In this document: positions 1 through 64,000 of the stretch, in pieces
How positions within the stretch are numbered: the first letter of the stretch is position 1
Layout: every line of letters begins with the position of its first letter
The notes under the pieces: model-generated
Told to the model about the DNA's origin: nothing
Databases searched by the model: none
The model's input: the letters and a program-made list of their open reading frames with translations, nothing else
Origin: Deltaproteobacteria bacterium
Lineage (GTDB): Bacteria; Myxococcota_C; UBA6777
Direction of reading: 5' to 3'
Assembly: GCA_002731275.1 (NCBI GenBank)
Contig: PCBK01000044.1
Coordinates: forward strand, 1 to 64,000
DNA: 64,000 nt
Position numbers and translations under genes: made by a program

Positions 1-29
1 ATCCGATATACACGAAGATTTTTCGTTTG

Positions 30-145
30 TATCGCGATATCTCGTTTGATACGCATCGCTCCCCTTGTCAACAAAGTTGTACAGGGGGAGCTGGACGACC
101 GTAGCTCGGACTGAGGGGGTCTTGTATCGCTCTTCTTGCCAAGCC
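30..145 (+). repeat. Dispersed repeat, copy 1
   Basis: This stretch aligns well, by eye, with the reverse complement of 36120-36245. Shared landmarks are GCATCGCTCCCCTTG at 53-67, an AGGGGGAGCTG word followed by a small hairpin region, and a GAGGGGGTCTTG word, in the same order and at similar spacing. It carries no reading frame worth calling. The copy begins near the window edge, so its left limit is uncertain. Function is unknown; it behaves like a small non-coding dispersed element. Confidence 0.6.
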
Positions 146-208
146 GGAATCCCAAAGATACAAACGTAACCATGTACGCATGGATGTTGGGATACAAATG
201 GCCTGCCA

Positions 209-349
209 CCCAGGTTAAAACCTGGGCCTATAGATAACGTACGCGATGCCTACAGCATCGCATCGTCCCGAATGGGGCAGGTCTAAAGACCTGCCTTCGA
301 TGTAACACCGCCCCGGCCTTCGATCTCTATAGAAACGGGTTTTAACCCG
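209..349. repeat. Cluster of four short palindromes
   Basis: Four near-perfect inverted repeats lie close together: 209-226 (arms CCCAGG/CCTGGG around TTAA), 243-261 (GCGATGC/GCATCGC), 276-295 (GGCAGGTC/GACCTGCC) and 336-349 (CGGGTT/AACCCG). None is followed by a T run, so they do not look like simple terminators. No gene is visible here. They could be folded RNA or remnants of a repeat element. Confidence 0.5.
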
Positions 350-514
350 GTGTTTCCGACCAAACAAAACATCATTTTTTCGACAGGCTGGAGGTGAAGG
401 GGATGTTCAACCGATATATACGCAGGAATCAGGGCGATTGACGATGCATTCTGCCCAAAATTGCGACAGACAGTGTGTCGGAGGAGTCACTAGGGTTCTT
501 CTTGTACAAGGAAG

Positions 515-986
515 CTATGTTCTCGTATCATCGAGTCGTTTGTTCACTTTGTCGTCTATCTTTCATGAACATGCCCCTTCGATTGCCTTCCATAACCTAT
601 GTTTCCCACACATGGCACATTCCCCTGCCATGAATGCGCTATGTTCAAAAAAGAAGCCCACTCAACGTAAACATTCCTCTTTGTACACGGAACATAGCTC
701 ATTTATATGAGTTTATCTGGCCTGGATAGAAAAAGTCTGATCAAAAAGCTGTTTTGGAAGCTATGTTTTGAAAACATGATGTATCAGAGGATGAGTGATG
801 AGCTATGTTTTGAAAACATAGCCTAGAAGAGCACCTACCGTCCTCTATGTTCCGCAACAAATCAAAACGGCGCTTTTCAATTGTGTGTGTTCTGATGAAA
901 TTGTAAGCATAAATGAAGGGTATGGACCATGTTTTGAAAATATAGGTCATCTGCAATGCTGTTTTTTCCTTTGTTCGCCAACATAG
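515..986. repeat. Cluster of CTATGTT / AACATAG words
   Basis: The heptamer CTATGTT or its complement occurs at 515, 597, 639, 691, 761, 803, 815, 845 and 980, with a degenerate pair near 928-944. The copies at 803 and 815 form a perfect 21-bp palindrome at 802-822 (ten-base arms around one central base). Chance would give far fewer than one in this length. Spacing is irregular, so it is neither a tandem repeat nor a CRISPR. The open frames crossing this region have no family features and are not called. Confidence 0.55.
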
Positions 987-1179
987 CTCACCGGTTGCGC
1001 GGTCATCCTTCAAGTTCGCTTGGATAGAGCAGTGGATGTCCCGAAATCCCCTCTGTTTTCAAAATAAGCCGATTTTTCAAAAATATTTGTCAGAACGACC
1101 TGTGTAGGTGGGATTCTGCATTGAAGATGGGGGTTGATCTGTAAGACAAAACACGACGAAGGCGCCCAGAAGCCCAGAA

Positions 1180-1410
1180 GGGGCGAGTGGCAACTCGCCC
1201 AATAAAAAAGGGACAGTTGCAGGGGCGAGTGGCTCGCCCAATAAAAAAAGAGACAGTTGCAGGGGCGAGTGGCTCGCCCAATAAAAAAAGAGACAGTTGC
1301 AGGGGCGAGTGGCTCGCCCAATAAAAAAAGGGACAATTACAGGGGCGAGTAGCAGCTCGCCCGATAAAAAAGAGACAGTTGCAGGGGCGAGTTTCTCGCC
1401 CAATAAAAAG
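1180..1410. repeat. Tandem array of six 40-42 bp hairpin units
   Basis: Six units start at 1180, 1222, 1262, 1302, 1342 and 1384. Each has a GGGCGAG/CTCGCCC stem with a short loop, an A-rich stretch (AATAAAAAA), and then GACAGTTGCA. Loops and the A tract vary slightly between copies. The array ends 13 bases before the stop codon of the minus-strand lipoprotein gene, so it would lie in that gene's 3' untranslated region. The T run on the minus strand does not directly follow the stem, which argues against a plain intrinsic terminator. Confidence 0.8.
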
Positions 1411-1423
1411 GCAGCCCGATCAA

Positions 1424-2263
1424 TCAGGGTGTGGAGAGGTTCTTTTGGACGATGATTTCGTAGGTGTCTGTTTGTCCGAGTCCAGCACATTCCATGGTGA
1501 GGCTGGCTGTACCGAGTGCGTCTGCGAACAACGTTGGTGTTGTCAGGTCAAGTCCACCGCGCAAGCTCTGTGTGACTTCTGTTTTGTTGTCGTTGACGAG
1601 TTGTCCGAAGTGGAGAATGTCGCTGTTGTCGAGTTTGAATTGGCAGCTATAGCCGGATGCCTGGATGGTTGTTCCGTTCTCATCGACAAGGGCAGGAGAG
1701 AGCTTGTATGAATGACCTTTGACCAGTGTGATGGTTTTGTCTCGTTTGCTCGCGCTGTTGTTGTTGATGAACAATGACTGCTTTGCGTCTGTGCGGACGG
1801 AGACTGTGATCTGGTCGTACACGCTGTCGTCTTTTGCAATCACTTGAAGCTTTACACTACCCGCGCCCTTTGCCTCTACGCCGATCGTGTAGTTGTATCT
1901 TTTTTCCTCTCCAGGGCCATCACAAGCGGCGTTTTCATTGCTTTCCCGACACGAAGACGTCGTGCCATTTGCGTCAGTTGTTCGCTTGCAACATTGGACG
2001 CCCACGTTCAGTTTTGCGTCCACGATACCAGGCGCGACGAGGTGGATATGGCTGATGGGCAATTGTTTGGTGCCTTTGATCGCGATGACCTCTGATGAAC
2101 CCTTCAGGATCTCACGATCCACTGCACAACCAAACAAACAACCATCACCAGAGGTATAAGAGAACTGCAAGTTGTCGTATTCTCCGCGACTACTCGCTCC
2201 AAAACAACCTGTCATCCCTGCTGCCAACAACAAACACATCATTACAAAAGTAAGCTTTTTCAT
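1424..2263 (-). CDS. Secreted lipoprotein with Ig-like (BIG2-type) folds
   Basis: A 279-residue protein beginning with a typical lipoprotein signal (MKKLT..., hydrophobic core, lipobox ending TGC at about residue 20). The start at 2263 is chosen because AAGGAC lies a few bases upstream and the signal peptide starts exactly there; a longer frame would add 36 unlikely residues. The mature part is rich in short beta-strand patterns, Thr, Ser and Asn, with repeated endings of the type seen in bacterial Ig-like domains, and several Cys. It is probably anchored to a membrane and surface- or periplasm-facing. No specific function can be assigned. Its 3' end abuts the tandem hairpin array. Confidence 0.75.
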   Translation of the reverse strand: MKKLTFVMMCLLLAAGMTGCFGASSRGEYDNLQFSYTSGDGCLFGCAVDREILKGSSEVIAIKGTKQLPISHIHLVAPGIVDAKLNVGVQCCKRTTDANGTTSSCRESNENAACDGPGEEKRYNYTIGVEAKGAGSVKLQVIAKDDSVYDQITVSVRTDAKQSLFINNNSASKRDKTITLVKGHSYKLSPALVDENGTTIQASGYSCQFKLDNSDILHFGQLVNDNKTEVTQSLRGGLDLTTPTLFADALGTASLTMECAGLGQTDTYEIIVQKNLSTP

Positions 2264-2631
2264 GATTCCGTCCTTTATGTACAAAGCACAAACGTTATCG
2301 TCCGTGTTATCTGAATGTCCATGACGCTGCGTGAGCGCGCCACCGATGCCCACCCTTAAAGCAATCACCATTCCAATGTACTCTATCTGCTTATTTATCT
2401 ATTAAGAATCAGCATGATAGGTCAATTCATCATGAAGGCGTATGATCACTCGTCTGGATCTCTGGATAGAATAGCGTCCAGGATCCTGGACTTTTTCGTT
2501 GGATTCCAGGAATCTGGACTCTTGGAGTCTGGAAAAAGAAACCAAAAGAGAAGGCTAGCTTGGACGCAGATGTTCCAGGTTAGGATGGGAATGGGTGGAG
2601 GTGTCAGCGGATATACTGATAGGAGCGGGGA
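2264..2631. other. Intergenic stretch with a terminator-like palindrome
   Basis: No gene is supported here. At 2476-2491 there is a perfect 16-base palindrome (GTCCAGGATCCTGGAC) followed by TTTTT at 2492-2496, which resembles a plus-strand intrinsic terminator although no plus-strand gene lies upstream. Related TCCAGGA/TCTGGA words recur at about 2500-2535 and 2576. The stretch lies between two minus-strand genes, so it is the 3' region of the lipid kinase gene. Confidence 0.4.
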
Positions 2632-3591
2632 TTAAAGTTTGAGTTGGAGCGCGTGGGGGACGAGCTCGATACGCAGGGGGAGAGTGCCAAGGGCTTCGCC
2701 ATCAACGTCGAGGAGAAAGGTGTCTCGGACATCGTCATTGAGCAGCTCAATATCGAGCCGCGCGGCTTGTGTGTGTTGGACGGTGTCGAGTTGCGTGTGC
2801 GTGCCTTCGTAGATGGAGCGAAAGAGGTAGGTGAGCTGGACTTTTGTGGTGGTGTTGAAGTTGATCAGGTCGAAGGTCTTGTCTTGTGGATCGGCCATCG
2901 GCGCGACCTTCATGCCACCACCAAAGAATTGTCCGTTGCAGATCGCGAGATTGCGAGAGCGCAGATGGAGGACACGTTCTTCTGGTTGTCCGGAGACGCG
3001 CTCGTAGATGGTGCATCGAAGTTGGGCGAGGGCGCAGCGTTGGATGGCTTTGAGTGAGGAGGTAAAGTAGGCTGCGGAACCTCCCATTGCGCGGCTGCTG
3101 TCGGCGACATATTGGTCGACGAGTCCTGCGACGCCAACGGAGAGGATGTTGGCGAAGTAGCGTGTTGTCGTCTGTCCTTCGTGGTTGAGGAAGGTGGCGC
3201 GTCCGATGTCGAGGGGGCGTGAGACATCCTCTTTGAGCTTTTGCAGATAAGCCTCGAAGCGGTGTTCAACGCCGAAGGTGCGCCGAAAGTCGCCTCCTGT
3301 CCCTTGTGGGAGGACGCCCAACTGGGGAAGTGTGGAGAGGTTGTCTTGTTCTTTGGCGAGCATCAGGCCGTTGACGACTTCGTTGAGGGTCCCATCACCG
3401 CCGATAGAGACGACGAGGTCTGTGCCTTGATGTGCGGCGTCTCGTGCGAGCTGGATCGCGTGTCCGGGGGCGGAGGTGAGTTGGGTTTGTGCGTCGGGAA
3501 AGTGGTGACGGATCGTCCCGAGCAGATCACCTATGATTCGCCTCGTGCGATCTCCTCCAGAGCGTGGATTGACGATAAGGGTAACGTGCAT
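2632..3591 (-). CDS. Diacylglycerol/lipid kinase family protein (YegS/DgkB type)
   Basis: A 319-residue protein of the usual length for soluble bacterial lipid kinases. The N-terminus has the nucleotide-binding pattern NPRSGG at about residues 8-13 and the hallmark SIGGDGTLNEVVNGL at about residues 62-76; the C-terminal half has the beta-sandwich typical of the family, ending with LDVDGE and a short hydrophobic tail. Known members phosphorylate diacylglycerol or related lipid alcohols with ATP at the cytoplasmic membrane face. It lies 39 bases downstream of the SDR gene on the same strand and is probably the last gene of the lipid operon, so the likely substrate is an ether- or diacyl-glycerol made by the upstream enzymes (inference). 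Confidence 0.88.
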   Translation of the reverse strand: MHVTLIVNPRSGGDRTRRIIGDLLGTIRHHFPDAQTQLTSAPGHAIQLARDAAHQGTDLVVSIGGDGTLNEVVNGLMLAKEQDNLSTLPQLGVLPQGTGGDFRRTFGVEHRFEAYLQKLKEDVSRPLDIGRATFLNHEGQTTTRYFANILSVGVAGLVDQYVADSSRAMGGSAAYFTSSLKAIQRCALAQLRCTIYERVSGQPEERVLHLRSRNLAICNGQFFGGGMKVAPMADPQDKTFDLINFNTTTKVQLTYLFRSIYEGTHTQLDTVQHTQAARLDIELLNDDVRDTFLLDVDGEALGTLPLRIELVPHALQLKL

Positions 3592-3630
3592 GGGCTGGTC
3601 TTTCGTCGGATGGGGGTGGAGAGGGGTGCG

Positions 3631-4779
3631 TTACTTGCGCTTTTGGATCGCTTTGCTCACCGTGTCTGCTGCGATATCAGCGGCGATTTTGCTCGCGTGT
3701 TTGGCGAACAGCTCTGTCAAACGGTGCTGCGTATCTTGCGCGGTTTGTTTGATGTTATCGACCGGGTCGGGTTTCTCTTCGTCGACAGGCCAGACCGCGC
3801 CACGTGCGAACATATCGTCGATCGTGTCTTTGAGCGTTTGGACGGAGTCGATAGGGGAGAAGTCCAGGTCTTTTTTGGCGCGGGAAGCGTCGAGATACCA
3901 GAAGTATCGGGCCATCTCAAGGCTCGCGTCATCGAGCGCGTTTTTGGTGCCAAAGGTCGATTGGACTTTGCGCAGGAGGGAGGTCCCCATGTCCGCGATG
4001 AAGTCATTCTTTGGAGCTTGCATCCAGGGCGCTGACACACCGGAGAGTCTGGACAGTCTGTTCAGATACTCTTCGAAGGTGATGTTACACGCACCGAGCA
4101 GGTAACGTTGTCCTGCTTTGCCCTTCTCCATGGCTGTGAGGCAGACCTTTGCGACATCGCGCACATCGACATAGGAGAGACCACCTTTGGGGATCGCGGG
4201 GATCTGTTTTTCGATAAACAGTCGGATATCCTCGGTCGAGCCGCCTCTGAGATCGCCGGGGCCGAGCAAGAGGGAGGGGTTGAGGCTGACGACCTCAAAA
4301 TTCCCTGTGTTGCGCTTGAGCGCTTCTTGTTCGGCGTAGAGTTTGGTGCGGTAATAAGGCCACTTCCCTGCGATGGTGTAGGGTGCGTGGGAGTCTTCGT
4401 TGGGGATGGGTTTTTTCTTCTCTCGGATCGCGACGGTCCCGCTCGTGCTCATGTAGACGACCCGTTTGATACCGGCCTCTTTGGCGGCGTCGAGGGTGAT
4501 CTTGGTGCCGTTGACGTGGACGTCATACATCTTTTTGGTGTCTTCGGGGTCGCGTGAGACGATCCCTGCACAGTGAAAGAGTCCATCACACCCTTTGGCT
4601 GCCTTTTTGACGCTCTCTGCGTCGCAGACATCGCCGATGACAACTTGGACGCCCTGTGCTTCAAGTGCAGGAGCAGGGCGGCGCGTGAGCGCGACGAGTG
4701 TGTGCCCTGCGTCGAGCAGAGCAGGGACTAAGTGGTGGCCGAGAAATCCGGTCGCGCCGGTGATAAGATAAGTGCTCAT
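3631..4779 (-). CDS. NAD-dependent epimerase/dehydratase, extended SDR (3-beta-HSD-like)
   Basis: A 382-residue extended short-chain dehydrogenase. The dinucleotide-binding motif GATGFLGHH is at residues 8-16, the acidic cofactor region (GDVCDAESV) near 50-58, and the YxxxK-type catalytic region (YYRTKLYAEQ) near 146-155. About 90 C-terminal residues are charged and helical, unlike a plain epimerase. The ATG overlaps the stop of the upstream megaenzyme (ATGA, 4776-4779), indicating translational coupling. In this company a role in oxidising or reducing a lipid intermediate is plausible, but substrate cannot be read from sequence. Confidence 0.88.
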   Translation of the reverse strand: MSTYLITGATGFLGHHLVPALLDAGHTLVALTRRPAPALEAQGVQVVIGDVCDAESVKKAAKGCDGLFHCAGIVSRDPEDTKKMYDVHVNGTKITLDAAKEAGIKRVVYMSTSGTVAIREKKKPIPNEDSHAPYTIAGKWPYYRTKLYAEQEALKRNTGNFEVVSLNPSLLLGPGDLRGGSTEDIRLFIEKQIPAIPKGGLSYVDVRDVAKVCLTAMEKGKAGQRYLLGACNITFEEYLNRLSRLSGVSAPWMQAPKNDFIADMGTSLLRKVQSTFGTKNALDDASLEMARYFWYLDASRAKKDLDFSPIDSVQTLKDTIDDMFARGAVWPVDEEKPDPVDNIKQTAQDTQHRLTELFAKHASKIAADIAADTVSKAIQKRK

Positions 4780-7700
4780 ACTAAGTCAAAGATCCTGGCA
4801 AATTGTTGAAGCATAGGGATATTGTTGGACTTGATCGCCCCTGAGATAAACTCTTCGGGGGAGGGGACATACGACTCCGTACAGATTTGACGGAAGATCT
4901 CCGGGCTCGTCTTGAGGACACAATCAGCGACGCCATTGGTGGGTTTGCCTTGATGGAATCGACACTGTTCTTTGTCGACGATCAGGCTCCATTTGGTGTC
5001 ACTCTCTTGTCCGAGCGAGAAGTAAAATGACACGGGTTCTTCGACACGATCAGAAGCATAGCGTTCGTTGAGGTATTCGAGGATGTCCTGGATCTCCTCT
5101 CTGACACTCTTGGGCTTCTCGATGTTGGTCTCGGGCTGGTACGCCGCAAAATCAAAGTACTCTTTGTCTCGGAGGTGTTCGACAGCGCGTTGTGTGATCA
5201 ACGCGATCCGTCTGGCGGCCTCTTTCTCATCGCAGTCGGCGATCTTTTCGCGGATCATCGCGGCGGAGAGTGGACGTCCGATATGTACTTCGAGTTTGCG
5301 CTTCGTGGGAACAGGTCGCCCTTTGGGCATACTTTGGTATGTTCCCTTGAGATAGATGGGCAAGATGTCGATCTCGTAATCTCGCGCGAGGACACCGACG
5401 CCGGGCTTGAAGTCCGTGATTTGACCGGACTTACTGCGTGTTCCCTCTGGGAAGATCAGGAGCGTTTTTCCTTGATGGAGTGCTTCACGTGCGGGCAGTA
5501 AGCCCTCTTCGAGGGTCCCTGCGCGTTCGATCGCGAGGACGTTGGTGAAGTTCTCAAAGAAGAATGTCCGCCAATCATCGCCTTCAAAGAAGTAGTCTTT
5601 TGCGCCGAGTGTGACGATGTCTTTCGCGTATGAACCGAGCGCCGTGATCACGAGGCCGGTGTCGAGGTGGCTTGCGTGGTTGGCGATGACGAGGGTGTTT
5701 CTGTTGTGGGGGATGTTGGCCCGACCGTAAACGCGGACGTTCATCACGCCCTTGTAGAAGGCTGCCTGAAGGCGTCCCACGAGTCCTTTTCCTGCTTGTT
5801 GCAGGAAGTCCGGAAGCTCGACTGTCTCAAACTCTTCCTCTTCGTCCTCTTTGATGTAATCGCTGTCGGACAGCTCGATATGGAGTTGTTCGAGCAGCTC
5901 TTGGATCGCGTTGACACTGTCACAGCGAGAGAGGCGACGAATAGGAAGGTTACGTCCGATCTCTTTCTCCAGCGCGACGTGCAGCTCGCCCATCGTGAGG
6001 GAGTCGATCCCGAGGTCACTCGCGAGTCGTGTGGAGTGGATGACTTCTTTGGCTGAGGCGCCTGTCACATCGACGATGACATTGACGATGCGAGCGGACA
6101 TGTGGCTCGTATCTTGATGTGTCTTGGCGCGCTTTGCTTCGAGCGCCTCGACGATCTTTTTGACATCGCGACGTTTGACTTTGCGTGTCGCCGTGCGTGG
6201 CAATTCTTCGAGCTGGAGGTGCAGAACCGTTGGACGGCTGTGTGCGGGAAGCTCTGCGAATCGATCGAGCAAGGATTCTTTTGCGCGGGCGAGACGTTGC
6301 TCATCTGTCAGCTTTTTGTGCTCGCTTGGGACCGCCATGACCGCGACTTCTTCGCCGCCTTTGGGAGATGGAATCCCTAGCACGACGAGCTCTTCGACGT
6401 ACTTGGGTAGACCGATCAACTCTTCGAGGTCATCGGGGTAGACGTTCTCACCGTTGCTCGTGAGGATCGTCTCTTTGGCGCGTCCAACGAGCGTCAGACG
6501 CCCTCTGTGGTCGAGCTTACCGAGGTCGCCTGTGCGCAGCCAGCCATCTTCGGTGATGACTTGCTCTGTGGCTTCCTTGTTGTTGGCGTATCCAACCATG
6601 ACGTTTGGACCTTTGGCGAGGACTTCACCGATCCCTTCGGGGTTGGGGGATTCGATTTTGAGTTTGACGCCAGGGATGGCCTGTCCGACTTGTCCAAACT
6701 TGGACTTTTTGCTTGGTTTGGAGACTGTCAGGACGGGGGCAGCTTCTGTCAGGCCGTATCCTTCGGTCAGGGGCAGACCGAGACTGACAAACAGATCTTG
6801 TGTGTCTTTAGGCAGGGCTGCACCACCTGAGATGAGATACTTGAGTCGACCACCGAGCTGGTGGTGGATCGGCGCAAACAGCGCTTTTCCTAGATCGAGA
6901 CCGAGGTTCTGACCGATGCTGCGGTTGACCTTGAACAGCGCTTCGAAGACGCCCGCGACGACATCGCCACGTTCTTTGAGCTGTGAACGGATGCGTTTGG
7001 CGAGCAGTTGCCAGAGCGCGGGGACACCGACGAGCGCTGTGATGCGTGCTTCTTTGAGTGCGCGGACGATCTGCTCACCCTGCAGTTCATCGATGTACGT
7101 GATGCGTGTGCCGCGAGAGATGGGCAGCAACAACCCACACGTAAACTCGAAGGTGTGGTGCAGGGGCAGGAGCGAGAGCGCTGAGTCATCGTGTGTGAGC
7201 GGGAAGAGGGGGATCAAAGACGCCAGGATCGAGGTGAAGTTACCGTGGGACAACATCACCGCTTTGGGCTCGCCTGTCGTACCGCTCGTAAAGATCAAGC
7301 TGGCGATATCTTTGGGTTCGATATCGGGGTGCGTGGGGACGATAAAGTCCTCTTCGATCTCCTCGAAAGATTCGAAGAGTTGGAAGCCTATCGAGGGGGT
7401 GCCGTTCTCCGCTTTGTCCGTGAGTGTGTGTCCTGCGTGTTCGTGGAATGCTTGATCCCACAGCGCGTAACGTGCCTTGGAGGCTTTGGCGAGGTTGTGC
7501 AGGCGATCTTGATCGAGCTCTGGATCGAGTGGAACGGCTGTCGCACCTGCGTAGAGGATACCAAAGTAAGCCATCGGCCAGTACGGAGAGTTGTTCCCTG
7601 AGAGCAGGACGCGATCCTGAAGTCCGACGCCGGCCTGTTGGAGGCGGTACGCGATAAAGTGTACGCCGCGCAAAAACTCTCTGTAACTCATGTGGTAGAG

Positions 7701-9488
7701 TTGCGAGCCTTTGAGCCACTGGACACAAGTACCATAGGGGTTGTTTTCGACGGACTCTTCGAGGACGTCGATGAGGTGTACGTGTGCGCGTCTGGGCTTG
7801 AGTTTTTTGCGCATCTTCTCTTCGATGAGCGGGATGACCCATTTGTTGAGACCGGGGATGTGGATCTCAGTCATCCAGTGACGCCAATCGATCTCCTCTG
7901 GTGCCCAGTAGAGCTTTTTGCGATCTTCTTCGACGACGCGACCGATGACTTCATGCGTATTGGTGCAGTCGAAGATGTAGCGTCTCTCCAACATAAACGG
8001 GATAAATTGCTCGAAGATGTGGGTGGTTTTTTCGAGCTGTCTGGAGACCCCTGAGAGGGTCTTGGAGGTCTCTTTGAGAAAGCCAAGGCCAGGAAGTTTG
8101 GAGGCCTGTCCTGTCCATTTTGCGAGTGTGCCGGCGAGCTCTGCTTGCTTGGGTTCACCGTACCTATAGAACTGTTCTTTGTTGGTGGGCACACTGCCGT
8201 AGAGCTGTTGCAGCTTGTTGTAGAAGATGTTACCACCCGATTTTTTGCGGTAGTGTCGGCGTTTGTGTAAGCCGATAATCTCCTGGAAGCGTCCTGTGGA
8301 GGCTGGATTGGTGTCACTGACACCGAGCTGATAGACGGGTTTTTGGGTGCCTTGTAGCAGCGCACCGAGGGCGGCGATCATGCCTGAGCAGACGAGGTCT
8401 GCGGGGATCATGTCGAGGACACAGTCCCAACTCCCTGGCATCTGGAAGGCGCCTTTGTGCAGGAGCGCGTAGATGAGAGGGGAGGAGGTGGTGATCCCTT
8501 CGTTCCAGCCTGGGAATGGGTAGTGTACGGTCGACTCGACGATCGCGGGGCGGACGATTGTCGCGGGGAGGTTGGAGCCGAGGAGGAGCTGCTCGCCGAT
8601 ACTCTTTGTGTAGGTGTAGGTGTTGGTCCATCCCCAATATTCGGCGCGTGTGAGTCCTTCTTTGACGAGGACTTTTTCGACGTACTTGCGTCGGACCTTC
8701 TTGAATTCTTTCTCCAGAGAGGGGCCACGACATGGTTCACCGCGGCGTTGCAGTTCGTCTTTGGCCTGTGTGTAGAATTCACTTTGTCGGAAGGCTTCTT
8801 CAGCTTCGTGCTCTGCGCGTTCGACGAGGCGGAGCCCTTCTTCGATCTCTCGTTCGGGGTTCCAGTGCATGGGGTCGATTTTGTCGCAGTAAGGGAAGGG
8901 GCGTGTACGTGGGTCCTCTTCGAGGATATTCCCGTCGCGGTTTCCGACGACAAAGCAGGTGCTCGTGTGCATGATAGGCACATCGCCGAGGGTACGACAG
9001 AGCTGGATCAGGTTTTTGATGCCAAAGCAGTTGACCTTGAGCGCGTTGTCGATGGGAGGCATAAAGTCGACGACACCTGCGACGTTGACGATCGCGTCGA
9101 CGTTGTTCTTGAGGATGTCGAGCATGTCGTTGGGGATACCGACGTTGGCGTGACTGACATCACCGGGGATGGGCGTGACCTTGGACTCGATGAATTTGTG
9201 AAAGGATTCTTCATCGGGGTAGAGCTCTCTGATGGGATCGATCGCCGGTGAGGGGATGATCTCTTTCCAGAAGCGCTGTGTTGTGGTCTGTGTTTTTTTG
9301 GCGCGGACCAGCAAATAGATGTGTTTGATCTCCGGGAATCGGTTCAAAAAGAGGGAGAACCAGACTTTCCCTAGAAAGCCAGTTCCACCGATCACGAGGA
9401 GGGTTTTGTCTTGGAAGGTTGCGCTTAAGTCCAGCGCGGGAGCGGCCTCATGGGACGCGCGCTCTTGTAATGTATTCTCGATTTGCAT
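4776..9488 (-). CDS. ElbD-like multidomain lipid enzyme: FAR / AMP-ligase / ACP / acyltransferase / SCP2
   Basis: About 1570 residues with five domains in order. Positions are counted from the TTG at 9509; subtract 7 for the ATG used here. First is a fatty acyl reductase (GGTGFLGK near 40, YTYTKSIGE near 296). Second is an AMP-forming acyl ligase (FTSGTTGEPK near 740, GYGLTEAAP, SNGENVYPDDLEE). Third is an acyl carrier protein (GIDSL near 1166, phosphopantetheine Ser). Fourth is a PlsC-type acyltransferase (NHASHLD near 1275, FPEGTRSKSG). Fifth is a C-terminal SCP2-like sterol/lipid-carrier domain from about 1490. The order recalls ElbD, the ether-lipid enzyme of Myxococcus xanthus. The start is uncertain: ATG at 9488 is used, TTG at 9509 is possible, and neither has a good ribosome site. 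It overlaps the SDR gene by four bases. Confidence 0.9.
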   Translation of the reverse strand: MQIENTLQERASHEAAPALDLSATFQDKTLLVIGGTGFLGKVWFSLFLNRFPEIKHIYLLVRAKKTQTTTQRFWKEIIPSPAIDPIRELYPDEESFHKFIESKVTPIPGDVSHANVGIPNDMLDILKNNVDAIVNVAGVVDFMPPIDNALKVNCFGIKNLIQLCRTLGDVPIMHTSTCFVVGNRDGNILEEDPRTRPFPYCDKIDPMHWNPEREIEEGLRLVERAEHEAEEAFRQSEFYTQAKDELQRRGEPCRGPSLEKEFKKVRRKYVEKVLVKEGLTRAEYWGWTNTYTYTKSIGEQLLLGSNLPATIVRPAIVESTVHYPFPGWNEGITTSSPLIYALLHKGAFQMPGSWDCVLDMIPADLVCSGMIAALGALLQGTQKPVYQLGVSDTNPASTGRFQEIIGLHKRRHYRKKSGGNIFYNKLQQLYGSVPTNKEQFYRYGEPKQAELAGTLAKWTGQASKLPGLGFLKETSKTLSGVSRQLEKTTHIFEQFIPFMLERRYIFDCTNTHEVIGRVVEEDRKKLYWAPEEIDWRHWMTEIHIPGLNKWVIPLIEEKMRKKLKPRRAHVHLIDVLEESVENNPYGTCVQWLKGSQLYHMSYREFLRGVHFIAYRLQQAGVGLQDRVLLSGNNSPYWPMAYFGILYAGATAVPLDPELDQDRLHNLAKASKARYALWDQAFHEHAGHTLTDKAENGTPSIGFQLFESFEEIEEDFIVPTHPDIEPKDIASLIFTSGTTGEPKAVMLSHGNFTSILASLIPLFPLTHDDSALSLLPLHHTFEFTCGLLLPISRGTRITYIDELQGEQIVRALKEARITALVGVPALWQLLAKRIRSQLKERGDVVAGVFEALFKVNRSIGQNLGLDLGKALFAPIHHQLGGRLKYLISGGAALPKDTQDLFVSLGLPLTEGYGLTEAAPVLTVSKPSKKSKFGQVGQAIPGVKLKIESPNPEGIGEVLAKGPNVMVGYANNKEATEQVITEDGWLRTGDLGKLDHRGRLTLVGRAKETILTSNGENVYPDDLEELIGLPKYVEELVVLGIPSPKGGEEVAVMAVPSEHKKLTDEQRLARAKESLLDRFAELPAHSRPTVLHLQLEELPRTATRKVKRRDVKKIVEALEAKRAKTHQDTSHMSARIVNVIVDVTGASAKEVIHSTRLASDLGIDSLTMGELHVALEKEIGRNLPIRRLSRCDSVNAIQELLEQLHIELSDSDYIKEDEEEEFETVELPDFLQQAGKGLVGRLQAAFYKGVMNVRVYGRANIPHNRNTLVIANHASHLDTGLVITALGSYAKDIVTLGAKDYFFEGDDWRTFFFENFTNVLAIERAGTLEEGLLPAREALHQGKTLLIFPEGTRSKSGQITDFKPGVGVLARDYEIDILPIYLKGTYQSMPKGRPVPTKRKLEVHIGRPLSAAMIREKIADCDEKEAARRIALITQRAVEHLRDKEYFDFAAYQPETNIEKPKSVREEIQDILEYLNERYASDRVEEPVSFYFSLGQESDTKWSLIVDKEQCRFHQGKPTNGVADCVLKTSPEIFRQICTESYVPSPEEFISGAIKSNNIPMLQQFARIFDLV

Positions 9489-9545
9489 CAGTCTTTGCTC
9501 ATCATTCAAAGGACACGGTGGTATGATATGTCAGCTGAAAATCTA

Positions 9546-10211
9546 CTACTTTCCGTCCAAATCAAGGATTGGCCATTGGTAGGCTCGGGCGAGGCGGTAG
9601 AGTTTCTTGTCTGGATTGACGGTCGTGGGGTGCCCTACAACCGATAACATCGGGACATCTGAGTAGGAGTCCGAGTAGGCGAAGCATTCGTTGAGATCGT
9701 GGCCATTTTTGGCCGCGTGGTCTCGGATCAACTGCGCCTTTGTGGGGCCTGCGACGACCGGACGAAGGAGCTTGCCTGTCGCCTTGAAGTCTTTGACTTC
9801 TAGACGGTTGGCGATGATCGTGTGGGCTCCAAGCTCCTTGGCAAAGTGCTGGAGGATGATGTCGAGTGTCCCCGACACAAGAACCACCTCGTGACCATTG
9901 TCCAGGCAACGTTGGATCAGATCCCTCGATCCATTGAAGAGGTTTTTCATCATCACCTCTTCGTGGATCTCTTCTGAGATGAAGAACAATCGATCCTCTG
10001 TCATGCCCTTAAACGAAGCAAACAACATCTCGTTAAACAGACGTCTGTCTCTTGCTTCTGCGAGCGCCAGGGAGGGGCCTTGCGCGAGCGTTCTGGAGAT
10101 CGCTTTGAGTGAGTGCCAGGGGTTGACCTGGCTTCTCAAATAGTACAACGTTGGATGGATCAGGTTGGTCCGTACCAGGGTTCCATCGACATCAAAATAA
10201 CTGGCTGGCAT
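9546..10211 (-). CDS. HAD-superfamily phosphatase, subfamily IB (PSPase-like)
   Basis: A 221-residue HAD hydrolase. Motif I is FDVDGT with the nucleophile and acid/base Asp at residues 7 and 9, motif II is LVSGT, and motif IV is SDSYSDVPML. The helical cap after motif I is of the IB type found in phosphoserine phosphatase and lysolipid-associated HADs. The ATG at 10211 follows GGAAAG; an ATG at 10256 would add 15 residues. It ends 36-57 bases before the megaenzyme and is probably the first gene of the lipid operon, where dephosphorylation of a lipid or glycerol phosphate would fit (inference). Confidence 0.87.
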   Translation of the reverse strand: MPASYFDVDGTLVRTNLIHPTLYYLRSQVNPWHSLKAISRTLAQGPSLALAEARDRRLFNEMLFASFKGMTEDRLFFISEEIHEEVMMKNLFNGSRDLIQRCLDNGHEVVLVSGTLDIILQHFAKELGAHTIIANRLEVKDFKATGKLLRPVVAGPTKAQLIRDHAAKNGHDLNECFAYSDSYSDVPMLSVVGHPTTVNPDKKLYRLARAYQWPILDLDGK

Positions 10212-10484
10212 CCCGTTTCTTTCCGTGTCTTGATTCGTCTTGCATGGAGGTTCCATCTTCAAAGGTGACTGGATAGTCGGTTTTCCTGAATGGAACCAAG
10301 CCGTTAAATATTGGGAATGTTTTGGTATTCTCATTCCGGTGACGGTTCTTTTACAACGAGTAGGCCCCCTTGTCAAGCTGCGTGTTTTCCCCGCTTTGTG
10401 GGCCTCGACACCTGCTCCATGACAATTTGTTCTCACGAAACCTATATATACGTGTTCTCTCATGTTTTTCAGGAGTGATGTTTT

Positions 10485-11108
10485 ATGCCAAACCACGTCT
10501 CATACGAATCGAACCTCATGACACCTTCCAAGATCGTCTGTGTCGGTCGCAATTACGTCGCGCATATTCAGGAGCTCAACAACGACATGCCGGGTGAGCT
10601 CGTCCTGTTCATGAAACCCAACAGCGCCATCAGTGAACAGCTCATCGCGCCATCACAGCGCTGTCGATTTGAGACGGAGATCTGTTTTTTGGTGAAGGGG
10701 GGTACATTCGCGGCGGTTGGTGTCGGCTTTGACTTGACCCTCGTCGACGTACAAAAGCGCCTCAAAGAGAAACGCCTGCCCTGGGAAAAGTCCAAGGCTT
10801 TCAACGCATCAGCGACATTTTCGCACTTTGTCTCGTGTCCTGAGACGCTCGACCAGCTCGTCGTCCAGCTCGATGTCGATGGCGCACGTCAGCAATACGG
10901 TGGGACAGAACTCATGATCTACAAGCCTGATGAGATTTTGCGTCAGGTCAAAGAGCTCTTCACCCTTGAGGACGGCGACATTGTCATGACAGGAACACCC
11001 AAGGGCGTCGATGATATCAAGGCTGGTTCGACTTATGAGGTCACGTTGTTTAATGGTGAGGAGGTGTTGGTCACGCAGCGCTGGGAGGCAGCTGCGGCTA
11101 GCACTTGA
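10485..11108 (+). CDS. Fumarylacetoacetate hydrolase (FAH) family protein
   Basis: A 207-residue protein of the short FAHD1/YcgM type. The N-terminus has the family pattern VCVGRNYVAH, then a metal-binding acidic cluster in FETEICFL near residue 65, and the C-terminus has DGDIVMTGTPKGV, a hallmark of the family. Members cleave C-C bonds or decarboxylate oxo-acids with a divalent metal. AGGAG at 10471-10475 supports the start. Its last 11 bases overlap the end of the convergent lipoprotein gene. It is divergent from the lipid operon and no pathway partner is visible. Confidence 0.9.
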   Translation: MPNHVSYESNLMTPSKIVCVGRNYVAHIQELNNDMPGELVLFMKPNSAISEQLIAPSQRCRFETEICFLVKGGTFAAVGVGFDLTLVDVQKRLKEKRLPWEKSKAFNASATFSHFVSCPETLDQLVVQLDVDGARQQYGGTELMIYKPDEILRQVKELFTLEDGDIVMTGTPKGVDDIKAGSTYEVTLFNGEEVLVTQRWEAAAAST

Positions 11109-11775
11109 GCTTCCAGCCGATACGAATGCGGACACGTTGATTTGCGAGTTCTTTGGGGTATGTGCGTTTGTTGAAGCGACGTAGGTGGCACTGATGGATC
11201 TGTTTGGCGCGCTTATATAATGAACGAGCGTGTCGTGAGGTCTTCAGGTGATCGTGGAAGATTGTCTTTTCGGCCTTGTCATTTGTGATCTGAAAGATCC
11301 CACAGCCGCCAAAATGTTTGGTGTGCAAAGACGTCAACATTCCCTTCTTATCGAATGTAAATCGATACACACCGACAATCCCTTCACATTCATTGCGAGT
11401 GAGTCGGCAGCCATGTTTGGGTTGGGGGCGACTGCACCATTTGTAGTCCTTCATGGCAGCTCTCGTGAGCGTGATCAGTGGTGTACGCAGTGTTCGCGGT
11501 AGATCCGCAAAGTACGTCCACTTCTTTTTGTGAAAGATCGCGACATCGTAGCCGTGTTGTTCCAAGAAGATCTTCTCTTTGGCATCGAGAGGTTCCACAC
11601 GTCTGACTGGAGGTTTTTTGGGAGGTGCTTGGCGTACTTGTCGACTTGTTGGAGTTGTTCGCGCTTGTGTCTGCTTCTTGGTTTGTGTGGGGGTCGGTTG
11701 GGGGCATCCTATGAAGAGACAACCCAAAGCACAGAGTGACAGAACAGAAAACCAAAAGTGGCGTGTGATTGTCAT
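11098..11775 (-). CDS. Lipoprotein with AgmX/TonB-C-like C-terminus
   Basis: A 225-residue protein with a hydrophobic N-terminus and lipobox ending FIGC (about residue 24), then a Pro/Thr/Gln/Arg-rich linker to about 62, then a compact domain with four Cys in the central part. The end (Cys-rich, YPKELANQRVRIRIGWKL) resembles the AgmX/PglI-type C-terminal domain common in myxobacterial lipoproteins. Probably anchored in the envelope; function unknown. AAGGA sits upstream of the ATG. Its 3' end overlaps the FAH gene by 11 bases, an unusually tight convergent arrangement. Confidence 0.72.
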   Translation of the reverse strand: MTITRHFWFSVLSLCALGCLFIGCPQPTPTQTKKQTQARTTPTSRQVRQAPPKKPPVRRVEPLDAKEKIFLEQHGYDVAIFHKKKWTYFADLPRTLRTPLITLTRAAMKDYKWCSRPQPKHGCRLTRNECEGIVGVYRFTFDKKGMLTSLHTKHFGGCGIFQITNDKAEKTIFHDHLKTSRHARSLYKRAKQIHQCHLRRFNKRTYPKELANQRVRIRIGWKLKC

Positions 11776-11828
11776 GATACATCATCCTTTTTCGGCGTAA
11801 TAGAACAGTATTCTTGTTTTCATCATGT

Positions 11829-11954
11829 CAGTAGGGGCGGGCCTTGTGTCCGACCGATGGCGTCGTACATTCCATGTGTTCTTTTGAATGTTGATTGTTC
11901 CAAAATCTGCAAATGGATGCCCTATAAGGTCGGACACAAGGCCCGACCCTACTG
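11829..11954. repeat. 126-bp element with 27-bp terminal inverted repeats
   Basis: The ends, 11829-11855 and 11928-11954, are inverted copies matching at 26 of 27 positions (CAGTAGGG..GGGCCTTGTGTCC and complement). The 72-bp interior has no reading frame. Part of the same arm (24 bases) recurs alone at 21360-21383. This is the layout of a miniature inverted-repeat element or a large REP-type hairpin. No target duplication is obvious at the flanks, and no matching transposase is present in the window. The rest of the 290-bp gap to the esterase gene shows nothing else I can support. Confidence 0.75.
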
Positions 11955-12066
11955 ATATTTGAAATCTTTTGATAGGACGATCTTCAAAGAGCGTCTTCAC
12001 CACGATGTTGTGTTACGATACCTTCTTGTTTGTTGAGAATGTACCAAAAAGAGACATGGAGTGCTG

Positions 12067-13320
12067 ATGTTTACTCACTTTTTTGTGCTTTCGTTGATCT
12101 GGTTTGTGATGGTATGTATCACACATCAACCTTTTATGCGTCCGGCGCCGATGGTGTTTGTGAGTTTCATCATTGGTTGGTGGACGGGGGAGTTGGCGCT
12201 CCATTGGATCGCGTTATGGGGTGGGATCTGTGTGTGGTATATCGCCCACGGTGCGTTGTCTGATATGTACGGTGTATGGGGGGTTGTCTTCCACATCGCG
12301 GCGTGCGCAGGGTTATGGCTTCACTTTCGCAAGGGTGGCAAAGTGCGTTCACAGCTTGAGCGGGCGTTGTGGGAAGGACTCTCACCTCATGTCCCGTCTC
12401 TTCGCGAAGAGGACGTGATATTGCCCGAGACAATCCCATGGACATCCCTGGCGTTTCCGTTTTGGATGGCGCATCGGGACGTCGAACGGTTGCGCAATGT
12501 TCCATACCATGAGGTAGATGGTAAGACCCTGAAGGTCGAGATCTTCCGACACAAGGAGCGACCACAGGGGGCGCCGATTTTGCTTCAGATCCACGGTGGT
12601 GGCTGGGTCGTTGGTCATCGCAAGCAGCAAGGATTGCCCATCATGAATATGATGGCATCGCAGGGGTGGCTATGTGTCAGTGTGAGCTATCGACTCGCGC
12701 CTGCTGCGACCTTTCCCGATCCCATCCTCGATCTCAAACACGCTGTCGCGTGGCTTCGTGAACACGCACATGAGTACGGTGGCGATCCCAATTATATCGC
12801 TGTCACAGGCGGTTCTGCGGGGGGACATCTCAGCGCCTTGCTCGCCTTGACGCCTAATCTTCCTGCGCTGCAACCGGGTTTTGAAGACGCAGATACGTCG
12901 ATCCAAGCCTGTGTTCCTTTATATGGTGTGTACGACCTCCTCGATGAACAGAAGCATTGGCCGAATATTGGCTTGCAGATGTTGTTGCGCTGGGTGGTGA
13001 TCAAACGTTCTGTGGAAGAGGCGAGGGCGTTGTACGAATTGACCTCACCTGCGACACACATTTCGCAGGACGCGCCACCATTCTTTGTGTTGCAGGGGGA
13101 TACAGATTCGATGGTGCCGTCCATTCATGCGAAGTGGTTTGCACAGACACTTGGTGAGGTGTCGCAGTCGCCTTGTGTACAGGCGCAGATCGCTGGCGCA
13201 CAGCACGCGTTTGACTTCTTCTTGTCGCGTCGAACGGTTCGGGTGAATCAGGCCACATCGAGATTTTTGCAGTTGATGTATCAGGCCTATCTCGACGGAC
13301 ATGTCTCTGAGAAGAGGTGA
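12067..13320 (+). CDS. Membrane-anchored alpha/beta-hydrolase (HSL-type esterase)
   Basis: A 417-residue protein with about three N-terminal membrane helices (to about residue 95) followed by an alpha/beta-hydrolase. The oxyanion motif HGGGW is near residue 176, the nucleophile elbow GGSAGG near 249, and the acid and His of the triad are probably in GDTDSMVP (near 344) and QHAFDFF (near 379). This is the hormone-sensitive-lipase/carboxylesterase group, acting on small acyl esters. ATG at 12067 follows GGAG by five bases; a GTG six bases earlier is less likely. It stands alone, so the physiological substrate is unknown. Confidence 0.88.
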   Translation: MFTHFFVLSLIWFVMVCITHQPFMRPAPMVFVSFIIGWWTGELALHWIALWGGICVWYIAHGALSDMYGVWGVVFHIAACAGLWLHFRKGGKVRSQLERALWEGLSPHVPSLREEDVILPETIPWTSLAFPFWMAHRDVERLRNVPYHEVDGKTLKVEIFRHKERPQGAPILLQIHGGGWVVGHRKQQGLPIMNMMASQGWLCVSVSYRLAPAATFPDPILDLKHAVAWLREHAHEYGGDPNYIAVTGGSAGGHLSALLALTPNLPALQPGFEDADTSIQACVPLYGVYDLLDEQKHWPNIGLQMLLRWVVIKRSVEEARALYELTSPATHISQDAPPFFVLQGDTDSMVPSIHAKWFAQTLGEVSQSPCVQAQIAGAQHAFDFFLSRRTVRVNQATSRFLQLMYQAYLDGHVSEKR

Positions 13321-13555
13321 GATCTCAGGCGGATTGTTGGGTGTGTTGTGGGGGAGGGGATTCTCTGTTGGATGGTTGCGGTCTGTGGCGAACTCTCGTA
13401 CAATGGCTCTGTTTTTTGCGGATATCTGACATCTCTTCACACATGAAGGGGATGTGACAATAGTTCAAAGCAGAGGTTGGGGCGAAAAAACCCGACCTTG
13501 CGGGTTCATCTTCAATTGCATGACAATGACTCACCTGACAATATGATGCGAGCAA

Positions 13556-15400
13556 GTGTATGAATACGCTTTGTTTTTGGGTGTCTTTGGTTTGTGTGGT
13601 CGCTATGTGGTTGTGGGTGCATTGCATGGATTGGTGGTTCGATTGGAAGAGACGAGAGAGAAACCGTTTACCTTACAGAGTGCGAAAGATCATGCCTGGT
13701 TGACCTCGCTTTCGGCGGTGCAGATGCGCAACCGCGGGTTGGTGTGGTTGTGGTTTTGTTTGGGGATTGGCTTTTTGGGGTGGGCGCTCGTAGACATCTT
13801 GTGGCCGTCTGTTGTGTGGGGTGCAGGGATTCGTGTTGCGGTCTTGACCGGACGGATTGTACTAGGCGTGATGATGCTTGGCGGCGCGGTGTTGCTGCGT
13901 ATGTTCCCTGGGCGGGATATGTGGGCGCTTGTGGGCGAGTGGGTCTTTTGGATGCTGCTCGCGCTGTATCTAGGCGTCGTAGGTGCCCTTTACGTCGGCG
14001 GGTTGCGGACGTCTTTGTGGGGGATTGTCGGTTTGCTGATGGCGGCGCGAGGGATGTTGTTGCCCGGCGGATTGCGTGGTTTTGTGCCGCCTGCGTTGAT
14101 GTTGTGGGGGTTATTCTCGATCTCGCTGTGGATGTTGTCTCCTCTCGAAGGCTCCTACCCAAGCTCTCTTTATCGTTCTTTTTTGCTCACACAGATCTTA
14201 CTTGCGGCGGCCTTTACACTCGGCGCTGTCGCTGCAAAACAGAACGAGTTGTACCGCTCTTTGCTCGCACAGACCGACCGTCTTGGGCGGTATCAGGTCT
14301 TGCAGCGACTCAACACACGTGGGATGAGTCAGATCTACGAAGCCTGGAACCTTTTGCTCAACCAGCGTTGTATCATTAAAAGTATCCCCTGCAACGCAGC
14401 GAGTTGGGAGCTGGCGGTCACGGAGTTTCGTCGCGAAGCCGAGCACACGATGCGGATCCAAAATCCCCATGTTGTGAGGATGATGGACTTTGGTGAGTCT
14501 CACAATGACTTCTACTTTGCGATGGAGTATTTGGAAGGTATCAACTTGTACCGTTTGCAGCGTGTGAATGGGCCGCTGCCACAGCGCCGTGTTGTGCATC
14601 TGATGCTCCAGGCTTGTCGGGGGTTGCAGGCGATCCATGAGTGTGGGATCCTGCACCAGGATATCAAACCCTCCAACCTGTTTTTGACTGTGCAGAGCGG
14701 TCAGTACGACTTCTTGAAGATTATTGACTTTGGGATCGCAAGGCGTCTTGAAGCCAGCCGCGAGGAGCAGGAAGCGCGTGGGCGTGGGAGTATCCCAGGA
14801 ACACCTGCTTACATGGCTCCCGAACGTTTTCAGGGAGAAGGGGACGCCTCCTCCGATGTGTACGCCCTTGGGATCGTGACCTTTGCGTTGCTCGCCGGAC
14901 AAAACCCATTCAAGGCCAAGAGCGTCGCAGAGTACAAGACCTTACACGAAGAGGAGCAGCCGCCTTTTGCGCTCTTGCATTCGAGATGTCCGGATCTGTT
15001 GTCTGCGTTACAGAAGGTGATCAGCAAGGCGATGGCGAAGGAGCCTTCTGCGCGTTATGCGAGCGCAGAAGCGATGTACCGCGACCTGCAATCTTGTCAA
15101 CAGTTACTCGGGACGTGGAATCAGGAAGAGGCAAGGGTGGCCTGGGAAGGGTTGACTGGTGTTGCTGGCTTTGAGGTCTCTTCTTCGGAGAGTCCAGGCT
15201 CTTTGGAGATTAAGTCTCTGGACGCGATGCAACGTGTGTCGGCCGATGAAGAAGAACCCGACGAGGAAGAAGAGGTCGATGAGGAGGCGCTGCGTCTTAG
15301 GCTGCAGATCCTCGAAGATTCCGAGCGGCTTGATGATGCGTTGTTGGACAATTTCGAGGATGATCTTCAGGTCAAAGCGGCCGATGAAGAGGATGTGTAG
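13556..15400 (+). CDS. Membrane Ser/Thr protein kinase with acidic tail
   Basis: Up to 614 residues. The first 220 form about six membrane helices; a cytoplasmic Hanks-type kinase follows: Lys in CIIKS (near 273), catalytic loop HQDIKPSN (near 367), DFG (near 391), GTPAYMAPERF. Two departures from canon are visible: the Gly-rich loop reads TRGMSQIYE, missing part of GxGxxG, and the catalytic loop has HQD rather than HRD. Loss of the HRD Arg is seen in kinases not controlled by activation-loop phosphorylation. The last 60 residues are strongly acidic. The GTG at 13556 has no clear ribosome site; ATG at 13724 is an alternative. It leads a run with the GH113-like and VWA-FHA genes. Confidence 0.85.
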   Translation: MYEYALFLGVFGLCGRYVVVGALHGLVVRLEETREKPFTLQSAKDHAWLTSLSAVQMRNRGLVWLWFCLGIGFLGWALVDILWPSVVWGAGIRVAVLTGRIVLGVMMLGGAVLLRMFPGRDMWALVGEWVFWMLLALYLGVVGALYVGGLRTSLWGIVGLLMAARGMLLPGGLRGFVPPALMLWGLFSISLWMLSPLEGSYPSSLYRSFLLTQILLAAAFTLGAVAAKQNELYRSLLAQTDRLGRYQVLQRLNTRGMSQIYEAWNLLLNQRCIIKSIPCNAASWELAVTEFRREAEHTMRIQNPHVVRMMDFGESHNDFYFAMEYLEGINLYRLQRVNGPLPQRRVVHLMLQACRGLQAIHECGILHQDIKPSNLFLTVQSGQYDFLKIIDFGIARRLEASREEQEARGRGSIPGTPAYMAPERFQGEGDASSDVYALGIVTFALLAGQNPFKAKSVAEYKTLHEEEQPPFALLHSRCPDLLSALQKVISKAMAKEPSARYASAEAMYRDLQSCQQLLGTWNQEEARVAWEGLTGVAGFEVSSSESPGSLEIKSLDAMQRVSADEEEPDEEEEVDEEALRLRLQILEDSERLDDALLDNFEDDLQVKAADEEDV

Positions 15401-15452
15401 GGCGGCATTTGTCGCGTAAGATGTGATGGAACAACAAGCGGAAAGGAAAATT

Positions 15453-16766
15453 ATGTGGTTGCAGCAAGCGTTGATGGGCCTTGGGATTATGGGTCTATTT
15501 ACTGGTGTAGGATTTATCGCGACGACAAAGACCAAATCCCTGTGGCACAAACCGCGCTCGTGTTATATCTCCGGTACGAAGCCATATCGTTACCCACTCC
15601 CTCGACCAGTCCGTCCTCGTAAAACACCGCTCAAGCCCGATTGGGTGCGACGACCCAACCGCCCCTTTATGCGTGGTGTCAGCCTTGGTTTGTACTTCAA
15701 GCGTCCTGATTACGACTACGACAAGTATCTATATGATATCGCCAAGACGGGAGCGGGGCATGTGGCTTTTGTTGTGAGTTGGTACCAGCGCGATGTCAAG
15801 TCCACAGAGCTTCACCGACACCCCAAAAAGACCGTCAGTGATGCCCGGCTTGTGATGACGATCAGGCAGGCGAGAGCGCGCGGTTTGCAGGTGTTCTTGT
15901 TGCCGATTATCCGTCTTGAACAGCGCGGACCTGATGATTGGCGTGGTGTGATCAAGCCTAAGGATCTCGACGCCTGGTGGCGTAGTTATCGAGGATATAT
16001 CCTTCACTACGCCCAGCTCGCCCAGCGGCATGGTGTCGACCTGTTCTCTGTCGGCAGTGAGCTGGTGAGTATGGAGACACATCGTTGGCGCTGGCAGGCG
16101 CTGATCCAGGCGGTACGTGGTATCTTTCCTGGCTCGTTGACGTACTCCGCCAACTGGGACCACTACGAACCGGTGACATTTTGGGATTCACTCGACTATA
16201 TCGGTATCAGCAATTACTACGAGTTGAGCAAAAAGAAGAACCCGCCCATCTCGTTGTTGCGCAAAAGGTGGACGAAGATCCGTCACCGCGTCGAGAATTG
16301 GAAGAGAAAATATCCCAGACAACCCCTCATCTTTACGGAGGTTGGCTATTATAGCCAGCTTGGGACCAACATCTATCCGTGGGATTACACCCGAGACCAA
16401 CCCCTCTCCATCGAAGAGCAGAGACGATGCTATCGAGCGTTTGTCGATGTCTGGAGCCAAAGTCCCGTCCTGCAAGGCGTGTTCTTTTGGAACTGGTTTG
16501 GAGGCGGAGGCCCCCGAGACAAGGGGTATTCTCCAAGAGGGAAGCCCGCGGAGTGTATCATGCGTGATTGGTTCTCGTATATCCGCAAAAAAGAACGAAA
16601 GGCCTCCTTCTCACGTTGGATTCACAAGGGGAGGGGGTATCGATCGATTCCGGCACGTGCGATGTTGCCTGCGCAGTCAAAAAAGCAGTTGCATCCAGCA
16701 CAAAGATCTGTGAACATCCCTTCCAAACGTCCTCTTGTTAGAAAAACACAACCCAAATCGAGATGA
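15453..16766 (+). CDS. GH113-like TIM-barrel glycoside hydrolase, secreted or membrane-anchored
   Basis: A 437-residue protein starting with a hydrophobic segment (signal or anchor) and then a basic Pro-rich linker. The catalytic domain matches the GH113-like TIM-barrel group: GVSLGLYF start, WWRSYRGYI, SVGSELVSME with the putative acid/base Glu (near 197), FTEVGYYS with the putative nucleophile Glu (near 294), and the closing FFWNWFGGGG and SPRGKPAE. Known GH113 enzymes are beta-mannanases, but many relatives are uncharacterised. ATG at 15453 has AAAGGA upstream; a GTG/ATG pair at 15423/15426 is possible. Its stop overlaps the upstream ATG candidate of the VWA-FHA gene. A link between this enzyme and kinase signalling is inference. 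Confidence 0.82.
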   Translation: MWLQQALMGLGIMGLFTGVGFIATTKTKSLWHKPRSCYISGTKPYRYPLPRPVRPRKTPLKPDWVRRPNRPFMRGVSLGLYFKRPDYDYDKYLYDIAKTGAGHVAFVVSWYQRDVKSTELHRHPKKTVSDARLVMTIRQARARGLQVFLLPIIRLEQRGPDDWRGVIKPKDLDAWWRSYRGYILHYAQLAQRHGVDLFSVGSELVSMETHRWRWQALIQAVRGIFPGSLTYSANWDHYEPVTFWDSLDYIGISNYYELSKKKNPPISLLRKRWTKIRHRVENWKRKYPRQPLIFTEVGYYSQLGTNIYPWDYTRDQPLSIEEQRRCYRAFVDVWSQSPVLQGVFFWNWFGGGGPRDKGYSPRGKPAECIMRDWFSYIRKKERKASFSRWIHKGRGYRSIPARAMLPAQSKKQLHPAQRSVNIPSKRPLVRKTQPKSR

Positions 16767-16780
16767 GCAAAGGAGCTATC

Positions 16781-18463
16781 ATGGGGAGTCCTCCACTTTC
16801 CTTGCAGTACCAATTGGCCTACCCAACACTCGGCGTCGATCAGCAATTGACCCAGCCGTTGATGCTGACCTTCAAAGCAGAAGACACCAAGATCACAGAA
16901 CGTCCACCGCTGACGTTGATGTTGTGTGTTGACCTGTCTGGATCGATGATGGGGCGCCCACTTGAGCTCGTCGTCGAGTCTCTCAAGATGTTGCTCAACC
17001 AACTCAACCCCAACGACCGTCTTGGGATGGTGACATTTGCCAACAAAGGTCGTCTTGTCAGTCCTGTGCGCAAGCTCGATCCCGAAGGCCGAGGATTTTT
17101 TCTCGGTGTGTTGAGCAGTATCCAGGCGGCAGGGAGCACCAATCTCGAAGAAGGGATTCGTCTCGCGCTTAAAGAGATGCCCGAATGTCGGGACGGTGAG
17201 ATCGCACACGTCGTCTTGTTGTCCGATGGAAAACCCAACCGTGGGGAGACTGAGACGCGGCTGCTCAGTAAGATCGTTGCAGAACAGCGTGGCGGTGTGA
17301 CCGTTAGTTGCTTTGGGTATGGGCTCAAGCACGACGAAGATATGCTCCAGGTGCTCGCCAAAAAGGGAGGTGGTGGGTACGCGTATATCGAGAGTGAGGA
17401 TGTCGCACCGCTTGCGTTCGCGAAGGAGTTGGGGAGTCTGTTCAGTATGGTGGGGACGGACATCAAGTTTTTGTTGCGTCCTTGTGGTGGCGCTGCGGTG
17501 ATCAAGCTACGTGGTTCACAAACCATTCGCTATACAGAGAGGGGCATGTTGATCGAAGTCCCAGATATGATCGCCGGTCAACAGATCCACCTGTTGCTGG
17601 ATCTGCAGATCCAAACGCCCGGACGCGCTGGCCGACATGCGCTCGCGGAGACAGAGCTGCGATACACACTGCCAGGTACGCGACCACAAGAGATCTCACT
17701 CGTGCAGACCATTTACTACGATGTGGGGGACGATGTCTCCGTGCAGATCCATCCTGATGTGGCGGACAGGGTGTTGTTGCAAGAGCTGGCAGAGGCCTGG
17801 GAAGAAGCCCACACATACGCCTCGATGAGACAATTTGATCACGCCAAACAGTTGATCACGCCTTTTCTGGCGCGCCTGAAAAAAGCACCGGGCTACAATG
17901 TCGAGGGGAGCGAGATTCGCAACTGGTATGAACAAATTGTCGATGAGATCTCTATCTTTACACAGCGGCCTGATGAGGAGCGATACCAACAGATCCGCAA
18001 GGCCGCCAAGAGCGAAATGGCTGATCCGACAGGTGTGTTGAGGAGAGGGAATACCTCTATCATCAATTTAAATACAACCCAACGTGAGTTGTTGTCTCGT
18101 TTGATGCAGAAAGTATTTGGTGTCCCTCATGCACACCTCAAAGTCGAGAAGACGATGGAGGGGAGCAAGATCCCTGTGGGGACCAATTTCCCGATCTTGG
18201 GAGAGACCTCGATTGGGCGTCTTGGACAGGTCCAGCTCGATCACGACGCCGTGAGCAAGCGACATGTCCGTCTTGTCGCGACTCCTGCTGGGTATCTGGT
18301 GATCGACTTGATGTCGACCAACACACCCAAAGTCAACGACAAGCCCGTGAAAGAACCCACACTGCTCAAAGAGAATGATCGCATTCAAATTGGTGGTTTT
18401 GTGCTCTCTTTCCATATGGGCATCGCGCCTAACCTGGGCCCCGGCATGTTTCCTGTCGAGTGA
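16781..18463 (+). CDS. VWA domain protein with C-terminal FHA domain
   Basis: A 560-residue cytoplasmic-looking protein. A von Willebrand A domain starts near residue 45 with the intact MIDAS motif DLSGSM (near 50) and the later MIDAS Thr in GSTNLEEG. A helical middle follows, then an FHA domain at about 470-545 with GETSIGR, SKRHVRL and STN, the residues that bind phosphothreonine. The FHA fits the kinase two genes upstream, suggesting that the protein binds a product of that kinase (inference). AAAGGAG precedes the ATG at 16781 by five bases; an ATG at 16763 would overlap the previous stop (ATGA). Confidence 0.87.
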   Translation: MGSPPLSLQYQLAYPTLGVDQQLTQPLMLTFKAEDTKITERPPLTLMLCVDLSGSMMGRPLELVVESLKMLLNQLNPNDRLGMVTFANKGRLVSPVRKLDPEGRGFFLGVLSSIQAAGSTNLEEGIRLALKEMPECRDGEIAHVVLLSDGKPNRGETETRLLSKIVAEQRGGVTVSCFGYGLKHDEDMLQVLAKKGGGGYAYIESEDVAPLAFAKELGSLFSMVGTDIKFLLRPCGGAAVIKLRGSQTIRYTERGMLIEVPDMIAGQQIHLLLDLQIQTPGRAGRHALAETELRYTLPGTRPQEISLVQTIYYDVGDDVSVQIHPDVADRVLLQELAEAWEEAHTYASMRQFDHAKQLITPFLARLKKAPGYNVEGSEIRNWYEQIVDEISIFTQRPDEERYQQIRKAAKSEMADPTGVLRRGNTSIINLNTTQRELLSRLMQKVFGVPHAHLKVEKTMEGSKIPVGTNFPILGETSIGRLGQVQLDHDAVSKRHVRLVATPAGYLVIDLMSTNTPKVNDKPVKEPTLLKENDRIQIGGFVLSFHMGIAPNLGPGMFPVE

Positions 18464-18625
18464 GCCTTTTTCTCGTGTGGTTTTTGAGAAAGGCGAGGAA
18501 ATTGTCTTTTGAGTTTCAGTCTTCCGGGAAAGTCATCTTGCTATTTTTGTGATTGGCACTATATTGTCATGCAGCTTCAATTTGAGAAGCCAATTTTGTG
18601 TATTACATACAAGGAGATATAGAGA

Positions 18626-18967
18626 ATGAGCGCGGATGGAAAAATGCCAAATGTTGTTGAAGTGACCGAAGAGACCTTTGAAGCGGAAGTGTTGCAATCT
18701 GATGTTCCTGTATTGCTCGACTTTTGGGCTGTTTGGTGTGGACCCTGTAAAGCGATCGCGCCTATCCTCAAAGAACTCGCTGCTGAGTACGACGGCAAGA
18801 TCAAGGTCGCGAAGATGGACGTTGATTCCAACAACAAAACCCCTGCAAAGCTCGGAATCCGTGGTATCCCCACGTTGATCATTTTCAAGGGTGGCGAAGA
18901 AGTGAAGCGTCACGTCGGTGCTGGACCCAAAGCGTTTTACACCAACATGATCGAAGAAGTCCTCTAA
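18626..18967 (+). CDS. trxA: Thioredoxin
   Basis: A 113-residue thioredoxin of normal length, with the redox motif WCGPC (Cys 38 and 41), the Asp buried beside it (LLDFWA), and the cis-Pro segment GIPTLIIF. It reduces protein disulfides in the cytoplasm using thioredoxin reductase, which is not in this window. AAGGAG at 18611-18616 supports the start. The 162-bp gap after the VWA-FHA gene suggests its own promoter, though I could not identify one with confidence. Confidence 0.96.
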   Translation: MSADGKMPNVVEVTEETFEAEVLQSDVPVLLDFWAVWCGPCKAIAPILKELAAEYDGKIKVAKMDVDSNNKTPAKLGIRGIPTLIIFKGGEEVKRHVGAGPKAFYTNMIEEVL

Positions 18968-19026
18968 TCATCCCCCTCCCTCTCTGACCAAAACACCCCC
19001 TTTTCCCCACATCGACAAAATGTGCC

Positions 19027-19125
19027 GGTTGCTCTCAAAGCAAGCGTGCAACGATCAATGTTCACAACACAAAAAAAGATGTCTTTTTTCGTTGGATCAT
19101 TGCGACATCTTGCTTTGAGAGGCTC
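19027..19125. repeat. Long imperfect hairpin downstream of trxA
   Basis: Arms CTCTCAAAGCAAG (19032-19044) and CTTGCTTTGAGAG (19109-19121) pair perfectly over 13 bases. The next bases inward also pair with a few mismatches to about 30 bp. The apex carries AAAAAAGA/TCTTTTTT at about 19072-19089, which could act as a weak bidirectional terminator between trxA and the convergent lipoprotein gene. It directly precedes the four smaller hairpins at 19130-19283. Confidence 0.55.
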
Positions 19126-19129
19126 TTTT

Positions 19130-19283
19130 GAACTGGAGTGACTCACAGTTCGTTGTCTTGAATGTGTTCTTTACAGGAGTAACGCCTGTAAAAGAGCATA
19201 CGTACGAGTTGGAGTAGCTCACAAAACTCGTCTTCTTGCGAAGTCAAAGCAACGATATAGGACTGGAGTAACTCACAGATCCT
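19130..19283 (+). ncRNA. Array of four hairpins with a shared GGAGT core (possible structured RNA)
   Basis: Hairpins lie at 19130-19151, 19170-19192, 19205-19230 and 19259-19283. Three carry the core GGAGTnnCTCACA near the apex while the lower stems differ but stay paired (GAACT/AGTTC, CGAGTT/AACTCG, AGGA/TCCT). The second has GGAGTAAC on a TTTACAGG/CCTGTAAA stem. Changed stems with a conserved core suggest selection on RNA or DNA structure. Arrays of GGA-bearing hairpins resemble CsrA/RsmA-titrating RNAs, but here GGA may be base-paired and no promoter was identified, so this is only a candidate. Confidence 0.4.
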
Positions 19284-19406
19284 TTGATTGGCTATGTCCT
19301 TATACTTACGGCGTAGATCGAAGAGAGCTTGAGGGATTTTTTCAAAAAAGTGAGCAAAAAGTGGAGAGGGCGTTGGCTGGGGCGGGGATGATGGATTTTG
19401 GGGGGT

Positions 19407-20342
19407 TCAGGGACCTCCAGGAGGGACGCTCAGGTTGTATTCGAGTGTGGGGTTGGAGAAAGGTTTGACCTTCCAACGTTTGGCAAACCACCAGACGCAC
19501 CAGACAACGGAGTGTTTTTTGTGTGGCTTGGAGACGATCCGTAACTTGCTGACTTTTCCGTCGCTGGAGAAGGTCAGGTGCATCTTGAGTGGTCCGATAC
19601 TCGCGGGAAAGCGACGCTTTTTAAAGCATCTACGAAGTTTTATTCGTTGTTCGGAGAGTTGCGACGCGAGCTCTCTGGCGAGGGTCGGTTCCATGTGCAT
19701 GCTGTTTGCCGGGAGTTGAAGCCATCCCTTTTTTTGTCTGGTTCGGTAGATCGCACGTTTGAGTCGGCTCATTGCACGTGTCAGTGGTCCAGCCGCGTCT
19801 TGTTGGAGGAGGCGTCCCTGATGGTAGAGCAACCATTCACCGTTGTGGATCGCGCCGAGCCCTGTTTCGCGAGGGGTTTTCATGGCGCGCAAGAGAAAAC
19901 GTCGGCCACGTGCAAAGAAGAAGATCTGCTGTCGCGTGTGTTGTGGACTGAGTTCTTCGTTGACCTCTGCGGGCTTGAGGGATTTTAATGAGGACAAGAT
20001 GCCTCGCAAAGGCGCTTTCTCGATCGCGTGTCCGAAGGCGATATCTGCCTCATTCATCCTGACCATCCACCATGACTTCTCCTCTCTCGTGAAGAAGTAA
20101 CGTGTGAGTGTGCCCTTCTTGGAGCGTAGATGAAGTTGGATATGCTCGACGTAGGGGAGCTTAAAGTGCGTATGGGAGGTGTGCGTTGTCTGGTTTGGGG
20201 TCAACGCTGAGACTGGCGTTTTGAGCAACTTTGCAGCGCTCAATTGTGGGGTTGATGATGTTGAGGGGATCTCACGACTTTGGCACGCCGTTAACAACAA
20301 ACCACTCATACAACCTATCCAGATCCAACCAAATACACGCAC
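19407..20342 (-). CDS. Lipoprotein with AgmX/TonB-C-like C-terminal domain
   Basis: A 311-residue protein with a lipoprotein signal ending LLTAC (about residue 20), a Ser/Thr-rich linker, a central domain with a W-rich start (SWWMVRM), and a C-terminal domain from about 235 (LRRCFKKR ... LKMHLTFSSDGKVSKLRI ... VPPGG) like the AgmX/PglI domain related to TonB C-termini. It probably spans the periplasm or binds the envelope. It starts at GTG 20342, chosen for the strong AAGGAGGAGG just upstream. It is divergent from the HD nucleotidase gene. Function unknown. Confidence 0.75.
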   Translation of the reverse strand: MRVFGWIWIGCMSGLLLTACQSREIPSTSSTPQLSAAKLLKTPVSALTPNQTTHTSHTHFKLPYVEHIQLHLRSKKGTLTRYFFTREEKSWWMVRMNEADIAFGHAIEKAPLRGILSSLKSLKPAEVNEELSPQHTRQQIFFFARGRRFLLRAMKTPRETGLGAIHNGEWLLYHQGRLLQQDAAGPLTRAMSRLKRAIYRTRQKKGWLQLPANSMHMEPTLARELASQLSEQRIKLRRCFKKRRFPASIGPLKMHLTFSSDGKVSKLRIVSKPHKKHSVVWCVWWFAKRWKVKPFSNPTLEYNLSVPPGGP

Positions 20343-20527
20343 GGATTCCTCCTCCTTCTTTTTTTCATTCGTTCGTTGGTTTCGACATCAGAGAGTGATG
20401 TTTTCTTTGATATAAGTTATCATGACGACTTCGGGACGTAAAAAAAACGCCACGTGACAACGAGATATACCCACTGAGGTTTGGTCGGGTATGTATAAAT
20501 ACTTTATGAAAACAGGAGGGTAGAGAC

Positions 20528-21241
20528 ATGGCTCCGCATGTAAATGTTGACGCTTCTTTGCACACAATGGCGACTTTTCTGCACCTTCTCAAGCATCTAC
20601 CACGCACAGGATGGGCCGCTCGTGGCCTCTCTACCGTTGAATCCGTTGCGTCTCACTCTCATGGCGCGGCGATATGGGCATGTTGGCTCGCACAGCGCTC
20701 GAATCTCAAGCGATCTGAGAGGATCGATCAGCGCGATCCGATCGATCAGTCAGATCGCGGCGCAAGCGCTCCGACTGAAGGCTCCCCTTTACAACTCGAA
20801 AAAGTATTGAAGATGGCTTTATTACACGATCTGCCAGAGGCCGTCACGGGGGATCTGATGCCTTCACAAAAGGAGAGCCTGTTTGGTCCCTCTAAAGACG
20901 CGCAGCGAGAGGCGATCGCGGCTGCTGAAGCGCGCTTTTGGGAGACGTTGTTGATGCCCTTTGCACAAAAACAAGGGGACACAGACAAGGCGATCTTTGA
21001 AGATTGGCGTGCGCTGTGGGCGGAGTACAGAGAGGGAGAGACACCTGAAGCCAAAATTGTGAAGCAGGCCGACGCGCTCGACTGTGTGATGCAGGCCATC
21101 GTGTATCAAGAGCTTCATGAGCGCTCGCTCTCGGATTTTGCGCGTCTGATCGAGAAAGCCGCAGGGGACGATCCACAACTCAAAGAGGAATTACAGGCGT
21201 ACTGGCGACAGAGCCTCACCCCCAAAGACCTCCCTTTTTGA
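20528..21241 (+). CDS. HD-domain hydrolase (YfbR/HDDC2-type 5'-deoxynucleotidase)
   Basis: A 237-residue HD-superfamily phosphohydrolase. Metal-binding residues are visible in ESVASHSHG, LLHDLPEAVTGDL and KQADALD, the exact pattern of the 5'-deoxynucleotidase group that dephosphorylates deoxynucleoside monophosphates. A variable acidic insertion (about residues 57-80) separates the first His from the HD pair and is longer than usual. AGGAGG lies upstream of the ATG. It is convergent with rnmV across a 190-bp repeat-bearing gap. Confidence 0.88.
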   Translation: MAPHVNVDASLHTMATFLHLLKHLPRTGWAARGLSTVESVASHSHGAAIWACWLAQRSNLKRSERIDQRDPIDQSDRGASAPTEGSPLQLEKVLKMALLHDLPEAVTGDLMPSQKESLFGPSKDAQREAIAAAEARFWETLLMPFAQKQGDTDKAIFEDWRALWAEYREGETPEAKIVKQADALDCVMQAIVYQELHERSLSDFARLIEKAAGDDPQLKEELQAYWRQSLTPKDLPF

Positions 21242-21327
21242 GCGAGAGCTGTCTTGGTGGACTTCGCTTGCCTTAAGCCCATCCACTGCCCTCTTGTGTT
21301 CGCTTTTTTCTATCCAACGGCCTTAAT

Positions 21328-21431
21328 GGTCCTCTCGCGAAAAGGACATACAACATCGAGGTCGGACACAAGGCCCGACCCTACGGAAGAAATGCAACAT
21401 CATGCTCGTGCGTTTACTTCGCGAGAGGACC
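21328..21431. repeat. Inverted repeat with a dispersed arm in its loop
   Basis: GGTCCTCTCGCGAA (21328-21341) and TTCGCGAGAGGACC (21418-21431) form a perfect 14-bp inverted repeat, extended outward by TTAA words. It sits between the convergent HD and RNase M5 genes, ending two bases before the rnmV stop. Inside the loop at 21360-21383 is a solitary copy of the arm of the 126-bp element at 11829-11954. It may serve as a bidirectional terminator into which a repeat was inserted (inference). Confidence 0.6.
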
Positions 21432-21433
21432 AC

Positions 21434-21982
21434 TTAATCGAGGAGTGAGACTGCGTGTTTGAACTCGCTACGTTCGATACCAAAGTGGTTGAGGCGTCTG
21501 AGGAATTGTTTGGCGTTGGTGTGCCCGATGCTGAGCATTTCGCCGGCGAGGAAGCGACGTCTTTGTGCGTTGGGATGTCCACAAAGGCCGTATTCTTGGA
21601 GGTCAGCGATCGTGAATTGTCCTGTGGAGGTGAGCAGTTCGTATTTACTTTGTGCGAGCGCGTGCCGAATGGCAGCGGGAGAGGCGTACTCAACGCCGTA
21701 CTTACCATCTCGCTCTCTGTATCCCTGTTTCTTCGCGAGGAAGGCGTGTTTGGCTCCAGGAATATGCTTGGACAAGATCGCACGGATCTTTTCACCTGCG
21801 TGATCCGGGTCCGTAAAGATGATCAGCCCTGTGCGTTCGTGGATCGCTTGTAGCTCCGCGAGTGTTTTTGGGTTTTGCACACCAAACCCACTGACAGCAA
21901 ACAGCTCCGCGTCCACTGCCGCTTTGACCGCTGTGATATCATCTTTTCCTTCGACGACGATGACTTCTTTGATCTTTGCCAT
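21434..21982 (-). CDS. rnmV: Ribonuclease M5 (Toprim domain)
   Basis: A 182-residue Toprim nuclease, near the length of Bacillus RNase M5. The Toprim Glu is in VVEGKDD (residues 10-15) and the DxD in FTDPDHAG (near 57). The C-terminal half (ending LLD) is helical as in RNase M5, which matures the 5S rRNA precursor together with ribosomal protein L18. It begins 11 bases after the malQ stop and is probably cotranscribed with it. A related primase-like Toprim protein cannot be fully excluded, but the order of motifs and length favour M5. Confidence 0.88.
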   Translation of the reverse strand: MAKIKEVIVVEGKDDITAVKAAVDAELFAVSGFGVQNPKTLAELQAIHERTGLIIFTDPDHAGEKIRAILSKHIPGAKHAFLAKKQGYRERDGKYGVEYASPAAIRHALAQSKYELLTSTGQFTIADLQEYGLCGHPNAQRRRFLAGEMLSIGHTNAKQFLRRLNHFGIERSEFKHAVSLLD

Positions 21983-21993
21983 GTGTGTTCCTC

Positions 21994-23496
21994 CTATGCG
22001 CGGTTAAAGAGGTGGATCAGGTGTCGAAGATGCTCGAAGGGGTGACGATCCATAAAGTGATGAGGGGTCGCACGCCAAGACCAGTTGTTCTCCGTCGTAC
22101 CCGGCATATTGAAGCGAGCTTCTGCGCCAAGTCCCAAGACATCTTGGAGGGGAATGATCGCCGTGTGGGAGACGGACATCAAGGCCAACCTGATCAAGAA
22201 CCAGTGACTCTCATGATCGTCGACGTGGCGTCCCAAGTAATCGAAGAGGCGGTGTTTGTCTTCTTGGCTGGCCTCTGTCTGGAACCAGCCTTTGGCTGTG
22301 TTGTTGTCGTGTGTTCCTGTATATACGATGCTGTTCTTTTCGATGTTGTGGGGCGTGTAGAGGTTGGTCGCGACATCCGGTCCAAACGCAAAGAGGAGGA
22401 TTTTCATGCCAGGGAAGCCGAGCGTGTCGAGGAGCTCTCTGACATCATCGGTGATCATGCCGAGGTCTTCTGCGATGAGGGGGAGGTCGCCGAGTGTCTC
22501 TTGAAGAGCTTCGAAGAGAGGGAGTCCTGGTCCTTTTTCCCATTTGCCGTTGATCGCGGTCTCTTCTTCGATGGGGATCTCCCAATAGCCTGCAAAACCA
22601 CGAAAGTGGTCGAGTCTGACAATGTCGAAGATTTCGAGATTGTGCTTCATACGCTCGATCCACCAACTGAAGCCATCTTCCTCCACTTTGTCCCAATCGT
22701 AGACGGGGTTTCCCCAGCGTTGCCCTGTCTCACTGAAGTAATCTGGTGGGGCGCCTGAGACGAACGTTGGGCGCTTGTGCTCATCGAGCTTGAAGTTTTC
22801 TGGGTGTGCCCATGTGTCGGCGCTGTCGTGGTTGACGTAGATGGGGATATCTCCTATCAACTTGCGCTCTTTTTGGCCACAGTACTGCTTGAGTTCATCC
22901 CACTGTGAGAAGAACAGATATTGTACAAAGCAGGTATATTCGAATGCTTCGTGGTGTTCACGTTTCCATTGTTGGAGTGTCTGTGGGTCGCGATCGCGGA
23001 AGGGGGCAGGCCAATCGACCCAGCTGACGTCGTCAAATTGTCTCTTGAGGTTGACGAACATCGCGTAGTCTTCGAGCCAATATTGGTGTTTTTTACAAAA
23101 ACGTTCAAAAGCGCTGCGATCCTGGTGGCTTGTGCGCCATGCCTCGTAAGCGCGTTTGAGCAGGCCCATCTTCCACTCTGTGACGGCGGGAAAGTCGACG
23201 TGGTCAATGGGAAATTCTGTCGGCGGTGTGAGCGCGTCTTGCGGGAGCAGCTGTGCGTCATGTAAGCGCTGTGGGCTGATCATGAGTGGGTTTCCTGCGA
23301 AGGCGGAGTCACTGCTGTAGGGGGAGTTTCCAAAGGTGGGGGAGGTTGGGTTGAGGGGAAGAAGCTGCCAGTAAGTCAGGTTGTATTCTGTCAGAAAATC
23401 GACGAATTGGTGTGCGGCTGTGCCGAGATCGCCGATCCCGTAGCTCGATGGCAAGGAAGTGATGTGAAATAGGATTCCGCTTTTACGGGACATCAT
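21994..23496 (-). CDS. malQ: 4-alpha-glucanotransferase (amylomaltase, GH77)
   Basis: A 500-residue GH77 enzyme of normal length. Catalytic residues are visible: nucleophile Asp in VRLDHFRG, acid/base Glu in IAEDLG, transition-state Asp in TGTHDNNT. The N-terminal SLPSSYGIGDLG and PYSSDSAFAGNP are hallmarks. It transfers maltosyl units between glucans in the cytoplasm, in maltodextrin or glycogen metabolism. ATG at 23496 has AAAGG upstream; 23493 and 23514 are alternatives. No other glycogen gene is nearby; the partner rnmV is unrelated in function. Confidence 0.95.
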   Translation of the reverse strand: MMSRKSGILFHITSLPSSYGIGDLGTAAHQFVDFLTEYNLTYWQLLPLNPTSPTFGNSPYSSDSAFAGNPLMISPQRLHDAQLLPQDALTPPTEFPIDHVDFPAVTEWKMGLLKRAYEAWRTSHQDRSAFERFCKKHQYWLEDYAMFVNLKRQFDDVSWVDWPAPFRDRDPQTLQQWKREHHEAFEYTCFVQYLFFSQWDELKQYCGQKERKLIGDIPIYVNHDSADTWAHPENFKLDEHKRPTFVSGAPPDYFSETGQRWGNPVYDWDKVEEDGFSWWIERMKHNLEIFDIVRLDHFRGFAGYWEIPIEEETAINGKWEKGPGLPLFEALQETLGDLPLIAEDLGMITDDVRELLDTLGFPGMKILLFAFGPDVATNLYTPHNIEKNSIVYTGTHDNNTAKGWFQTEASQEDKHRLFDYLGRHVDDHESHWFLIRLALMSVSHTAIIPLQDVLGLGAEARFNMPGTTENNWSWRATPHHFMDRHPFEHLRHLIHLFNRA

Positions 23497-23759
23497 CAGA
23501 CTCAAACCTTTCATGTTGGTGAAGCGCGAAGCCCCCTTTCTTCAGGAGGGGGAGGGAGCACAAACGAGGTGCAATATACCAAAGTCTCCCAGAAAGACAT
23601 ACCCTTTTGGCGTTCTTTTTGTGCCTGTGTGGAGAAAAAGTGTCTTGGGTTTGGCGTCTTTGTGTGGGAGGTTGTATATTGAGTGAAGAGAAAGAACCAT
23701 CCCTTGCGCTGCCTCATGATGACGAGCTGTGAAGGGGGTGTTTGCGTAAAGGATTGATT
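23497..23759. other. Divergent intergenic region with small inverted repeats
   Basis: This gap separates divergent genes and should contain both promoters, which I could not place with confidence. It holds a CCCCCT/AGGGGG hairpin at 23532-23552 next to GAAGCGCGAAG, in the style of the structured repeats at 35415-36929, and an outer CAATATAC/GTATATTG pair near 23572 and 23674. The functions are unknown. Confidence 0.3.
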
Positions 23760-24302
23760 ATGTCGAATGTATCTCCATCACAGCGACCCTACAACGCTCT
23801 GAAGAGGGCTTTTGGGTGGGTTGTGTTTGTCTGCGTGGGGCTCTTATTCTGTGGTTGCCCACCTGCCGAGACGATCAAGAAACAAGAAGTGATCGCACCC
23901 AAATCTCAATTGTACAAGCGCGCACGTTTGTTCAACGGCCTCTTGCGTTGGAAAGCATACCAACGCGCCAAGCCCTACGTCAGCACCAAGCACCGCGCGT
24001 CATTTATGTTGAAGTGGGAGGGGCAGCGCGGAAAGATGCGCATCACCGGTTACTCCATCCGTGACGTGACCTTTGAGGGAGAGGGCAAGCGCGCGGTTGT
24101 TCTCGTGTCGCAACAACGTTACACCCTGCCTTCTGTGACCGTGAAGAGTGTGTTGTTGCAACAACTCTGGGAGTCCAAGCAGGGACTTTGGTTTTACAAA
24201 GGCGAGAAGAAAAAGACCCCCACAAAAGTGTCCCCCACACCCTCCAAAACAACCTCCTCTTCAAAGACTGCGCCTCCCAAGACACGCCCCGCCAAGCCAT
24301 AA
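23760..24302 (+). CDS. Small uncharacterised lipoprotein
   Basis: A 180-residue protein with a short N-terminal stretch, a hydrophobic segment and lipobox ending FCGC (about residue 33). The mature part has about 100 residues of basic beta-strand-like sequence and a Lys/Thr/Pro/Ser-rich tail of about 35 residues. ATG at 23760 has AAAGGA upstream; a TTG 18 bases earlier is unlikely. It is divergent from malQ and followed by a weak terminator-like hairpin. I do not recognise the family. Confidence 0.68.
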   Translation: MSNVSPSQRPYNALKRAFGWVVFVCVGLLFCGCPPAETIKKQEVIAPKSQLYKRARLFNGLLRWKAYQRAKPYVSTKHRASFMLKWEGQRGKMRITGYSIRDVTFEGEGKRAVVLVSQQRYTLPSVTVKSVLLQQLWESKQGLWFYKGEKKKTPTKVSPTPSKTTSSSKTAPPKTRPAKP

Positions 24303-24305
24303 TAT

Positions 24306-24325
24306 CCTACAATGTGGGGCTTTTT
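24306..24325 (+). terminator. Weak intrinsic terminator candidate
   Basis: A five-base stem CCTAC/GTGGG (one G-U pair) with loop AAT is followed by GC and TTTTT at 24321-24325, just after the small lipoprotein stop. The short stem makes this only a weak candidate. Confidence 0.35.
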
Positions 24326-24447
24326 CTGAGTGTATGAGGTGCATTTTTGTGCGACCTCTGGTAGGAAAGAGCAAGACATTTGTTGGACAGCGGTGCATTG
24401 CACCATCCGTTGATATACTGTTTTTGCGACCATGAGGAATAGTAAAC

Positions 24448-25800
24448 ATGCCTTTACAGTGGAGTCATGTCGATTGGACATCTGTTGGTGAAGAAGCGAC
24501 TCGTGATCTACAACAACTCTTGCGCATTGATTCGAGCAATCCGCCTGGGAATGAGGTGGAGGCAGCCGACTTTGTCGCTGAACGACTGCGAGAGGATGGA
24601 TTGGAGCCGACGATCCTGACCTCTGCGCCTGATCGAGTGAACGTCATCACCCGCATTGAAGGGAGTGAAGACCTCGCCCCCTTGCTACTCAGCGCACATC
24701 TCGATGTCGTCCCTGCACATGAAGACAATTGGCGATACCCGCCCTTCGCCGGTGAACGGAAAGAGGGCTTTTTGTGGGGACGCGGTGCCATCGACATGAA
24801 GAACATGGTGGTCATGTCCATGTGGATGATGAAGCTGATCAAGCGAATGGGGCAGCCCAAACGGACTGTGATTTTTGCAGCCGTCGCCGACGAAGAGGCC
24901 GGTTGTCACTACGGTTCACACTGGCTCGTCGATCATCACCCTGACCAGATCCGGGCCGGGTATATGATCAGCGAGCTTGGAGGTTTTACGCTCCACTTGA
25001 TGGGCAAACGCTTTTACCCGATTCAGGTCGCCGAGAAGGGACAGGTTGAGCTGTTGATGCGGACACGTGGCACAAAAGGTCATGGTTCCATGCCCAAGAG
25101 GCGCTCCTCTAATACCAAGCTCGCCGAGGCCATCGCGAAGATCGGCAAAACAAAGCTCCCCAGGCATATGATCCCCATTCAGCAACACTTTCTCAACGAA
25201 GTCTCCAATCACCTGCCATTTCCTGCAAATAAACTCTTTCCGCTACTCGGTACACCACTCGGTGAGCAGCTGATGCGCATCCTCCCTGATGAACAATCGG
25301 AGCCGCTCGACGCGAATATGCGCAACACTGTCGCCGCGACCGTACTCGAAGCCGGCGGGAAGGGGGAGCGCAATGTGATCCCTGGCGAGTCGAGAGCATG
25401 GCTGGATGCCCGGATTATCCCAGGACAGCAACCCGAAGACGTGATCCGCGAGCTTCGTGCGGTGATCGGAGACGAGCCTGAGTTGGAGATCCTCGATGCT
25501 CAATTGCCCGTGTGGATCGATGATTATCAGGATGATTTATTTGGTTTGATGTGCGAGGCTATTCGTCGTCACGATCCAGAAGGTATCCCTGTCCCTTATT
25601 TGCTTCCTGGTTTTACGGACGCAAAAGCGTACAATCGCCTGGGCATTCGGTGTTATGGGTTTGCGCCTCTTCAGCTTCCCAAAGATGTCTCCTTCTCTGG
25701 TCTTTTCCACAACGTCAACGAACGTATCCCTGTGGATGGGTTTCAATGGGGCCTGAAAACGCTCGCTGATGTCGTCACTTCCTTTGCAGGTGCGCGATGA
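24448..25800 (+). CDS. M20 family metallopeptidase / deacylase
   Basis: A 450-residue M20 enzyme. Metal-binding residues are visible in SAHLDVVP (near 83), GRGAIDMK (near 111, bridging Asp) and ADEEAGC (near 148, catalytic and metal Glu); the dimerisation domain begins near GTKGHGSMP. The family includes acetylornithine deacetylase, succinyl-diaminopimelate desuccinylase and dipeptidases, and sequence alone does not decide among them. It precedes an acyl-CoA dehydrogenase and an aldehyde dehydrogenase, suggesting amino-acid or acyl-amino-acid breakdown (inference). Confidence 0.9.
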   Translation: MPLQWSHVDWTSVGEEATRDLQQLLRIDSSNPPGNEVEAADFVAERLREDGLEPTILTSAPDRVNVITRIEGSEDLAPLLLSAHLDVVPAHEDNWRYPPFAGERKEGFLWGRGAIDMKNMVVMSMWMMKLIKRMGQPKRTVIFAAVADEEAGCHYGSHWLVDHHPDQIRAGYMISELGGFTLHLMGKRFYPIQVAEKGQVELLMRTRGTKGHGSMPKRRSSNTKLAEAIAKIGKTKLPRHMIPIQQHFLNEVSNHLPFPANKLFPLLGTPLGEQLMRILPDEQSEPLDANMRNTVAATVLEAGGKGERNVIPGESRAWLDARIIPGQQPEDVIRELRAVIGDEPELEILDAQLPVWIDDYQDDLFGLMCEAIRRHDPEGIPVPYLLPGFTDAKAYNRLGIRCYGFAPLQLPKDVSFSGLFHNVNERIPVDGFQWGLKTLADVVTSFAGAR

Positions 25801-25846
25801 CTGACTATCTTGTATGTGTAGGGCCGTTGGATGAAAGGAGGACGTG

Positions 25847-27016
25847 ATGTCATTTCAAGGCGTAGATTTTTTGAACATTGACAGCCAGTTACAAGAAGAA
25901 GAACGCATCACACGGGACAAGATCCGGGAGTTTGTCGACGCCCAGATCATCCCAGGGATCGAAGAGCACTTCGAAGCCCATACGTTCCCCGATGAGATCG
26001 TCCCCAAGTTAGGGGCGCAAGGTCTCCTTGGGCCTTTTGTTCCCGAGCGCTATGGTGGCTCGGACAGCTCGTATGTCGTGTATGGATTGATCTGCCAGGA
26101 GCTTGAGCGAGGCGACTCTGGTGTGAGGAGTTTTTGCTCGGTGCAGTCGAGTCTTGTGATGTTTCCAATCTGGAAGTTTGGTGACGAAGAGCAACGTATG
26201 AAGTGGCTTCCCAGGCTCGCAGCTGGAGAGGCGATCGGCTGCTTTGGCCTGACTGAGCCGGACTTTGGTTCAAACCCTGGGGGGATGTTGACGCGGGCCA
26301 AACGTGATGGTGATGCGTACGTGCTCAACGGGACGAAGCGCTGGATCACCAACGCTGATATCGCTGATGTCTGTATCGTGTGGGCCAAAGACGATGATGA
26401 CCAGATCGGTGCCTTTTTGGTCGAGAAGGGGACACCAGGACTCGAACAGGTCGAGATCAAGCGTAAGTATTCGTTGCGAGCGTCCCATACAGGTGAGCTG
26501 GTGATGGAGGATTGTCGAATCCCTGTGGCCAACCGACTGCCTGACGCTGTTGGGCTCAAGGCGGCGCTGATGTGTTTGAATTCGGCCCGCTACGGGATCA
26601 TTTGGGGGGCACTTGGTGCGGCGATGGCCTGTTACGATGTGGCGCTGTCCTACGCAAAAGATCGCGTCCAATTTTCTCGTCCTATCGCGGGATACCAGAT
26701 GATCCAGGAACAACTCGTGAAGATGCTCACAGAGATCAGCAAGGGACAACTCCTGGCGCTGCATATTGGACGCCTTCAGGACGCTGGGACGGGACGTCAT
26801 GTCCATGTCTCTATGGGGAAAATGAACAACGTGAGGATGGCCATTGAGATCGCACGTAGCGCGAGAGAGTTACTCGGCGCCAATGGCATCACCTCTGAGT
26901 ACCCCATTATCCGACATATGTTGAATCTCGAAAGTGTTCTGACCTACGAAGGCACCGAGAATATGCACAAGCTGATCATCGGAAAAGATATCACTGGGTT
27001 GGCCGCCTTTGAATGA
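25847..27016 (+). CDS. gcdH: Glutaryl-CoA dehydrogenase-type acyl-CoA dehydrogenase
   Basis: A 389-residue flavoprotein. The GCDH-type signature is strong: SVQSSLVM, CFGLTEPDFGSNPGG, GTKRWITN, and the catalytic Glu region YEGTENMHKLIIGKDITG (near 367). Glutaryl-CoA dehydrogenase oxidises and decarboxylates glutaryl-CoA to crotonyl-CoA, passing electrons to ETF. AAAGGAGG precedes ATG 25847; a GTG three bases earlier is possible. It lies between an M20 peptidase and an ALDH7-type enzyme, which fits lysine breakdown. A different short-chain acyl-CoA substrate cannot be ruled out. Confidence 0.9.
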   Translation: MSFQGVDFLNIDSQLQEEERITRDKIREFVDAQIIPGIEEHFEAHTFPDEIVPKLGAQGLLGPFVPERYGGSDSSYVVYGLICQELERGDSGVRSFCSVQSSLVMFPIWKFGDEEQRMKWLPRLAAGEAIGCFGLTEPDFGSNPGGMLTRAKRDGDAYVLNGTKRWITNADIADVCIVWAKDDDDQIGAFLVEKGTPGLEQVEIKRKYSLRASHTGELVMEDCRIPVANRLPDAVGLKAALMCLNSARYGIIWGALGAAMACYDVALSYAKDRVQFSRPIAGYQMIQEQLVKMLTEISKGQLLALHIGRLQDAGTGRHVHVSMGKMNNVRMAIEIARSARELLGANGITSEYPIIRHMLNLESVLTYEGTENMHKLIIGKDITGLAAFE

Positions 27017-27051
27017 GGTGGTCAGGGTACATTCGCCTAAAGGAGAGCGTG

Positions 27052-28575
27052 ATGAAAGAAGTGTTAGAGAGTTTAGGATTACAAGACCAAAACAAGGGCG
27101 CCTGTTGGGGAGCAAACGGGTGGATCGAGGAGACGGAACCCACCTGGATCGATTCGTTTAACCCTTCGACCAACGAGAGCATCGCGCAGGCCGCCTTGGT
27201 AGGTGAAGACACATACGAGCAGATCGTGACAAAAGCCCAGGAGGCGTTTACGACTTGGCGTCGTATGCCTGCGCCCAAGCGAGGGGAGATCATACGTGAG
27301 CTTGGTGATGAGCTACGTCGTCTCAAAGAACCTCTTGGGAAACTCGTCTCTTTGGAGATGGGAAAGATCTTGCAAGAGGGCCTTGGAGAGGTGCAGGAGA
27401 TGATCGATATCTGCGATCTCGCCGTCGGGATGTCTCGCCAACTGTACGGGCGGACTATGCACTCCGAGCGACCCGAACACAGGATGTATGAACAGTGGCA
27501 CCCTCTCGGTCCCATTGGCATCATCACGTCGTTCAACTTTCCTGTCGCCGTGTGGGCCTGGAACGCGGCTGTTGCGGCTGTTTGTGGGAACACGATGATT
27601 TGGAAGCCCTCTCCCAAAACACCTCTTACGGCCATCGCGATCCAGCATATTTGCAACCGTCTGATGGAGCGCCACCAGATCGAAGGTGTGTTTAACTTGA
27701 TCGTCGGTGATGTCCCTGTCGGCGTAAAGATGTCGAATGATCCCCGGCTTCCCTTGATCTCTGCAACAGGTTCCACGCGTATGGGGAAAGCCGTCGCGCA
27801 GGCTGTCGCAGGGCGCTTGGGACGTTCATTACTTGAGCTCGGTGGAAACAACGCGGTTATCGTCGATGAAACTGCCGATTTGGAGCTCGTGTTGCCCGCG
27901 GTCTTGTTCGGTGCAGTGGGGACGGCTGGACAACGTTGCACGACGACGAGGCGATTGATCGTTCATCGTTCGGTTGTGCATACATTGACCGAACGACTGG
28001 TCCGTGCATATGGACAGATTACAATTGGTGACCCCCTGGAAGAGGGCACGTTGATGGGACCATTGATCGATGAAGACGCTGTCCTCCTGATGATGGATGC
28101 GATCGAGCAAGCCAAAAAGGCCGGCGCGCAGATCCTCTGTGGAGGTGAGCGCATCGAAGGAAAAGGCCATTACGTGACGCCATGTTTGATCCGCGCTGAG
28201 TCGCAGTATCCGATCATTCACCACGAGACGTTCGCGCCCATTTTGTACATCATGTCGTACGAAACACTCGATGAAGCGATCGCGCTTCAAAATGCTGTCC
28301 CACAAGGTTTGTCCTCGGCCATCTTCACGAGCAATCTTTTGCACTCTGAGCGGTTTTTGTCCGTAGGTGGTTCCGACTGTGGGATCGCGAACGTCAATAT
28401 TGGCACGTCTGGTGCTGAAATTGGCGGTGCGTTCGGTGGTGAGAAGGAGACAGGTGGTGGACGTGAGGCTGGCTCGGATTCGTGGAAGGCTTACATGCGC
28501 CGACAGACTAACACGATCAACTACTCACATGAGCTGCCGCTCGCACAGGGGATCAAATTCTCGGTGGGTGAATAG
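27052..28575 (+). CDS. ALDH7-type aldehyde dehydrogenase (alpha-aminoadipate semialdehyde dehydrogenase-like)
   Basis: A 507-residue aldehyde dehydrogenase of the antiquitin/AmaB type: SFNPSTNE start, FNFPVAVWAWN, LELGGNNA with the general-base Glu (near 260), and the catalytic Cys in GQRCTTTR (near 294). Members oxidise alpha-aminoadipate semialdehyde / piperideine-6-carboxylate in lysine catabolism with NAD(P). ATG at 27052 has AAAGGAG upstream; the longer frame to 27013 overlaps gcdH. It lies 35 bases after gcdH, so the two are probably one operon. Confidence 0.92.
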   Translation: MKEVLESLGLQDQNKGACWGANGWIEETEPTWIDSFNPSTNESIAQAALVGEDTYEQIVTKAQEAFTTWRRMPAPKRGEIIRELGDELRRLKEPLGKLVSLEMGKILQEGLGEVQEMIDICDLAVGMSRQLYGRTMHSERPEHRMYEQWHPLGPIGIITSFNFPVAVWAWNAAVAAVCGNTMIWKPSPKTPLTAIAIQHICNRLMERHQIEGVFNLIVGDVPVGVKMSNDPRLPLISATGSTRMGKAVAQAVAGRLGRSLLELGGNNAVIVDETADLELVLPAVLFGAVGTAGQRCTTTRRLIVHRSVVHTLTERLVRAYGQITIGDPLEEGTLMGPLIDEDAVLLMMDAIEQAKKAGAQILCGGERIEGKGHYVTPCLIRAESQYPIIHHETFAPILYIMSYETLDEAIALQNAVPQGLSSAIFTSNLLHSERFLSVGGSDCGIANVNIGTSGAEIGGAFGGEKETGGGREAGSDSWKAYMRRQTNTINYSHELPLAQGIKFSVGE

Positions 28576-28628
28576 TTTTGTAGGAGAAGGGGAGTAGAGG
28601 GGTTTTGCTCAGAGAGGAAGGGGAATGA

Positions 28629-31600
28629 TTAGCTGTCTGTGTTGTTGAGTGCTTCGATGAAGCGCTCAGGTGTATCGTCAAACAGGCATTCGACGGGGGC
28701 TTGCAGGAGGAGGTCATCAGTCCACATGCGGTTGGTTTCTGTGACGGATGCGCGGAATTGATCGTAGATCGGTCCACGTGTACGGAGGAGATTGAGGCGG
28801 GCCTGTAAGGTCGAGGCTTCATCGTAGGTGAGATGCATCAGGAGGATACGCGCCTCCTGTGTGCCGCTACTGCGCAGTGGAAGAATCGCGATGTGACGTC
28901 CATCTTGCCGACCGATGCTGATCAACAAACTGTTGTTGCGCAGCGCGAGCCACTTGGAACCTTTGAGGGTGTGGTCTTTCTCCGTACGGGAGGGGAGGTT
29001 TGCAGCGATCCCTGTCGCGGTCTCTTTGTAGATGCGACTTTGGTCGGTGGGTTGTCCTTCGCTGTCGAGTCCTTCGACCCTGTAGAGTGTGGCACCACGG
29101 ACCTCTTTGAGGAGAGGTTCTGCGGCGATGAGATAGGTGAGGTTGCGCCAGAGGATCGTCGTGGTGTCGATCTGCATGTTGCGGAACAGGTCGCCGATGG
29201 CGCCTTTGAGTGTGGGAGAGGGGCGGCTGATACCGACCGTGACGGTCTTGGCTTGGTGTTTGATCGCGTCGATAGGACGGCTCAATTCCTGAATGGCCTG
29301 TGTTAACGACTGGAGCAATCGCTGTGCGACCTCGAAGGGAGACTCTCGATCTTCGATATCGAGGGTCATGTCTTCGTGGAGTGAGTGGAGCAGTCTTTGG
29401 CCGAGCATGGCTGTACGGACTGCTGTGTCTACTTCGAGCGCGGAGTTTGAGGCGGGGCTGAGCAAGAATTGTTGCATACCGAGGAGTCGGTTGCGCAGCT
29501 CTGAGGGGCTGTGTGGGCTGAGGAGATTCTCTGGGTGGGTTTCGAGTGCCGGCAGATCGGAGAGTAGGGTGCTTCTGACGCGACGTAACATCATGGACTG
29601 GTCATCGATCGCGCGGGCTGCGTAATATCCGAAGAGGTGTCCGATGATCGTTACGAGGACAGGGGAGAGGTGGGAGGGGACAGGTGGGACAGCAAAGACG
29701 GCTGATGCGTATGGTTCAAAGCGATCGGCGCCCCTGTCTGTGATGACGATGGGGATGGAGCTGTGGGCTTTAAAGATTGCGACCTCTTTGACGGAGTCTG
29801 AGAGGTTGGCTTCGTCGAGGCCGGCGGCGCTGATGAGCATGAGCGGTTCGGCGCTGAGGTCGATGTGTTTTTTGTCCTCGATGAAGTCACAAGACATCGA
29901 CTTGTAGCAGAGTTCGCTGAGTTTGATGCGGATCTCATGAGCGGCGATCTGGTTGGCACCACTTCCGACGACGGCCCAGTAGCGTTTTTTGAGTGCGTAT
30001 TCTTTGGCGACGGCTTCGACGCGATCGCGCTGCGCGAGGACGGTCTCCATTTTCTCTGGGAGAGCGGTCAGTTCGCGTAGCGCGTCGAGGACGGTGGAAG
30101 AGTCCACCTGACCTGAGCTGTGTGCGAGATAGAGGGCGAGGAGGGCACCTGCTGTGACCTGTGAGTAGAACGCTTTTGTCGACGCGACAGACATTTCGAC
30201 ATCTCGACCATCACTTGTGAAGATCACGCCGTCTGCTTTGAACGCGAGGTCGGAGTTGCGTCGGTTGAGGATCGCGAGCACTTTTCCTTCGCGTTGTCGG
30301 ACGAGATCAACGGTGCGGTTGGTGTCTGTTGTCGTCCCCGATTGGCTGACTGCGATGACGAGGACGTCTTCCATGCTTGGGTTGAGCATGTGGCCTGACA
30401 GCTCTGTGGCCTTGGTTGCGCGGATATCCATCGAGGAGCCGAGATACATTCTCAAGGAGTGTGCGACACCGATTGCTGCGACCGCTGCGGTACCTTGTCC
30501 GATGCAGTAGATGTGGCGAAACTTGCCCTCGTTGAGGCGTTGGATGATCGACTCAGGGACAGCGGACTCGTCGAGGTTAAAGGTGAAGGGAGCTTGGGCA
30601 TCTTCTTGCAGGAAGAAGCGACCGTGCAAGGTTTTTCGCACGGACTGGATGGATTCGGAGATCTCTTTCAAGAAGAAGTGTGGGAATCCTGCGATGTTGA
30701 TATCACGAGTGGTGATTTGTGCGGTCTTGACGGGCAGGTGTTCCTCTGTGAGAGGTGTGCCATCAAAGCCCCACGCGAGAAAGGGGGTGTCGCTACCGAT
30801 GGTTTGTCGGCTGAGTTCGAGCATCTGTCCACGGCTCTCGGGGTTACCTGCTTCGCGTTCTTTTTCACCATCGAGTTTGACGAACTTCGATGTGCCTTCG
30901 ACGACACCGTAGAGTTCGGATGCGTAGTAGAGGGCATGATCGTGGATGCCGACGTAGAGGGATTGTCCACTACCGCCGATACCGAGCCAGCAGAGGTCGG
31001 GGTGATCGAGGTGGTGCAGGGCGATCGCGAAGGAGCCCGTGAATTCGCGGAGAACTTGACGGAAAGCCTCGCGAAGATCGCCGACAGAGCGATAACGTTC
31101 TTCGATCAGGATGGGGATGATTTTGGCGTCGGTGGTGACGTCTTGGTGGAGCTTTTCGCCTGTTCGTCTCGTGTACGCGGCGAGCAGCTCGGGGTAGTTG
31201 TCGATGTCACCGTTAAGGACAGCAAACAGACGTGTCTTCCCTGCGGTCATGCTTGCGTTATCATCGCCTTGAGGGTGGGCGTTTTGGATGTTGATGATAC
31301 CGTTAGATGCCCAGCGTGTGTGGGAGAGGGCGTTGATCCTGATCCCTGGTTGTTCGAGTGCGAGGCGCAAGATGCGGTCCTCTTGGATTTTTTGTCGGAT
31401 CTCCCTGATGTTTTGTCCGATGCTTCCGATCTCTGAAGCGACTTTGTACACAAAGCTCAGGCTGCGCTCGTTGCCTTGTTCAGTGTCGGGGCCACAGATG
31501 GAGCCACTCAGGAGTCCTTCGATGCTGGTACGTTGTGTCCACTCAGGTGCGTGGTCAGATTGGCTGATATTGGAGATGTAGCTGTCGTATGTTTCGACAC

Positions 31601-32141
31601 TTGGGAATCGTACGAGCACGGAGATCCCACCTGAGTCTCGTCCTCTGATCTCGAGTCGTTGGAGGTTGCGCAAGATGTATTCGATATCCCAGTACGCGCG
31701 TAAGATATCTCGTTGGCTATCTTTCCAGGGTGTCGAGAAAAACGCCTTGAGTGTGTTGAATCCTTCTTGGATGTCGTTTTTGAGTCGCCAGTGGAGATCC
31801 TGACAGGTGACACCCAACTCATTCCATTGTTCGAGAGCGCGGAAGCCATTGGCTTGTTCCTGTCCTTCTGCGACGACAGAGGAGAGGTGTTCGAGAGCGT
31901 GAATCACTTCGTCGAGATCTTTCGCGAAGGCGCTGTCGGTTCCGAGGCGAAATGTTGTATGGAATCCTGGGAGTGGGTCTGTCCATGCTGCGATGGGGGC
32001 GAGTTGGGCTGAGAGCGTTTCTGTTCCTGTCTCGGGTGTACTTTTATGTATCTGCGTTGCGGCCTCAATGGCCGCTGAGCGTAGATTTTTTGCATCTGTT
32101 TGGGTTGAACTCGCGTTCAACAATCCCACAATTCCGCACAT
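28629..32141 (-). CDS. Oversized GlmS-like protein: class II GATase, two SIS domains, long C-terminal extension
   Basis: A 1170-residue protein, about twice the length of GlmS. Cys2 of MCGIVG is the glutaminase nucleophile; RGRDSGG, HTRWASNG (near 273) and NGDIDNYPE follow, but with insertions of about 140 and 85 residues between Cys2 and HTRW. Two SIS domains lie near 540-690 and 720-860. In the second, the Glu and His matching GlmS E488 and H504 are present with the same 16-residue spacing (in KLSELCY and EDKKHID). The position of GlmS K603 appears to be Arg (MLRRVRST). About 300 C-terminal residues are unassigned. AGGAGG precedes the ATG. It may make or bind an amino sugar phosphate, but the missing Lys argues against ordinary GlmS activity. 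Confidence 0.85.
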   Translation of the reverse strand: MCGIVGLLNASSTQTDAKNLRSAAIEAATQIHKSTPETGTETLSAQLAPIAAWTDPLPGFHTTFRLGTDSAFAKDLDEVIHALEHLSSVVAEGQEQANGFRALEQWNELGVTCQDLHWRLKNDIQEGFNTLKAFFSTPWKDSQRDILRAYWDIEYILRNLQRLEIRGRDSGGISVLVRFPSVETYDSYISNISQSDHAPEWTQRTSIEGLLSGSICGPDTEQGNERSLSFVYKVASEIGSIGQNIREIRQKIQEDRILRLALEQPGIRINALSHTRWASNGIINIQNAHPQGDDNASMTAGKTRLFAVLNGDIDNYPELLAAYTRRTGEKLHQDVTTDAKIIPILIEERYRSVGDLREAFRQVLREFTGSFAIALHHLDHPDLCWLGIGGSGQSLYVGIHDHALYYASELYGVVEGTSKFVKLDGEKEREAGNPESRGQMLELSRQTIGSDTPFLAWGFDGTPLTEEHLPVKTAQITTRDINIAGFPHFFLKEISESIQSVRKTLHGRFFLQEDAQAPFTFNLDESAVPESIIQRLNEGKFRHIYCIGQGTAAVAAIGVAHSLRMYLGSSMDIRATKATELSGHMLNPSMEDVLVIAVSQSGTTTDTNRTVDLVRQREGKVLAILNRRNSDLAFKADGVIFTSDGRDVEMSVASTKAFYSQVTAGALLALYLAHSSGQVDSSTVLDALRELTALPEKMETVLAQRDRVEAVAKEYALKKRYWAVVGSGANQIAAHEIRIKLSELCYKSMSCDFIEDKKHIDLSAEPLMLISAAGLDEANLSDSVKEVAIFKAHSSIPIVITDRGADRFEPYASAVFAVPPVPSHLSPVLVTIIGHLFGYYAARAIDDQSMMLRRVRSTLLSDLPALETHPENLLSPHSPSELRNRLLGMQQFLLSPASNSALEVDTAVRTAMLGQRLLHSLHEDMTLDIEDRESPFEVAQRLLQSLTQAIQELSRPIDAIKHQAKTVTVGISRPSPTLKGAIGDLFRNMQIDTTTILWRNLTYLIAAEPLLKEVRGATLYRVEGLDSEGQPTDQSRIYKETATGIAANLPSRTEKDHTLKGSKWLALRNNSLLISIGRQDGRHIAILPLRSSGTQEARILLMHLTYDEASTLQARLNLLRTRGPIYDQFRASVTETNRMWTDDLLLQAPVECLFDDTPERFIEALNNTDS

Positions 32142-32567
32142 AGCTCCTCCTGACGTGGTCGATGATAGGTCGATAATGAGTTGATGGTTGTCGACAGGTA
32201 CCCCTTCACCGAATCACGGCGATAACTCCGGTGAAACGTGGGATTGACATCTGACTTTGTGATCTATGGTTGTATGACTCCTCAGTGTAAAGTATCGGCA
32301 TATTGTATACGATTCTTGAGCAGAAAAAAGTACACACTTTTGTACGGGCCTGTATCCCGTGATTATTTGTCGGATAGTTTTTGCGTTTCTGTCTTCTTTC
32401 CTCTGGAAGAATCTCGCATTCGGTGGTAGAGTAAGGAGATCACAATGATCTTTTTTAGTGGCTATGTTTCGTGCGGGTGGATGGCCTCATGACCATCACT
32501 CGTAGGTGTCTTGTGGACTTCGAATGAATGCGCGTTCACATTTGTGTGGAAGGAAGGGTTCGTTCTG
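32142..32567. other. Intergenic stretch upstream of the methyltransferase gene
   Basis: This gap separates the divergent GlmS-like and methyltransferase genes, so it should contain promoters for both, which I could not place securely. The only coding signal is the 15-codon frame with a strong ribosome site at 32445-32492, listed separately. The remainder is AT-rich without clear repeats. Confidence 0.4.
32445..32492 (+). CDS. Possible 15-residue leader peptide
   Basis: ATG at 32445 is preceded by GTAAGGAGATCACA, one of the best ribosome sites in the window, and opens a 15-codon frame (MIFFSGYVSCGWMAS) ending at TGA 32490-32492. It lies 75 bases before the methyltransferase start. There is no run of one amino acid that would mark a classical attenuator, so it may be a short membrane-active or leader peptide, or chance. 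Confidence 0.35.
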   Translation: MIFFSGYVSCGWMAS

Positions 32568-33383
32568 ATGGATCTTGAGCTTGTAAGCTCTATCTATGAC
32601 GAAGAAATTGTACCTATTTGGAGTTTGCCTTTTGCCCGGATCTTGATGGGTGAACTCTCCTCACCATTGTACGGTTCGACGTTGGAGTTATGTGCAGGGA
32701 CGGGGTATCTCGCAAATCACTTGGTGTCGTATCTTGGGCCAAAAGGTCGGATCATCGCGTTGGAGCCACATCAGGGGTTATTGGAGGTTGCGCGGGAGCG
32801 CGCAGCCGAAGCGATTCGCCAAAAGAAGGTCTTCTTTCAACACCACAATCTCCGACATCTTCGGTTTGCTGACTCTGTGATCGATCTTGTGTTCAGCAAT
32901 TTGGGTCTTTACCACGTGTTGTCTGTTGAAGATCTGCTCGTTGAAGTGATTCGTGTCCTCAAGCCTGGTTGTCGGGCCTTTTTTACGCTCCCTCTCGAAG
33001 GGAGCTTTCAAGAGCTGCTCAGTCTCGCGACTCGCTTCTTCCAGCAATACCAGGAGCTCGACATTGTCGAGTATATCCACTACCTGTCTTTACCTCTACG
33101 GACGCCTGCTCAAGCCGAATCGTTGTTGCACTCGGTTGGGTTTGGTGATGTGCAATTGCAGTTGCGTCCTTTTCCGCTGGTTTTTCAGAGCAGCGATGAG
33201 CTGCTCAACTCTCCTTTTATTCGTTACCACTTTCTGGATGTGTGGGAACCCCGTTTGCGTCACTTTACCACTCAGCAAGTCAAAAGTGAGTTGAAGGACA
33301 TGTTGGAGCTTATGTACGGTCACAAACCGATCGAGCTTACAGTCCAAGCAGCCTGTTTGATCGGGACAAAAGATCTTCTCTAA
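32568..33383 (+). CDS. Class I SAM-dependent methyltransferase
   Basis: A 271-residue methyltransferase. Motif I is LELCAGTGYLA (near 41), the acidic end of strand 2 is ALEPHQG, motif III LVFSNLGLYHVL and the post-motif VLKPGCRAFFTLPLEG are in place. The C-terminal 120 residues are helical and may form a lid for substrate. ATG at 32568 lies in a region with AAGGAAGG upstream; a TTG at 32511 is unlikely. Substrate unknown. The rubredoxin gene follows by about 150 bases. Confidence 0.85.
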   Translation: MDLELVSSIYDEEIVPIWSLPFARILMGELSSPLYGSTLELCAGTGYLANHLVSYLGPKGRIIALEPHQGLLEVARERAAEAIRQKKVFFQHHNLRHLRFADSVIDLVFSNLGLYHVLSVEDLLVEVIRVLKPGCRAFFTLPLEGSFQELLSLATRFFQQYQELDIVEYIHYLSLPLRTPAQAESLLHSVGFGDVQLQLRPFPLVFQSSDELLNSPFIRYHFLDVWEPRLRHFTTQQVKSELKDMLELMYGHKPIELTVQAACLIGTKDLL

Positions 33384-33535
33384 GCGATCTCATCAACGTG
33401 ATACCTTGATCTTTTGTGGCTGTAACGATAGGTTCCTCTGCGAACGAGATGGTGATTTCCATCCTCAATGGATGTGCTGGGAAGGCCAAACTTCCCGTAA
33501 TAAGGAACACTTACAAAGAAGCATGGAGTTCAGAG

Positions 33536-33724
33536 ATGGCAGAGAATCAAAAAGATTTGGGACCACGTTACTACTGTATCCCTTGTGGGTTCATTTACGA
33601 TCCTGTGGAGGGTGATCCTGATGGAGGGATTGATCCGGGGACACCATTCGAGGATATCCCTGACGATTGGTATTGTCCGATCTGTGGTGTGACCAAGGAT
33701 CTCTTTGAACCACTTGATGATTGA
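33536..33724 (+). CDS. Rubredoxin
   Basis: A 62-residue rubredoxin with the four iron ligands Cys14, Cys17, Cys47 and Cys50 ([12 protein letters not shown] and DWYCPICG) and the standard [13 protein letters not shown] core. It carries single electrons in the cytoplasm, for example to reactive-oxygen-detoxifying or alkane/lipid-oxidising enzymes. ATG at 33536 has GGAG seven bases upstream; the frame extends upstream to 33416 without a sensible domain. No obvious redox partner lies next to it. Confidence 0.94.
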
Positions 33725-33789
33725 TCGGTATACAGACAAGGGTGTTTTCTTGGGCGGGGCCACTTACCCTTGATAGAAGCTCATTGAGT

Positions 33790-33916
33790 CGGGGATGATC
33801 TGATAGATCGGTGATGTTGACGTTATTGGATAGACGTCTACGGTGACGAGTGATGACTCGCCTTTGGTAGAGGATGATGTGGTGGAGTTGGTTTGAGTCG
33901 AGGTGATGACTCAACC
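33790..33916. repeat. Series of small hairpins with GATGA loops
   Basis: Between the convergent rubredoxin and TolQ-like genes are a GACGT/ACGTC hairpin (near 33819), CGAGTGATGACTCG (near 33847) and GGTTTGAGTC/GACTCAACC around GTGAT (about 33890-33916). The last two share a GTGATGACTC word and trailing CCTTTGG/CCTTGG, so they look like diverged tandem copies. No T run follows any of them. They would lie in the 3' untranslated part of the TolQ-like gene. Confidence 0.4.
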
Positions 33917-33939
33917 TTGGGGATGGGAGGAGAGGGGAG

Positions 33940-34581
33940 TTATCGTTGTTGGCTACGCATACGGTTTGTGAGCATGTGCTCAAGTTTGAGTGCGTATTCT
34001 TCGACTTCGTCGACGATCTTTTTGGTGAGGTAACTGAGAACAGCGTGTGCGCTCAAGCATGGGATCGCGACAACGAGTCCGAATGCTGTTGTGTTAAGAG
34101 CGACAGAGATGTACTCAGCGAGTTTTTTGGCTTTTTCGTCAGCGGAGGCTTTATCGAGAGCCGCGAACGCTTGGATCAGACCAAAGATCGTACCGAGGAG
34201 ACCAAGCATCGTCGCGACGTTGGCGACAGCGCTAAGCTGGTTGGTGCGTTTTTGTACTTTGGGAAGAACTTCGAGTTGTGTCTCTTCGAGCGCGTTTGCG
34301 ATCGCTGTTGGACCTTTGTTTGCGCGTGCAAGACCAGCCTTGATGACTTTGGGCAATGCTGCGGCAGGAGCGGCGTTGCAAAGCTTGATAGCGCGGTCGA
34401 TGTTGTTGGCCATGACCAACTTTTGGATCTGCGCCATAAACGCTTTACCATTGATATTGTATTTGAAGAACAAGAAGATAAATCTTTCTATGATCAACCC
34501 AAGCCCTACAACAGAGCACAGAGCGATCGGATGCATAAACATGCCGCCTTTAATGTAGAAGTCAGCGATTTGACCCATCAT
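33940..34581 (-). CDS. MotA/TolQ/ExbB proton-channel family protein
   Basis: A 213-residue protein with three membrane segments: one near residues 15-38, and the pair around NVATMLGLLGTIFGLIQAF and ALNTTAFGLVVAIPCL typical of the family. These proteins form proton-driven motors with a partner (TolR/ExbD/MotB) that energise outer-membrane transport, cell-envelope tension or gliding. AAGGAGG is upstream; the ATG at 34578 is an alternative start. The expected ExbD/TolR-like partner is not adjacent here, as the neighbours are rubredoxin and a lipoprotein. Confidence 0.9.
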   Translation of the reverse strand: MMGQIADFYIKGGMFMHPIALCSVVGLGLIIERFIFLFFKYNINGKAFMAQIQKLVMANNIDRAIKLCNAAPAAALPKVIKAGLARANKGPTAIANALEETQLEVLPKVQKRTNQLSAVANVATMLGLLGTIFGLIQAFAALDKASADEKAKKLAEYISVALNTTAFGLVVAIPCLSAHAVLSYLTKKIVDEVEEYALKLEHMLTNRMRSQQR

Positions 34582-35033
34582 GGTTCGAAACCTCCTTAGT
34601 TAAACTCTTTGTAGCATCACGGTATATCATCTTTCCTTGGACCTCGCAAGACTCTTTTTGTTCCATCTGATCGTCTTTCTCTTGTGATGGAATACTTCTC
34701 TTTTGAAGTCATAGAGATAGATTGTTTCTTTGCACATCTTTTGCCACCTCACAGACAGGATAAATGGAGTGTCTGCTGACCTGACATGTGGAGTAGCGAG
34801 ACTCCAACGCGCTGGTGTTACGAGTGTGGTGGCTCCACCTGTGTGCCCTTGGGTCACACATTTTTCACAACATACCACATTTTTGTTGTCTGGTACATCA
34901 TTTGCTAAGCGAGTATACACATCCAGAGCGAAAATTGAAATTCGGTGGCTTTTGTGACAAAATCAATCCCATTGAATATTGATGCTTTGGTTTGGATCAA
35001 ACCCATACCAAACAATTTAGGAGGTATTTATTG
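34582..35033. other. Intergenic stretch with a short perfect-looking hairpin
   Basis: A 450-bp divergent gap that must contain promoters for the TolQ-like and lipoprotein genes. A TGTGTG/CACACA hairpin with CCC/GGG inside lies at about 34841-34861, and GGAGT/ACTCC-type words occur near 34790-34830. I see no protein-coding frame with support. The ribosome site of the downstream lipoprotein (AGGAGG near 35020) is at its right end. Confidence 0.35.
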
Positions 35034-35414
35034 ATGCGTCAGTTACGTTTTATGTTAGTGGGATTTTTTGTCCTCAGTCTCTCTGTCCTGACAACTGCTT
35101 GCTTCAGCATTGGTGGTCCTGGTAGTGGTACCGGTACTGGCAACGAGAGAAAGATCACAGGCACCTATCAATCCGATAGTGTTGTTGTTGTCTTCGCCGA
35201 AGATGGCTCATACAAGGTCTACGGTTCCAAAGAGAACTTCCAGGCCAACAAAGATCCCGACTCCGAAGCCGAGTACACGATCCTCGAAAAAGAGATCATC
35301 TTCAAAAATGATGAAGGCAACGAGATCCCCGAAAGAGGTATTCTCGGTGAAGACGACAAGAGCTTCACATGGGAACAATATCCCGGACAGACCTTTACTC
35401 GCTCCGAAAATTAA
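35034..35414 (+). CDS. Small lipoprotein with Gly/Thr-rich linker
   Basis: A 126-residue protein with a lipoprotein signal (hydrophobic core, lipobox LTTAC near residue 23) followed by GGPGSGTGTG linker and a compact domain of about 80 residues (GTYQSDSVVVVFAEDGSYKVYG... ILEKEIIF), which looks like a short beta-sheet lipocalin-like or META-like fold. AGGAGG lies about nine bases before the ATG at 35034. Function unknown. Confidence 0.72.
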   Translation: MRQLRFMLVGFFVLSLSVLTTACFSIGGPGSGTGTGNERKITGTYQSDSVVVVFAEDGSYKVYGSKENFQANKDPDSEAEYTILEKEIIFKNDEGNEIPERGILGEDDKSFTWEQYPGQTFTRSEN

Positions 35415-36060
35415 TCACATCCCAATCCAAGTGCAGTTGTGTCTCCGCAAACTCCCCCGACCATCCTACATTCTCCCCAACTCCCAGCCGTATATCGTAG
35501 GTGACATCCTTGTGAAGCTCAGTTACTTGTGAGCTTGCAGCGGGTTCTTTGCGCCTTCACTTGCAACCACTCCTTCTACAAACCTCAATTTGATCCAGGC
35601 GCAGTTGCACTTGTGTCTTCGCAAAATGCACCCGAATACACGGCAACAATCCCTCATGGCAATACGTATGTCGCAAGCGACATCCTCTAATCGCTCGATT
35701 GTTCGGGCAATATATTCGGTTGTCATTTGCTTCATTCACTTTGCAACCACCCCTTCAACAAACCTCTCCATCCCCCTGAGCCTTCGGCCTTCCCCTATTT
35801 GATCCAGGGGCAGTTGCACTTGTGTCTTCGCAAAGTGCACCCGAACGTACATTACAATCCCTCATGGCAATGCGTATGTCGCAAGCGACATCCTTCACAT
35901 GCTCGACTGCTCGGGCAATATATGCGGTTGTCATTTGCTTCATTCACTTTGCAACAACCCCTTCTACAAACCTCTCCATCCCCCTGAGCCTTCGGCTCTT
36001 CCCCCTTCCTCTCCATCCTCTGGAAGAGGAAGGGGGACCAATCAAACAACATATACGTGG
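35415..36060 (-). repeat. Three structured repeat units, minus orientation
   Basis: Three related units of about 160-260 bp run on the minus strand (approximately 35425-35585, 35589-35790 and 35800-36060). The second and third are nearly identical over an inner segment of about 130 bp. Read on the minus strand, a full unit begins with a long hairpin (36001-36036, arms CCCCCTTCCTCT/AGAGGAAGGGGG). It continues with GAGCC-GAA-GGCTC, a GTTTGTnGA segment and a TTGCAA word, and ends with CAAGTGCAACTG..CTGGATCA. Short open frames in them are poorly conserved, so I treat them as non-coding. Confidence 0.7.
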
Positions 36061-36119
36061 CTTTGGATATTATGAACGTGCCCCTCAGCCCAGCAGATAC
36101 TCGTCCAACTTCCCCCACT

Positions 36120-36245
36120 TAACTTCGTAGGCAAGGGGAGCGATGCAAGACCCCCTCAGCCTCCCTTGCGGTCGGCAGCTCCCCCTGCTATTCAACTACG
36201 TTGGCAAGGGGAGCGATGCATATCAAACGATACATCGCGATGTAA
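36120..36245 (-). repeat. Dispersed repeat, copy 2 (reverse)
   Basis: This is the reverse-orientation partner of 30-145. It is bounded by direct copies of CAAGGGGAGCGATGC at 36132-36146 and 36205-36219, and has a CCCCCTCAGC / AGCTCCCCCTG pair inside. It sits in the apex between the two opposed sets of structured repeat units. Confidence 0.6.
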
Positions 36246-36249
36246 GCTA

Positions 36250-36929
36250 AATCATCGTATATATTGGTTAAATGGTCCCTCCTCTCGAAAGGCTTGAGAG
36301 GAGGGAAGTCACGAAGTGACAGGGTGGTGAGTTTGTCGAGGCGTATGTTGCAAAGCGTACGAGGCAAATAAGCCCGATGAGGGCGCTTGCCTTGGACGCA
36401 AGTGCAACGTCCGCCGGAACAGAAATATAGCTAAAACTCCGTGTCTATCGGTTAATTGGTCCCTCCTCTCGAAAGGTTTGAGAGGAGGGATGTCACGAAG
36501 TGACAGGGTGGAGAGTTTGTTGAGGCGGATGATTGCAAGTGAAGACGCAAAAAACCCACTGAAAGCTCGTAAGCAAAAGGGAATCCAAGGATATGGCTTG
36601 CTATATCCGCCTGCAAGAAGGGGATTGCAGAGTGGAGTCAGGGGAGTTTGCGGAGACACAAGTGCAACGTCCGCCGGATCAGACTTCTAGTTTTCCCCCG
36701 TATACACCGGTGAAATGTTCCCTCCTCTCAAGCCTTTCGAGAGGAGGGAAGAGCCGAAGGCTCTGGGTGGTGAGTTTGTTGAGGCGTATGTTGCGAAGCG
36801 TACGAAGCAAAGAAGGCCAGGAAGAGAAGTCTCTCCTGGAAGAGTCCCGTAGACGGTAAAGCCCCAACCCCGAAGGGGTTCAACCGGGGTCCAGCGGCCG
36901 CCCGCTGGTGCAACGTCCGCCGGATCAGA
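36250..36929 (+). repeat. Three structured repeat units, plus orientation
   Basis: Units at about 36276-36423, 36459-36683 and 36718-36929, each preceded by a GGTTAAATGG-like lead. Each starts with the hairpin CCCTCCTCTC/GAGAGGAGGG, then GTCAC-GAA-GTGAC (units 1 and 2) or GAGCC-GAA-GGCTC (unit 3), then GGGTGG.GAGTTTGT, further short hairpins, and ends GTGCAACGTCCGCCGGA(T/A)CAGA. The 9-base loop of the first hairpin in unit 3 is the reverse complement of that in unit 1. The last unit ends on the stop codon of the next minus-strand gene. Confidence 0.75.
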
Positions 36930-38175
36930 AGCTTTGATTGAGGAGGACTGTGGAGGAGCGTGTGGGGGTGAGGGGGGTTTTATTTGTGGGTAGATGAAGC
37001 GCAGTTGGCTTGGCTTTTGGTTTTGGTTGCAAGAAGAGGATCACAGCTGTTGCAACTGCTGCTGCGGAGAGACCAATGCAGACATTGGCCATCACAGCGC
37101 TGGTTCGTCCTGCGTCGACGAGTGGTTTGATCTTGGTGTTATAGCTCGTGGGGGCACCCTGCAAGCTTTTGTTGATCTCTGTTTCCACCTTGTTTTGTGA
37201 GTTCTGTGCATCGAGACCAAAAGCCAAGACACCACCAGCCGAAGCGACGGCGACGCTCACTGCAATCCAACCCCAGAAGGTCGGTTTTTTCCACAGGGGA
37301 ACAGTCGAAACAGGCTTTTTGGCGGGGGTACGTTTGGCCATCGCCACACGGCGGGGAGGTGTTCGCTTTAGCACCATACGTCTGACGGGCGCTTTGCGCG
37401 CAACGACAGCCCGACGGACAGGATTTTTGCGCGCAACAATACGTTTCATCGGCGGCGTGCGACGTTCGACGATGCGTTTGACGGGTGGTGTGCGGCGGAC
37501 CATCGCGACAACACGACGAGGTGGAGGTGTTCGGCGTTCAACAACACGACGAGCAGGGGGAGGCGTACGACGCTCGACAACGCGACGTGCTGGAGGTGTA
37601 CGACGCATCGCGACGACGAGGCGTCGCACTGGAGGCGGTCGACGACGAACAGCGCGTCTGACAGGTGCCTTTCTCGCGATGACGCGTCTTCTTGGGGCCG
37701 GAGGTGCCCCAAACATCTTGTTGGACAACTTGGTGATCGCTCGGCCCGTTGCCGTTCTTTTGAAGATCAAGTTGACCTGTTTGATGGTCTTTCCTGTACG
37801 AGCATCGATCTTGCGAAACAACGCTTTGGCACGACTACCCGCAGGCAGGACGCGCACATGGAACAACCAGCGTGCTTGTCTCATGCTTCCCAATTTGGCC
37901 ATACAACCGGGAGTATCACCGACACAGCCCAGCGTCATCCGCGCCATGTTGATCCCCATGCTGTTGGGGGGGAGCAGTTTATACGCCCTTTGACGGCGGA
38001 TTTTGCTACGTAGACCCTTATTGAGCTTCGCGACAACACTCGCAGGCGCACCTTCTGCACCCAAAAAGTCCGCGACCGCTTTGGCCCAACTCGTCGTTGG
38101 GATGAGCACGCAGAACCCTACAAATACACACATACATGCCCACAAACGGGCGTTCTTTTTTCTTTGAACATCCAT
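36925..38175 (-). CDS. Exported protein with Arg/Pro tandem repeats and two C-terminal membrane helices
   Basis: A 416-residue protein. An N-terminal signal peptide (to about residue 35) leads to a domain with a CVGDTPGCMAKLG pair of Cys, like the small modules of myxobacterial envelope proteins. From about residue 160 to 285 the chain is a repeat of RRVVxRRTPP-type units (about 10-14 residues each), extremely basic and Pro-rich. Two hydrophobic segments follow (near 300 and 355). ATG at 38175 has AAGGAG upstream. The stop codon lies within the conserved end of a structured repeat unit. Function unknown; the repeat could bind nucleic acid, acidic polymers or the cell wall. Confidence 0.72.
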   Translation of the reverse strand: MDVQRKKNARLWACMCVFVGFCVLIPTTSWAKAVADFLGAEGAPASVVAKLNKGLRSKIRRQRAYKLLPPNSMGINMARMTLGCVGDTPGCMAKLGSMRQARWLFHVRVLPAGSRAKALFRKIDARTGKTIKQVNLIFKRTATGRAITKLSNKMFGAPPAPRRRVIARKAPVRRAVRRRPPPVRRLVVAMRRTPPARRVVERRTPPPARRVVERRTPPPRRVVAMVRRTPPVKRIVERRTPPMKRIVARKNPVRRAVVARKAPVRRMVLKRTPPRRVAMAKRTPAKKPVSTVPLWKKPTFWGWIAVSVAVASAGGVLAFGLDAQNSQNKVETEINKSLQGAPTSYNTKIKPLVDAGRTSAVMANVCIGLSAAAVATAVILFLQPKPKAKPTALHLPTNKTPLTPTRSSTVLLNQSF

Positions 38176-38408
38176 GCCAATGGCTCCTTGAGATGCTGGA
38201 GAATCCATCGTTTCTATTCCATATTCCGACGAGCATAGAACGCATCGCCACGACTGTCAACTTCCAAACACATCCTCATCCCCTGCTTGAGGATCGGTGC
38301 TGCTGCACATAACACAACAACACAGAAAAGAGTTGCTTTTCTTTTTCCAACGCATCATATATCTTGATGATCTTTTTCACTCCTTCTTTTGCCGATAAAG
38401 GCGGATAT

Positions 38409-40361
38409 ATGGCTGCAAGAAAACGTCGTGACCTCAACGCATGGGCCTCTCTTCTCGATTTGATCGATGCGCCCGATCACCCAGCCAATGCCTCACAAAA
38501 GCAATCCCCACCCACCACCCAGGAACCACCCTCACAAAATGACGCTACATTATACAATGTAGAGGTCGATGCACCTGAAACCCCTGATGAGGTCACTCTT
38601 CCGGCTGAGGAGCAGAACACAACACCTGTCCACACAGAGTCTCCTGATGTCATCGCAAAAGAGCCCGAAGTGACAGCTCCTGTGAAGGAAGCTTCGACAG
38701 CTCCTGCCCCAGTCACGACGGAAGAAGATGCGCTGTTTTGGGAGCAAGTCATCGCCGCTGAATTTGGTGAAGACATCCAAAAAGCCGAGCAAAAAGAGAA
38801 GGCCGAGTCGGCCGCTGTCACGATCGTCAAGAAGGGCAAAAAGATCGAGACCAAAGCGATCGCCAAAGAAGAAGTCCCTTCGCTCAAGAGAGAGTTGGAG
38901 GAAGATCCATTTGTCCTGACTGTCAGCGCTCTCGTTCAGCAGATCAACCGCAGACTCGACGAAAAAGTAGGGCGCGTCGCCGTCCAAGGAGAACTCTCCA
39001 ACGTCTCCAAGCCACGCTCTGGCCACGTCTACTTTAGTCTCAAAGATCCTTTTGGTGTGATTTCAGCGGTGATGTTCCGTCGCTACCATGAACGACTCGA
39101 TTTTCCCGTGAAAAATGGTATGGAGGTCTTGTGTCGTGGTGGATTGACGATGTATGGCGTCAGAGGGAAACTCCAAATCGTCGTCGACTCCATGGAACTT
39201 GTGGGGATCGGGAAGCTCGCGGTTGCGTACGAAAAACTTAAAGAAAAACTCGACGCTGAGGGACTTTTCCTCCCTGAACACAAGAAACCATTGCCCACTT
39301 ATCCCAAAAAGATCGGTCTGCTGACCTCGGCGACAGGGGCTGCGATCCAGGATCTTATGCAGGTGTTATCACGTCGTTGGCCCGGTTGTTCGCTGTTGCT
39401 CGCACATTGTCAGGTGCAAGGCAAAGAGGCTGGTAAGGACATCGTCGCCGCGCTCACATTGCTCGATCAACAAGAAGGACTCGATTTGATCATCCTCGGA
39501 CGTGGTGGTGGCTCTCTCGAAGATCTTTGGCCCTTCAACGAAGAAGAAGTCGCGCGCGCTGTCTTCCAAGCCCGACACCCCATCGTCGCAGGTGTCGGCC
39601 ATGAGACCGACACCACCATCGTCGATTTTGTCGCCGATGTCCGCGCCGCAACCCCCTCTGCTGCAGCCGAAGTCGCGGTCCCTGATGAGTCCGTTATACG
39701 CGAGCGATTGCTTGAGTATGAACAGCGCATCGCTCGGGCAATGAGGCACCAACTACAAGAGACACGTCTCACTCTGCGCTCTCTCGAACACGAGATCAAA
39801 CCTCCTCTTCACCAAATCGAACGTTATCACAGACGCTTTGAGCAATACGAGCACAGACTACAGCGCGGTATCGAGAAGTCACTCGAACAACATCGCCGCT
39901 TTGATGATTATGAACGTCGGTTTATCCAGGCGATGCGACGCCAGTTGGCGAGTGAGAAACGTGTCGAGCCCAGAAAACAACGCGCCTATCGAGCGATGAA
40001 ACATCGCATCGCCGAACAACGTAGACGTCTGTATCTCCTACAGAGTCGCCTTGAGAGGCGTGATCCACTCCGTCAACTCGAACAGCTTCGGGAACAATTG
40101 CAAGCTCGCTCGCAACGACTGGAATATCTCGGTCAACAACTCCTCAAAGAGAAACAACATCAACTTCAACTCGCGATGAGACGGTTACAAGATCTTTCAC
40201 CACTGCGCGTTCTTGAGCGTGGGTATGCGCTTGTCTTCGATGAAGAGGAGCGTGTGCTTCGCGACGCAACACAGCTCTCCGAAGGTGAGCAGCTAAACAT
40301 TCGTCTCTCCAAAGGTCGGGTACGTGCTGAGGTCAAAGAGGTCCTTGGGGAAGAGTCATGA
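38409..40361 (+). CDS. xseA: Exodeoxyribonuclease VII large subunit with long N-terminal extension
   Basis: A 650-residue protein; typical XseA is about 400-460. The conserved part starts near residue 165: OB-fold (LTVSALVQQINRRLDEKVGRVAVQGELSN), then the catalytic region (GLLTSATGAAIQDL, GRGGGSLEDLWPFNEE, GVGHETDTTIVDFVAD), then a long Arg/Gln/Glu coiled coil and the C-terminal RGYALVFD. The first 165 residues are acidic, Pro/Thr/Glu-rich and predicted disordered. With XseB it degrades single-stranded DNA. ATG at 38409 is supported by AAAGGCGG. No xseB is next to it. Its last six bases overlap the convergent LRR gene. Confidence 0.93.
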   Translation: MAARKRRDLNAWASLLDLIDAPDHPANASQKQSPPTTQEPPSQNDATLYNVEVDAPETPDEVTLPAEEQNTTPVHTESPDVIAKEPEVTAPVKEASTAPAPVTTEEDALFWEQVIAAEFGEDIQKAEQKEKAESAAVTIVKKGKKIETKAIAKEEVPSLKRELEEDPFVLTVSALVQQINRRLDEKVGRVAVQGELSNVSKPRSGHVYFSLKDPFGVISAVMFRRYHERLDFPVKNGMEVLCRGGLTMYGVRGKLQIVVDSMELVGIGKLAVAYEKLKEKLDAEGLFLPEHKKPLPTYPKKIGLLTSATGAAIQDLMQVLSRRWPGCSLLLAHCQVQGKEAGKDIVAALTLLDQQEGLDLIILGRGGGSLEDLWPFNEEEVARAVFQARHPIVAGVGHETDTTIVDFVADVRAATPSAAAEVAVPDESVIRERLLEYEQRIARAMRHQLQETRLTLRSLEHEIKPPLHQIERYHRRFEQYEHRLQRGIEKSLEQHRRFDDYERRFIQAMRRQLASEKRVEPRKQRAYRAMKHRIAEQRRRLYLLQSRLERRDPLRQLEQLREQLQARSQRLEYLGQQLLKEKQHQLQLAMRRLQDLSPLRVLERGYALVFDEEERVLRDATQLSEGEQLNIRLSKGRVRAEVKEVLGEES

Positions 40362-42011
40362 CGCTCGTAAGTTGAAGAGTCCCGAAAGATCCGTAAGAAT
40401 CGTCCTGATATGTTGTAGTTGGGGGGAGGCTTCGAGCGCTTGGTGGCCTCTTTTGCGGATAGGATTGTTGCGCAAGTTGAGCCTTTTGAGGCAGGGGAGA
40501 GTCGTTGCCTTCGCGATAATCGCAGCACCTTCAGGTTTGATTTTGTTACGGCTGAGATCGAGGGTTTCCAGTGTGCGAAGACGTGAGGTCTGTGTGAGGG
40601 CACGAAGACCACGTTCTCCTATACGATTTTTGCTGATATCGAGGTGGCGGAGTTGGGGGAAGTTTGTTGACGTGACGATGTGTTCGACACCTTCATCTTC
40701 AAGCTCGCAATTGTTGAGTTGAAGCTTCTCAAGGTACTGAAAGTGAGGAGCGCTTGCGAGATATTTCGCGCCTTCTGGACCGATCTTGCAATGAGAAAGA
40801 TGTAGCTCTTTGAGTCCTTTCAGATATGGGGAGCTGGAGAGGTGTCTTGCGCCTTCTGGACCGAGCGGGTTTCTCGACAACTCCAGGAATGTGAGCTTTG
40901 TGAGCGCTGGGTTCTGTGTGAGTGTCTTGACGCCTTCTTGTGTGATCCCGTTGCCCATCAATCGCCACTCCTCTAGCTGCCCAAGTGCGCCAGAGTGGCA
41001 GATATGTTGGATGCCTTCATCGCCGATATTGTTTCCTGTGAGGGACCACGTCTTGAGTTGTGCGAGTGTGTTCGCCATACCGAGAAAACCGTCTGCTGTG
41101 ATGTGGTTGGTCGCGAGATGGAGGTGTTCGAGCTGTGTGAGTTGCGTGGAACATACAATGGCATTTGCGCCTTCGACACCGATACGGTTTCCTGCAAGCC
41201 AGAGCTCTTTGAGACTCGATAAGTTTGGGGACTGAGCGATACAGGTCGCGCCTTCATCGCCGACGTCATTCATACTCACTGCGAGGGTGTGGAGTCCTGT
41301 AAGAGAGGGCGCTTGGGAGAGCGCGCAGATTCCTCTGTCACCGACTTGGTTATCATATAGATAGAGGTGCTGGAGTTGTGAGAGATATGGGGAGCGAGAG
41401 AGGGCGAGCATCGCCTCATCGTCGAGCTGGTTTTTGGAGAGTCTCAGTGAGGTGAGCGTCGAGATATTAGGGGAGTGGGCGAGCGTGTCGATGTGTTTGT
41501 CTGTGAATTGGTTGTGGGATAGATCGAGCTGTGTGAGCGATGTGAGGACTGGAGAGTTGGCGATGATGTCGGCGACTTGTGGCCCCATATGTCTGGCGAT
41601 CAGGGAGCGTAGTTGTGAAAAGGTCGAGATGTTGGCGACTGGGACGAGCGCTCTGTGTCCAAGGTGACGGACGTCGAATTCGATCTCGTGGAGCTGAGAG
41701 AGCGCAGATGTATGACAGAGTTGGGTGAGTTGTTCCTCTGTGAGTTGGTTGTGTGAGAGCTGGAGACTATGGAGCAGCCGACATTGCGAAGGAAGCTGAC
41801 CTTGTAGAAGATCCTCCCAAAGATCTTTGAGGGTGAGTGTTTTGCACTCGGCTGGCCATGCGAGGAGGTGTTGTTGGGCGTAATCGATGGCGAGCTGTTT
41901 GTCGGGGCCTTCTGTCCAGAACCGCAAGAAGTCGAAGAGCGTCCGAAAGTGTTTGTGGGAAGGAGCGTGAGTGAAAAGTTTGCGAAGCTGTGCGAACTTG
42001 TCGTCGGACAT
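40356..42011 (-). CDS. Leucine-rich repeat protein (ribonuclease-inhibitor-like)
   Basis: A 551-residue protein. About 80 N-terminal residues (WP.E.KTLTLKDLWEDL) form a cap of the kind seen in LRR companion domains. About 16 repeats of roughly 24-28 residues follow, each with LxxLxLxxNxIxxEG cores typical of RI-like LRRs. There is no signal peptide, so it is probably cytoplasmic and a protein-binding scaffold. ATG at 42011 has GGAG upstream; a GTG at 42038 is less likely. It overlaps the end of xseA by six bases. Confidence 0.85.
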   Translation of the reverse strand: MSDDKFAQLRKLFTHAPSHKHFRTLFDFLRFWTEGPDKQLAIDYAQQHLLAWPAECKTLTLKDLWEDLLQGQLPSQCRLLHSLQLSHNQLTEEQLTQLCHTSALSQLHEIEFDVRHLGHRALVPVANISTFSQLRSLIARHMGPQVADIIANSPVLTSLTQLDLSHNQFTDKHIDTLAHSPNISTLTSLRLSKNQLDDEAMLALSRSPYLSQLQHLYLYDNQVGDRGICALSQAPSLTGLHTLAVSMNDVGDEGATCIAQSPNLSSLKELWLAGNRIGVEGANAIVCSTQLTQLEHLHLATNHITADGFLGMANTLAQLKTWSLTGNNIGDEGIQHICHSGALGQLEEWRLMGNGITQEGVKTLTQNPALTKLTFLELSRNPLGPEGARHLSSSPYLKGLKELHLSHCKIGPEGAKYLASAPHFQYLEKLQLNNCELEDEGVEHIVTSTNFPQLRHLDISKNRIGERGLRALTQTSRLRTLETLDLSRNKIKPEGAAIIAKATTLPCLKRLNLRNNPIRKRGHQALEASPQLQHIRTILTDLSGLFNLRAS

Positions 42012-42211
42012 ACACTTTCTCCAGGCTTCTTGTTCCACGTTATTTTTTGGCGAAAGGCCCTATATGTAGGAGCAAATATGTTTCAAAAGTAACTTGTTTT
42101 GGTGCGCAAGTCAAAGTCGTGCTGTGGTGTGTATCCTTTGTGTTTGTTTGCGTTGCTCGTGTGTGATAAGTATCGAGGCGAGAACATGTGTAGACAGAGA
42201 AGGAGTGTACA

Positions 42212-42994
42212 TTGAGTCAAGATCGTGTGAGAGGTGTTCTGTTAGGGTTGGCGGCAGGAGATCTGAATGGTGGTCCAACACAGATGGCGATACGTCTTGC
42301 GGAAAGTCTGATCGAACAGCAAGCTTACAACATCGAGGATGTCGCGTTGCGCTACCTCGCGTGGTGGAAGGAGGGAGCTGTTGATACAGGTCCCACGACC
42401 GCCTCTGTTATGCGTTTGCTCGAAGAGGGGCACTCCCTCGATCTTGCGACCGCTCGTGTCCACCGCGACACACGAGGGAGAACGGCGGGTTGCAACACTG
42501 TACAGCGTTGTGGGCCGATCGCGATGGCGTCCTTCCTTGAGAAGGAACATTTGATCCGCTTTGCCGCGCTCGAATCCTCCATCACACACTGGGATCCTCT
42601 CGCAGGTGAGGTGTGTAAAGGACACGTTCTGTTGTGTCGTTCATTGATTGAAGGACTCTCCTGGAAGGACGCGCTCAGACAAGCAGAGTATGGGCGTCAT
42701 TTTCGTGTCGCGAGCGCGATGCGTGTCGATCCTTCTGCGAAGTTGAGCAAGGGAGGATTTGCGCCTGATGTCTTGAAAGCTGCCATTGCCTTCGTCGACG
42801 CTGCAGACAGTGCGGCCTCTGCGTTACAAGCGGCGTTTGATTTCGCAGGTGGTGCGAACTACGCGCCTGTTTTGGTCGGTGCTCTCGCTGGGGCGCGTTG
42901 GGGGGCGAGCAGTTTCCCCGAAGAGATGTATCAACATGTCGTCGATCTTCCGCGTATTCAAAAGGCTGCAGACACGCTTGCTGCGCAGTGGTGA
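42212..42994 (+). CDS. ADP-ribosylglycohydrolase-like protein lacking metal-binding Asp clusters
   Basis: A 260-residue DraG/ARH-family homologue: GVLLGLAAGDLNGG at the N-terminus, TQMAIRLAESL, a GCNTVQRCGPIAMA segment matching the family GNG..M..APLGL region, SSITHWDP, and a C-terminal GALAGARWG. Two key clusters are altered. The usual TDDT keeps only T (GGPTQMA), and the C-terminal GGDxDTxA reads GGANYAPV. These Asp residues bind the two Mg ions in active enzymes. It is therefore likely a pseudoenzyme or binds a different ligand. Translation starts at TTG, supported by AAGGAG six bases upstream. It is followed after 28 bases by the sensor kinase, suggesting one operon. Confidence 0.8.
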   Translation: MSQDRVRGVLLGLAAGDLNGGPTQMAIRLAESLIEQQAYNIEDVALRYLAWWKEGAVDTGPTTASVMRLLEEGHSLDLATARVHRDTRGRTAGCNTVQRCGPIAMASFLEKEHLIRFAALESSITHWDPLAGEVCKGHVLLCRSLIEGLSWKDALRQAEYGRHFRVASAMRVDPSAKLSKGGFAPDVLKAAIAFVDAADSAASALQAAFDFAGGANYAPVLVGALAGARWGASSFPEEMYQHVVDLPRIQKAADTLAAQW

Positions 42995-43022
42995 GCGATA
43001 ACATATCGTGTGAGGTGTGTGT

Positions 43023-44222
43023 ATGGCGCAGGAGAATCATCCAACCGCTTCGCTGACTCGACATCAATTGTTTGGGATGTATGCGGCTGTGTACGTCGTG
43101 TTTGGGATCTCACTTTGGCGCGTGATATTCTTCGCGTTGCGCGATCATAGCCCCTACTTTTGGGGCATTGTGCTGGGCTCTTCCCTCCTTTTGCTCTCCT
43201 TTCTTTGGTTTCATCTTTATCCACCTCGCTCCCGTTGCTCGATGGCCTTGTTCTTTCTGTGTCAGGCCATTTTGGTCGAGTCTCTGTGTGTGATCGATCG
43301 CCAGTATTTTTTAACGCTGGCGTTTTTCTTTCCGGCGATCCCGGGGTTTATACTCTATTTTTCCGGAAGCCAGGGCAAACTTGCGCTGGGCTTGTTTATC
43401 CTCGTGACGATCTTTATGCGCAGTTGGTGGTTAGGGACTTCGCTCTTTGAGACGTACTATTTGATCTATGCGGGTTATTTTTTGTTGGCTTCTTATGTCG
43501 ACATGATCGTACAAGCGCGTAGTGCATTGAGCCGAAGCCAGGCGCTTTTACTCGAACTTCAAGATTCCCACAAAAAGCTCCAAGAGCACGCTCGTCACGT
43601 CGAAGAGTTAGCCATTACCCGCGAGCGCAATCGACTGGCCCGCGAGCTTCACGATTCGGTGTCACAGATGTTGTTTAGCATCACTTTTCTGACACAATCC
43701 GCGATGATGCGTTTGAAGGACACCCCAAAAGAGACGAAAAAGCCGATCCTTCAAATAGAGAAAACGGCGAAGAACGCGCTCGAAGAGATGCGCGCCTTGA
43801 TCTTTCAATTGCGCCCCATCCAGGATGGTGATGATTTTCTCGTGCTGTTGCGGACGACCCTTCAGGAGTTCACGCAGCGTGATGCTCTAGAGGCGACACT
43901 GCAGGCACCTGACACTCTCTCGTTGTCTCCTGAGATGACACACCATCTGCTGCGAATGATCCAAGAAGCCTTGCACAATGTCGTCAAACACACAACTTAC
44001 AAGTCTGTGAAGATTGTGGTGCAAATGGACGATGACATGCTCTCGATCGATATCGAGGATGATGGTCCTGGCTTTGACAAGGACGCCAAGCGTTCGACGA
44101 CATTTGGATTGACGAGCATGAAGGAGCGAGCGGAGCTCATCGGCGCCTCACTGGAGGTGAAGACCGCTCCAGGCTCTAATACTTCGATTCTCATCCGCTT
44201 GCCAATGGATGAGAGCGTCTGA
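43023..44222 (+). CDS. Membrane sensor histidine kinase (NarL-partner, HisKA_3 type)
   Basis: A 399-residue kinase. About five to six membrane helices form the first 165 residues, with no large periplasmic loop, so it may sense membrane state or an intramembrane ligand. A coiled coil leads to the HisKA_3 domain with the phospho-acceptor in ARELHDSVSQML (near 208), then HATPase_c with the N box (EALHNVVKHT), DDGPGFD and GLTSMKERAELIGA. It autophosphorylates on His and signals to the adjacent NarL-type regulator. It lies in an apparent operon with the ARH-like protein upstream. Confidence 0.9.
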   Translation: MAQENHPTASLTRHQLFGMYAAVYVVFGISLWRVIFFALRDHSPYFWGIVLGSSLLLLSFLWFHLYPPRSRCSMALFFLCQAILVESLCVIDRQYFLTLAFFFPAIPGFILYFSGSQGKLALGLFILVTIFMRSWWLGTSLFETYYLIYAGYFLLASYVDMIVQARSALSRSQALLLELQDSHKKLQEHARHVEELAITRERNRLARELHDSVSQMLFSITFLTQSAMMRLKDTPKETKKPILQIEKTAKNALEEMRALIFQLRPIQDGDDFLVLLRTTLQEFTQRDALEATLQAPDTLSLSPEMTHHLLRMIQEALHNVVKHTTYKSVKIVVQMDDDMLSIDIEDDGPGFDKDAKRSTTFGLTSMKERAELIGASLEVKTAPGSNTSILIRLPMDESV

Positions 44223-44245
44223 AATGCTTGTGTGATGGAGGAAAT

Positions 44246-44908
44246 ATGGCTCCCATTCGAGTGCTACTCTGTGACGATCACCAGATCGTCCGCGAAGGTC
44301 TCCGAAGCTTTCTTGAGCTTCATGATTCTGTCGAGATCGTAGGGGAATGTGCGAACGGTGTAGAGGTCCTTCAACAGATCGACACGTCTACGCCTGACGT
44401 GATCTTGCTCGATTTGATGATGCCTCGAAAGAGTGGGTTAGATGTTTTGAGAGAGCTACAACAGCGCGAGGACGCTCCCAAGGTGCTCGTGTTGAGTAGT
44501 TTCTTGGACGATGAGTCCGTCTTTGCAGCCATCGAGGTTGGAGCCGATGGCTATTTGCTCAAGGATATCTCGCCTGCCGAGCTGCTCAAGGCGATCCAGG
44601 ATGTCTCCGAGGGACTCTCGCCTCTTCATCCAACCATCGCCCAGAAGTTGATGAAGAAGCTCGCGACACCCCAGAAGAAGCAGGAGAGTCGGAATGTTGA
44701 GGAGCTGACAGAGCGCGAGCAAGAGGTGTTGGGGCTTGTCGCACAAGGACTCAAGAACCGGGAGGTGGGGCAGGCTTTGTGTATCAGCCCAAAGACCGTT
44801 AAGACCCATGTCAGCAACATTTTGTACAAGTTAGGTGTAAAGGATCGTGTCCAACTCGTCATATGGGCACATCAACGTGGGATCGTTGGGGATAAAGAGA
44901 CGAAGTAG
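44246..44908 (+). CDS. NarL/FixJ-family response regulator
   Basis: A 220-residue regulator: receiver domain with acidic pocket (CDDHQ), phospho-acceptor Asp in ILLDLMMP (near 54), Lys in LLKD, then a LuxR-type HTH (ELTEREQEVLGLVAQGLKN ... SPKTVKTHVSNILYKLG). It is the probable partner of the kinase encoded 23 bases upstream. The start at 44246 has GGAGG five bases upstream. Target genes are unknown. Confidence 0.94.
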   Translation: MAPIRVLLCDDHQIVREGLRSFLELHDSVEIVGECANGVEVLQQIDTSTPDVILLDLMMPRKSGLDVLRELQQREDAPKVLVLSSFLDDESVFAAIEVGADGYLLKDISPAELLKAIQDVSEGLSPLHPTIAQKLMKKLATPQKKQESRNVEELTEREQEVLGLVAQGLKNREVGQALCISPKTVKTHVSNILYKLGVKDRVQLVIWAHQRGIVGDKETK

Positions 44909-45088
44909 GCTGCGCAAAGTCCTATGGAATCGAATTTTCAGGGGATGTAATAGGTGGGGGAGAGACTTTTTCTTAGGCCATGTGGCCGAGTCCCAATGGA
45001 GTAGGCTATCTCATCCCATGAAATGACAAAAAATGGTCAGGCTAGCCGATGAGGAAGAGGGGGCGAACTGATATGCTTATCTGCGTTT

Positions 45089-45171
45089 CATGCAATGTCG
45101 AAAGTGGTCGCATGTTTCACTCAAGTCCATCTATTCGGCGAAAGACTTGAAGGTCTTAGTCGGGTAGATGG
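45089..45171 (+). promoter_or_regulatory. Two adjacent hairpins in the leader of the CxxCH gene
   Basis: CATGC/GCATG frames a loop at 45089-45114, and CCATCTA/TAGATGG with an inner AAGAC/GTCTT stem forms a larger stem-loop at 45127-45171, about 30 bases before the start of the next gene. Both loops carry a CGAAAG-like word (TCGAAAGTGG and GCGAAAGACT). This could be a structured leader, but it does not match a riboswitch class I can name. The rest of the 295-bp gap from the response regulator shows nothing I can support. Confidence 0.35.
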
Positions 45172-45203
45172 TGTTTTGACACATGCCAGAGAGGATAAGC
45201 ACG

Positions 45204-46685
45204 ATGGATAAGCGTCGAGAGTGGCTTTTTTATGTCTGCGCCACGTTATCTTGTGGTCTCGTATTGTCTTTATGTTGGTCGCCTGTTCGAGGGGTCAAAG
45301 CGAAACCTTCAGCACCAGAAGTCTTTTGTGGTGTGTATGGGGATTCTTTGTTGTGCAAAAATGGACACATCTCCTGTCAGGTCTGCCACGCAGAGACCCC
45401 TCCAGGGATGAACCCATTTGGTCAGCAGGTCGCAGCGCAGCTCCTTGTGGGGACGAAGCGTCCTCTATCCCACGATGATTTTGTCGCAGGGCTCAAAGAT
45501 GTCCTGCTCAAGATCGGCGCGCAGGACGCGGACGGGGATGGGGTGAGTAATATGGATGAGATCAAGGCGGGGTATCTTCCTGGAGACAAAAACCATACAC
45601 CAGCACAGCAAACAAGCGCATGTGATCCTTCCAAAGGGATGCAGTGTGGGTACGTTCCGGAGAATGCGTTCAAAAAGGTCTCACAAGATTTTTGTGGCCA
45701 ACAGGTCTCCTTTGAGGAGCTGGAAGCGTTTCGGAAGAAAGAGGATCAGCGAGCCGCTATCAAAGACAAGTTGGCGTCCTGTCTGGATACACCCTTTTGG
45801 AACGGAAAAGACGGTGTTGTATGGAGTCTGGCCAATCAAAAGATCCGGCCCGCAAAGTACGCCAAGTCAGGGGCGGACTCGGGGGCCTTCCCAATCGCTG
45901 ACTACTACGAAGATTACAACATCTTTGTCTACTCCCAAATCGACGATCATGACGCACGCCTTGTCTTGACCGCGCAGTTCTTTGTCGATCGAAAAGATGG
46001 TACGCCAACAACATACAGTATCCGTCAAAAAGAGACGGTTGTCGGCTCCGATCTCATCGGAAATGGTGGGTTTGCGATGGTACAAAATGAGAAGCGTGCG
46101 GGGCTCGCGACGTCTCCGTGGACGTTGGCCATGATCACGATGTTTAGTGTGATCCCGCGTGGCACAGCAGCCCAAATATATCGCTCTTACCTTGGATTGG
46201 ACATTGCCAAGCAAGAAGGTCTCTTTCCCGCGAGGAACGAGCCCGCTGATTACGACGATAAAGGCGTGCGTGAAGCAGCCTGTCGCCAATGTCACGAAAC
46301 CCTCGACGCACTTGCCTATCCTTTTACACGCTACAACGGCCTGAACTTCGAGGCCGGAAAGCTGACAACGTACATCGACGACCGAATGAAATTGCTCTCC
46401 AAGCTCGAGGGTCCTCGTCTCGAACTTGTTCCAGAGGCCGGATATATCTTTGGTAAACGTGTGAAGAACCTGGTCGAATGGACCCAAGTCGCCGTCAACA
46501 GTGACCAGTTTGCGAAGGCCGCTGTGATGGACTACTGGAAACTCTTGATGGGCGGAAAACCAGCATTCCCCAAGGAAAACGCTGCATTTGACACCCTCTG
46601 GAGAGACTTTCGTGGGAAACACAAATACAGCATCGAGCGTATGTTGCACGCTTTTGTCCAGATGGAGGTGTACGGTGCATACTAA
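45204..46685 (+). CDS. Exported protein with two CxxCH (haem c) motifs and an EF-hand-like loop
   Basis: A 493-residue protein with an N-terminal signal segment. Haem-binding motifs are CQVCH (near 60) and CRQCH (near 361), and a calcium-type loop DADGDGVSNMDE lies near 115. The C-terminal half has the pattern of the DUF1588/DUF1592 proteins found in planctomycetes and myxobacteria, where cytochrome-like proteins are paired with DUF1501-type partners. Its role is probably periplasmic electron transfer or oxidation. ATG at 45204 has AGAGGA upstream; ATG at 45183 is an alternative. The next gene starts inside its last codons. Confidence 0.75.
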   Translation: MDKRREWLFYVCATLSCGLVLSLCWSPVRGVKAKPSAPEVFCGVYGDSLLCKNGHISCQVCHAETPPGMNPFGQQVAAQLLVGTKRPLSHDDFVAGLKDVLLKIGAQDADGDGVSNMDEIKAGYLPGDKNHTPAQQTSACDPSKGMQCGYVPENAFKKVSQDFCGQQVSFEELEAFRKKEDQRAAIKDKLASCLDTPFWNGKDGVVWSLANQKIRPAKYAKSGADSGAFPIADYYEDYNIFVYSQIDDHDARLVLTAQFFVDRKDGTPTTYSIRQKETVVGSDLIGNGGFAMVQNEKRAGLATSPWTLAMITMFSVIPRGTAAQIYRSYLGLDIAKQEGLFPARNEPADYDDKGVREAACRQCHETLDALAYPFTRYNGLNFEAGKLTTYIDDRMKLLSKLEGPRLELVPEAGYIFGKRVKNLVEWTQVAVNSDQFAKAAVMDYWKLLMGGKPAFPKENAAFDTLWRDFRGKHKYSIERMLHAFVQMEVYGAY

Positions 46686-47319
46686 GACCAAAATACACGT
46701 ATGTTGGAAACGTTCTCTTGGTGGGGTGGTCTGTGCTCTCTCCTTGTTCCTCGGAGGCATGGCCTGTCAACCTGCGCTGCCTGAGGAGGCACCTTCTGTC
46801 CCTTCGGAGACTGCGCGCATCAAGTTTAAAAGTGTCAAACGCCTCGCGAACAACCTGAGCGTGGCGCTCGGCCTCCCAAAGAGCGCGCTGTGCAAAGAGT
46901 TGGGGACTTATGATTGTTTTTCAAAAGACGCACACTCCGTAACCTTAGGAGGTGTTGAGCCCTACGTGCAGCGGATCAACAACCCCTGGAAGCTTCCGCC
47001 TCTCAGCGCACCTATCGCCGTCGATCGGGTCGCACTCGCATCATGTCAGGCGCGCGTAAAGCAGGACTTTGCAGACGCCAACAAGGCGTTGATTTTTGCA
47101 CCCCTTGTCGGTGTCTCAAACCCCAACGAAGGCGCAAGACGAGAGGTCGTTGTGACGCTTTACAAGCGGTTCTTCCTTCGGCTCCCGACAAATGAGCAGG
47201 CCTCTAAGTGGGTCGGATTTTGGGACACTGTGACATCATCAAGTCAGCAGCCTGCGCAGGATTGGGCCACCTTGGTTTGCTTTGGGATCGCCTCCAGTAC
47301 GGAGTTTTTGTTTTACTGA
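46675..47319 (+). CDS. Lipoprotein of the cytochrome module, uncharacterised
   Basis: A 214-residue protein beginning at GTG 46675, with GGAGG six bases upstream and an 11-base overlap with the preceding gene. The signal ends in a lipobox GGMAC (about residue 28). The C-terminus (VVVTLYKRFFLRLPTNEQ ... FGIASSTEFLFY) resembles the end segments of the DUF1592/DUF1595-type proteins that pair with DUF1501 proteins. It may be a separate chain of what is elsewhere one protein with the CxxCH part. Function unknown. Confidence 0.7.
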   Translation: MHTKTKIHVCWKRSLGGVVCALSLFLGGMACQPALPEEAPSVPSETARIKFKSVKRLANNLSVALGLPKSALCKELGTYDCFSKDAHSVTLGGVEPYVQRINNPWKLPPLSAPIAVDRVALASCQARVKQDFADANKALIFAPLVGVSNPNEGARREVVVTLYKRFFLRLPTNEQASKWVGFWDTVTSSSQQPAQDWATLVCFGIASSTEFLFY

Positions 47320-47378
47320 GGCGATGTGTCGGATGAGTAAACCGTTTACAATCGAATTGATACAAGAGAGTCATAAAC

Positions 47379-48947
47379 ATGAGTAACAAGACATCGAAAA
47401 TCACGCGCCGTCAGATTCTCCGTGGTATAGGTGGAGCTGGTCTTTTGGGCCTGGCAGGTGCTGGACTTTCCCAGTGGAAGGGGGCATCAAAGGCCCACTC
47501 CAACCCTGGGAGCAATGTAGACCCCAAGTTTCTGATCGTGCTGACAGCGTCAGGTGGTGCGTCGTTGATCGACAGCTTTCTCGCGATACGTGAGTCGGAG
47601 AGCGCCAACGCGAGCGTGCTCAACGTTTACCCCGATAAGATGGTGACACAGATCGATGGCTCACCTTTTCGCGCGCTCGATCAAAAATTCTCGCGTTTGG
47701 GGCAGGTGCCATATGCGTTTGAGACGGTCCAGTCTTCCTTCCTGAAAAAACACAAGCAAGACATGATGGTCGTGACACAGACAGGCTCAAGTGTGACACA
47801 TGATATCGCACAGAGACGCTCTGTCACTGGAAATGAGATCTGGTCAGGTCGGACACTTCAAGAGATGGTCGCCTACACATACGGTGAGTCTTACGCGCTG
47901 CCAAACGTGTTGCTGGCGACTGGGACAAACTTCATCGAGCATGGGACGGATAGCAGCCTGCCCGATTATTGCTTTGGTGAGAAGGTGACCAATCCGGGGA
48001 TCTGGCCTCTGAGTCTCGATGGGACCAAGGGCGTGACCAAGATCGACGCCGAGCTGATTCGGCAGGTCCGTCTTTTGCGCAACGAGAGCATCGATCCTCA
48101 CTCTCGCTTTACAAAGTTATACAGCAAAAACTCTCTCTTAAATCGGTGGATGGGGATGCGTGGCACACCACTTCGCAAATTGGAGAACCAGGATCTCATC
48201 ACCAAACTCATGATGTACCCGGACTCCGAGAAGTTCCCACTGAAAAAGTACGGGTTGTCCTCTTCTCCATCTGCTGCGCTGGTGCGTGAAAAGTTTCCAA
48301 GGATGGAGGTCGATCCTCTCGAAGCACAGGCCGCGCTGGCATTTCTTTTGTTGAAGTTTCGTGTCTCTGTCACCGCGACGATTGGACCTCGACTCGATCT
48401 CGTCATTCACGGAGATGAGGAGACGATCAAGCAGAGTCTGAAAGGTGGCGCTGGTTCGCCCAAGAGCATACCAGCAGGAAGCATCATCAACACACCGATC
48501 GCGTTCGACTTTTGTCATCAGGCCCACCGCGGGACACAGGCCTTTATGTGGGACCGCATTTTGACCACCGCGGATCGGCTTATCGATCTCCTCAAGTCCG
48601 AGGAGTACGAGAACGGTGAGAGCTTTTGGGATCGCACGATGATCTACATCGCGACGGATTTCGGTCGCTCTCGCAAGCGGCCGTCTGGTGCGATTGAGTT
48701 TGGCTCTTCACACAACTTGAACAATGGATTCTTGATCCTCTCACCGCTGGTCAATGGCAACAAGGTCTTGGGCGGTGTCGATCCGGACACAGCGATGACA
48801 TACGGCTGGGATTTGCAGACAGGTGCGCCAGACAAAGGTCGCCACGCAGAGGAGAAAGAGATCTTTGCGGGGATCCTTCAGGCCCTTGGGGTTGATACAT
48901 CTCCTGCGAAGTTGCCGGATGTTCGTGCCATGAGGAAGAAAGTCTAA
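47379..48947 (+). CDS. Tat-signal DUF1501-like protein
   Basis: A 522-residue protein beginning with a Tat signal (KITRRQILRGIGGAGLLG), so it is exported folded, often with a cofactor. The core has the alkaline-phosphatase-like character of DUF1501: FLIVLTASGGASLID, SVTHDIAQRRSVTGNE, and the C-terminal FGRSRKR ... GSSHNLNNGFLILSPLVNG and GRHAEEKEIFAGILQALG. It follows the CxxCH and lipoprotein genes and probably works with them at the outer face of the inner membrane. Confidence 0.82.
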   Translation: MSNKTSKITRRQILRGIGGAGLLGLAGAGLSQWKGASKAHSNPGSNVDPKFLIVLTASGGASLIDSFLAIRESESANASVLNVYPDKMVTQIDGSPFRALDQKFSRLGQVPYAFETVQSSFLKKHKQDMMVVTQTGSSVTHDIAQRRSVTGNEIWSGRTLQEMVAYTYGESYALPNVLLATGTNFIEHGTDSSLPDYCFGEKVTNPGIWPLSLDGTKGVTKIDAELIRQVRLLRNESIDPHSRFTKLYSKNSLLNRWMGMRGTPLRKLENQDLITKLMMYPDSEKFPLKKYGLSSSPSAALVREKFPRMEVDPLEAQAALAFLLLKFRVSVTATIGPRLDLVIHGDEETIKQSLKGGAGSPKSIPAGSIINTPIAFDFCHQAHRGTQAFMWDRILTTADRLIDLLKSEEYENGESFWDRTMIYIATDFGRSRKRPSGAIEFGSSHNLNNGFLILSPLVNGNKVLGGVDPDTAMTYGWDLQTGAPDKGRHAEEKEIFAGILQALGVDTSPAKLPDVRAMRKKV

Positions 48948-49010
48948 TGTCCAATCTCTTACACCAAGACGTGCTTTGTAGACCTTCAGGGAAAAGGGAG
49001 GGCGTGTGAT

Positions 49011-50606
49011 ATGACATCTGCACCTGCGATCCCCCGATTTTTGCTCGTGACGATCATCGTTTGTGTGTTATTTGGGGTGACTCCCTTCCTACATTGTGGT
49101 GGTGGAGAGCCTCTTGAGCGGGCACATCAAGACGCCGGAAGTCTCTCGGAACCATCAGGGACAGATCGCGATGTGTCAGCCGACACATCATCGACTATCC
49201 CCGATGGTCCTTCACCGAATACGGTTTACGTACCACCGGGGAATACGAACACTCCTGGCGATTTCTTCTTCGTAAAGCTCTCCGATTTTACTTTGGAGCC
49301 TTCTGGGGAGAAACGGATCTGTTTGATCATCGACGCACCTTTGACAGAGAATCGCTTACTCAATCGTTTTGAACCCGTTATCGAGCAGGATGGCATGATT
49401 TCGCAAATGACGCTCAGTGTGGAGGAGAAAGACACACAAGCGGCATGGGATTGTTCTGACGAAGAGTCTACCGACGCGAAACATCTTTTTGTGTGGTTGA
49501 AGGGTTTACCGGCGTTTCAGTTTCCTGCGAACAGTGGTGTGCTCTTGGAGGGGAAAAAGCGTCTTCGGTTGACGTTACGGGTACACAACACGACACAAGC
49601 AGCGGTCCAGGTGACAGGCGGCGTAAAGGTCTTTCATCTCGCCTCCGGTGGCAAGGAGTACAAGCTGTGGAGTCGAGCGCTGCAAGATAAGATCGAGCTT
49701 GCGCCAGGTGCGAGCGCGACGAAGACGGACATCTGTGTGCTCAAACATTCTGTGGAGTTTCTCGCAGGTGTCCCGATGTTAGGGGCACAGGGAACCCGTT
49801 TTATCGGTGAGTTTATACGCGAAGATGCACCGCGAGAGGAGTGGATCTTCATGGAGGATTGGACCCCCGCTGTGCAGAAGGTGTACGCATTCCCACACAA
49901 GATATCGAAGGGAGACACGTTGGCGCTCACGTGTGCATGGAGAAATCGCAGCACAGAGACCGTACAAGGTGGCTGGAAGTCTTCGGATGAGCAGTGCGGT
50001 TTACTTGCGTATATACATGTGGATGATTCGCTCAAGGACGGTCTCTGTGGAGAGAAGAGTGAGACGGTCTACAAGCCGCCCCCTATCGAGTATACACCAG
50101 GCGAGTGTGCTTCCAAGGATGGCTTGTCTTCGGCGAATAATGTCCCCATTACGACGACATTGGCCAGCGAGCTTGATGTGGATTTTGGTTTCCAGGGAGG
50201 TGAGTGGGTGGCTGCCAATTGGGAGCTGATAGGTGGAGAAGTGATCTTCAATCACCCGACGATCGGCAACCTGTTGATGAAAGAACACACCATCGCCGTG
50301 GGACAGATCCGGACCGGAGAGACTGTGTATATTGACATCGTGTTGCAGGCGATGATGGCGATCGGTGCGCGCAAAGTGAAGTATGCCTTGCCGATCTCTG
50401 CTTCTGGTGCGTTCAAGAAGGGGCAAAAAGCTGGTGTCTTTGAGGTCGACGTGAAGTGCGGTACCTTTAACCACCAGAAAATGACGTACTCCATAAAAGA
50501 TGGTTTGTACGGCACGACGTTGTCGATTGGTGGGATTATCTCGACGACGACACAGATCGGACCACTGGAGTACGCGATCAAGTTGATCTTCCGAAAGAAG
50601 TTGTAA
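49011..50606 (+). CDS. Lipoprotein resembling copper type II ascorbate-dependent monooxygenase
   Basis: A 531-residue lipoprotein (lipobox region FLHCGGG) with a Ser/Asp/Pro linker. Two beta-rich halves resemble the fold of peptidylglycine/dopamine monooxygenase-like proteins. RLRLTLRVHNTT near 185 and TLALTCAWRNRSTETV ... SSDEQCGLLAYIHV near 303-343 recall the closing strands of that family, where a T.DEMC motif provides the Met copper ligand; here the Met appears to be replaced by Gln (DEQC). The copper-binding His pairs are not obvious, so it may be a structural relative. It ends one base before the convergent gene. Confidence 0.55.
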   Translation: MTSAPAIPRFLLVTIIVCVLFGVTPFLHCGGGEPLERAHQDAGSLSEPSGTDRDVSADTSSTIPDGPSPNTVYVPPGNTNTPGDFFFVKLSDFTLEPSGEKRICLIIDAPLTENRLLNRFEPVIEQDGMISQMTLSVEEKDTQAAWDCSDEESTDAKHLFVWLKGLPAFQFPANSGVLLEGKKRLRLTLRVHNTTQAAVQVTGGVKVFHLASGGKEYKLWSRALQDKIELAPGASATKTDICVLKHSVEFLAGVPMLGAQGTRFIGEFIREDAPREEWIFMEDWTPAVQKVYAFPHKISKGDTLALTCAWRNRSTETVQGGWKSSDEQCGLLAYIHVDDSLKDGLCGEKSETVYKPPPIEYTPGECASKDGLSSANNVPITTTLASELDVDFGFQGGEWVAANWELIGGEVIFNHPTIGNLLMKEHTIAVGQIRTGETVYIDIVLQAMMAIGARKVKYALPISASGAFKKGQKAGVFEVDVKCGTFNHQKMTYSIKDGLYGTTLSIGGIISTTTQIGPLEYAIKLIFRKKL

Positions 50607-50607
50607 T

Positions 50608-51087
50608 CTAACGGGCGTATCGAAGGTAGAGGTAGATGCGACCTTCTTCCTTCACGAAGAATCGTTGTTTGAAGCGGCGTTTGCTTCCATCTTTGTACGT
50701 AAGCTTGACTTTGGCGATGTAGTCGCCTTTGCGTAGCTCCAGTTTTTGTGTTTGGTACGAGGGGGCATCTTTGCGCAGGAGGGAGCGATGGTGGAGGAAG
50801 ACGACCTTCGCACGCCAGCGACCTTTGTGACTGTAAATGTTGGACTCTACCTTAGCGAGCCTGTCGAGATCGGCAGCCCTTTTGTAGACATACCTCAACT
50901 CCATCTTGAGCGGGAAGCGATCCTTGAAGTAGTAGGCTGCCCAGCCCACCAGTAAAATAAAGCCAAACCAGCCGAACGCTTTTGCGATCCTGACTCTTCG
51001 CTCTTCTCGCGCGTCGACCTCGAACTCCTCGGGGGATTCTTCTTGCGTTTGCGTTTCCTCTACAGGGTCCAATTCTTTCTCTGTCAC
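50608..51087 (-). CDS. Single-pass membrane protein, uncharacterised
   Basis: A 159-residue protein: acidic N-terminal region of about 55 residues (Glu-rich), one membrane helix (GWFGFILLVGWAAYYF), then a basic beta-rich domain of about 85 residues. GTG at 51087 is chosen because AAGGAG lies five bases upstream; an ATG farther up has no such site. The gap to the previous convergent stop is a single base. I do not recognise the family. Confidence 0.65.
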   Translation of the reverse strand: MTEKELDPVEETQTQEESPEEFEVDAREERRVRIAKAFGWFGFILLVGWAAYYFKDRFPLKMELRYVYKRAADLDRLAKVESNIYSHKGRWRAKVVFLHHRSLLRKDAPSYQTQKLELRKGDYIAKVKLTYKDGSKRRFKQRFFVKEEGRIYLYLRYAR

Positions 51088-51161
51088 ATCAACTCCTTCT
51101 TCGTGATTCCAGCCAACGAGTATGGATTGGACAGACATGCTGTGTCGACCCCGTACAATTG

Positions 51162-51560
51162 TCAATCGATTTTGATCACTTCGGTGTGGGGAGGGCGTTT
51201 TCGTGTCGCTGTGCGTTTGTGTTTTTGGCGAAAGAATTGCGAAAGGAGACGTTTGCTTTGTTGTCTGTAGTGCTGCGTCCGTCCGGGCATTTTAAACCCT
51301 TTTTGGATGTAGTCACCTTCTCGAATCCCCGGAGAGAAGCTGTCTCTGTGTACGTAGTAGAGGTGTTGGTTGTCGTAAAAGTAGACACAGAATCCTTCGA
51401 TCTGCTCGATCCATCCGGTTAATGTATGAGAGGGACGGCGCGCACACGATGTGGACGTATGATGGGAGGGTTTCATGGAGTTGACGACAGGGACACATCC
51501 CAAAGGTTGCAAGAGAAGGATGAAGAGCAGACTTTGGCGTATATATAAATGAAGTCTCAT
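51162..51560 (-). CDS. Small lipoprotein, translationally coupled to radC
   Basis: A 132-residue protein starting at ATG 51558-51560, which overlaps the radC stop as ATGA. A lipobox ends LQPLGC at residue 22. The mature part has a compact domain (VYFYDNQHLYYVHRDSF) and a very basic tail rich in Lys, Arg and Gln. Coupling to radC is unusual as RadC is cytoplasmic. The function is unknown; the upstream part of the open frame is antisense-like noise and is not included. Confidence 0.65.
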   Translation of the reverse strand: MRLHLYIRQSLLFILLLQPLGCVPVVNSMKPSHHTSTSCARRPSHTLTGWIEQIEGFCVYFYDNQHLYYVHRDSFSPGIREGDYIQKGFKMPGRTQHYRQQSKRLLSQFFRQKHKRTATRKRPPHTEVIKID

Positions 51561-52282
51561 AGCCAACCTCGATCGGCGAAAGATACGTATGATTGATCGC
51601 CGACGACTATGTGGTCGAGGATCTTGATGCCGAGCAGTACGCTGACCTCTCGGAGCTGTGTCGTGAGCTTGCGATCGTGGGTCGATGGTTCGGGATCGCC
51701 GCTTGGATGGTTGTGCAATAGGATCATGCCGACCGCTTTTTCGCGCAGAGCAGGCGTGAAGATCTCTCTTGGTGTGATGGTGCAGCGGTTGATGCTGCCT
51801 TGTGAGACTTGCTGTTGTTTGAGCACGCGGTTGCGTTGGTCGAGTAACAAGATCCAGAAGGTCTCCTGTTCGAGGATATTGAGTTTGGGCGCATAAGCGA
51901 GATAGACATCCCGTGAGGAGACGAAGGTTTGACCGCGATACAGGGGTTTGCAGGCGATCTTTCGGCCGAGGGCGAACGCAGCCTGTAGCGCGGCAGCTTT
52001 GCACAGGGTCATCCGCTCGATCTCCATAAGCTCGCCGAGTCCAGCGTGCTCCATCTCCCGCAGGGTCGCAAAGCGCCGATACAATTGGCGGGCGATATCA
52101 GGTGTCTCTTGTTCTTGAAGGATGAGCTGCAGGAGTTCGAATTCGCTCAGTCGAGCGAGTGGTTCACTCGCGAGGGCCTGGATGAGTGTGGTTGAAGGGT
52201 CTGGGTGAGTTGGGGGGTGGGGTGTTGTGTCGATGTAAGTGACGTTGTCTTGTTGTTTGGATACACTTGCGCGTTTTTGCAT
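51557..52282 (-). CDS. radC: RadC/JAB-type MPN domain protein
   Basis: A 241-residue RadC with the helix-hairpin-helix-like N-terminal half (LARLSEFELLQLILQ, AALQAAFALGRKI) and the MPN metalloprotease-like domain carrying the zinc motif HNHPSGDPEPS with downstream Asp (LLGIKILDHIVVG). RadC is widespread; a direct DNA-repair role has been disputed, and no proteolytic substrate is established. It is divergent from the hydroxyacid dehydrogenase gene and overlaps the lipoprotein gene downstream by four bases. Confidence 0.93.
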   Translation of the reverse strand: MQKRASVSKQQDNVTYIDTTPHPPTHPDPSTTLIQALASEPLARLSEFELLQLILQEQETPDIARQLYRRFATLREMEHAGLGELMEIERMTLCKAAALQAAFALGRKIACKPLYRGQTFVSSRDVYLAYAPKLNILEQETFWILLLDQRNRVLKQQQVSQGSINRCTITPREIFTPALREKAVGMILLHNHPSGDPEPSTHDRKLTTQLREVSVLLGIKILDHIVVGDQSYVSFADRGWL

Positions 52283-52634
52283 ATTCCCTCCACTGGTTGA
52301 TTGAAAATGTGTGTCAGAAATGCAAAAAAAAGACCTGCTTTGAGAAAGTGCGGAAGTTTCTTACAACACCCGCATATAGGGGGTCTTTGTGTGGGGAGTG
52401 TCTGTCCAGAGGGTGTCCAAAAGCGATGCACTTTTTGTACATTTCTTGAACAGAATCGGCTGGCTAGTGGCTCCATTGGAGGACGTGTGTGTCTCTTCTT
52501 TGTGGAGGGCGTAGACTTGATCATCTATATGCCCATTCGTATACTGCGGGCACACTGGCCATCCGGTGAAGCTTTATATCTATTTGGAGTTTCATTGTTT
52601 TTATCGAGTAAAGAGTCCAAAAGAGGAGAGAGAC
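52283..52634. other. Divergent intergenic region between radC and the hydroxyacid dehydrogenase gene
   Basis: This 350-bp gap should hold divergent promoters, which I could not fix. It contains the small CxxC-bearing frame listed separately. The ribosome site of the downstream gene (AGAGGAGAG near 52622) lies at its right end. No repeat was noticed. Confidence 0.35.
52297..52449 (+). CDS. Possible small zinc-ribbon-like protein
   Basis: An open frame of about 50 codons with CQKCKKKTC and LCGECLSRGC, i.e. two CxxC pairs about 26 residues apart plus extra Cys, the layout of a small zinc ribbon. Possible starts are TTG 52297 or GTG 52309, but neither has a ribosome site. It lies in an otherwise empty divergent gap. 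It may be real, a remnant, or chance; the paired Cys are the only support. Confidence 0.25.
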   Translation: MIENVCQKCKKKTCFEKVRKFLTTPAYRGSLCGECLSRGCPKAMHFLYIS

Positions 52635-53981
52635 GTGAGTGATGTAACCCGCAATGTTCGTATCTTGATGGAGCCATTATCGAGGGCGTTGGTCGTCGAA
52701 TCCCCCCACGCAAAGCTCGATGGGCATCTGTCAGACATCGGTATTGAAGTTACCCGTCTTCACGAAGTTCCCGACGAGGACTCGTTGATCAAGACGCTGC
52801 AGGATACACGTGCACAGATCATCTTCAAGCGCAGTCGTGTACCCATCACACGTCGCATGATCGAGTCCTGTCCAGAGCTTCACGCCATTCAATTGTGCTG
52901 TATTGGTGACGACTCTATCGACAAAGACGCGTGTGCAGACCATGGCATCATGGTCTTCAACGATCCTGTCTCCAATGGTCGTTCTGTACTGGAGTTGGCG
53001 ATCTCGCTGTTGATCGGTCTCTCTCGTCGACTCTACGAAGGGAACAGACACTCCCACAACAACAACTGGGAGAAGACCGCACGTCGTCGTTATGAGATCA
53101 TGGATAAGCACCTTGGTATCGTTGGCTTGGGGAATATTGGTCGCCAGATTGCCCGCGCCTGTCAGGACTTGGGGATGGAAGTTGCGTTCTACGACAACCG
53201 CCCTGTTGCCCGTGAAATTGGGGAGGAGATGGGGTGGAAGTCCTATGCCGATCTCAAAGATCTCTTTGCACACTCCGATATGGTCACCGTCCACACCTCC
53301 GCCAAAGACTACATGGGCGAAGATAACGAAAATCTTCTCGATCCCTATCTACAATATCTCGGCGCTGAGCGTGGCGAAGACTCACCTCGTATCTTCCTCA
53401 ACCTCGCACGTGGCAATTTGCACTCCTCCAAAGCGTTACTCGAAGCCGTCCAAAATGAGCAGATCATGCGCGCGGCTGTCGATGTCTTTCCCGAAGAGCC
53501 CGCGCCTGGCCACGCCAAAGAGTGGGTCAACCCTTACGCAGGTGAACACCGTATTATCTGTTCCCCTCATATCGGTGGTGCGACTGCGGAAGCACAACCC
53601 CGTATCGCACGTCGAGTGAGCTACACTGTCGAAGGATTCTCGCGTTATGGTTCGCTCCGTGATTGTGTCTTTGCGCCGCGTGTGACGCTCTCGATGCAAG
53701 ATGAAGCTCGTGGACATGCTGTGTTGGCGGTCGTTCACTCGACCGCTCGTGGGACCAAGAAAGCCGTCAACGACGCGATCTATAAGGCGGAGTGTAGTAA
53801 CCTTGGTTCGGCACACAGGGACTTTGAGATTGGTGTGGCGTACGATCTTTCGGTGATCGATCATCCCCTCTCACGTGAGGAGATCGAAGAGTTGGTGGAG
53901 ACCGCGATCGACATCGCTGGTGATAAACATGCGATTCGGGCTGTGCGACAGATCAGTGTCCCCAAACAAGGCTGGAAGTAA
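52635..53981 (+). CDS. D-3-phosphoglycerate dehydrogenase-like 2-hydroxyacid dehydrogenase
   Basis: A 448-residue member of the D-isomer 2-hydroxyacid dehydrogenase family. The Rossmann motif is GIVGLGNIGRQIA, the active-site Arg region is LNLARGNLHSSKAL, the Glu region AVDVFPEEPA and the His is in SPHIGGAT. The C-terminal 90 residues may be a divergent regulatory domain. In phosphoglycerate dehydrogenase (SerA) this is the first step of serine synthesis, but serB/serC are not nearby and another hydroxyacid is possible. GTG at 52635 follows GAGGAGAG; the longer frame upstream is unlikely. Confidence 0.85.
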   Translation: MSDVTRNVRILMEPLSRALVVESPHAKLDGHLSDIGIEVTRLHEVPDEDSLIKTLQDTRAQIIFKRSRVPITRRMIESCPELHAIQLCCIGDDSIDKDACADHGIMVFNDPVSNGRSVLELAISLLIGLSRRLYEGNRHSHNNNWEKTARRRYEIMDKHLGIVGLGNIGRQIARACQDLGMEVAFYDNRPVAREIGEEMGWKSYADLKDLFAHSDMVTVHTSAKDYMGEDNENLLDPYLQYLGAERGEDSPRIFLNLARGNLHSSKALLEAVQNEQIMRAAVDVFPEEPAPGHAKEWVNPYAGEHRIICSPHIGGATAEAQPRIARRVSYTVEGFSRYGSLRDCVFAPRVTLSMQDEARGHAVLAVVHSTARGTKKAVNDAIYKAECSNLGSAHRDFEIGVAYDLSVIDHPLSREEIEELVETAIDIAGDKHAIRAVRQISVPKQGWK

Positions 53982-54084
53982 CGCTGTTTTTTCCAAAGCT
54001 TCCCCCCACCCCTACCTTGCCCCAACCCAAACAAGCACCACAAACACCCTCATGGACAACTCTCTGTGAGAGCGCTGGCAGCTC

Positions 54085-55857
54085 TCAACGGGGTTGGCAT
54101 GTTCCATTGACGCAGTTCATGTTGCTTCCACAGATGTTGCCACATGTTCCGCAGTTGTTCGGATCACCCATTAGATATGTGCATTTACCATCGCATATGT
54201 CTGGAATCATCGATGGGCATTGAGTCGTACATATCCCGCTGGAGCAGGTCTTTCCGGAGGAACAGGCGTTTCCACAACTCCCACAATGGTTTTGAGCGCT
54301 GTTGAGGTCGGCACAGACGTTTCCACAGAGGGTGGTGCCGCGCGGACATGTTTGTGTGCATTGTCCTTTGGCACACAACTGACCACTTGGACATGTTTTT
54401 CCACAGACACCGCAGTTGCTACGGTCATTGCTGATGTCTACACACACATTGTTGCAGACGACTTGATGTGTTGGACAATTGAAGACGCATTTTCCACCCT
54501 GGCATGACGCGCCGTTGATACATTTGATCCCACAACCACCACAGTGGAGTGGGTGGGACGCTGTATCCACACAGCTGCCGTTACAAATGGCTTGTGAACC
54601 ACCTATACAGGGAGCATTACAGGAGCCGTTGACACACATCTTACCTGATGGGCATTTGTTGCCACACGCACCGCAGTGATCGTTGTCGTTTTGGACGTCG
54701 ACACAGCGATTGTCGCATCGGGTCGTGACGGGCGAGCAAGTTTGAAAGCATTTTGCCTCATGACACACCCAACCTGATGGACATTGATTGCCACAACCAC
54801 CACAATTGTTTCGATCGTTTCTGTTGTCCACACAAGTACCACCACACTTGAGTAAGCCTGCGGGACAACTGATCGCACATAGGCCATCAAAGCAAAATGA
54901 ACCGCTGGGACATTGATTGCCGCAAGCGCCACAGTTGTTGGTGTCTTGTTTGATATCGGTGCAAGTGTTGTTGCACAAAACGGAGTTTGCTGCACATGGG
55001 AGTTCGCAAGAGCCGTTTTGACAACGCTCTCCCGCCTTACACGAGAGACTACATTGGCCGCAGTGACTGGCGTTGTTGCTGGTGTCTGTGCATTGGCCAT
55101 TGCAGTTGGTGAGACCTGAAGGACAAAGACAACTTCCATTGATGCAGGATGTGCCCCATGTGCATTGATTGCCACACGCTCCGCAGTTTGCGTTGTCAGT
55201 CTTTGTGTCGATGCACTTCGTACCACAACTTCGCTTTCCTGAAGGGCACACACATGTCCCACCATTACATGATTGTCCAGTTGGACATGTGTTTCCACAC
55301 GTTCCGCAGTGGACAACGTTTGTGCTGGTATCAACACATTTCCCGTTGCATCGAGCGTTTCCATTGCTGCATGAAGTCGTGCAGGTGCCCTGAACACAAA
55401 CAGCTCCTTGTCGACAAGCCTGCCCACAAGCGCCGCAGTTGTTCGTATCACTCGCCGTGTCGACACATACACCTCCACACAGCGTCTGTTGTTGGTTGCA
55501 TGTGCTCACACATTTACCGGCTTGACACAGCTCACCTGTATTGCACTGCTTTCCACACGCACCACAGTGGCTCGTGTTGGTGCGCAATGAGACGCATAAT
55601 GTCCCACACATCGTCTCGCCACCGTTACATTGACAGCCTCCATTTACGCAGCTCTGTCCTGACGGACAAGCCGGGTCACACGTCTTTATTGTGCAGAGAT
55701 TTTGTGCATTACAGAAGGTGTTTGCTGAACAGTCGTCATTCCCTCGGCAGGGGAGTGGACCGGGAGAACATGCCGATGAGAGTGAGAGTCCAAACAATAA
55801 TATCCCAAGCAGGATAAAGCGACCTGACATGATAGAGTGTTGAAGAAGTGCTTGCAT
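54085..55857 (-). CDS. Lipoprotein built of twelve Cys-rich repeats
   Basis: A 590-residue protein with a lipoprotein signal (lipobox LSSAC) and an EGF-like start (CRGNDDCSANTFCNAQNLC). Twelve repeats of about 38-46 residues follow with the pattern CxxxCVDxxxDxxNCGxCGxxCxxGxxCxxGxC. Such repeats are common in secreted proteins of Myxococcota, where they are sometimes mislabelled as tryptophan synthase. Each unit has many Cys, presumably disulfide-bonded outside the cytoplasm. Repeat number may vary between strains. It lies about 100 bases downstream of the caspase-like gene on the same strand. The start at 55857 has AGGAAA upstream. Confidence 0.82.
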   Translation of the reverse strand: MQALLQHSIMSGRFILLGILLFGLSLSSACSPGPLPCRGNDDCSANTFCNAQNLCTIKTCDPACPSGQSCVNGGCQCNGGETMCGTLCVSLRTNTSHCGACGKQCNTGELCQAGKCVSTCNQQQTLCGGVCVDTASDTNNCGACGQACRQGAVCVQGTCTTSCSNGNARCNGKCVDTSTNVVHCGTCGNTCPTGQSCNGGTCVCPSGKRSCGTKCIDTKTDNANCGACGNQCTWGTSCINGSCLCPSGLTNCNGQCTDTSNNASHCGQCSLSCKAGERCQNGSCELPCAANSVLCNNTCTDIKQDTNNCGACGNQCPSGSFCFDGLCAISCPAGLLKCGGTCVDNRNDRNNCGGCGNQCPSGWVCHEAKCFQTCSPVTTRCDNRCVDVQNDNDHCGACGNKCPSGKMCVNGSCNAPCIGGSQAICNGSCVDTASHPLHCGGCGIKCINGASCQGGKCVFNCPTHQVVCNNVCVDISNDRSNCGVCGKTCPSGQLCAKGQCTQTCPRGTTLCGNVCADLNSAQNHCGSCGNACSSGKTCSSGICTTQCPSMIPDICDGKCTYLMGDPNNCGTCGNICGSNMNCVNGTCQPR

Positions 55858-55961
55858 CGCGTGTTTCCTCATATGTGAAAAGGGTGGGTGTTTCGGTTCG
55901 TATGTATATCTTGCGATCTTGATCAGTGGTTTGTTGTCTCAGACCTTTGGTGTCTTAGGCA

Positions 55962-57575
55962 TCAGAGCATCCATATAACGCCTATACTGACGTTGAGTGC
56001 GGGGGCAATGCGTACGATGTTTTGGTCAAAGAAGACAAACTGTGGGCCACCCGAGAGGGCCAGGCGAAAGGACAAATCGGGTCGAAAATAGTAATCCAAA
56101 TTTCCAGTCAAACCTGCGACAAATCCAGCGTTCCAGAAGATCCCAGAGGGGCCTTGACGCAGCAGCAAGAGGGGTTCGAGATGCAGTCCACCCCATAACC
56201 CCAATTGCCGTGTCGAGAAGCCCGTCCCAACCGCTAACTTGAACGAGATGTGGTGGGTCTGGTAGTCCAGCGCCAGGGCGTTGGCGAGTCCAAAGCGGTA
56301 GCCAATACCTGCACGCAGCCAGTGTCCCGAGCCCAAGAGCAGGCCAATTCCCATATTATTGAAGGTCATCTGTGAGAGGGGGTTGTACTGAAAGACAACA
56401 CCCCAGTGGGCTGAGTGTTGTCTCTCGCCTTTTTGGGTGTGGTGTTTGTTGGTGACGTGCTGCCAGGATAATTTTTTGGGCGTGATGTTGGTGCGTGTCT
56501 GTGTTCGCATGTCGATGGTCTGTTGCCCCAGCCATTTGTGGAGGCGCACGTTGACCTGATAGACACCTTTATTTACACCGATCTCAACGGACTTTCCTGG
56601 GGATTTGTAAAAGTCCTGTACGAGCTGCCCTTGGCGGTACAAAAAGATATGGCCTTTGAGCGCGTGAGCAAAGACCATGTGAGAAGGTGCTCTTCTTAGA
56701 AAACTTATATACAGTGGTCCTTGCCCCCGCAAGTTAAGCTGATGGGAAGGGCGCTGAACTTCGACGTTGTGACGTGATGAACGAGAGAGTGTTTGTTGGT
56801 AGACATATTGATGGATCTCGCCGAATGATACGCGCTGATCTTTGTTTTTATCGGCGGCACCTCGGAGTCCTGCGAGCAGGCTGGAGGTGAAGAGAGAGCT
56901 CTTGATCGTGTCGGATTCGTAAGAGCGACCATTTGCTTCGGAGGAGGTGAGGATTGCGACGCCGCGTGTGCGAAGATCGTCGATAGGGCGCCAACGTATC
57001 GAACGCAGACGTTTCGCACCCTTTGCGCGCAGGATTCTGCCACTGTAACACGAGTCGATCAACATAATCCGTACACGCGCAGATAGGCTCCGTGCAAAAC
57101 GCCGGACCTCCGCAAAGGGCAGCGTATCATTGCCAAGCTGAAAGTGCTGCTTGCGTGCGTGTCCCGAGTAATAGAACAAAAAGATACTGTTGCGATGAGC
57201 GCGTCGAAAGAGGTGACGGATATGCTTCATGGTAATTCGGACTTGCTGGACACTTGGAGATAGCATGAGTTTGATCTGGTTGGACTTGTACCCTCCGAGC
57301 TGTCGAAGAACACGTGCCACTTTTTTGGCATCGTCTTGTGCAAAGCGCAGCCCCGGCAGATAGCGGTCACCTCGATTGTGTCCGATCAACAAAGCGTATC
57401 GTTGGATGGTCTGTTTGTGAGACGACGCATCCACAGACGAAGAGGACGTGAGGACACATAGCACACACGTCAACATGATGAGCACCCAAGTGAAGGCCCT
57501 CTTGCCCGTCTGGATCGTCCTCTGGCTGCCTGATTTGTCGCAAGCATATGTCGAGAAGCTGTTTGTGTGGCTCAT
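55962..57575 (-). CDS. Caspase-like (C14) protein with C-terminal beta-barrel-like domain
   Basis: A 537-residue protein. An N-terminal hydrophobic signal or anchor (near residue 30-50) leads to a caspase-fold domain: ALLIGHNRGD, His of the dyad in FYYSGHA (near 138) and Cys in MLIDSCYSG (near 175). An EF-hand-like DKNKDQRVSFGEI follows. A middle beta domain (PEGA-like: ALKGHIFLYRQGQLV) precedes about 150 residues of alternating hydrophobic strands resembling an outer-membrane barrel. Both catalytic residues are intact, so proteolysis is plausible. The ATG overlaps the previous stop (57572-57575), tying expression to the DUF4384-like gene. Confidence 0.82.
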   Translation of the reverse strand: MSHTNSFSTYACDKSGSQRTIQTGKRAFTWVLIMLTCVLCVLTSSSSVDASSHKQTIQRYALLIGHNRGDRYLPGLRFAQDDAKKVARVLRQLGGYKSNQIKLMLSPSVQQVRITMKHIRHLFRRAHRNSIFLFYYSGHARKQHFQLGNDTLPFAEVRRFARSLSARVRIMLIDSCYSGRILRAKGAKRLRSIRWRPIDDLRTRGVAILTSSEANGRSYESDTIKSSLFTSSLLAGLRGAADKNKDQRVSFGEIHQYVYQQTLSRSSRHNVEVQRPSHQLNLRGQGPLYISFLRRAPSHMVFAHALKGHIFLYRQGQLVQDFYKSPGKSVEIGVNKGVYQVNVRLHKWLGQQTIDMRTQTRTNITPKKLSWQHVTNKHHTQKGERQHSAHWGVVFQYNPLSQMTFNNMGIGLLLGSGHWLRAGIGYRFGLANALALDYQTHHISFKLAVGTGFSTRQLGLWGGLHLEPLLLLRQGPSGIFWNAGFVAGLTGNLDYYFRPDLSFRLALSGGPQFVFFDQNIVRIAPALNVSIGVIWML

Positions 57576-58453
57576 TTGTTTTCTTTGTGTTGGGGGGTGT
57601 GTTGACGTTTGGTCAACAGCCAACTTTGTTGGTGAATACATCGCGACATTGGGAGCGTCTTGAGCGATTGAATCGAGCGCTCGCGCAATTGCTCTCGCAA
57701 TGTTTGTTGAAATATCCGATAGGAGAGTGGTTGCTGTGTGATGCAGACGTAGATGCGCTCGGCTTCTTTGGCGTCGTCGAGGATGGCTCCATCAGGAAGG
57801 ACGAGTGTTTTGCCTTCCGGTGCGGCTTGTAGAGGGAAGGCACGTCCCGAGGCGTCTGGATAGAGAGGGCTAAGTTGTCCTCTTTGGTCGCTCATAAAGA
57901 GCTGGAGATACGCTCTCTGTTTGGTCCTGTAGTGCGCTGTAAAACGCAACTGATCGTCCGCTTGGACAAATGTATTCGCTGCGCCCTTTTGGGAGACACC
58001 CCCTCGTCTGTAAAAAAATGAGAACGAAAACGATGGTGTGTGATGCGCTCGCTTTGTCATGCTTGCCCCTTTGGGCCGTAGCGCCGAGCGACCTGTGAGA
58101 GGCTTGTTAGAGGAGGTTGAAGGCTGCGTCAGCCAATGTGTTGGGACGCTCAAAAAGAGCACGGCGCAAGCGGCTACGGCGAGCAGGGGGTAGAGACGTC
58201 TGCTCGCTGTGTTGGAGCGTGGCCGTTCGGCTTGTCCTCCTTCGAGGACCTGCAATTGGGGTCCATCCCACAGAGCATCGGGAAGGGATGGCTGTTGTTG
58301 TGCGAGTTGTTCGCCTCTTGTGAGGAGCGCTCTCAGCTTGGTTTCGTCTGACGCTGTGAAGTCAGGCGCTTGCGTTGTGTCCTGTGGTGGGGTGTCTTCT
58401 TCGAGGTGAAGAAGATCGTGTTGGAGACGTGTTTGTGGATCGTGTCGATTCAT
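57572..58453 (-). CDS. Single-pass membrane protein with DUF4384-like domain
   Basis: A 293-residue protein: N-terminal cytoplasmic region (about 85 residues, QLAQQQPSLPDALWDG) like an anti-sigma factor tail, one membrane helix (PLLAVAACAVLFLSV), and an extracytoplasmic domain with YLQLFMSDQRGQLSPLYPD ... KTLVLPDG typical of DUF4384. The ATG overlaps the sigma-factor stop (58450-58453), and its own stop overlaps the caspase ATG. The topology suits an anti-sigma or sensor protein linking a signal outside to the ECF factor inside (inference). Confidence 0.78.
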   Translation of the reverse strand: MNRHDPQTRLQHDLLHLEEDTPPQDTTQAPDFTASDETKLRALLTRGEQLAQQQPSLPDALWDGPQLQVLEGGQAERPRSNTASRRLYPLLAVAACAVLFLSVPTHWLTQPSTSSNKPLTGRSALRPKGASMTKRAHHTPSFSFSFFYRRGGVSQKGAANTFVQADDQLRFTAHYRTKQRAYLQLFMSDQRGQLSPLYPDASGRAFPLQAAPEGKTLVLPDGAILDDAKEAERIYVCITQQPLSYRIFQQTLREQLRERSIQSLKTLPMSRCIHQQSWLLTKRQHTPQHKENK

Positions 58454-58974
58454 ACTTGGTTCTCCGAATGGGTGGACAAGAACACGCGTAATCTCTTCAG
58501 CGCTGCGCGGGTCCGTTTCCAGACCGTGTTTCTGTGCAGCCCGTGCTGTGTGGCGAGTTCTTCCCATGTCATACCTTCGATATATCTGCCAAACAGGATC
58601 GAGATGTCCTGTGGTTGTTCTTGTGAGAGGGCCTCTTGCAAGCTCAGACGTGTCTCTGCGTCGAGTGTTGTGGAGGCAGAGTGAAAGAGTTCGTAGAGAC
58701 GTTCTTCTTGCACGTCAACGCGTCTAAATGTCTGGTAGGTCCGGTGAAAGTTGCTCGTGCGCCATTTGATGAGTCGGCGTAACAGGCCGCGTGGGTCTTC
58801 GACCTGGAACCGCTCGAAGTGACGGTAGATGTCGTACCAAACGAGTGATTCCACTTCGCCGACATCGCCTGCAGAAGACAACTGAGAGGCCGCGATGTGA
58901 TGAACAAATCGCTGGTGTTCTTTGTAAAATGAGCGAAATTCGGCTTCCACGCTTGATCCTATGTTGGCGTCCAT
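58450..58974 (-). CDS. ECF-type RNA polymerase sigma factor
   Basis: A 174-residue ECF sigma factor of normal length. Region 2 is recognisable in YKEHQRFVHHIA and LVWYDIYRHFERFQ..PRGLLRRLIKWR, and region 4 in EGMTWEELATQHGLHRNTVWKRTRAALKRL (HTH). It heads the operon with the DUF4384-like and caspase-like genes by overlapping start/stop codons, which is the layout of a sigma/anti-sigma pair. The ribosome site is weak. It is divergent from the giant membrane protein gene. Confidence 0.88.
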   Translation of the reverse strand: MDANIGSSVEAEFRSFYKEHQRFVHHIAASQLSSAGDVGEVESLVWYDIYRHFERFQVEDPRGLLRRLIKWRTSNFHRTYQTFRRVDVQEERLYELFHSASTTLDAETRLSLQEALSQEQPQDISILFGRYIEGMTWEELATQHGLHRNTVWKRTRAALKRLRVFLSTHSENQV

Positions 58975-59226
58975 TCTTTTGTGATCACGTTGTACCCTGT
59001 CAACACAGGGAGCGCATGGATCTGCACACCTGCGTGGTCACTTTTTTTTGTGGATGTGTAACATCTTGTTGTTTCTGTATCATTTTGTTCATTGTGGGGG
59101 CATGCTTTTTGCCGCGCTATGACATCCTGCATGTTGTTTTCCTTGGCAATTCCGATACACTTGTGCGCATACTTGAAACGACTCTCTGAACGTGCCTGGA
59201 TATCCGACCTCTCCTCGGAGCGAAAA

Positions 59227-62200
59227 ATGTTTTGTGTTGTATGTCTACGTCAATTCGAAGATCGCTGTGATACATGTCCTTCGGTGCCCAATGTACCACC
59301 CGGTTTTCTTCCCTCCACGCGCTCGCTGATTGAGATTGAAAAACGTCAATTTTTGCTCGATGCGTTGGCTCTTTGGGTACATAAAGGCCTCGTCTCTCCG
59401 AGGTTACGCAAAGAGTTGTCGATGCCATATCTCACACAACTGCATTTTATCAGGCCACGGATCTGGAGTGATTTACCAGCGCCTACAGAGGCATGGCTGC
59501 GTCGAGAAGTCGGAGAAAACGCACCCTTTCCATCGATCAAGATCACCATCAACGAGCCTCAGCGTCGCGTCCCTCCGTTACCACCTGCACCACCACCTCT
59601 TGCTGTGATCAAGCCACCACAAGTGCGCGTTCGACCTTCCTCTTTGCGTCCGTCATCCGATGAGCGCTTGTTGTCTGTCCGTACGACACCTCCTCCTGGG
59701 ATAGCAGTAGAGGTGTCTGAGACCCTGGAGACTCCCTACACGAATGTGCCTCCTCCCATCCCCTCCACGCTCAAAGAGAGCAACATTCCTCGTTTGTACG
59801 TCCGCGCGCTCGAATCACAACAGGCCATCCCTGTACGCAACAAATCCTTCGGTGCCAGCGCCGAGGAAGAACTGCCTTTTGTACTGACCCCTCCCGCCCG
59901 GCCTGCACTGGAAGCCGATCTCTTTATCGAGTCAAATGACGCGCTAGACGAGATCGGAGATATGGACACACTCGAAGAAGTCGAAGCCATCTCTTCGCTC
60001 GATCGACCCAACGATATCCAGGCGCTGCTCCCCAACATCAAACCCTCATCGCTCCGCCCTCGGACCAGGCAACCCACTCCTCGTGAAGAGGCCATCACGT
60101 TAGAAGTCGAGAAGATTAAACCCAACACCCACCATGAACTCGACGCACCACTTCACGAGCTCGATCCGCCAAAGTCCGCGAGTCTTCGTATGCCAAAACA
60201 TGCATACAAGACGACTCCCTCAGCGACAGACAGCCAACCTCTTCATGAGCTCGATCTACCTGCCAAAACAACGTTGAAAGAGGCGCAAGAGCAGCGTGAT
60301 GCACACGCTCTCACCGAACAAGAAGTCGCCGAACAAGAAGTCGCCGAGCAAGAAGTCGCAGGGGAGGTGTCTGAGCATGTCTCCGTGCGCCTGGAGAATG
60401 TCGCGAGTGAAGAGGAGCTAGAAGCGCCGAAAGAAGAGGCTGAGACACCCAGTGAGGAGCTTGAAGAGCCTTTGGAGAGCGCAGAGACACAGGAGACTGC
60501 GCAAGAAGAAGCGGCTGATGTGGACGCTCTCGGTGATGTGATGGGGAGCGTTGTGGGTGGGGATCTGCTCGACGTTGTGCCATCTTTTGAGGAGGGGCAG
60601 CGCAGCGCGCCTGCACACAGTGAGGTGCTGGAGCATTCGACATGGTCGCGTTACTTGAAACCCTTCTTGACGCAGTATTGGTTGTATTTTGTCGGGATGT
60701 TTTTGGTGCTCGCGAGTGGTTTTTATCTGTTGTCTTTGGCCTGGACAGGGCTGGGGCAGGTGATGAGGCAGGTCGTGATCTGGTCGGGTCTGTGCCTGGG
60801 TGCAGGTTCATTTGCAGGCGCTGGAAGTTTGGTTGTGCGTCGTTTGGAGCTTGAACAGGCAGGTAAGTTGTTCTGGCTTGTGGGTGTGGGCTTATTGGGG
60901 CCGGCGGGGATCGCGCTGGGCAAGCTGCTCCCTGACGCGCCACTGCTTGCGAGCGGTTTATGGGCTGCATCTCTTGCTGGTGGGTGGGGTTTCTCTCGTT
61001 ATTGGCGTCCTCGCGTCTCAAAGCAGGCCGGCTCGTTTGCTTGGGGGACATGGGGGGTGCTCTTTTCATCGTTGGTGTTTGTGCCTTCGTTGGGGGGCAT
61101 TGCGACGATCCTGGCTTGCTATCTGGGGGCGTGGTTGTTGCTGCAACAGATCCGCGCTGTGCCGTGGTTTCAGTCTGCGCGTAAGCGGCGTTGGACGCGG
61201 TGGTTTGAACTGTCCTTCGAAGGGGAGCGTGAGAAGCCCGACTTTTGGGAGCATTTTTTCTTTTTGTTACCGGGTGTCTACCTCTTTATGTTGATGGTCG
61301 CGTGGTTGATCTGGGGGGGATTGTTGCACGGCTCTTTGGATCCGGCGATGTGGTGGAATGGTCCTTGGAGATGGTTTGGTCCACTTGGTGTGATGTTGGG
61401 CTGGTGCATGATGGCATTTGCCGAAGTCTCTGAGGTTGGGGCAACAGACACGAAGCAGACCTATTCTGTGTGGCTTGTGTGGGCGCTGCTGCTTGGTGCA
61501 GCTGGTTGTGTTATCAGTATACAGGCTCCCTTTGTGTTGGCCGTTGCTGCGGCTGGTTATGTGTTGTTGACGCTCTCTATTGCGTGGACATGGCCGAAGA
61601 AAGCGTTCTTTTGGCTCGCCGGTGTGGCGACTTTTGTGGCGCACCTTGGTCTCGTGATGGGGCTGAACGTGTCGTTTTTTGGTGGCGCGTCGCTCTCTCA
61701 TCAATGGACAGGGATCTGGTTATTGCCTTATCTTGTCGCGCTGTTTGGGGGGGTTCAGTGGTTGAAGAGGCATGGTCGAGAGGAGGGCAAGCAAGTATGG
61801 GAGCAGCTATGGCTTGTCGTATCGATCGCAGGGGTGATGTGGTTGTTACTGGGGACACAGTGGCTATTGAAGATCTGGCTGCTCGTTGTGCCGGTCTATA
61901 TCGGCGCGTACTTTGCGCTGTGTGCGTTGTTTGCTCGAAAGAGCGTTGGGTATCTCGCGTTGGCGACGCTCGCGACGTGGGTCTTCTTTGGTTTTGTTTA
62001 CGTACATAACACCGTACAGGTCGCAGGTGCCGTCGCGTCATTGCTCGTGTTGTTCCTTTGTTGGTCTGGCGCGCGTTGGCTCGAATCACAGAGAGCATTT
62101 CGTTCTTTACAAGAAGTTCTCGATGATGCGATGGCCCTAGGGATACCGGTGTTGCTATTATGGGGATCTCATCCTCTCCTTGTGGGTTGGATTGGGAAGG

Positions 62201-64000
62201 GAGCGGTGGCACCTTCCTCTTTGTGGATTGTCGCGGACATCGCTCTGTTGGTGTACGGTGGTCTCTTGTTGTGGTTGAGTCTGGCGACGGGCCGACGGGG
62301 ATGGACATATGTGGGGTTGGGTGTCTTTGCCTTGGGGAGTGTGCTGCTCAAGAGCGAGCTCCCTCATTGGTTGGGGTTGACCATTCGTCCGTGGTTATCG
62401 AATGTCGTGTTGTTTGCGGTCGCGTTGTTGTTGTTTGAGCTTGCGTTGACATGGGACGCAAAGAGTCGTGAATTGGATGACCGTCTGGGTCTGTTGTGGT
62501 TGGGCAAGCGTCTGGGGCCACCGAGCTATTTGTTGTATATGCCTTTGGTACAGACGTCATGTGTGGTGACGCTGGTGGGGTTGGTGCAGCTGCATCTGAT
62601 CACGCTCCCCTGGATGATTGCAGCGGTGTCGTGGCTGCTTGCGTGTAGTTTTTTCGTCAGGGTTGGGACCGCGTTGCCTTCGCGTGCCTTTGGTGTTGTG
62701 TTTGTAGGGGTGTACTTTCTGGGTGTCACACAGCTCTCTTACCTGTGGAATGAAGGGCGTTTGCTGTCTCTTCTTGGGTGGGGAGAGGTGTGGTTATTTG
62801 CGACACTTGTGTTGGTGTGTGGAGTCTTTTTGTTCGAGCGTTTGGTGCGGGGGATGGTGCCACAGATATTGGTCGCTCCTGTGGGGAGCGAGCGTACACT
62901 ACCGCCTTCAGGTCCTGTACGTGGTGAGTTCTTGTACTGGTCGGAGTGGATGTCACCGATCGCCAATTTGTTGCCATTGATTGCGTTGGTTTTGTTTGTC
63001 GGGTGGCTGGGTGTCCTCGCGGGATACTGGGGGGATGCTCCATCTGTGCAGGGGATGATGTGGTCTTCTGTGATGTGGGTTGAATTTGCGCTGGTATTTG
63101 GTGTGCTTGCGGTGTTGTTTGGCCAGCGTTGGTTTGTGGTGTTGATGGCGAGCGCGTTGTTTGGCGTTGTGAGTGCGCTGTCGACGTTATTTGTGGCGTC
63201 GTGGGAGAGCTGGATCGTCGTGTCATGTGCGCTTGTGTTTGGATATGGCGTCGGTCGTCACCGTGGGTGGCGTGCCTTCGAGTCGTTGGGGTATCTTCCG
63301 GGGCTCTGGGATGGTTGGCGTGATACGTCGACAGCCCGTGGTGATATGTTGTGGGGGAAGGGGCTACGTGATGCCGCGCTGCTCAATTCATTCGGTGTGA
63401 TGGTGTGGGCGATTCATTCGTGGCTTATGTATCCTGTCTCTGTCGGTTGGTTGACGTTGGCGGGAGTGCTATGTGGTGTGCCCTTTATGTGGGGGGCTGT
63501 TCGTCGTCAGGCGTTACCCGGTGCGCGGGCCCAATACTCTCTTGGTTGGGCGTGTTGGGGGTTCTCTTTGTGGGCGCTTGGGATGGATGGCTTCGTGTAC
63601 TTTTCGCTCCCCGTACCTCCGCTACAAGGTGCAGCATTGTCCCTTATTGGTGCGCTTTTGGTGTTGTTGTTCGCGAAGATCGTCTGGTTGGAGAGGCGCG
63701 CTGTGTTGTGGGATGCGATCGTGAAGGGAGAGCTGGATATCTTCTCCCCATCGGCCGCGTGGAAGGATATGGACAAGGCCGATGAGGTCTTGTTGTGGCA
63801 GTCATGGCAGCAGTGGATGGAGATCGGCTATGTCGCCGCTGCTGGTTTGGTCTTCGTCGAGTGGATGTGGGGAAGGCAGCCTTTGATGGAGCTGCCTTTC
63901 TTCTTGATGTTGCCTCTGCTCGTACAATTGATTGTGCGGCCAAGTCGCGTTGTCTTTTCGATCACTGTCGCACTTGGGGCGCTGTTTTGGTGGACCAACG
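59227..64000 (+). CDS. Giant multi-pass membrane protein, 3' end outside window
   Basis: An open frame of at least 1591 codons with no stop up to the window edge. ATG at 59227 has GGAG six bases upstream. The N-terminus has two CxxC pairs (CVVC and CDTC), a zinc-knuckle-like start. Residues to about 475 are Pro/Glu/Ser-rich and probably disordered; HELD is repeated three times and EQEVA in tandem. From about 478 on there are many hydrophobic helices, by eye at least 25, broken by short basic loops. The helix-rich layout recalls DUF2339-like proteins, but I could not assign a family. Minus-strand open frames over this gene are antisense shadows. Function unknown. Confidence 0.75.
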   Translation, partial: MFCVVCLRQFEDRCDTCPSVPNVPPGFLPSTRSLIEIEKRQFLLDALALWVHKGLVSPRLRKELSMPYLTQLHFIRPRIWSDLPAPTEAWLRREVGENAPFPSIKITINEPQRRVPPLPPAPPPLAVIKPPQVRVRPSSLRPSSDERLLSVRTTPPPGIAVEVSETLETPYTNVPPPIPSTLKESNIPRLYVRALESQQAIPVRNKSFGASAEEELPFVLTPPARPALEADLFIESNDALDEIGDMDTLEEVEAISSLDRPNDIQALLPNIKPSSLRPRTRQPTPREEAITLEVEKIKPNTHHELDAPLHELDPPKSASLRMPKHAYKTTPSATDSQPLHELDLPAKTTLKEAQEQRDAHALTEQEVAEQEVAEQEVAGEVSEHVSVRLENVASEEELEAPKEEAETPSEELEEPLESAETQETAQEEAADVDALGDVMGSVVGGDLLDVVPSFEEGQRSAPAHSEVLEHSTWSRYLKPFLTQYWLYFVGMFLVLASGFYLLSLAWTGLGQVMRQVVIWSGLCLGAGSFAGAGSLVVRRLELEQAGKLFWLVGVGLLGPAGIALGKLLPDAPLLASGLWAASLAGGWGFSRYWRPRVSKQAGSFAWGTWGVLFSSLVFVPSLGGIATILACYLGAWLLLQQIRAVPWFQSARKRRWTRWFELSFEGEREKPDFWEHFFFLLPGVYLFMLMVAWLIWGGLLHGSLDPAMWWNGPWRWFGPLGVMLGWCMMAFAEVSEVGATDTKQTYSVWLVWALLLGAAGCVISIQAPFVLAVAAAGYVLLTLSIAWTWPKKAFFWLAGVATFVAHLGLVMGLNVSFFGGASLSHQWTGIWLLPYLVALFGGVQWLKRHGREEGKQVWEQLWLVVSIAGVMWLLLGTQWLLKIWLLVVPVYIGAYFALCALFARKSVGYLALATLATWVFFGFVYVHNTVQVAGAVASLLVLFLCWSGARWLESQRAFRSLQEVLDDAMALGIPVLLLWGSHPLLVGWIGKGAVAPSSLWIVADIALLVYGGLLLWLSLATGRRGWTYVGLGVFALGSVLLKSELPHWLGLTIRPWLSNVVLFAVALLLFELALTWDAKSRELDDRLGLLWLGKRLGPPSYLLYMPLVQTSCVVTLVGLVQLHLITLPWMIAAVSWLLACSFFVRVGTALPSRAFGVVFVGVYFLGVTQLSYLWNEGRLLSLLGWGEVWLFATLVLVCGVFLFERLVRGMVPQILVAPVGSERTLPPSGPVRGEFLYWSEWMSPIANLLPLIALVLFVGWLGVLAGYWGDAPSVQGMMWSSVMWVEFALVFGVLAVLFGQRWFVVLMASALFGVVSALSTLFVASWESWIVVSCALVFGYGVGRHRGWRAFESLGYLPGLWDGWRDTSTARGDMLWGKGLRDAALLNSFGVMVWAIHSWLMYPVSVGWLTLAGVLCGVPFMWGAVRRQALPGARAQYSLGWACWGFSLWALGMDGFVYFSLPVPPLQGAALSLIGALLVLLFAKIVWLERRAVLWDAIVKGELDIFSPSAAWKDMDKADEVLLWQSWQQWMEIGYVAAAGLVFVEWMWGRQPLMELPFFLMLPLLVQLIVRPSRVVFSITVALGALFWWTN

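Follow-up and report, generated by a model that had tools for sequence, protein, structure and literature searches.

On the minus strand of the window, the 64,000-nucleotide stretch of a deltaproteobacterial contig (PCBK01000044.1) analyzed here, an ECF sigma factor, a DUF4384-type membrane protein and a caspase-like protease are encoded in this order, and the last two proteins carry the same R-x-K-G motif: RAK185/G186 in a loop of the caspase and RPK128/G129 in a linker of the membrane protein. Judging from the sequence features described below, it seems rather probable that the exported caspase activates itself and then cuts the membrane protein, almost certainly an anti-sigma factor, at K/G as a site-1 protease, which would free the sigma factor. 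An operon association of sigma-70 and metacaspase genes is already known, as an earlier survey documents (PMC3501461); what is new here is the R-x-K-G motif shared by the caspase loop and the anti-sigma linker.

Gene order and recurrence of the cassette

As originally predicted, the three genes are joined by two literal ATGA overlaps, located at 58450-58453 between the sigma and anti-sigma genes and at 57572-57575 between the anti-sigma and caspase genes. Longer reading frames listed mechanically (331 aa for the anti-sigma, 559 aa for the caspase) begin upstream of these overlaps; we used the ATG starts at 58453 and 57575. The gene identities proposed earlier were also recovered by profile searches, with the DUF4384 match of the window copy below cut-off. 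The first gene (58450..58974; this and all features below are on the minus strand) encodes a protein of 174 aa that scores above cut-off with TIGR02937 (sigma70-ECF, 49.9 bits vs 42.9) and Sigma70_r4_2 (26.9 vs 25.7), the region 2 match being below cut-off. With regions 2 and 4 only and a size in the range of about 170-200 aa, its sequence has the layout of an ECF sigma factor. A sigma target promoter upstream of the operon, envisaged in the original prediction, was not identified: the 160 bp preceding the sigma genes were scanned for AAC/CGT pairs of the ECF type and for words common to orthologs, and nothing consistent emerged. An Rfam search of the 53-61 kb region of the window and a search of a plasmid collection gave no match.

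The prediction mentioned neither the shared K/G site nor a fourth gene (54085..55872), which lies 89 bp downstream of the caspase gene and encodes a Cys-rich lipoprotein (17.6% Cys) with 12 STIG1 repeats (PF04885). We infer that this gene belongs to the cassette, and its product is a possible output. Genes following cassette caspases often encode large secreted proteins or lipoproteins, frequently Cys-rich and seemingly unrelated from one cassette to another (the window gene, L023, L025, L027, L028, L034, L038, L040, L075, L093, L099 and L104); these proteins, too, may be outputs.

Where the original prediction considered a single locus, we find a multi-copy cassette common to several phyla. 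The source genome (G000, 10.75 Mb) contains 21 caspases detected by Pfam, 18 of which come third in the same trio; a 19th trio was found through DUF4384, bringing the genome to at least 19 copies. HMM searches in five genomes of the family (G000 and four related ones) identified 39 full trios, and more were missed by Pfam. Judged from these sequence counts, the recurrence of the trio is beyond chance, and its conservation, which had been proposed as a check, is observed. The trio at L097 in genome G003 comes closest to that of the window, with 43% identity in the sigma factor, 43% across the whole caspase, barrel included, and 31% in the anti-sigma, where the comparison is limited to the membrane and periplasmic part. 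A family-alignment scan of GTDB genome contigs, with loci picked by caspase similarity, yielded 80 closest caspase loci from Myxococcota/Deltaproteobacteria, Spirochaetota (including Treponema), Fibrobacterota, Acidobacteria MAGs and others; the window caspase as a single-protein query found no match in these contigs, and an alignment of 20 paralogous caspases was too divergent to serve as a query. Sigma and anti-sigma genes lie directly upstream of the caspase gene in 55/80 loci by automatic criteria and in about 59/80 after a re-check that added L118, L179, L183 (Nannocystis pusilla DSM 53165) and L185; several of the remaining loci end at contig edges. The pair is found downstream of the caspase in 8/80 (L107, L108, L120, L126, L136, L150, L161 and L169), with the KG linker kept. 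The 4-nt overlap between anti-sigma and caspase genes is repeated in 22 GTDB loci. Within the family, distances correlate with a Mantel r of 0.88 between anti-sigma and caspase, compared with 0.61 between sigma and anti-sigma and 0.63 between sigma and caspase.

Several variants of the cassette were observed. Locus L036 (contig C111 of the source genome) contains two full cassettes head to tail, 56 bp apart. At three other loci of this genome (L028, L034 and L037), the sigma position is taken by a distinct protein of 175-190 aa that has no Pfam match over cut-off and aligns tentatively with a sigma profile (hhalign, prob 70, E 4e-5); this may be a very diverged sigma factor or a new regulator. 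Divergent caspases without the cassette-type loop occur at L033 in the source genome and at L089 and L098 in G003. The L033 caspase, which has a transmembrane segment after the caspase domain, is preceded by an anti-sigma-like protein that has no sigma gene beside it.

The membrane anti-sigma and the exported caspase

The second gene (57572..58453) encodes a single-pass membrane protein of 293 aa. In its AF2 model, a short cytoplasmic part with N-terminal helices is followed by a transmembrane helix (residues 88-102; 58148..58192), also visible as a peak of hydrophobicity, by a linker (residues 103-140) and by a periplasmic, Ig-like beta-sandwich resembling DUF4384 (residues 141-282; 57608..58033), most of which is modeled with a pLDDT >90. 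The match of the window copy to DUF4384 (PF14326) is weak (E 0.0097; 16.4 bits, below the gathering cut-off of 27), and 14/18 anti-sigma paralogs match the domain at E up to 0.1, with a best value of 5e-12. Structure searches with the sandwich, using VIA and Foldseek, returned common beta-sandwich folds only (best VIA Z 8.6, to 9ard). No FecR domain was matched by any of the 18 paralogs, which have DUF4384 instead. The zf-HC2 anti-sigma domain is detected in six of them, with no match in the window copy, whose single transmembrane segment and N-terminal helices make it a candidate ZAS-type (Class I) membrane anti-sigma. Because it always stands beside an ECF sigma gene, has a single transmembrane segment and shows zf-HC2 in 6/18 paralogs, the DUF4384-type protein is almost certainly the anti-sigma of the adjoining sigma factor, a role that the original prediction had considered plausible.

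The third gene (55962..57575) encodes a protein of 537 aa whose sole Pfam match is Peptidase_C14 (51.3 bits vs a cut-off of 21.4). Its AF2 model runs from a signal peptide (a hydrophobic N-terminal segment in residues 1-50; 57426..57575) through the caspase domain, a second beta domain and a disordered linker to seven or eight long strands at low confidence. The caspase domain aligns with metacaspase-4 (6w8r) at a VIA Z of 22.6 (207 residues, rmsd 2.6) and with caspase-3/7 at about 22; a PDB search by sequence gave only a marginal metacaspase match (E 0.035). The protein has the clan CD / Peptidase C14 fold with a His-Cys dyad, and this dyad is intact, as first noted: His139 (57159..57161) and Cys176 (57048..57050) are invariant in 20 paralogs and in the family alignment and, together with K185, in 50 cross-phylum caspases. 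Asp174, two residues before the catalytic Cys, is conserved in the family-level and cross-phylum alignments, consistent with a basic S1 pocket; cleavage after Lys or Arg, which marks orthocaspases and metacaspases, is a putative activity of the window caspase. The window caspase scores 86.5 bits with the model for EACC1-associated caspases (NF047832), below its cut-off of 140.

An exported location is well supported for the cassette caspases; signal peptides are present in 37/39 and 63/64 members of two sets. The C-terminal strands (residues 409-537; 55965..56351) would form an outer-membrane beta barrel ending in a beta signal, GVIWML. Such aromatic/hydrophobic, BAM-like endings are found in 26/39 and 35/64 cassette caspases vs 13/211 control ORFs, and a Foldseek search with the C-terminal strands gave weak matches to OmpA and porins. 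In a minority of paralogs (L035 and L037), hydrophobic or transmembrane helices near the C-terminus replace the barrel ending. From these models and endings, an outer-membrane barrel or tether is probable. The barrel-like C-terminus and the envelope location of proteolysis, both anticipated in the original prediction, are retained, proteolysis being likely the release step.

The shared R-x-K-G motif

In the anti-sigma, the predicted scissile site R126-P-K128/G129 (58067..58078) is located in the disordered periplasmic linker, where the pLDDT falls to about 48-50. In the caspase, the predicted autoprocessing site R183-A-K185/G186 (57018..57029) is located in the p20/p10 loop, with the invariant K185 bordering a loop of low confidence (residues 190-199). 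Sixty-one of 67 cross-phylum cassette anti-sigmas have a KG within 45 residues after the transmembrane helix (shuffle mean 18.8, maximum 29 in 3000), and KG follows the catalytic Cys in 65/66 caspase loops (shuffle mean 13.6), the shuffles ignoring the shared ancestry of paralogs so that these counts overstate significance. Among the 90 cytoplasmic residues of these anti-sigmas, KG appears in 6/67, no more than chance (shuffle mean 11.2). The count of 61/67 is unfiltered; an alignment whose sole invariant columns are K128-G129 was chosen by hand and omits several non-KG members.

The enrichment is also seen in individual genomes: KG occurs in 13/18 anti-sigma linkers (4.7 expected) and 16/18 caspase loops (4.8 expected) of G000, and in 8/12 linkers (3.0 expected) and 12/12 loops (4.0 expected) of G003. 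A possible third site, K382-G383 (56427..56432), lies in the caspase linker that joins the beta domain to the barrel; in the family, KG is enriched there (9/18, with 3.4 expected, and 9/12, with 1.8 expected), but this site is weaker than the other two. The P3 residue is Arg at 42/58 sites in anti-sigmas and 40/52 in caspases, and in ten pairs all residues from P3 through P1' agree; the association at P3 between paired sites (p 1.3e-4) is confounded by clade. Both family caspases with RG instead of KG in the loop pair with an RG-bearing anti-sigma (Fisher p 0.005).

As a control, we scored 24 zf-HC2 membrane anti-sigmas of the same 14 genomes. Two carry KG and both are apparently cassette members (L237, with an adjoining caspase, and L244, from the L161 genome and matching the L161 anti-sigma linker), which leaves 0/22 for non-cassette proteins; in the family of the window, KG is present in 1/10 non-cassette zf-HC2 controls. 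Five more DUF4384 or zf-HC2 loci are sigma/anti-sigma loci of the same kind, and all five have KG. Cassette anti-sigmas without KG amount to 6/67 in the GTDB loci and 14/36 in the family (first 45 residues after the transmembrane helix). The linkers of L128, L129 and L131 lack KG though their paired caspases retain TRAKGG; these anti-sigmas either have another site or have lost cleavage. KG is also enriched within the DUF4384 domain (15/18 vs 8.8), and part of the anti-sigma signal may be structural. In bacterial C14 peptidases generally, a basic residue and a following Gly may often occur beyond the catalytic Cys for some reason unrelated to autocleavage.

A candidate route across the envelope

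In the mechanism that we favor, the N-terminal cytoplasmic part of the anti-sigma would hold the ECF sigma factor at the inner membrane, with the disordered linker and the DUF4384 sandwich facing the periplasm, and the exported caspase would be tied to the outer membrane through its barrel. A signal, presumably sensed by the barrel or the envelope, would lead the caspase to process itself at K/G in the p20/p10 loop, and perhaps also to release itself from the barrel. The active caspase would then make the site-1 cut in the anti-sigma, at the same R-x-K/G motif of its periplasmic linker, after which a general site-2 protease and cytoplasmic proteases would free the sigma factor to act on its putative regulon. 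Cleavage after basic residues is described for orthocaspases (PMC6426788). A direct contact between caspase and anti-sigma fits with the fusion of a caspase domain to a DUF4384-like domain in single proteins of relatives (L073 in G001 and L077 in G002) and to DUF4384 in cyanobacterial orthocaspases (PMC8283722, PMC7475262).

The main rival to cleavage is inhibition: the R-x-K-G linker and DUF4384 would act as a pseudosubstrate keeping the caspase inactive, with the caspase as effector and the sigma factor only tuning expression. The shared motif, the co-divergence of the two proteins and the caspase-DUF4384 fusions suit an inhibitory contact as well as they suit cleavage. However, an inhibitor that is not cleaved would need no K/G identical to that of the autoprocessing loop, a transmembrane anchor followed by a flexible linker is typical of anti-sigmas that are proteolysed, and the sigma-linked function would become secondary; we regard inhibition as unlikely. 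The caspase could also be a mere product of the regulon, like the fourth gene, and perhaps a death or predation enzyme, if the sigma and anti-sigma formed an ordinary envelope-stress switch operated by another protease. The downstream secreted protein of the operon and the 2012 survey (PMC3501461), which linked operons of this kind with programmed cell death in Myxococcus, speak for this view, but it leaves unexplained both a caspase-type K/G limited to cassette anti-sigmas and the co-divergence of anti-sigma and caspase, and we consider it improbable. We consider it very doubtful that KG serves to cap the DUF4384 fold or arose by chance from composition, its likeness to the caspase loop being coincidental: KG is common in turns within DUF4384 and the linker site lies about 12 residues ahead of the first strand, but this site sits in the lowest-confidence part of the AF2 model, favors Arg at P3 as the caspase loop does, and in two systems has changed to RG along with that loop.

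Cleavage of the anti-sigma by the caspase would resemble the RseA/DegS/RseP and RsiW pathways, where a membrane anti-sigma receives a first cut in the periplasm, as predicted for the window cassette. The first protease in RseA or RsiW proteolysis is a PDZ serine protease or PrsW, whereas the candidate here is a caspase from the same operon. A chain running from a barrel in the outer membrane through an inner-membrane regulator to an ECF sigma recalls FecA-FecR-FecI, but the cassette has no FecR domain and no TonB receptor, and its barrel carries a protease. A caspase-like protease and a proposed anti-sigma are also combined in the CASP system (Cas7-11/Csx29/Csx30/CASP-sigma), for which a published model has cleavage by the caspase-like Csx29 relieving the inhibition of an ECF sigma by Csx30 (PMC10028731). 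CASP, however, is cytosolic and RNA-guided, uses a TPR-CHAT protein (Csx29) and has no membrane anchor; the window cassette has a membrane anti-sigma, an autoprocessing-type site in both proteins and an exported caspase, probably tethered to the outer membrane, in which Pfam finds only Peptidase_C14, accompanied by a signal peptide and the predicted barrel. Caspases and ECF sigmas also meet in EACC2-caspase neighborhoods, but these contain EACC2 and DUF1822 proteins and no transmembrane DUF4384 anti-sigma (PMC8195603), and CHAT proteins near ECF54 sigmas are mentioned in a review (PMC8999054). CalpL/T/S was dropped as a close parallel, CalpL being a Lon-type protease.

The nearest precedent is the survey of Asplund-Samuelsson et al., which, in its available part, places 4/5 M. 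xanthus metacaspases in operons with sigma-70, reports the same structure in Anaeromyxobacter, Haliangium, Sorangium, Ralstonia and Fibrobacter, and discusses cell death (PMC3501461). By gene order in overlapping taxa, these operons are very probably the same cassette. That part of the survey notes only the shared sigma-70 gene, with no mention of an anti-sigma, export, a barrel or a cleavage site, and adopts a death interpretation. The original prediction likewise proposed a death-linked circuit, for which we found no evidence. A literature search that covered openly available papers, the ECF re-classification paper (10.1093/nar/gkaa1229) excepted, found no account of the cassette anti-sigma, barrel or shared site.

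The role of bacterial caspases is a long-standing question, usually cast in terms of programmed cell death. For a cassette present in several phyla, and in about 20 copies in a single genome, the sequence now names candidates for the substrate, the scissile bond and the output (the ECF sigma factor), which makes bacterial caspase function directly testable. If the mechanism is correct, a caspase would extend the list of site-1 proteases that act on anti-sigma factors, and signals would pass from the outer to the inner membrane via proteolysis. Our judgment is evenly divided on the wider proposal that this is an undescribed class of trans-envelope signaling in several diderm phyla, in which an outer-membrane caspase self-activates at R-x-K/G and cuts the anti-sigma encoded with it, and that many bacterial caspases would be proteases of transcriptional signaling, not of death. 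For the cassette itself, its sequence features suggest that the caspase is probably a signaling key rather than a death enzyme.
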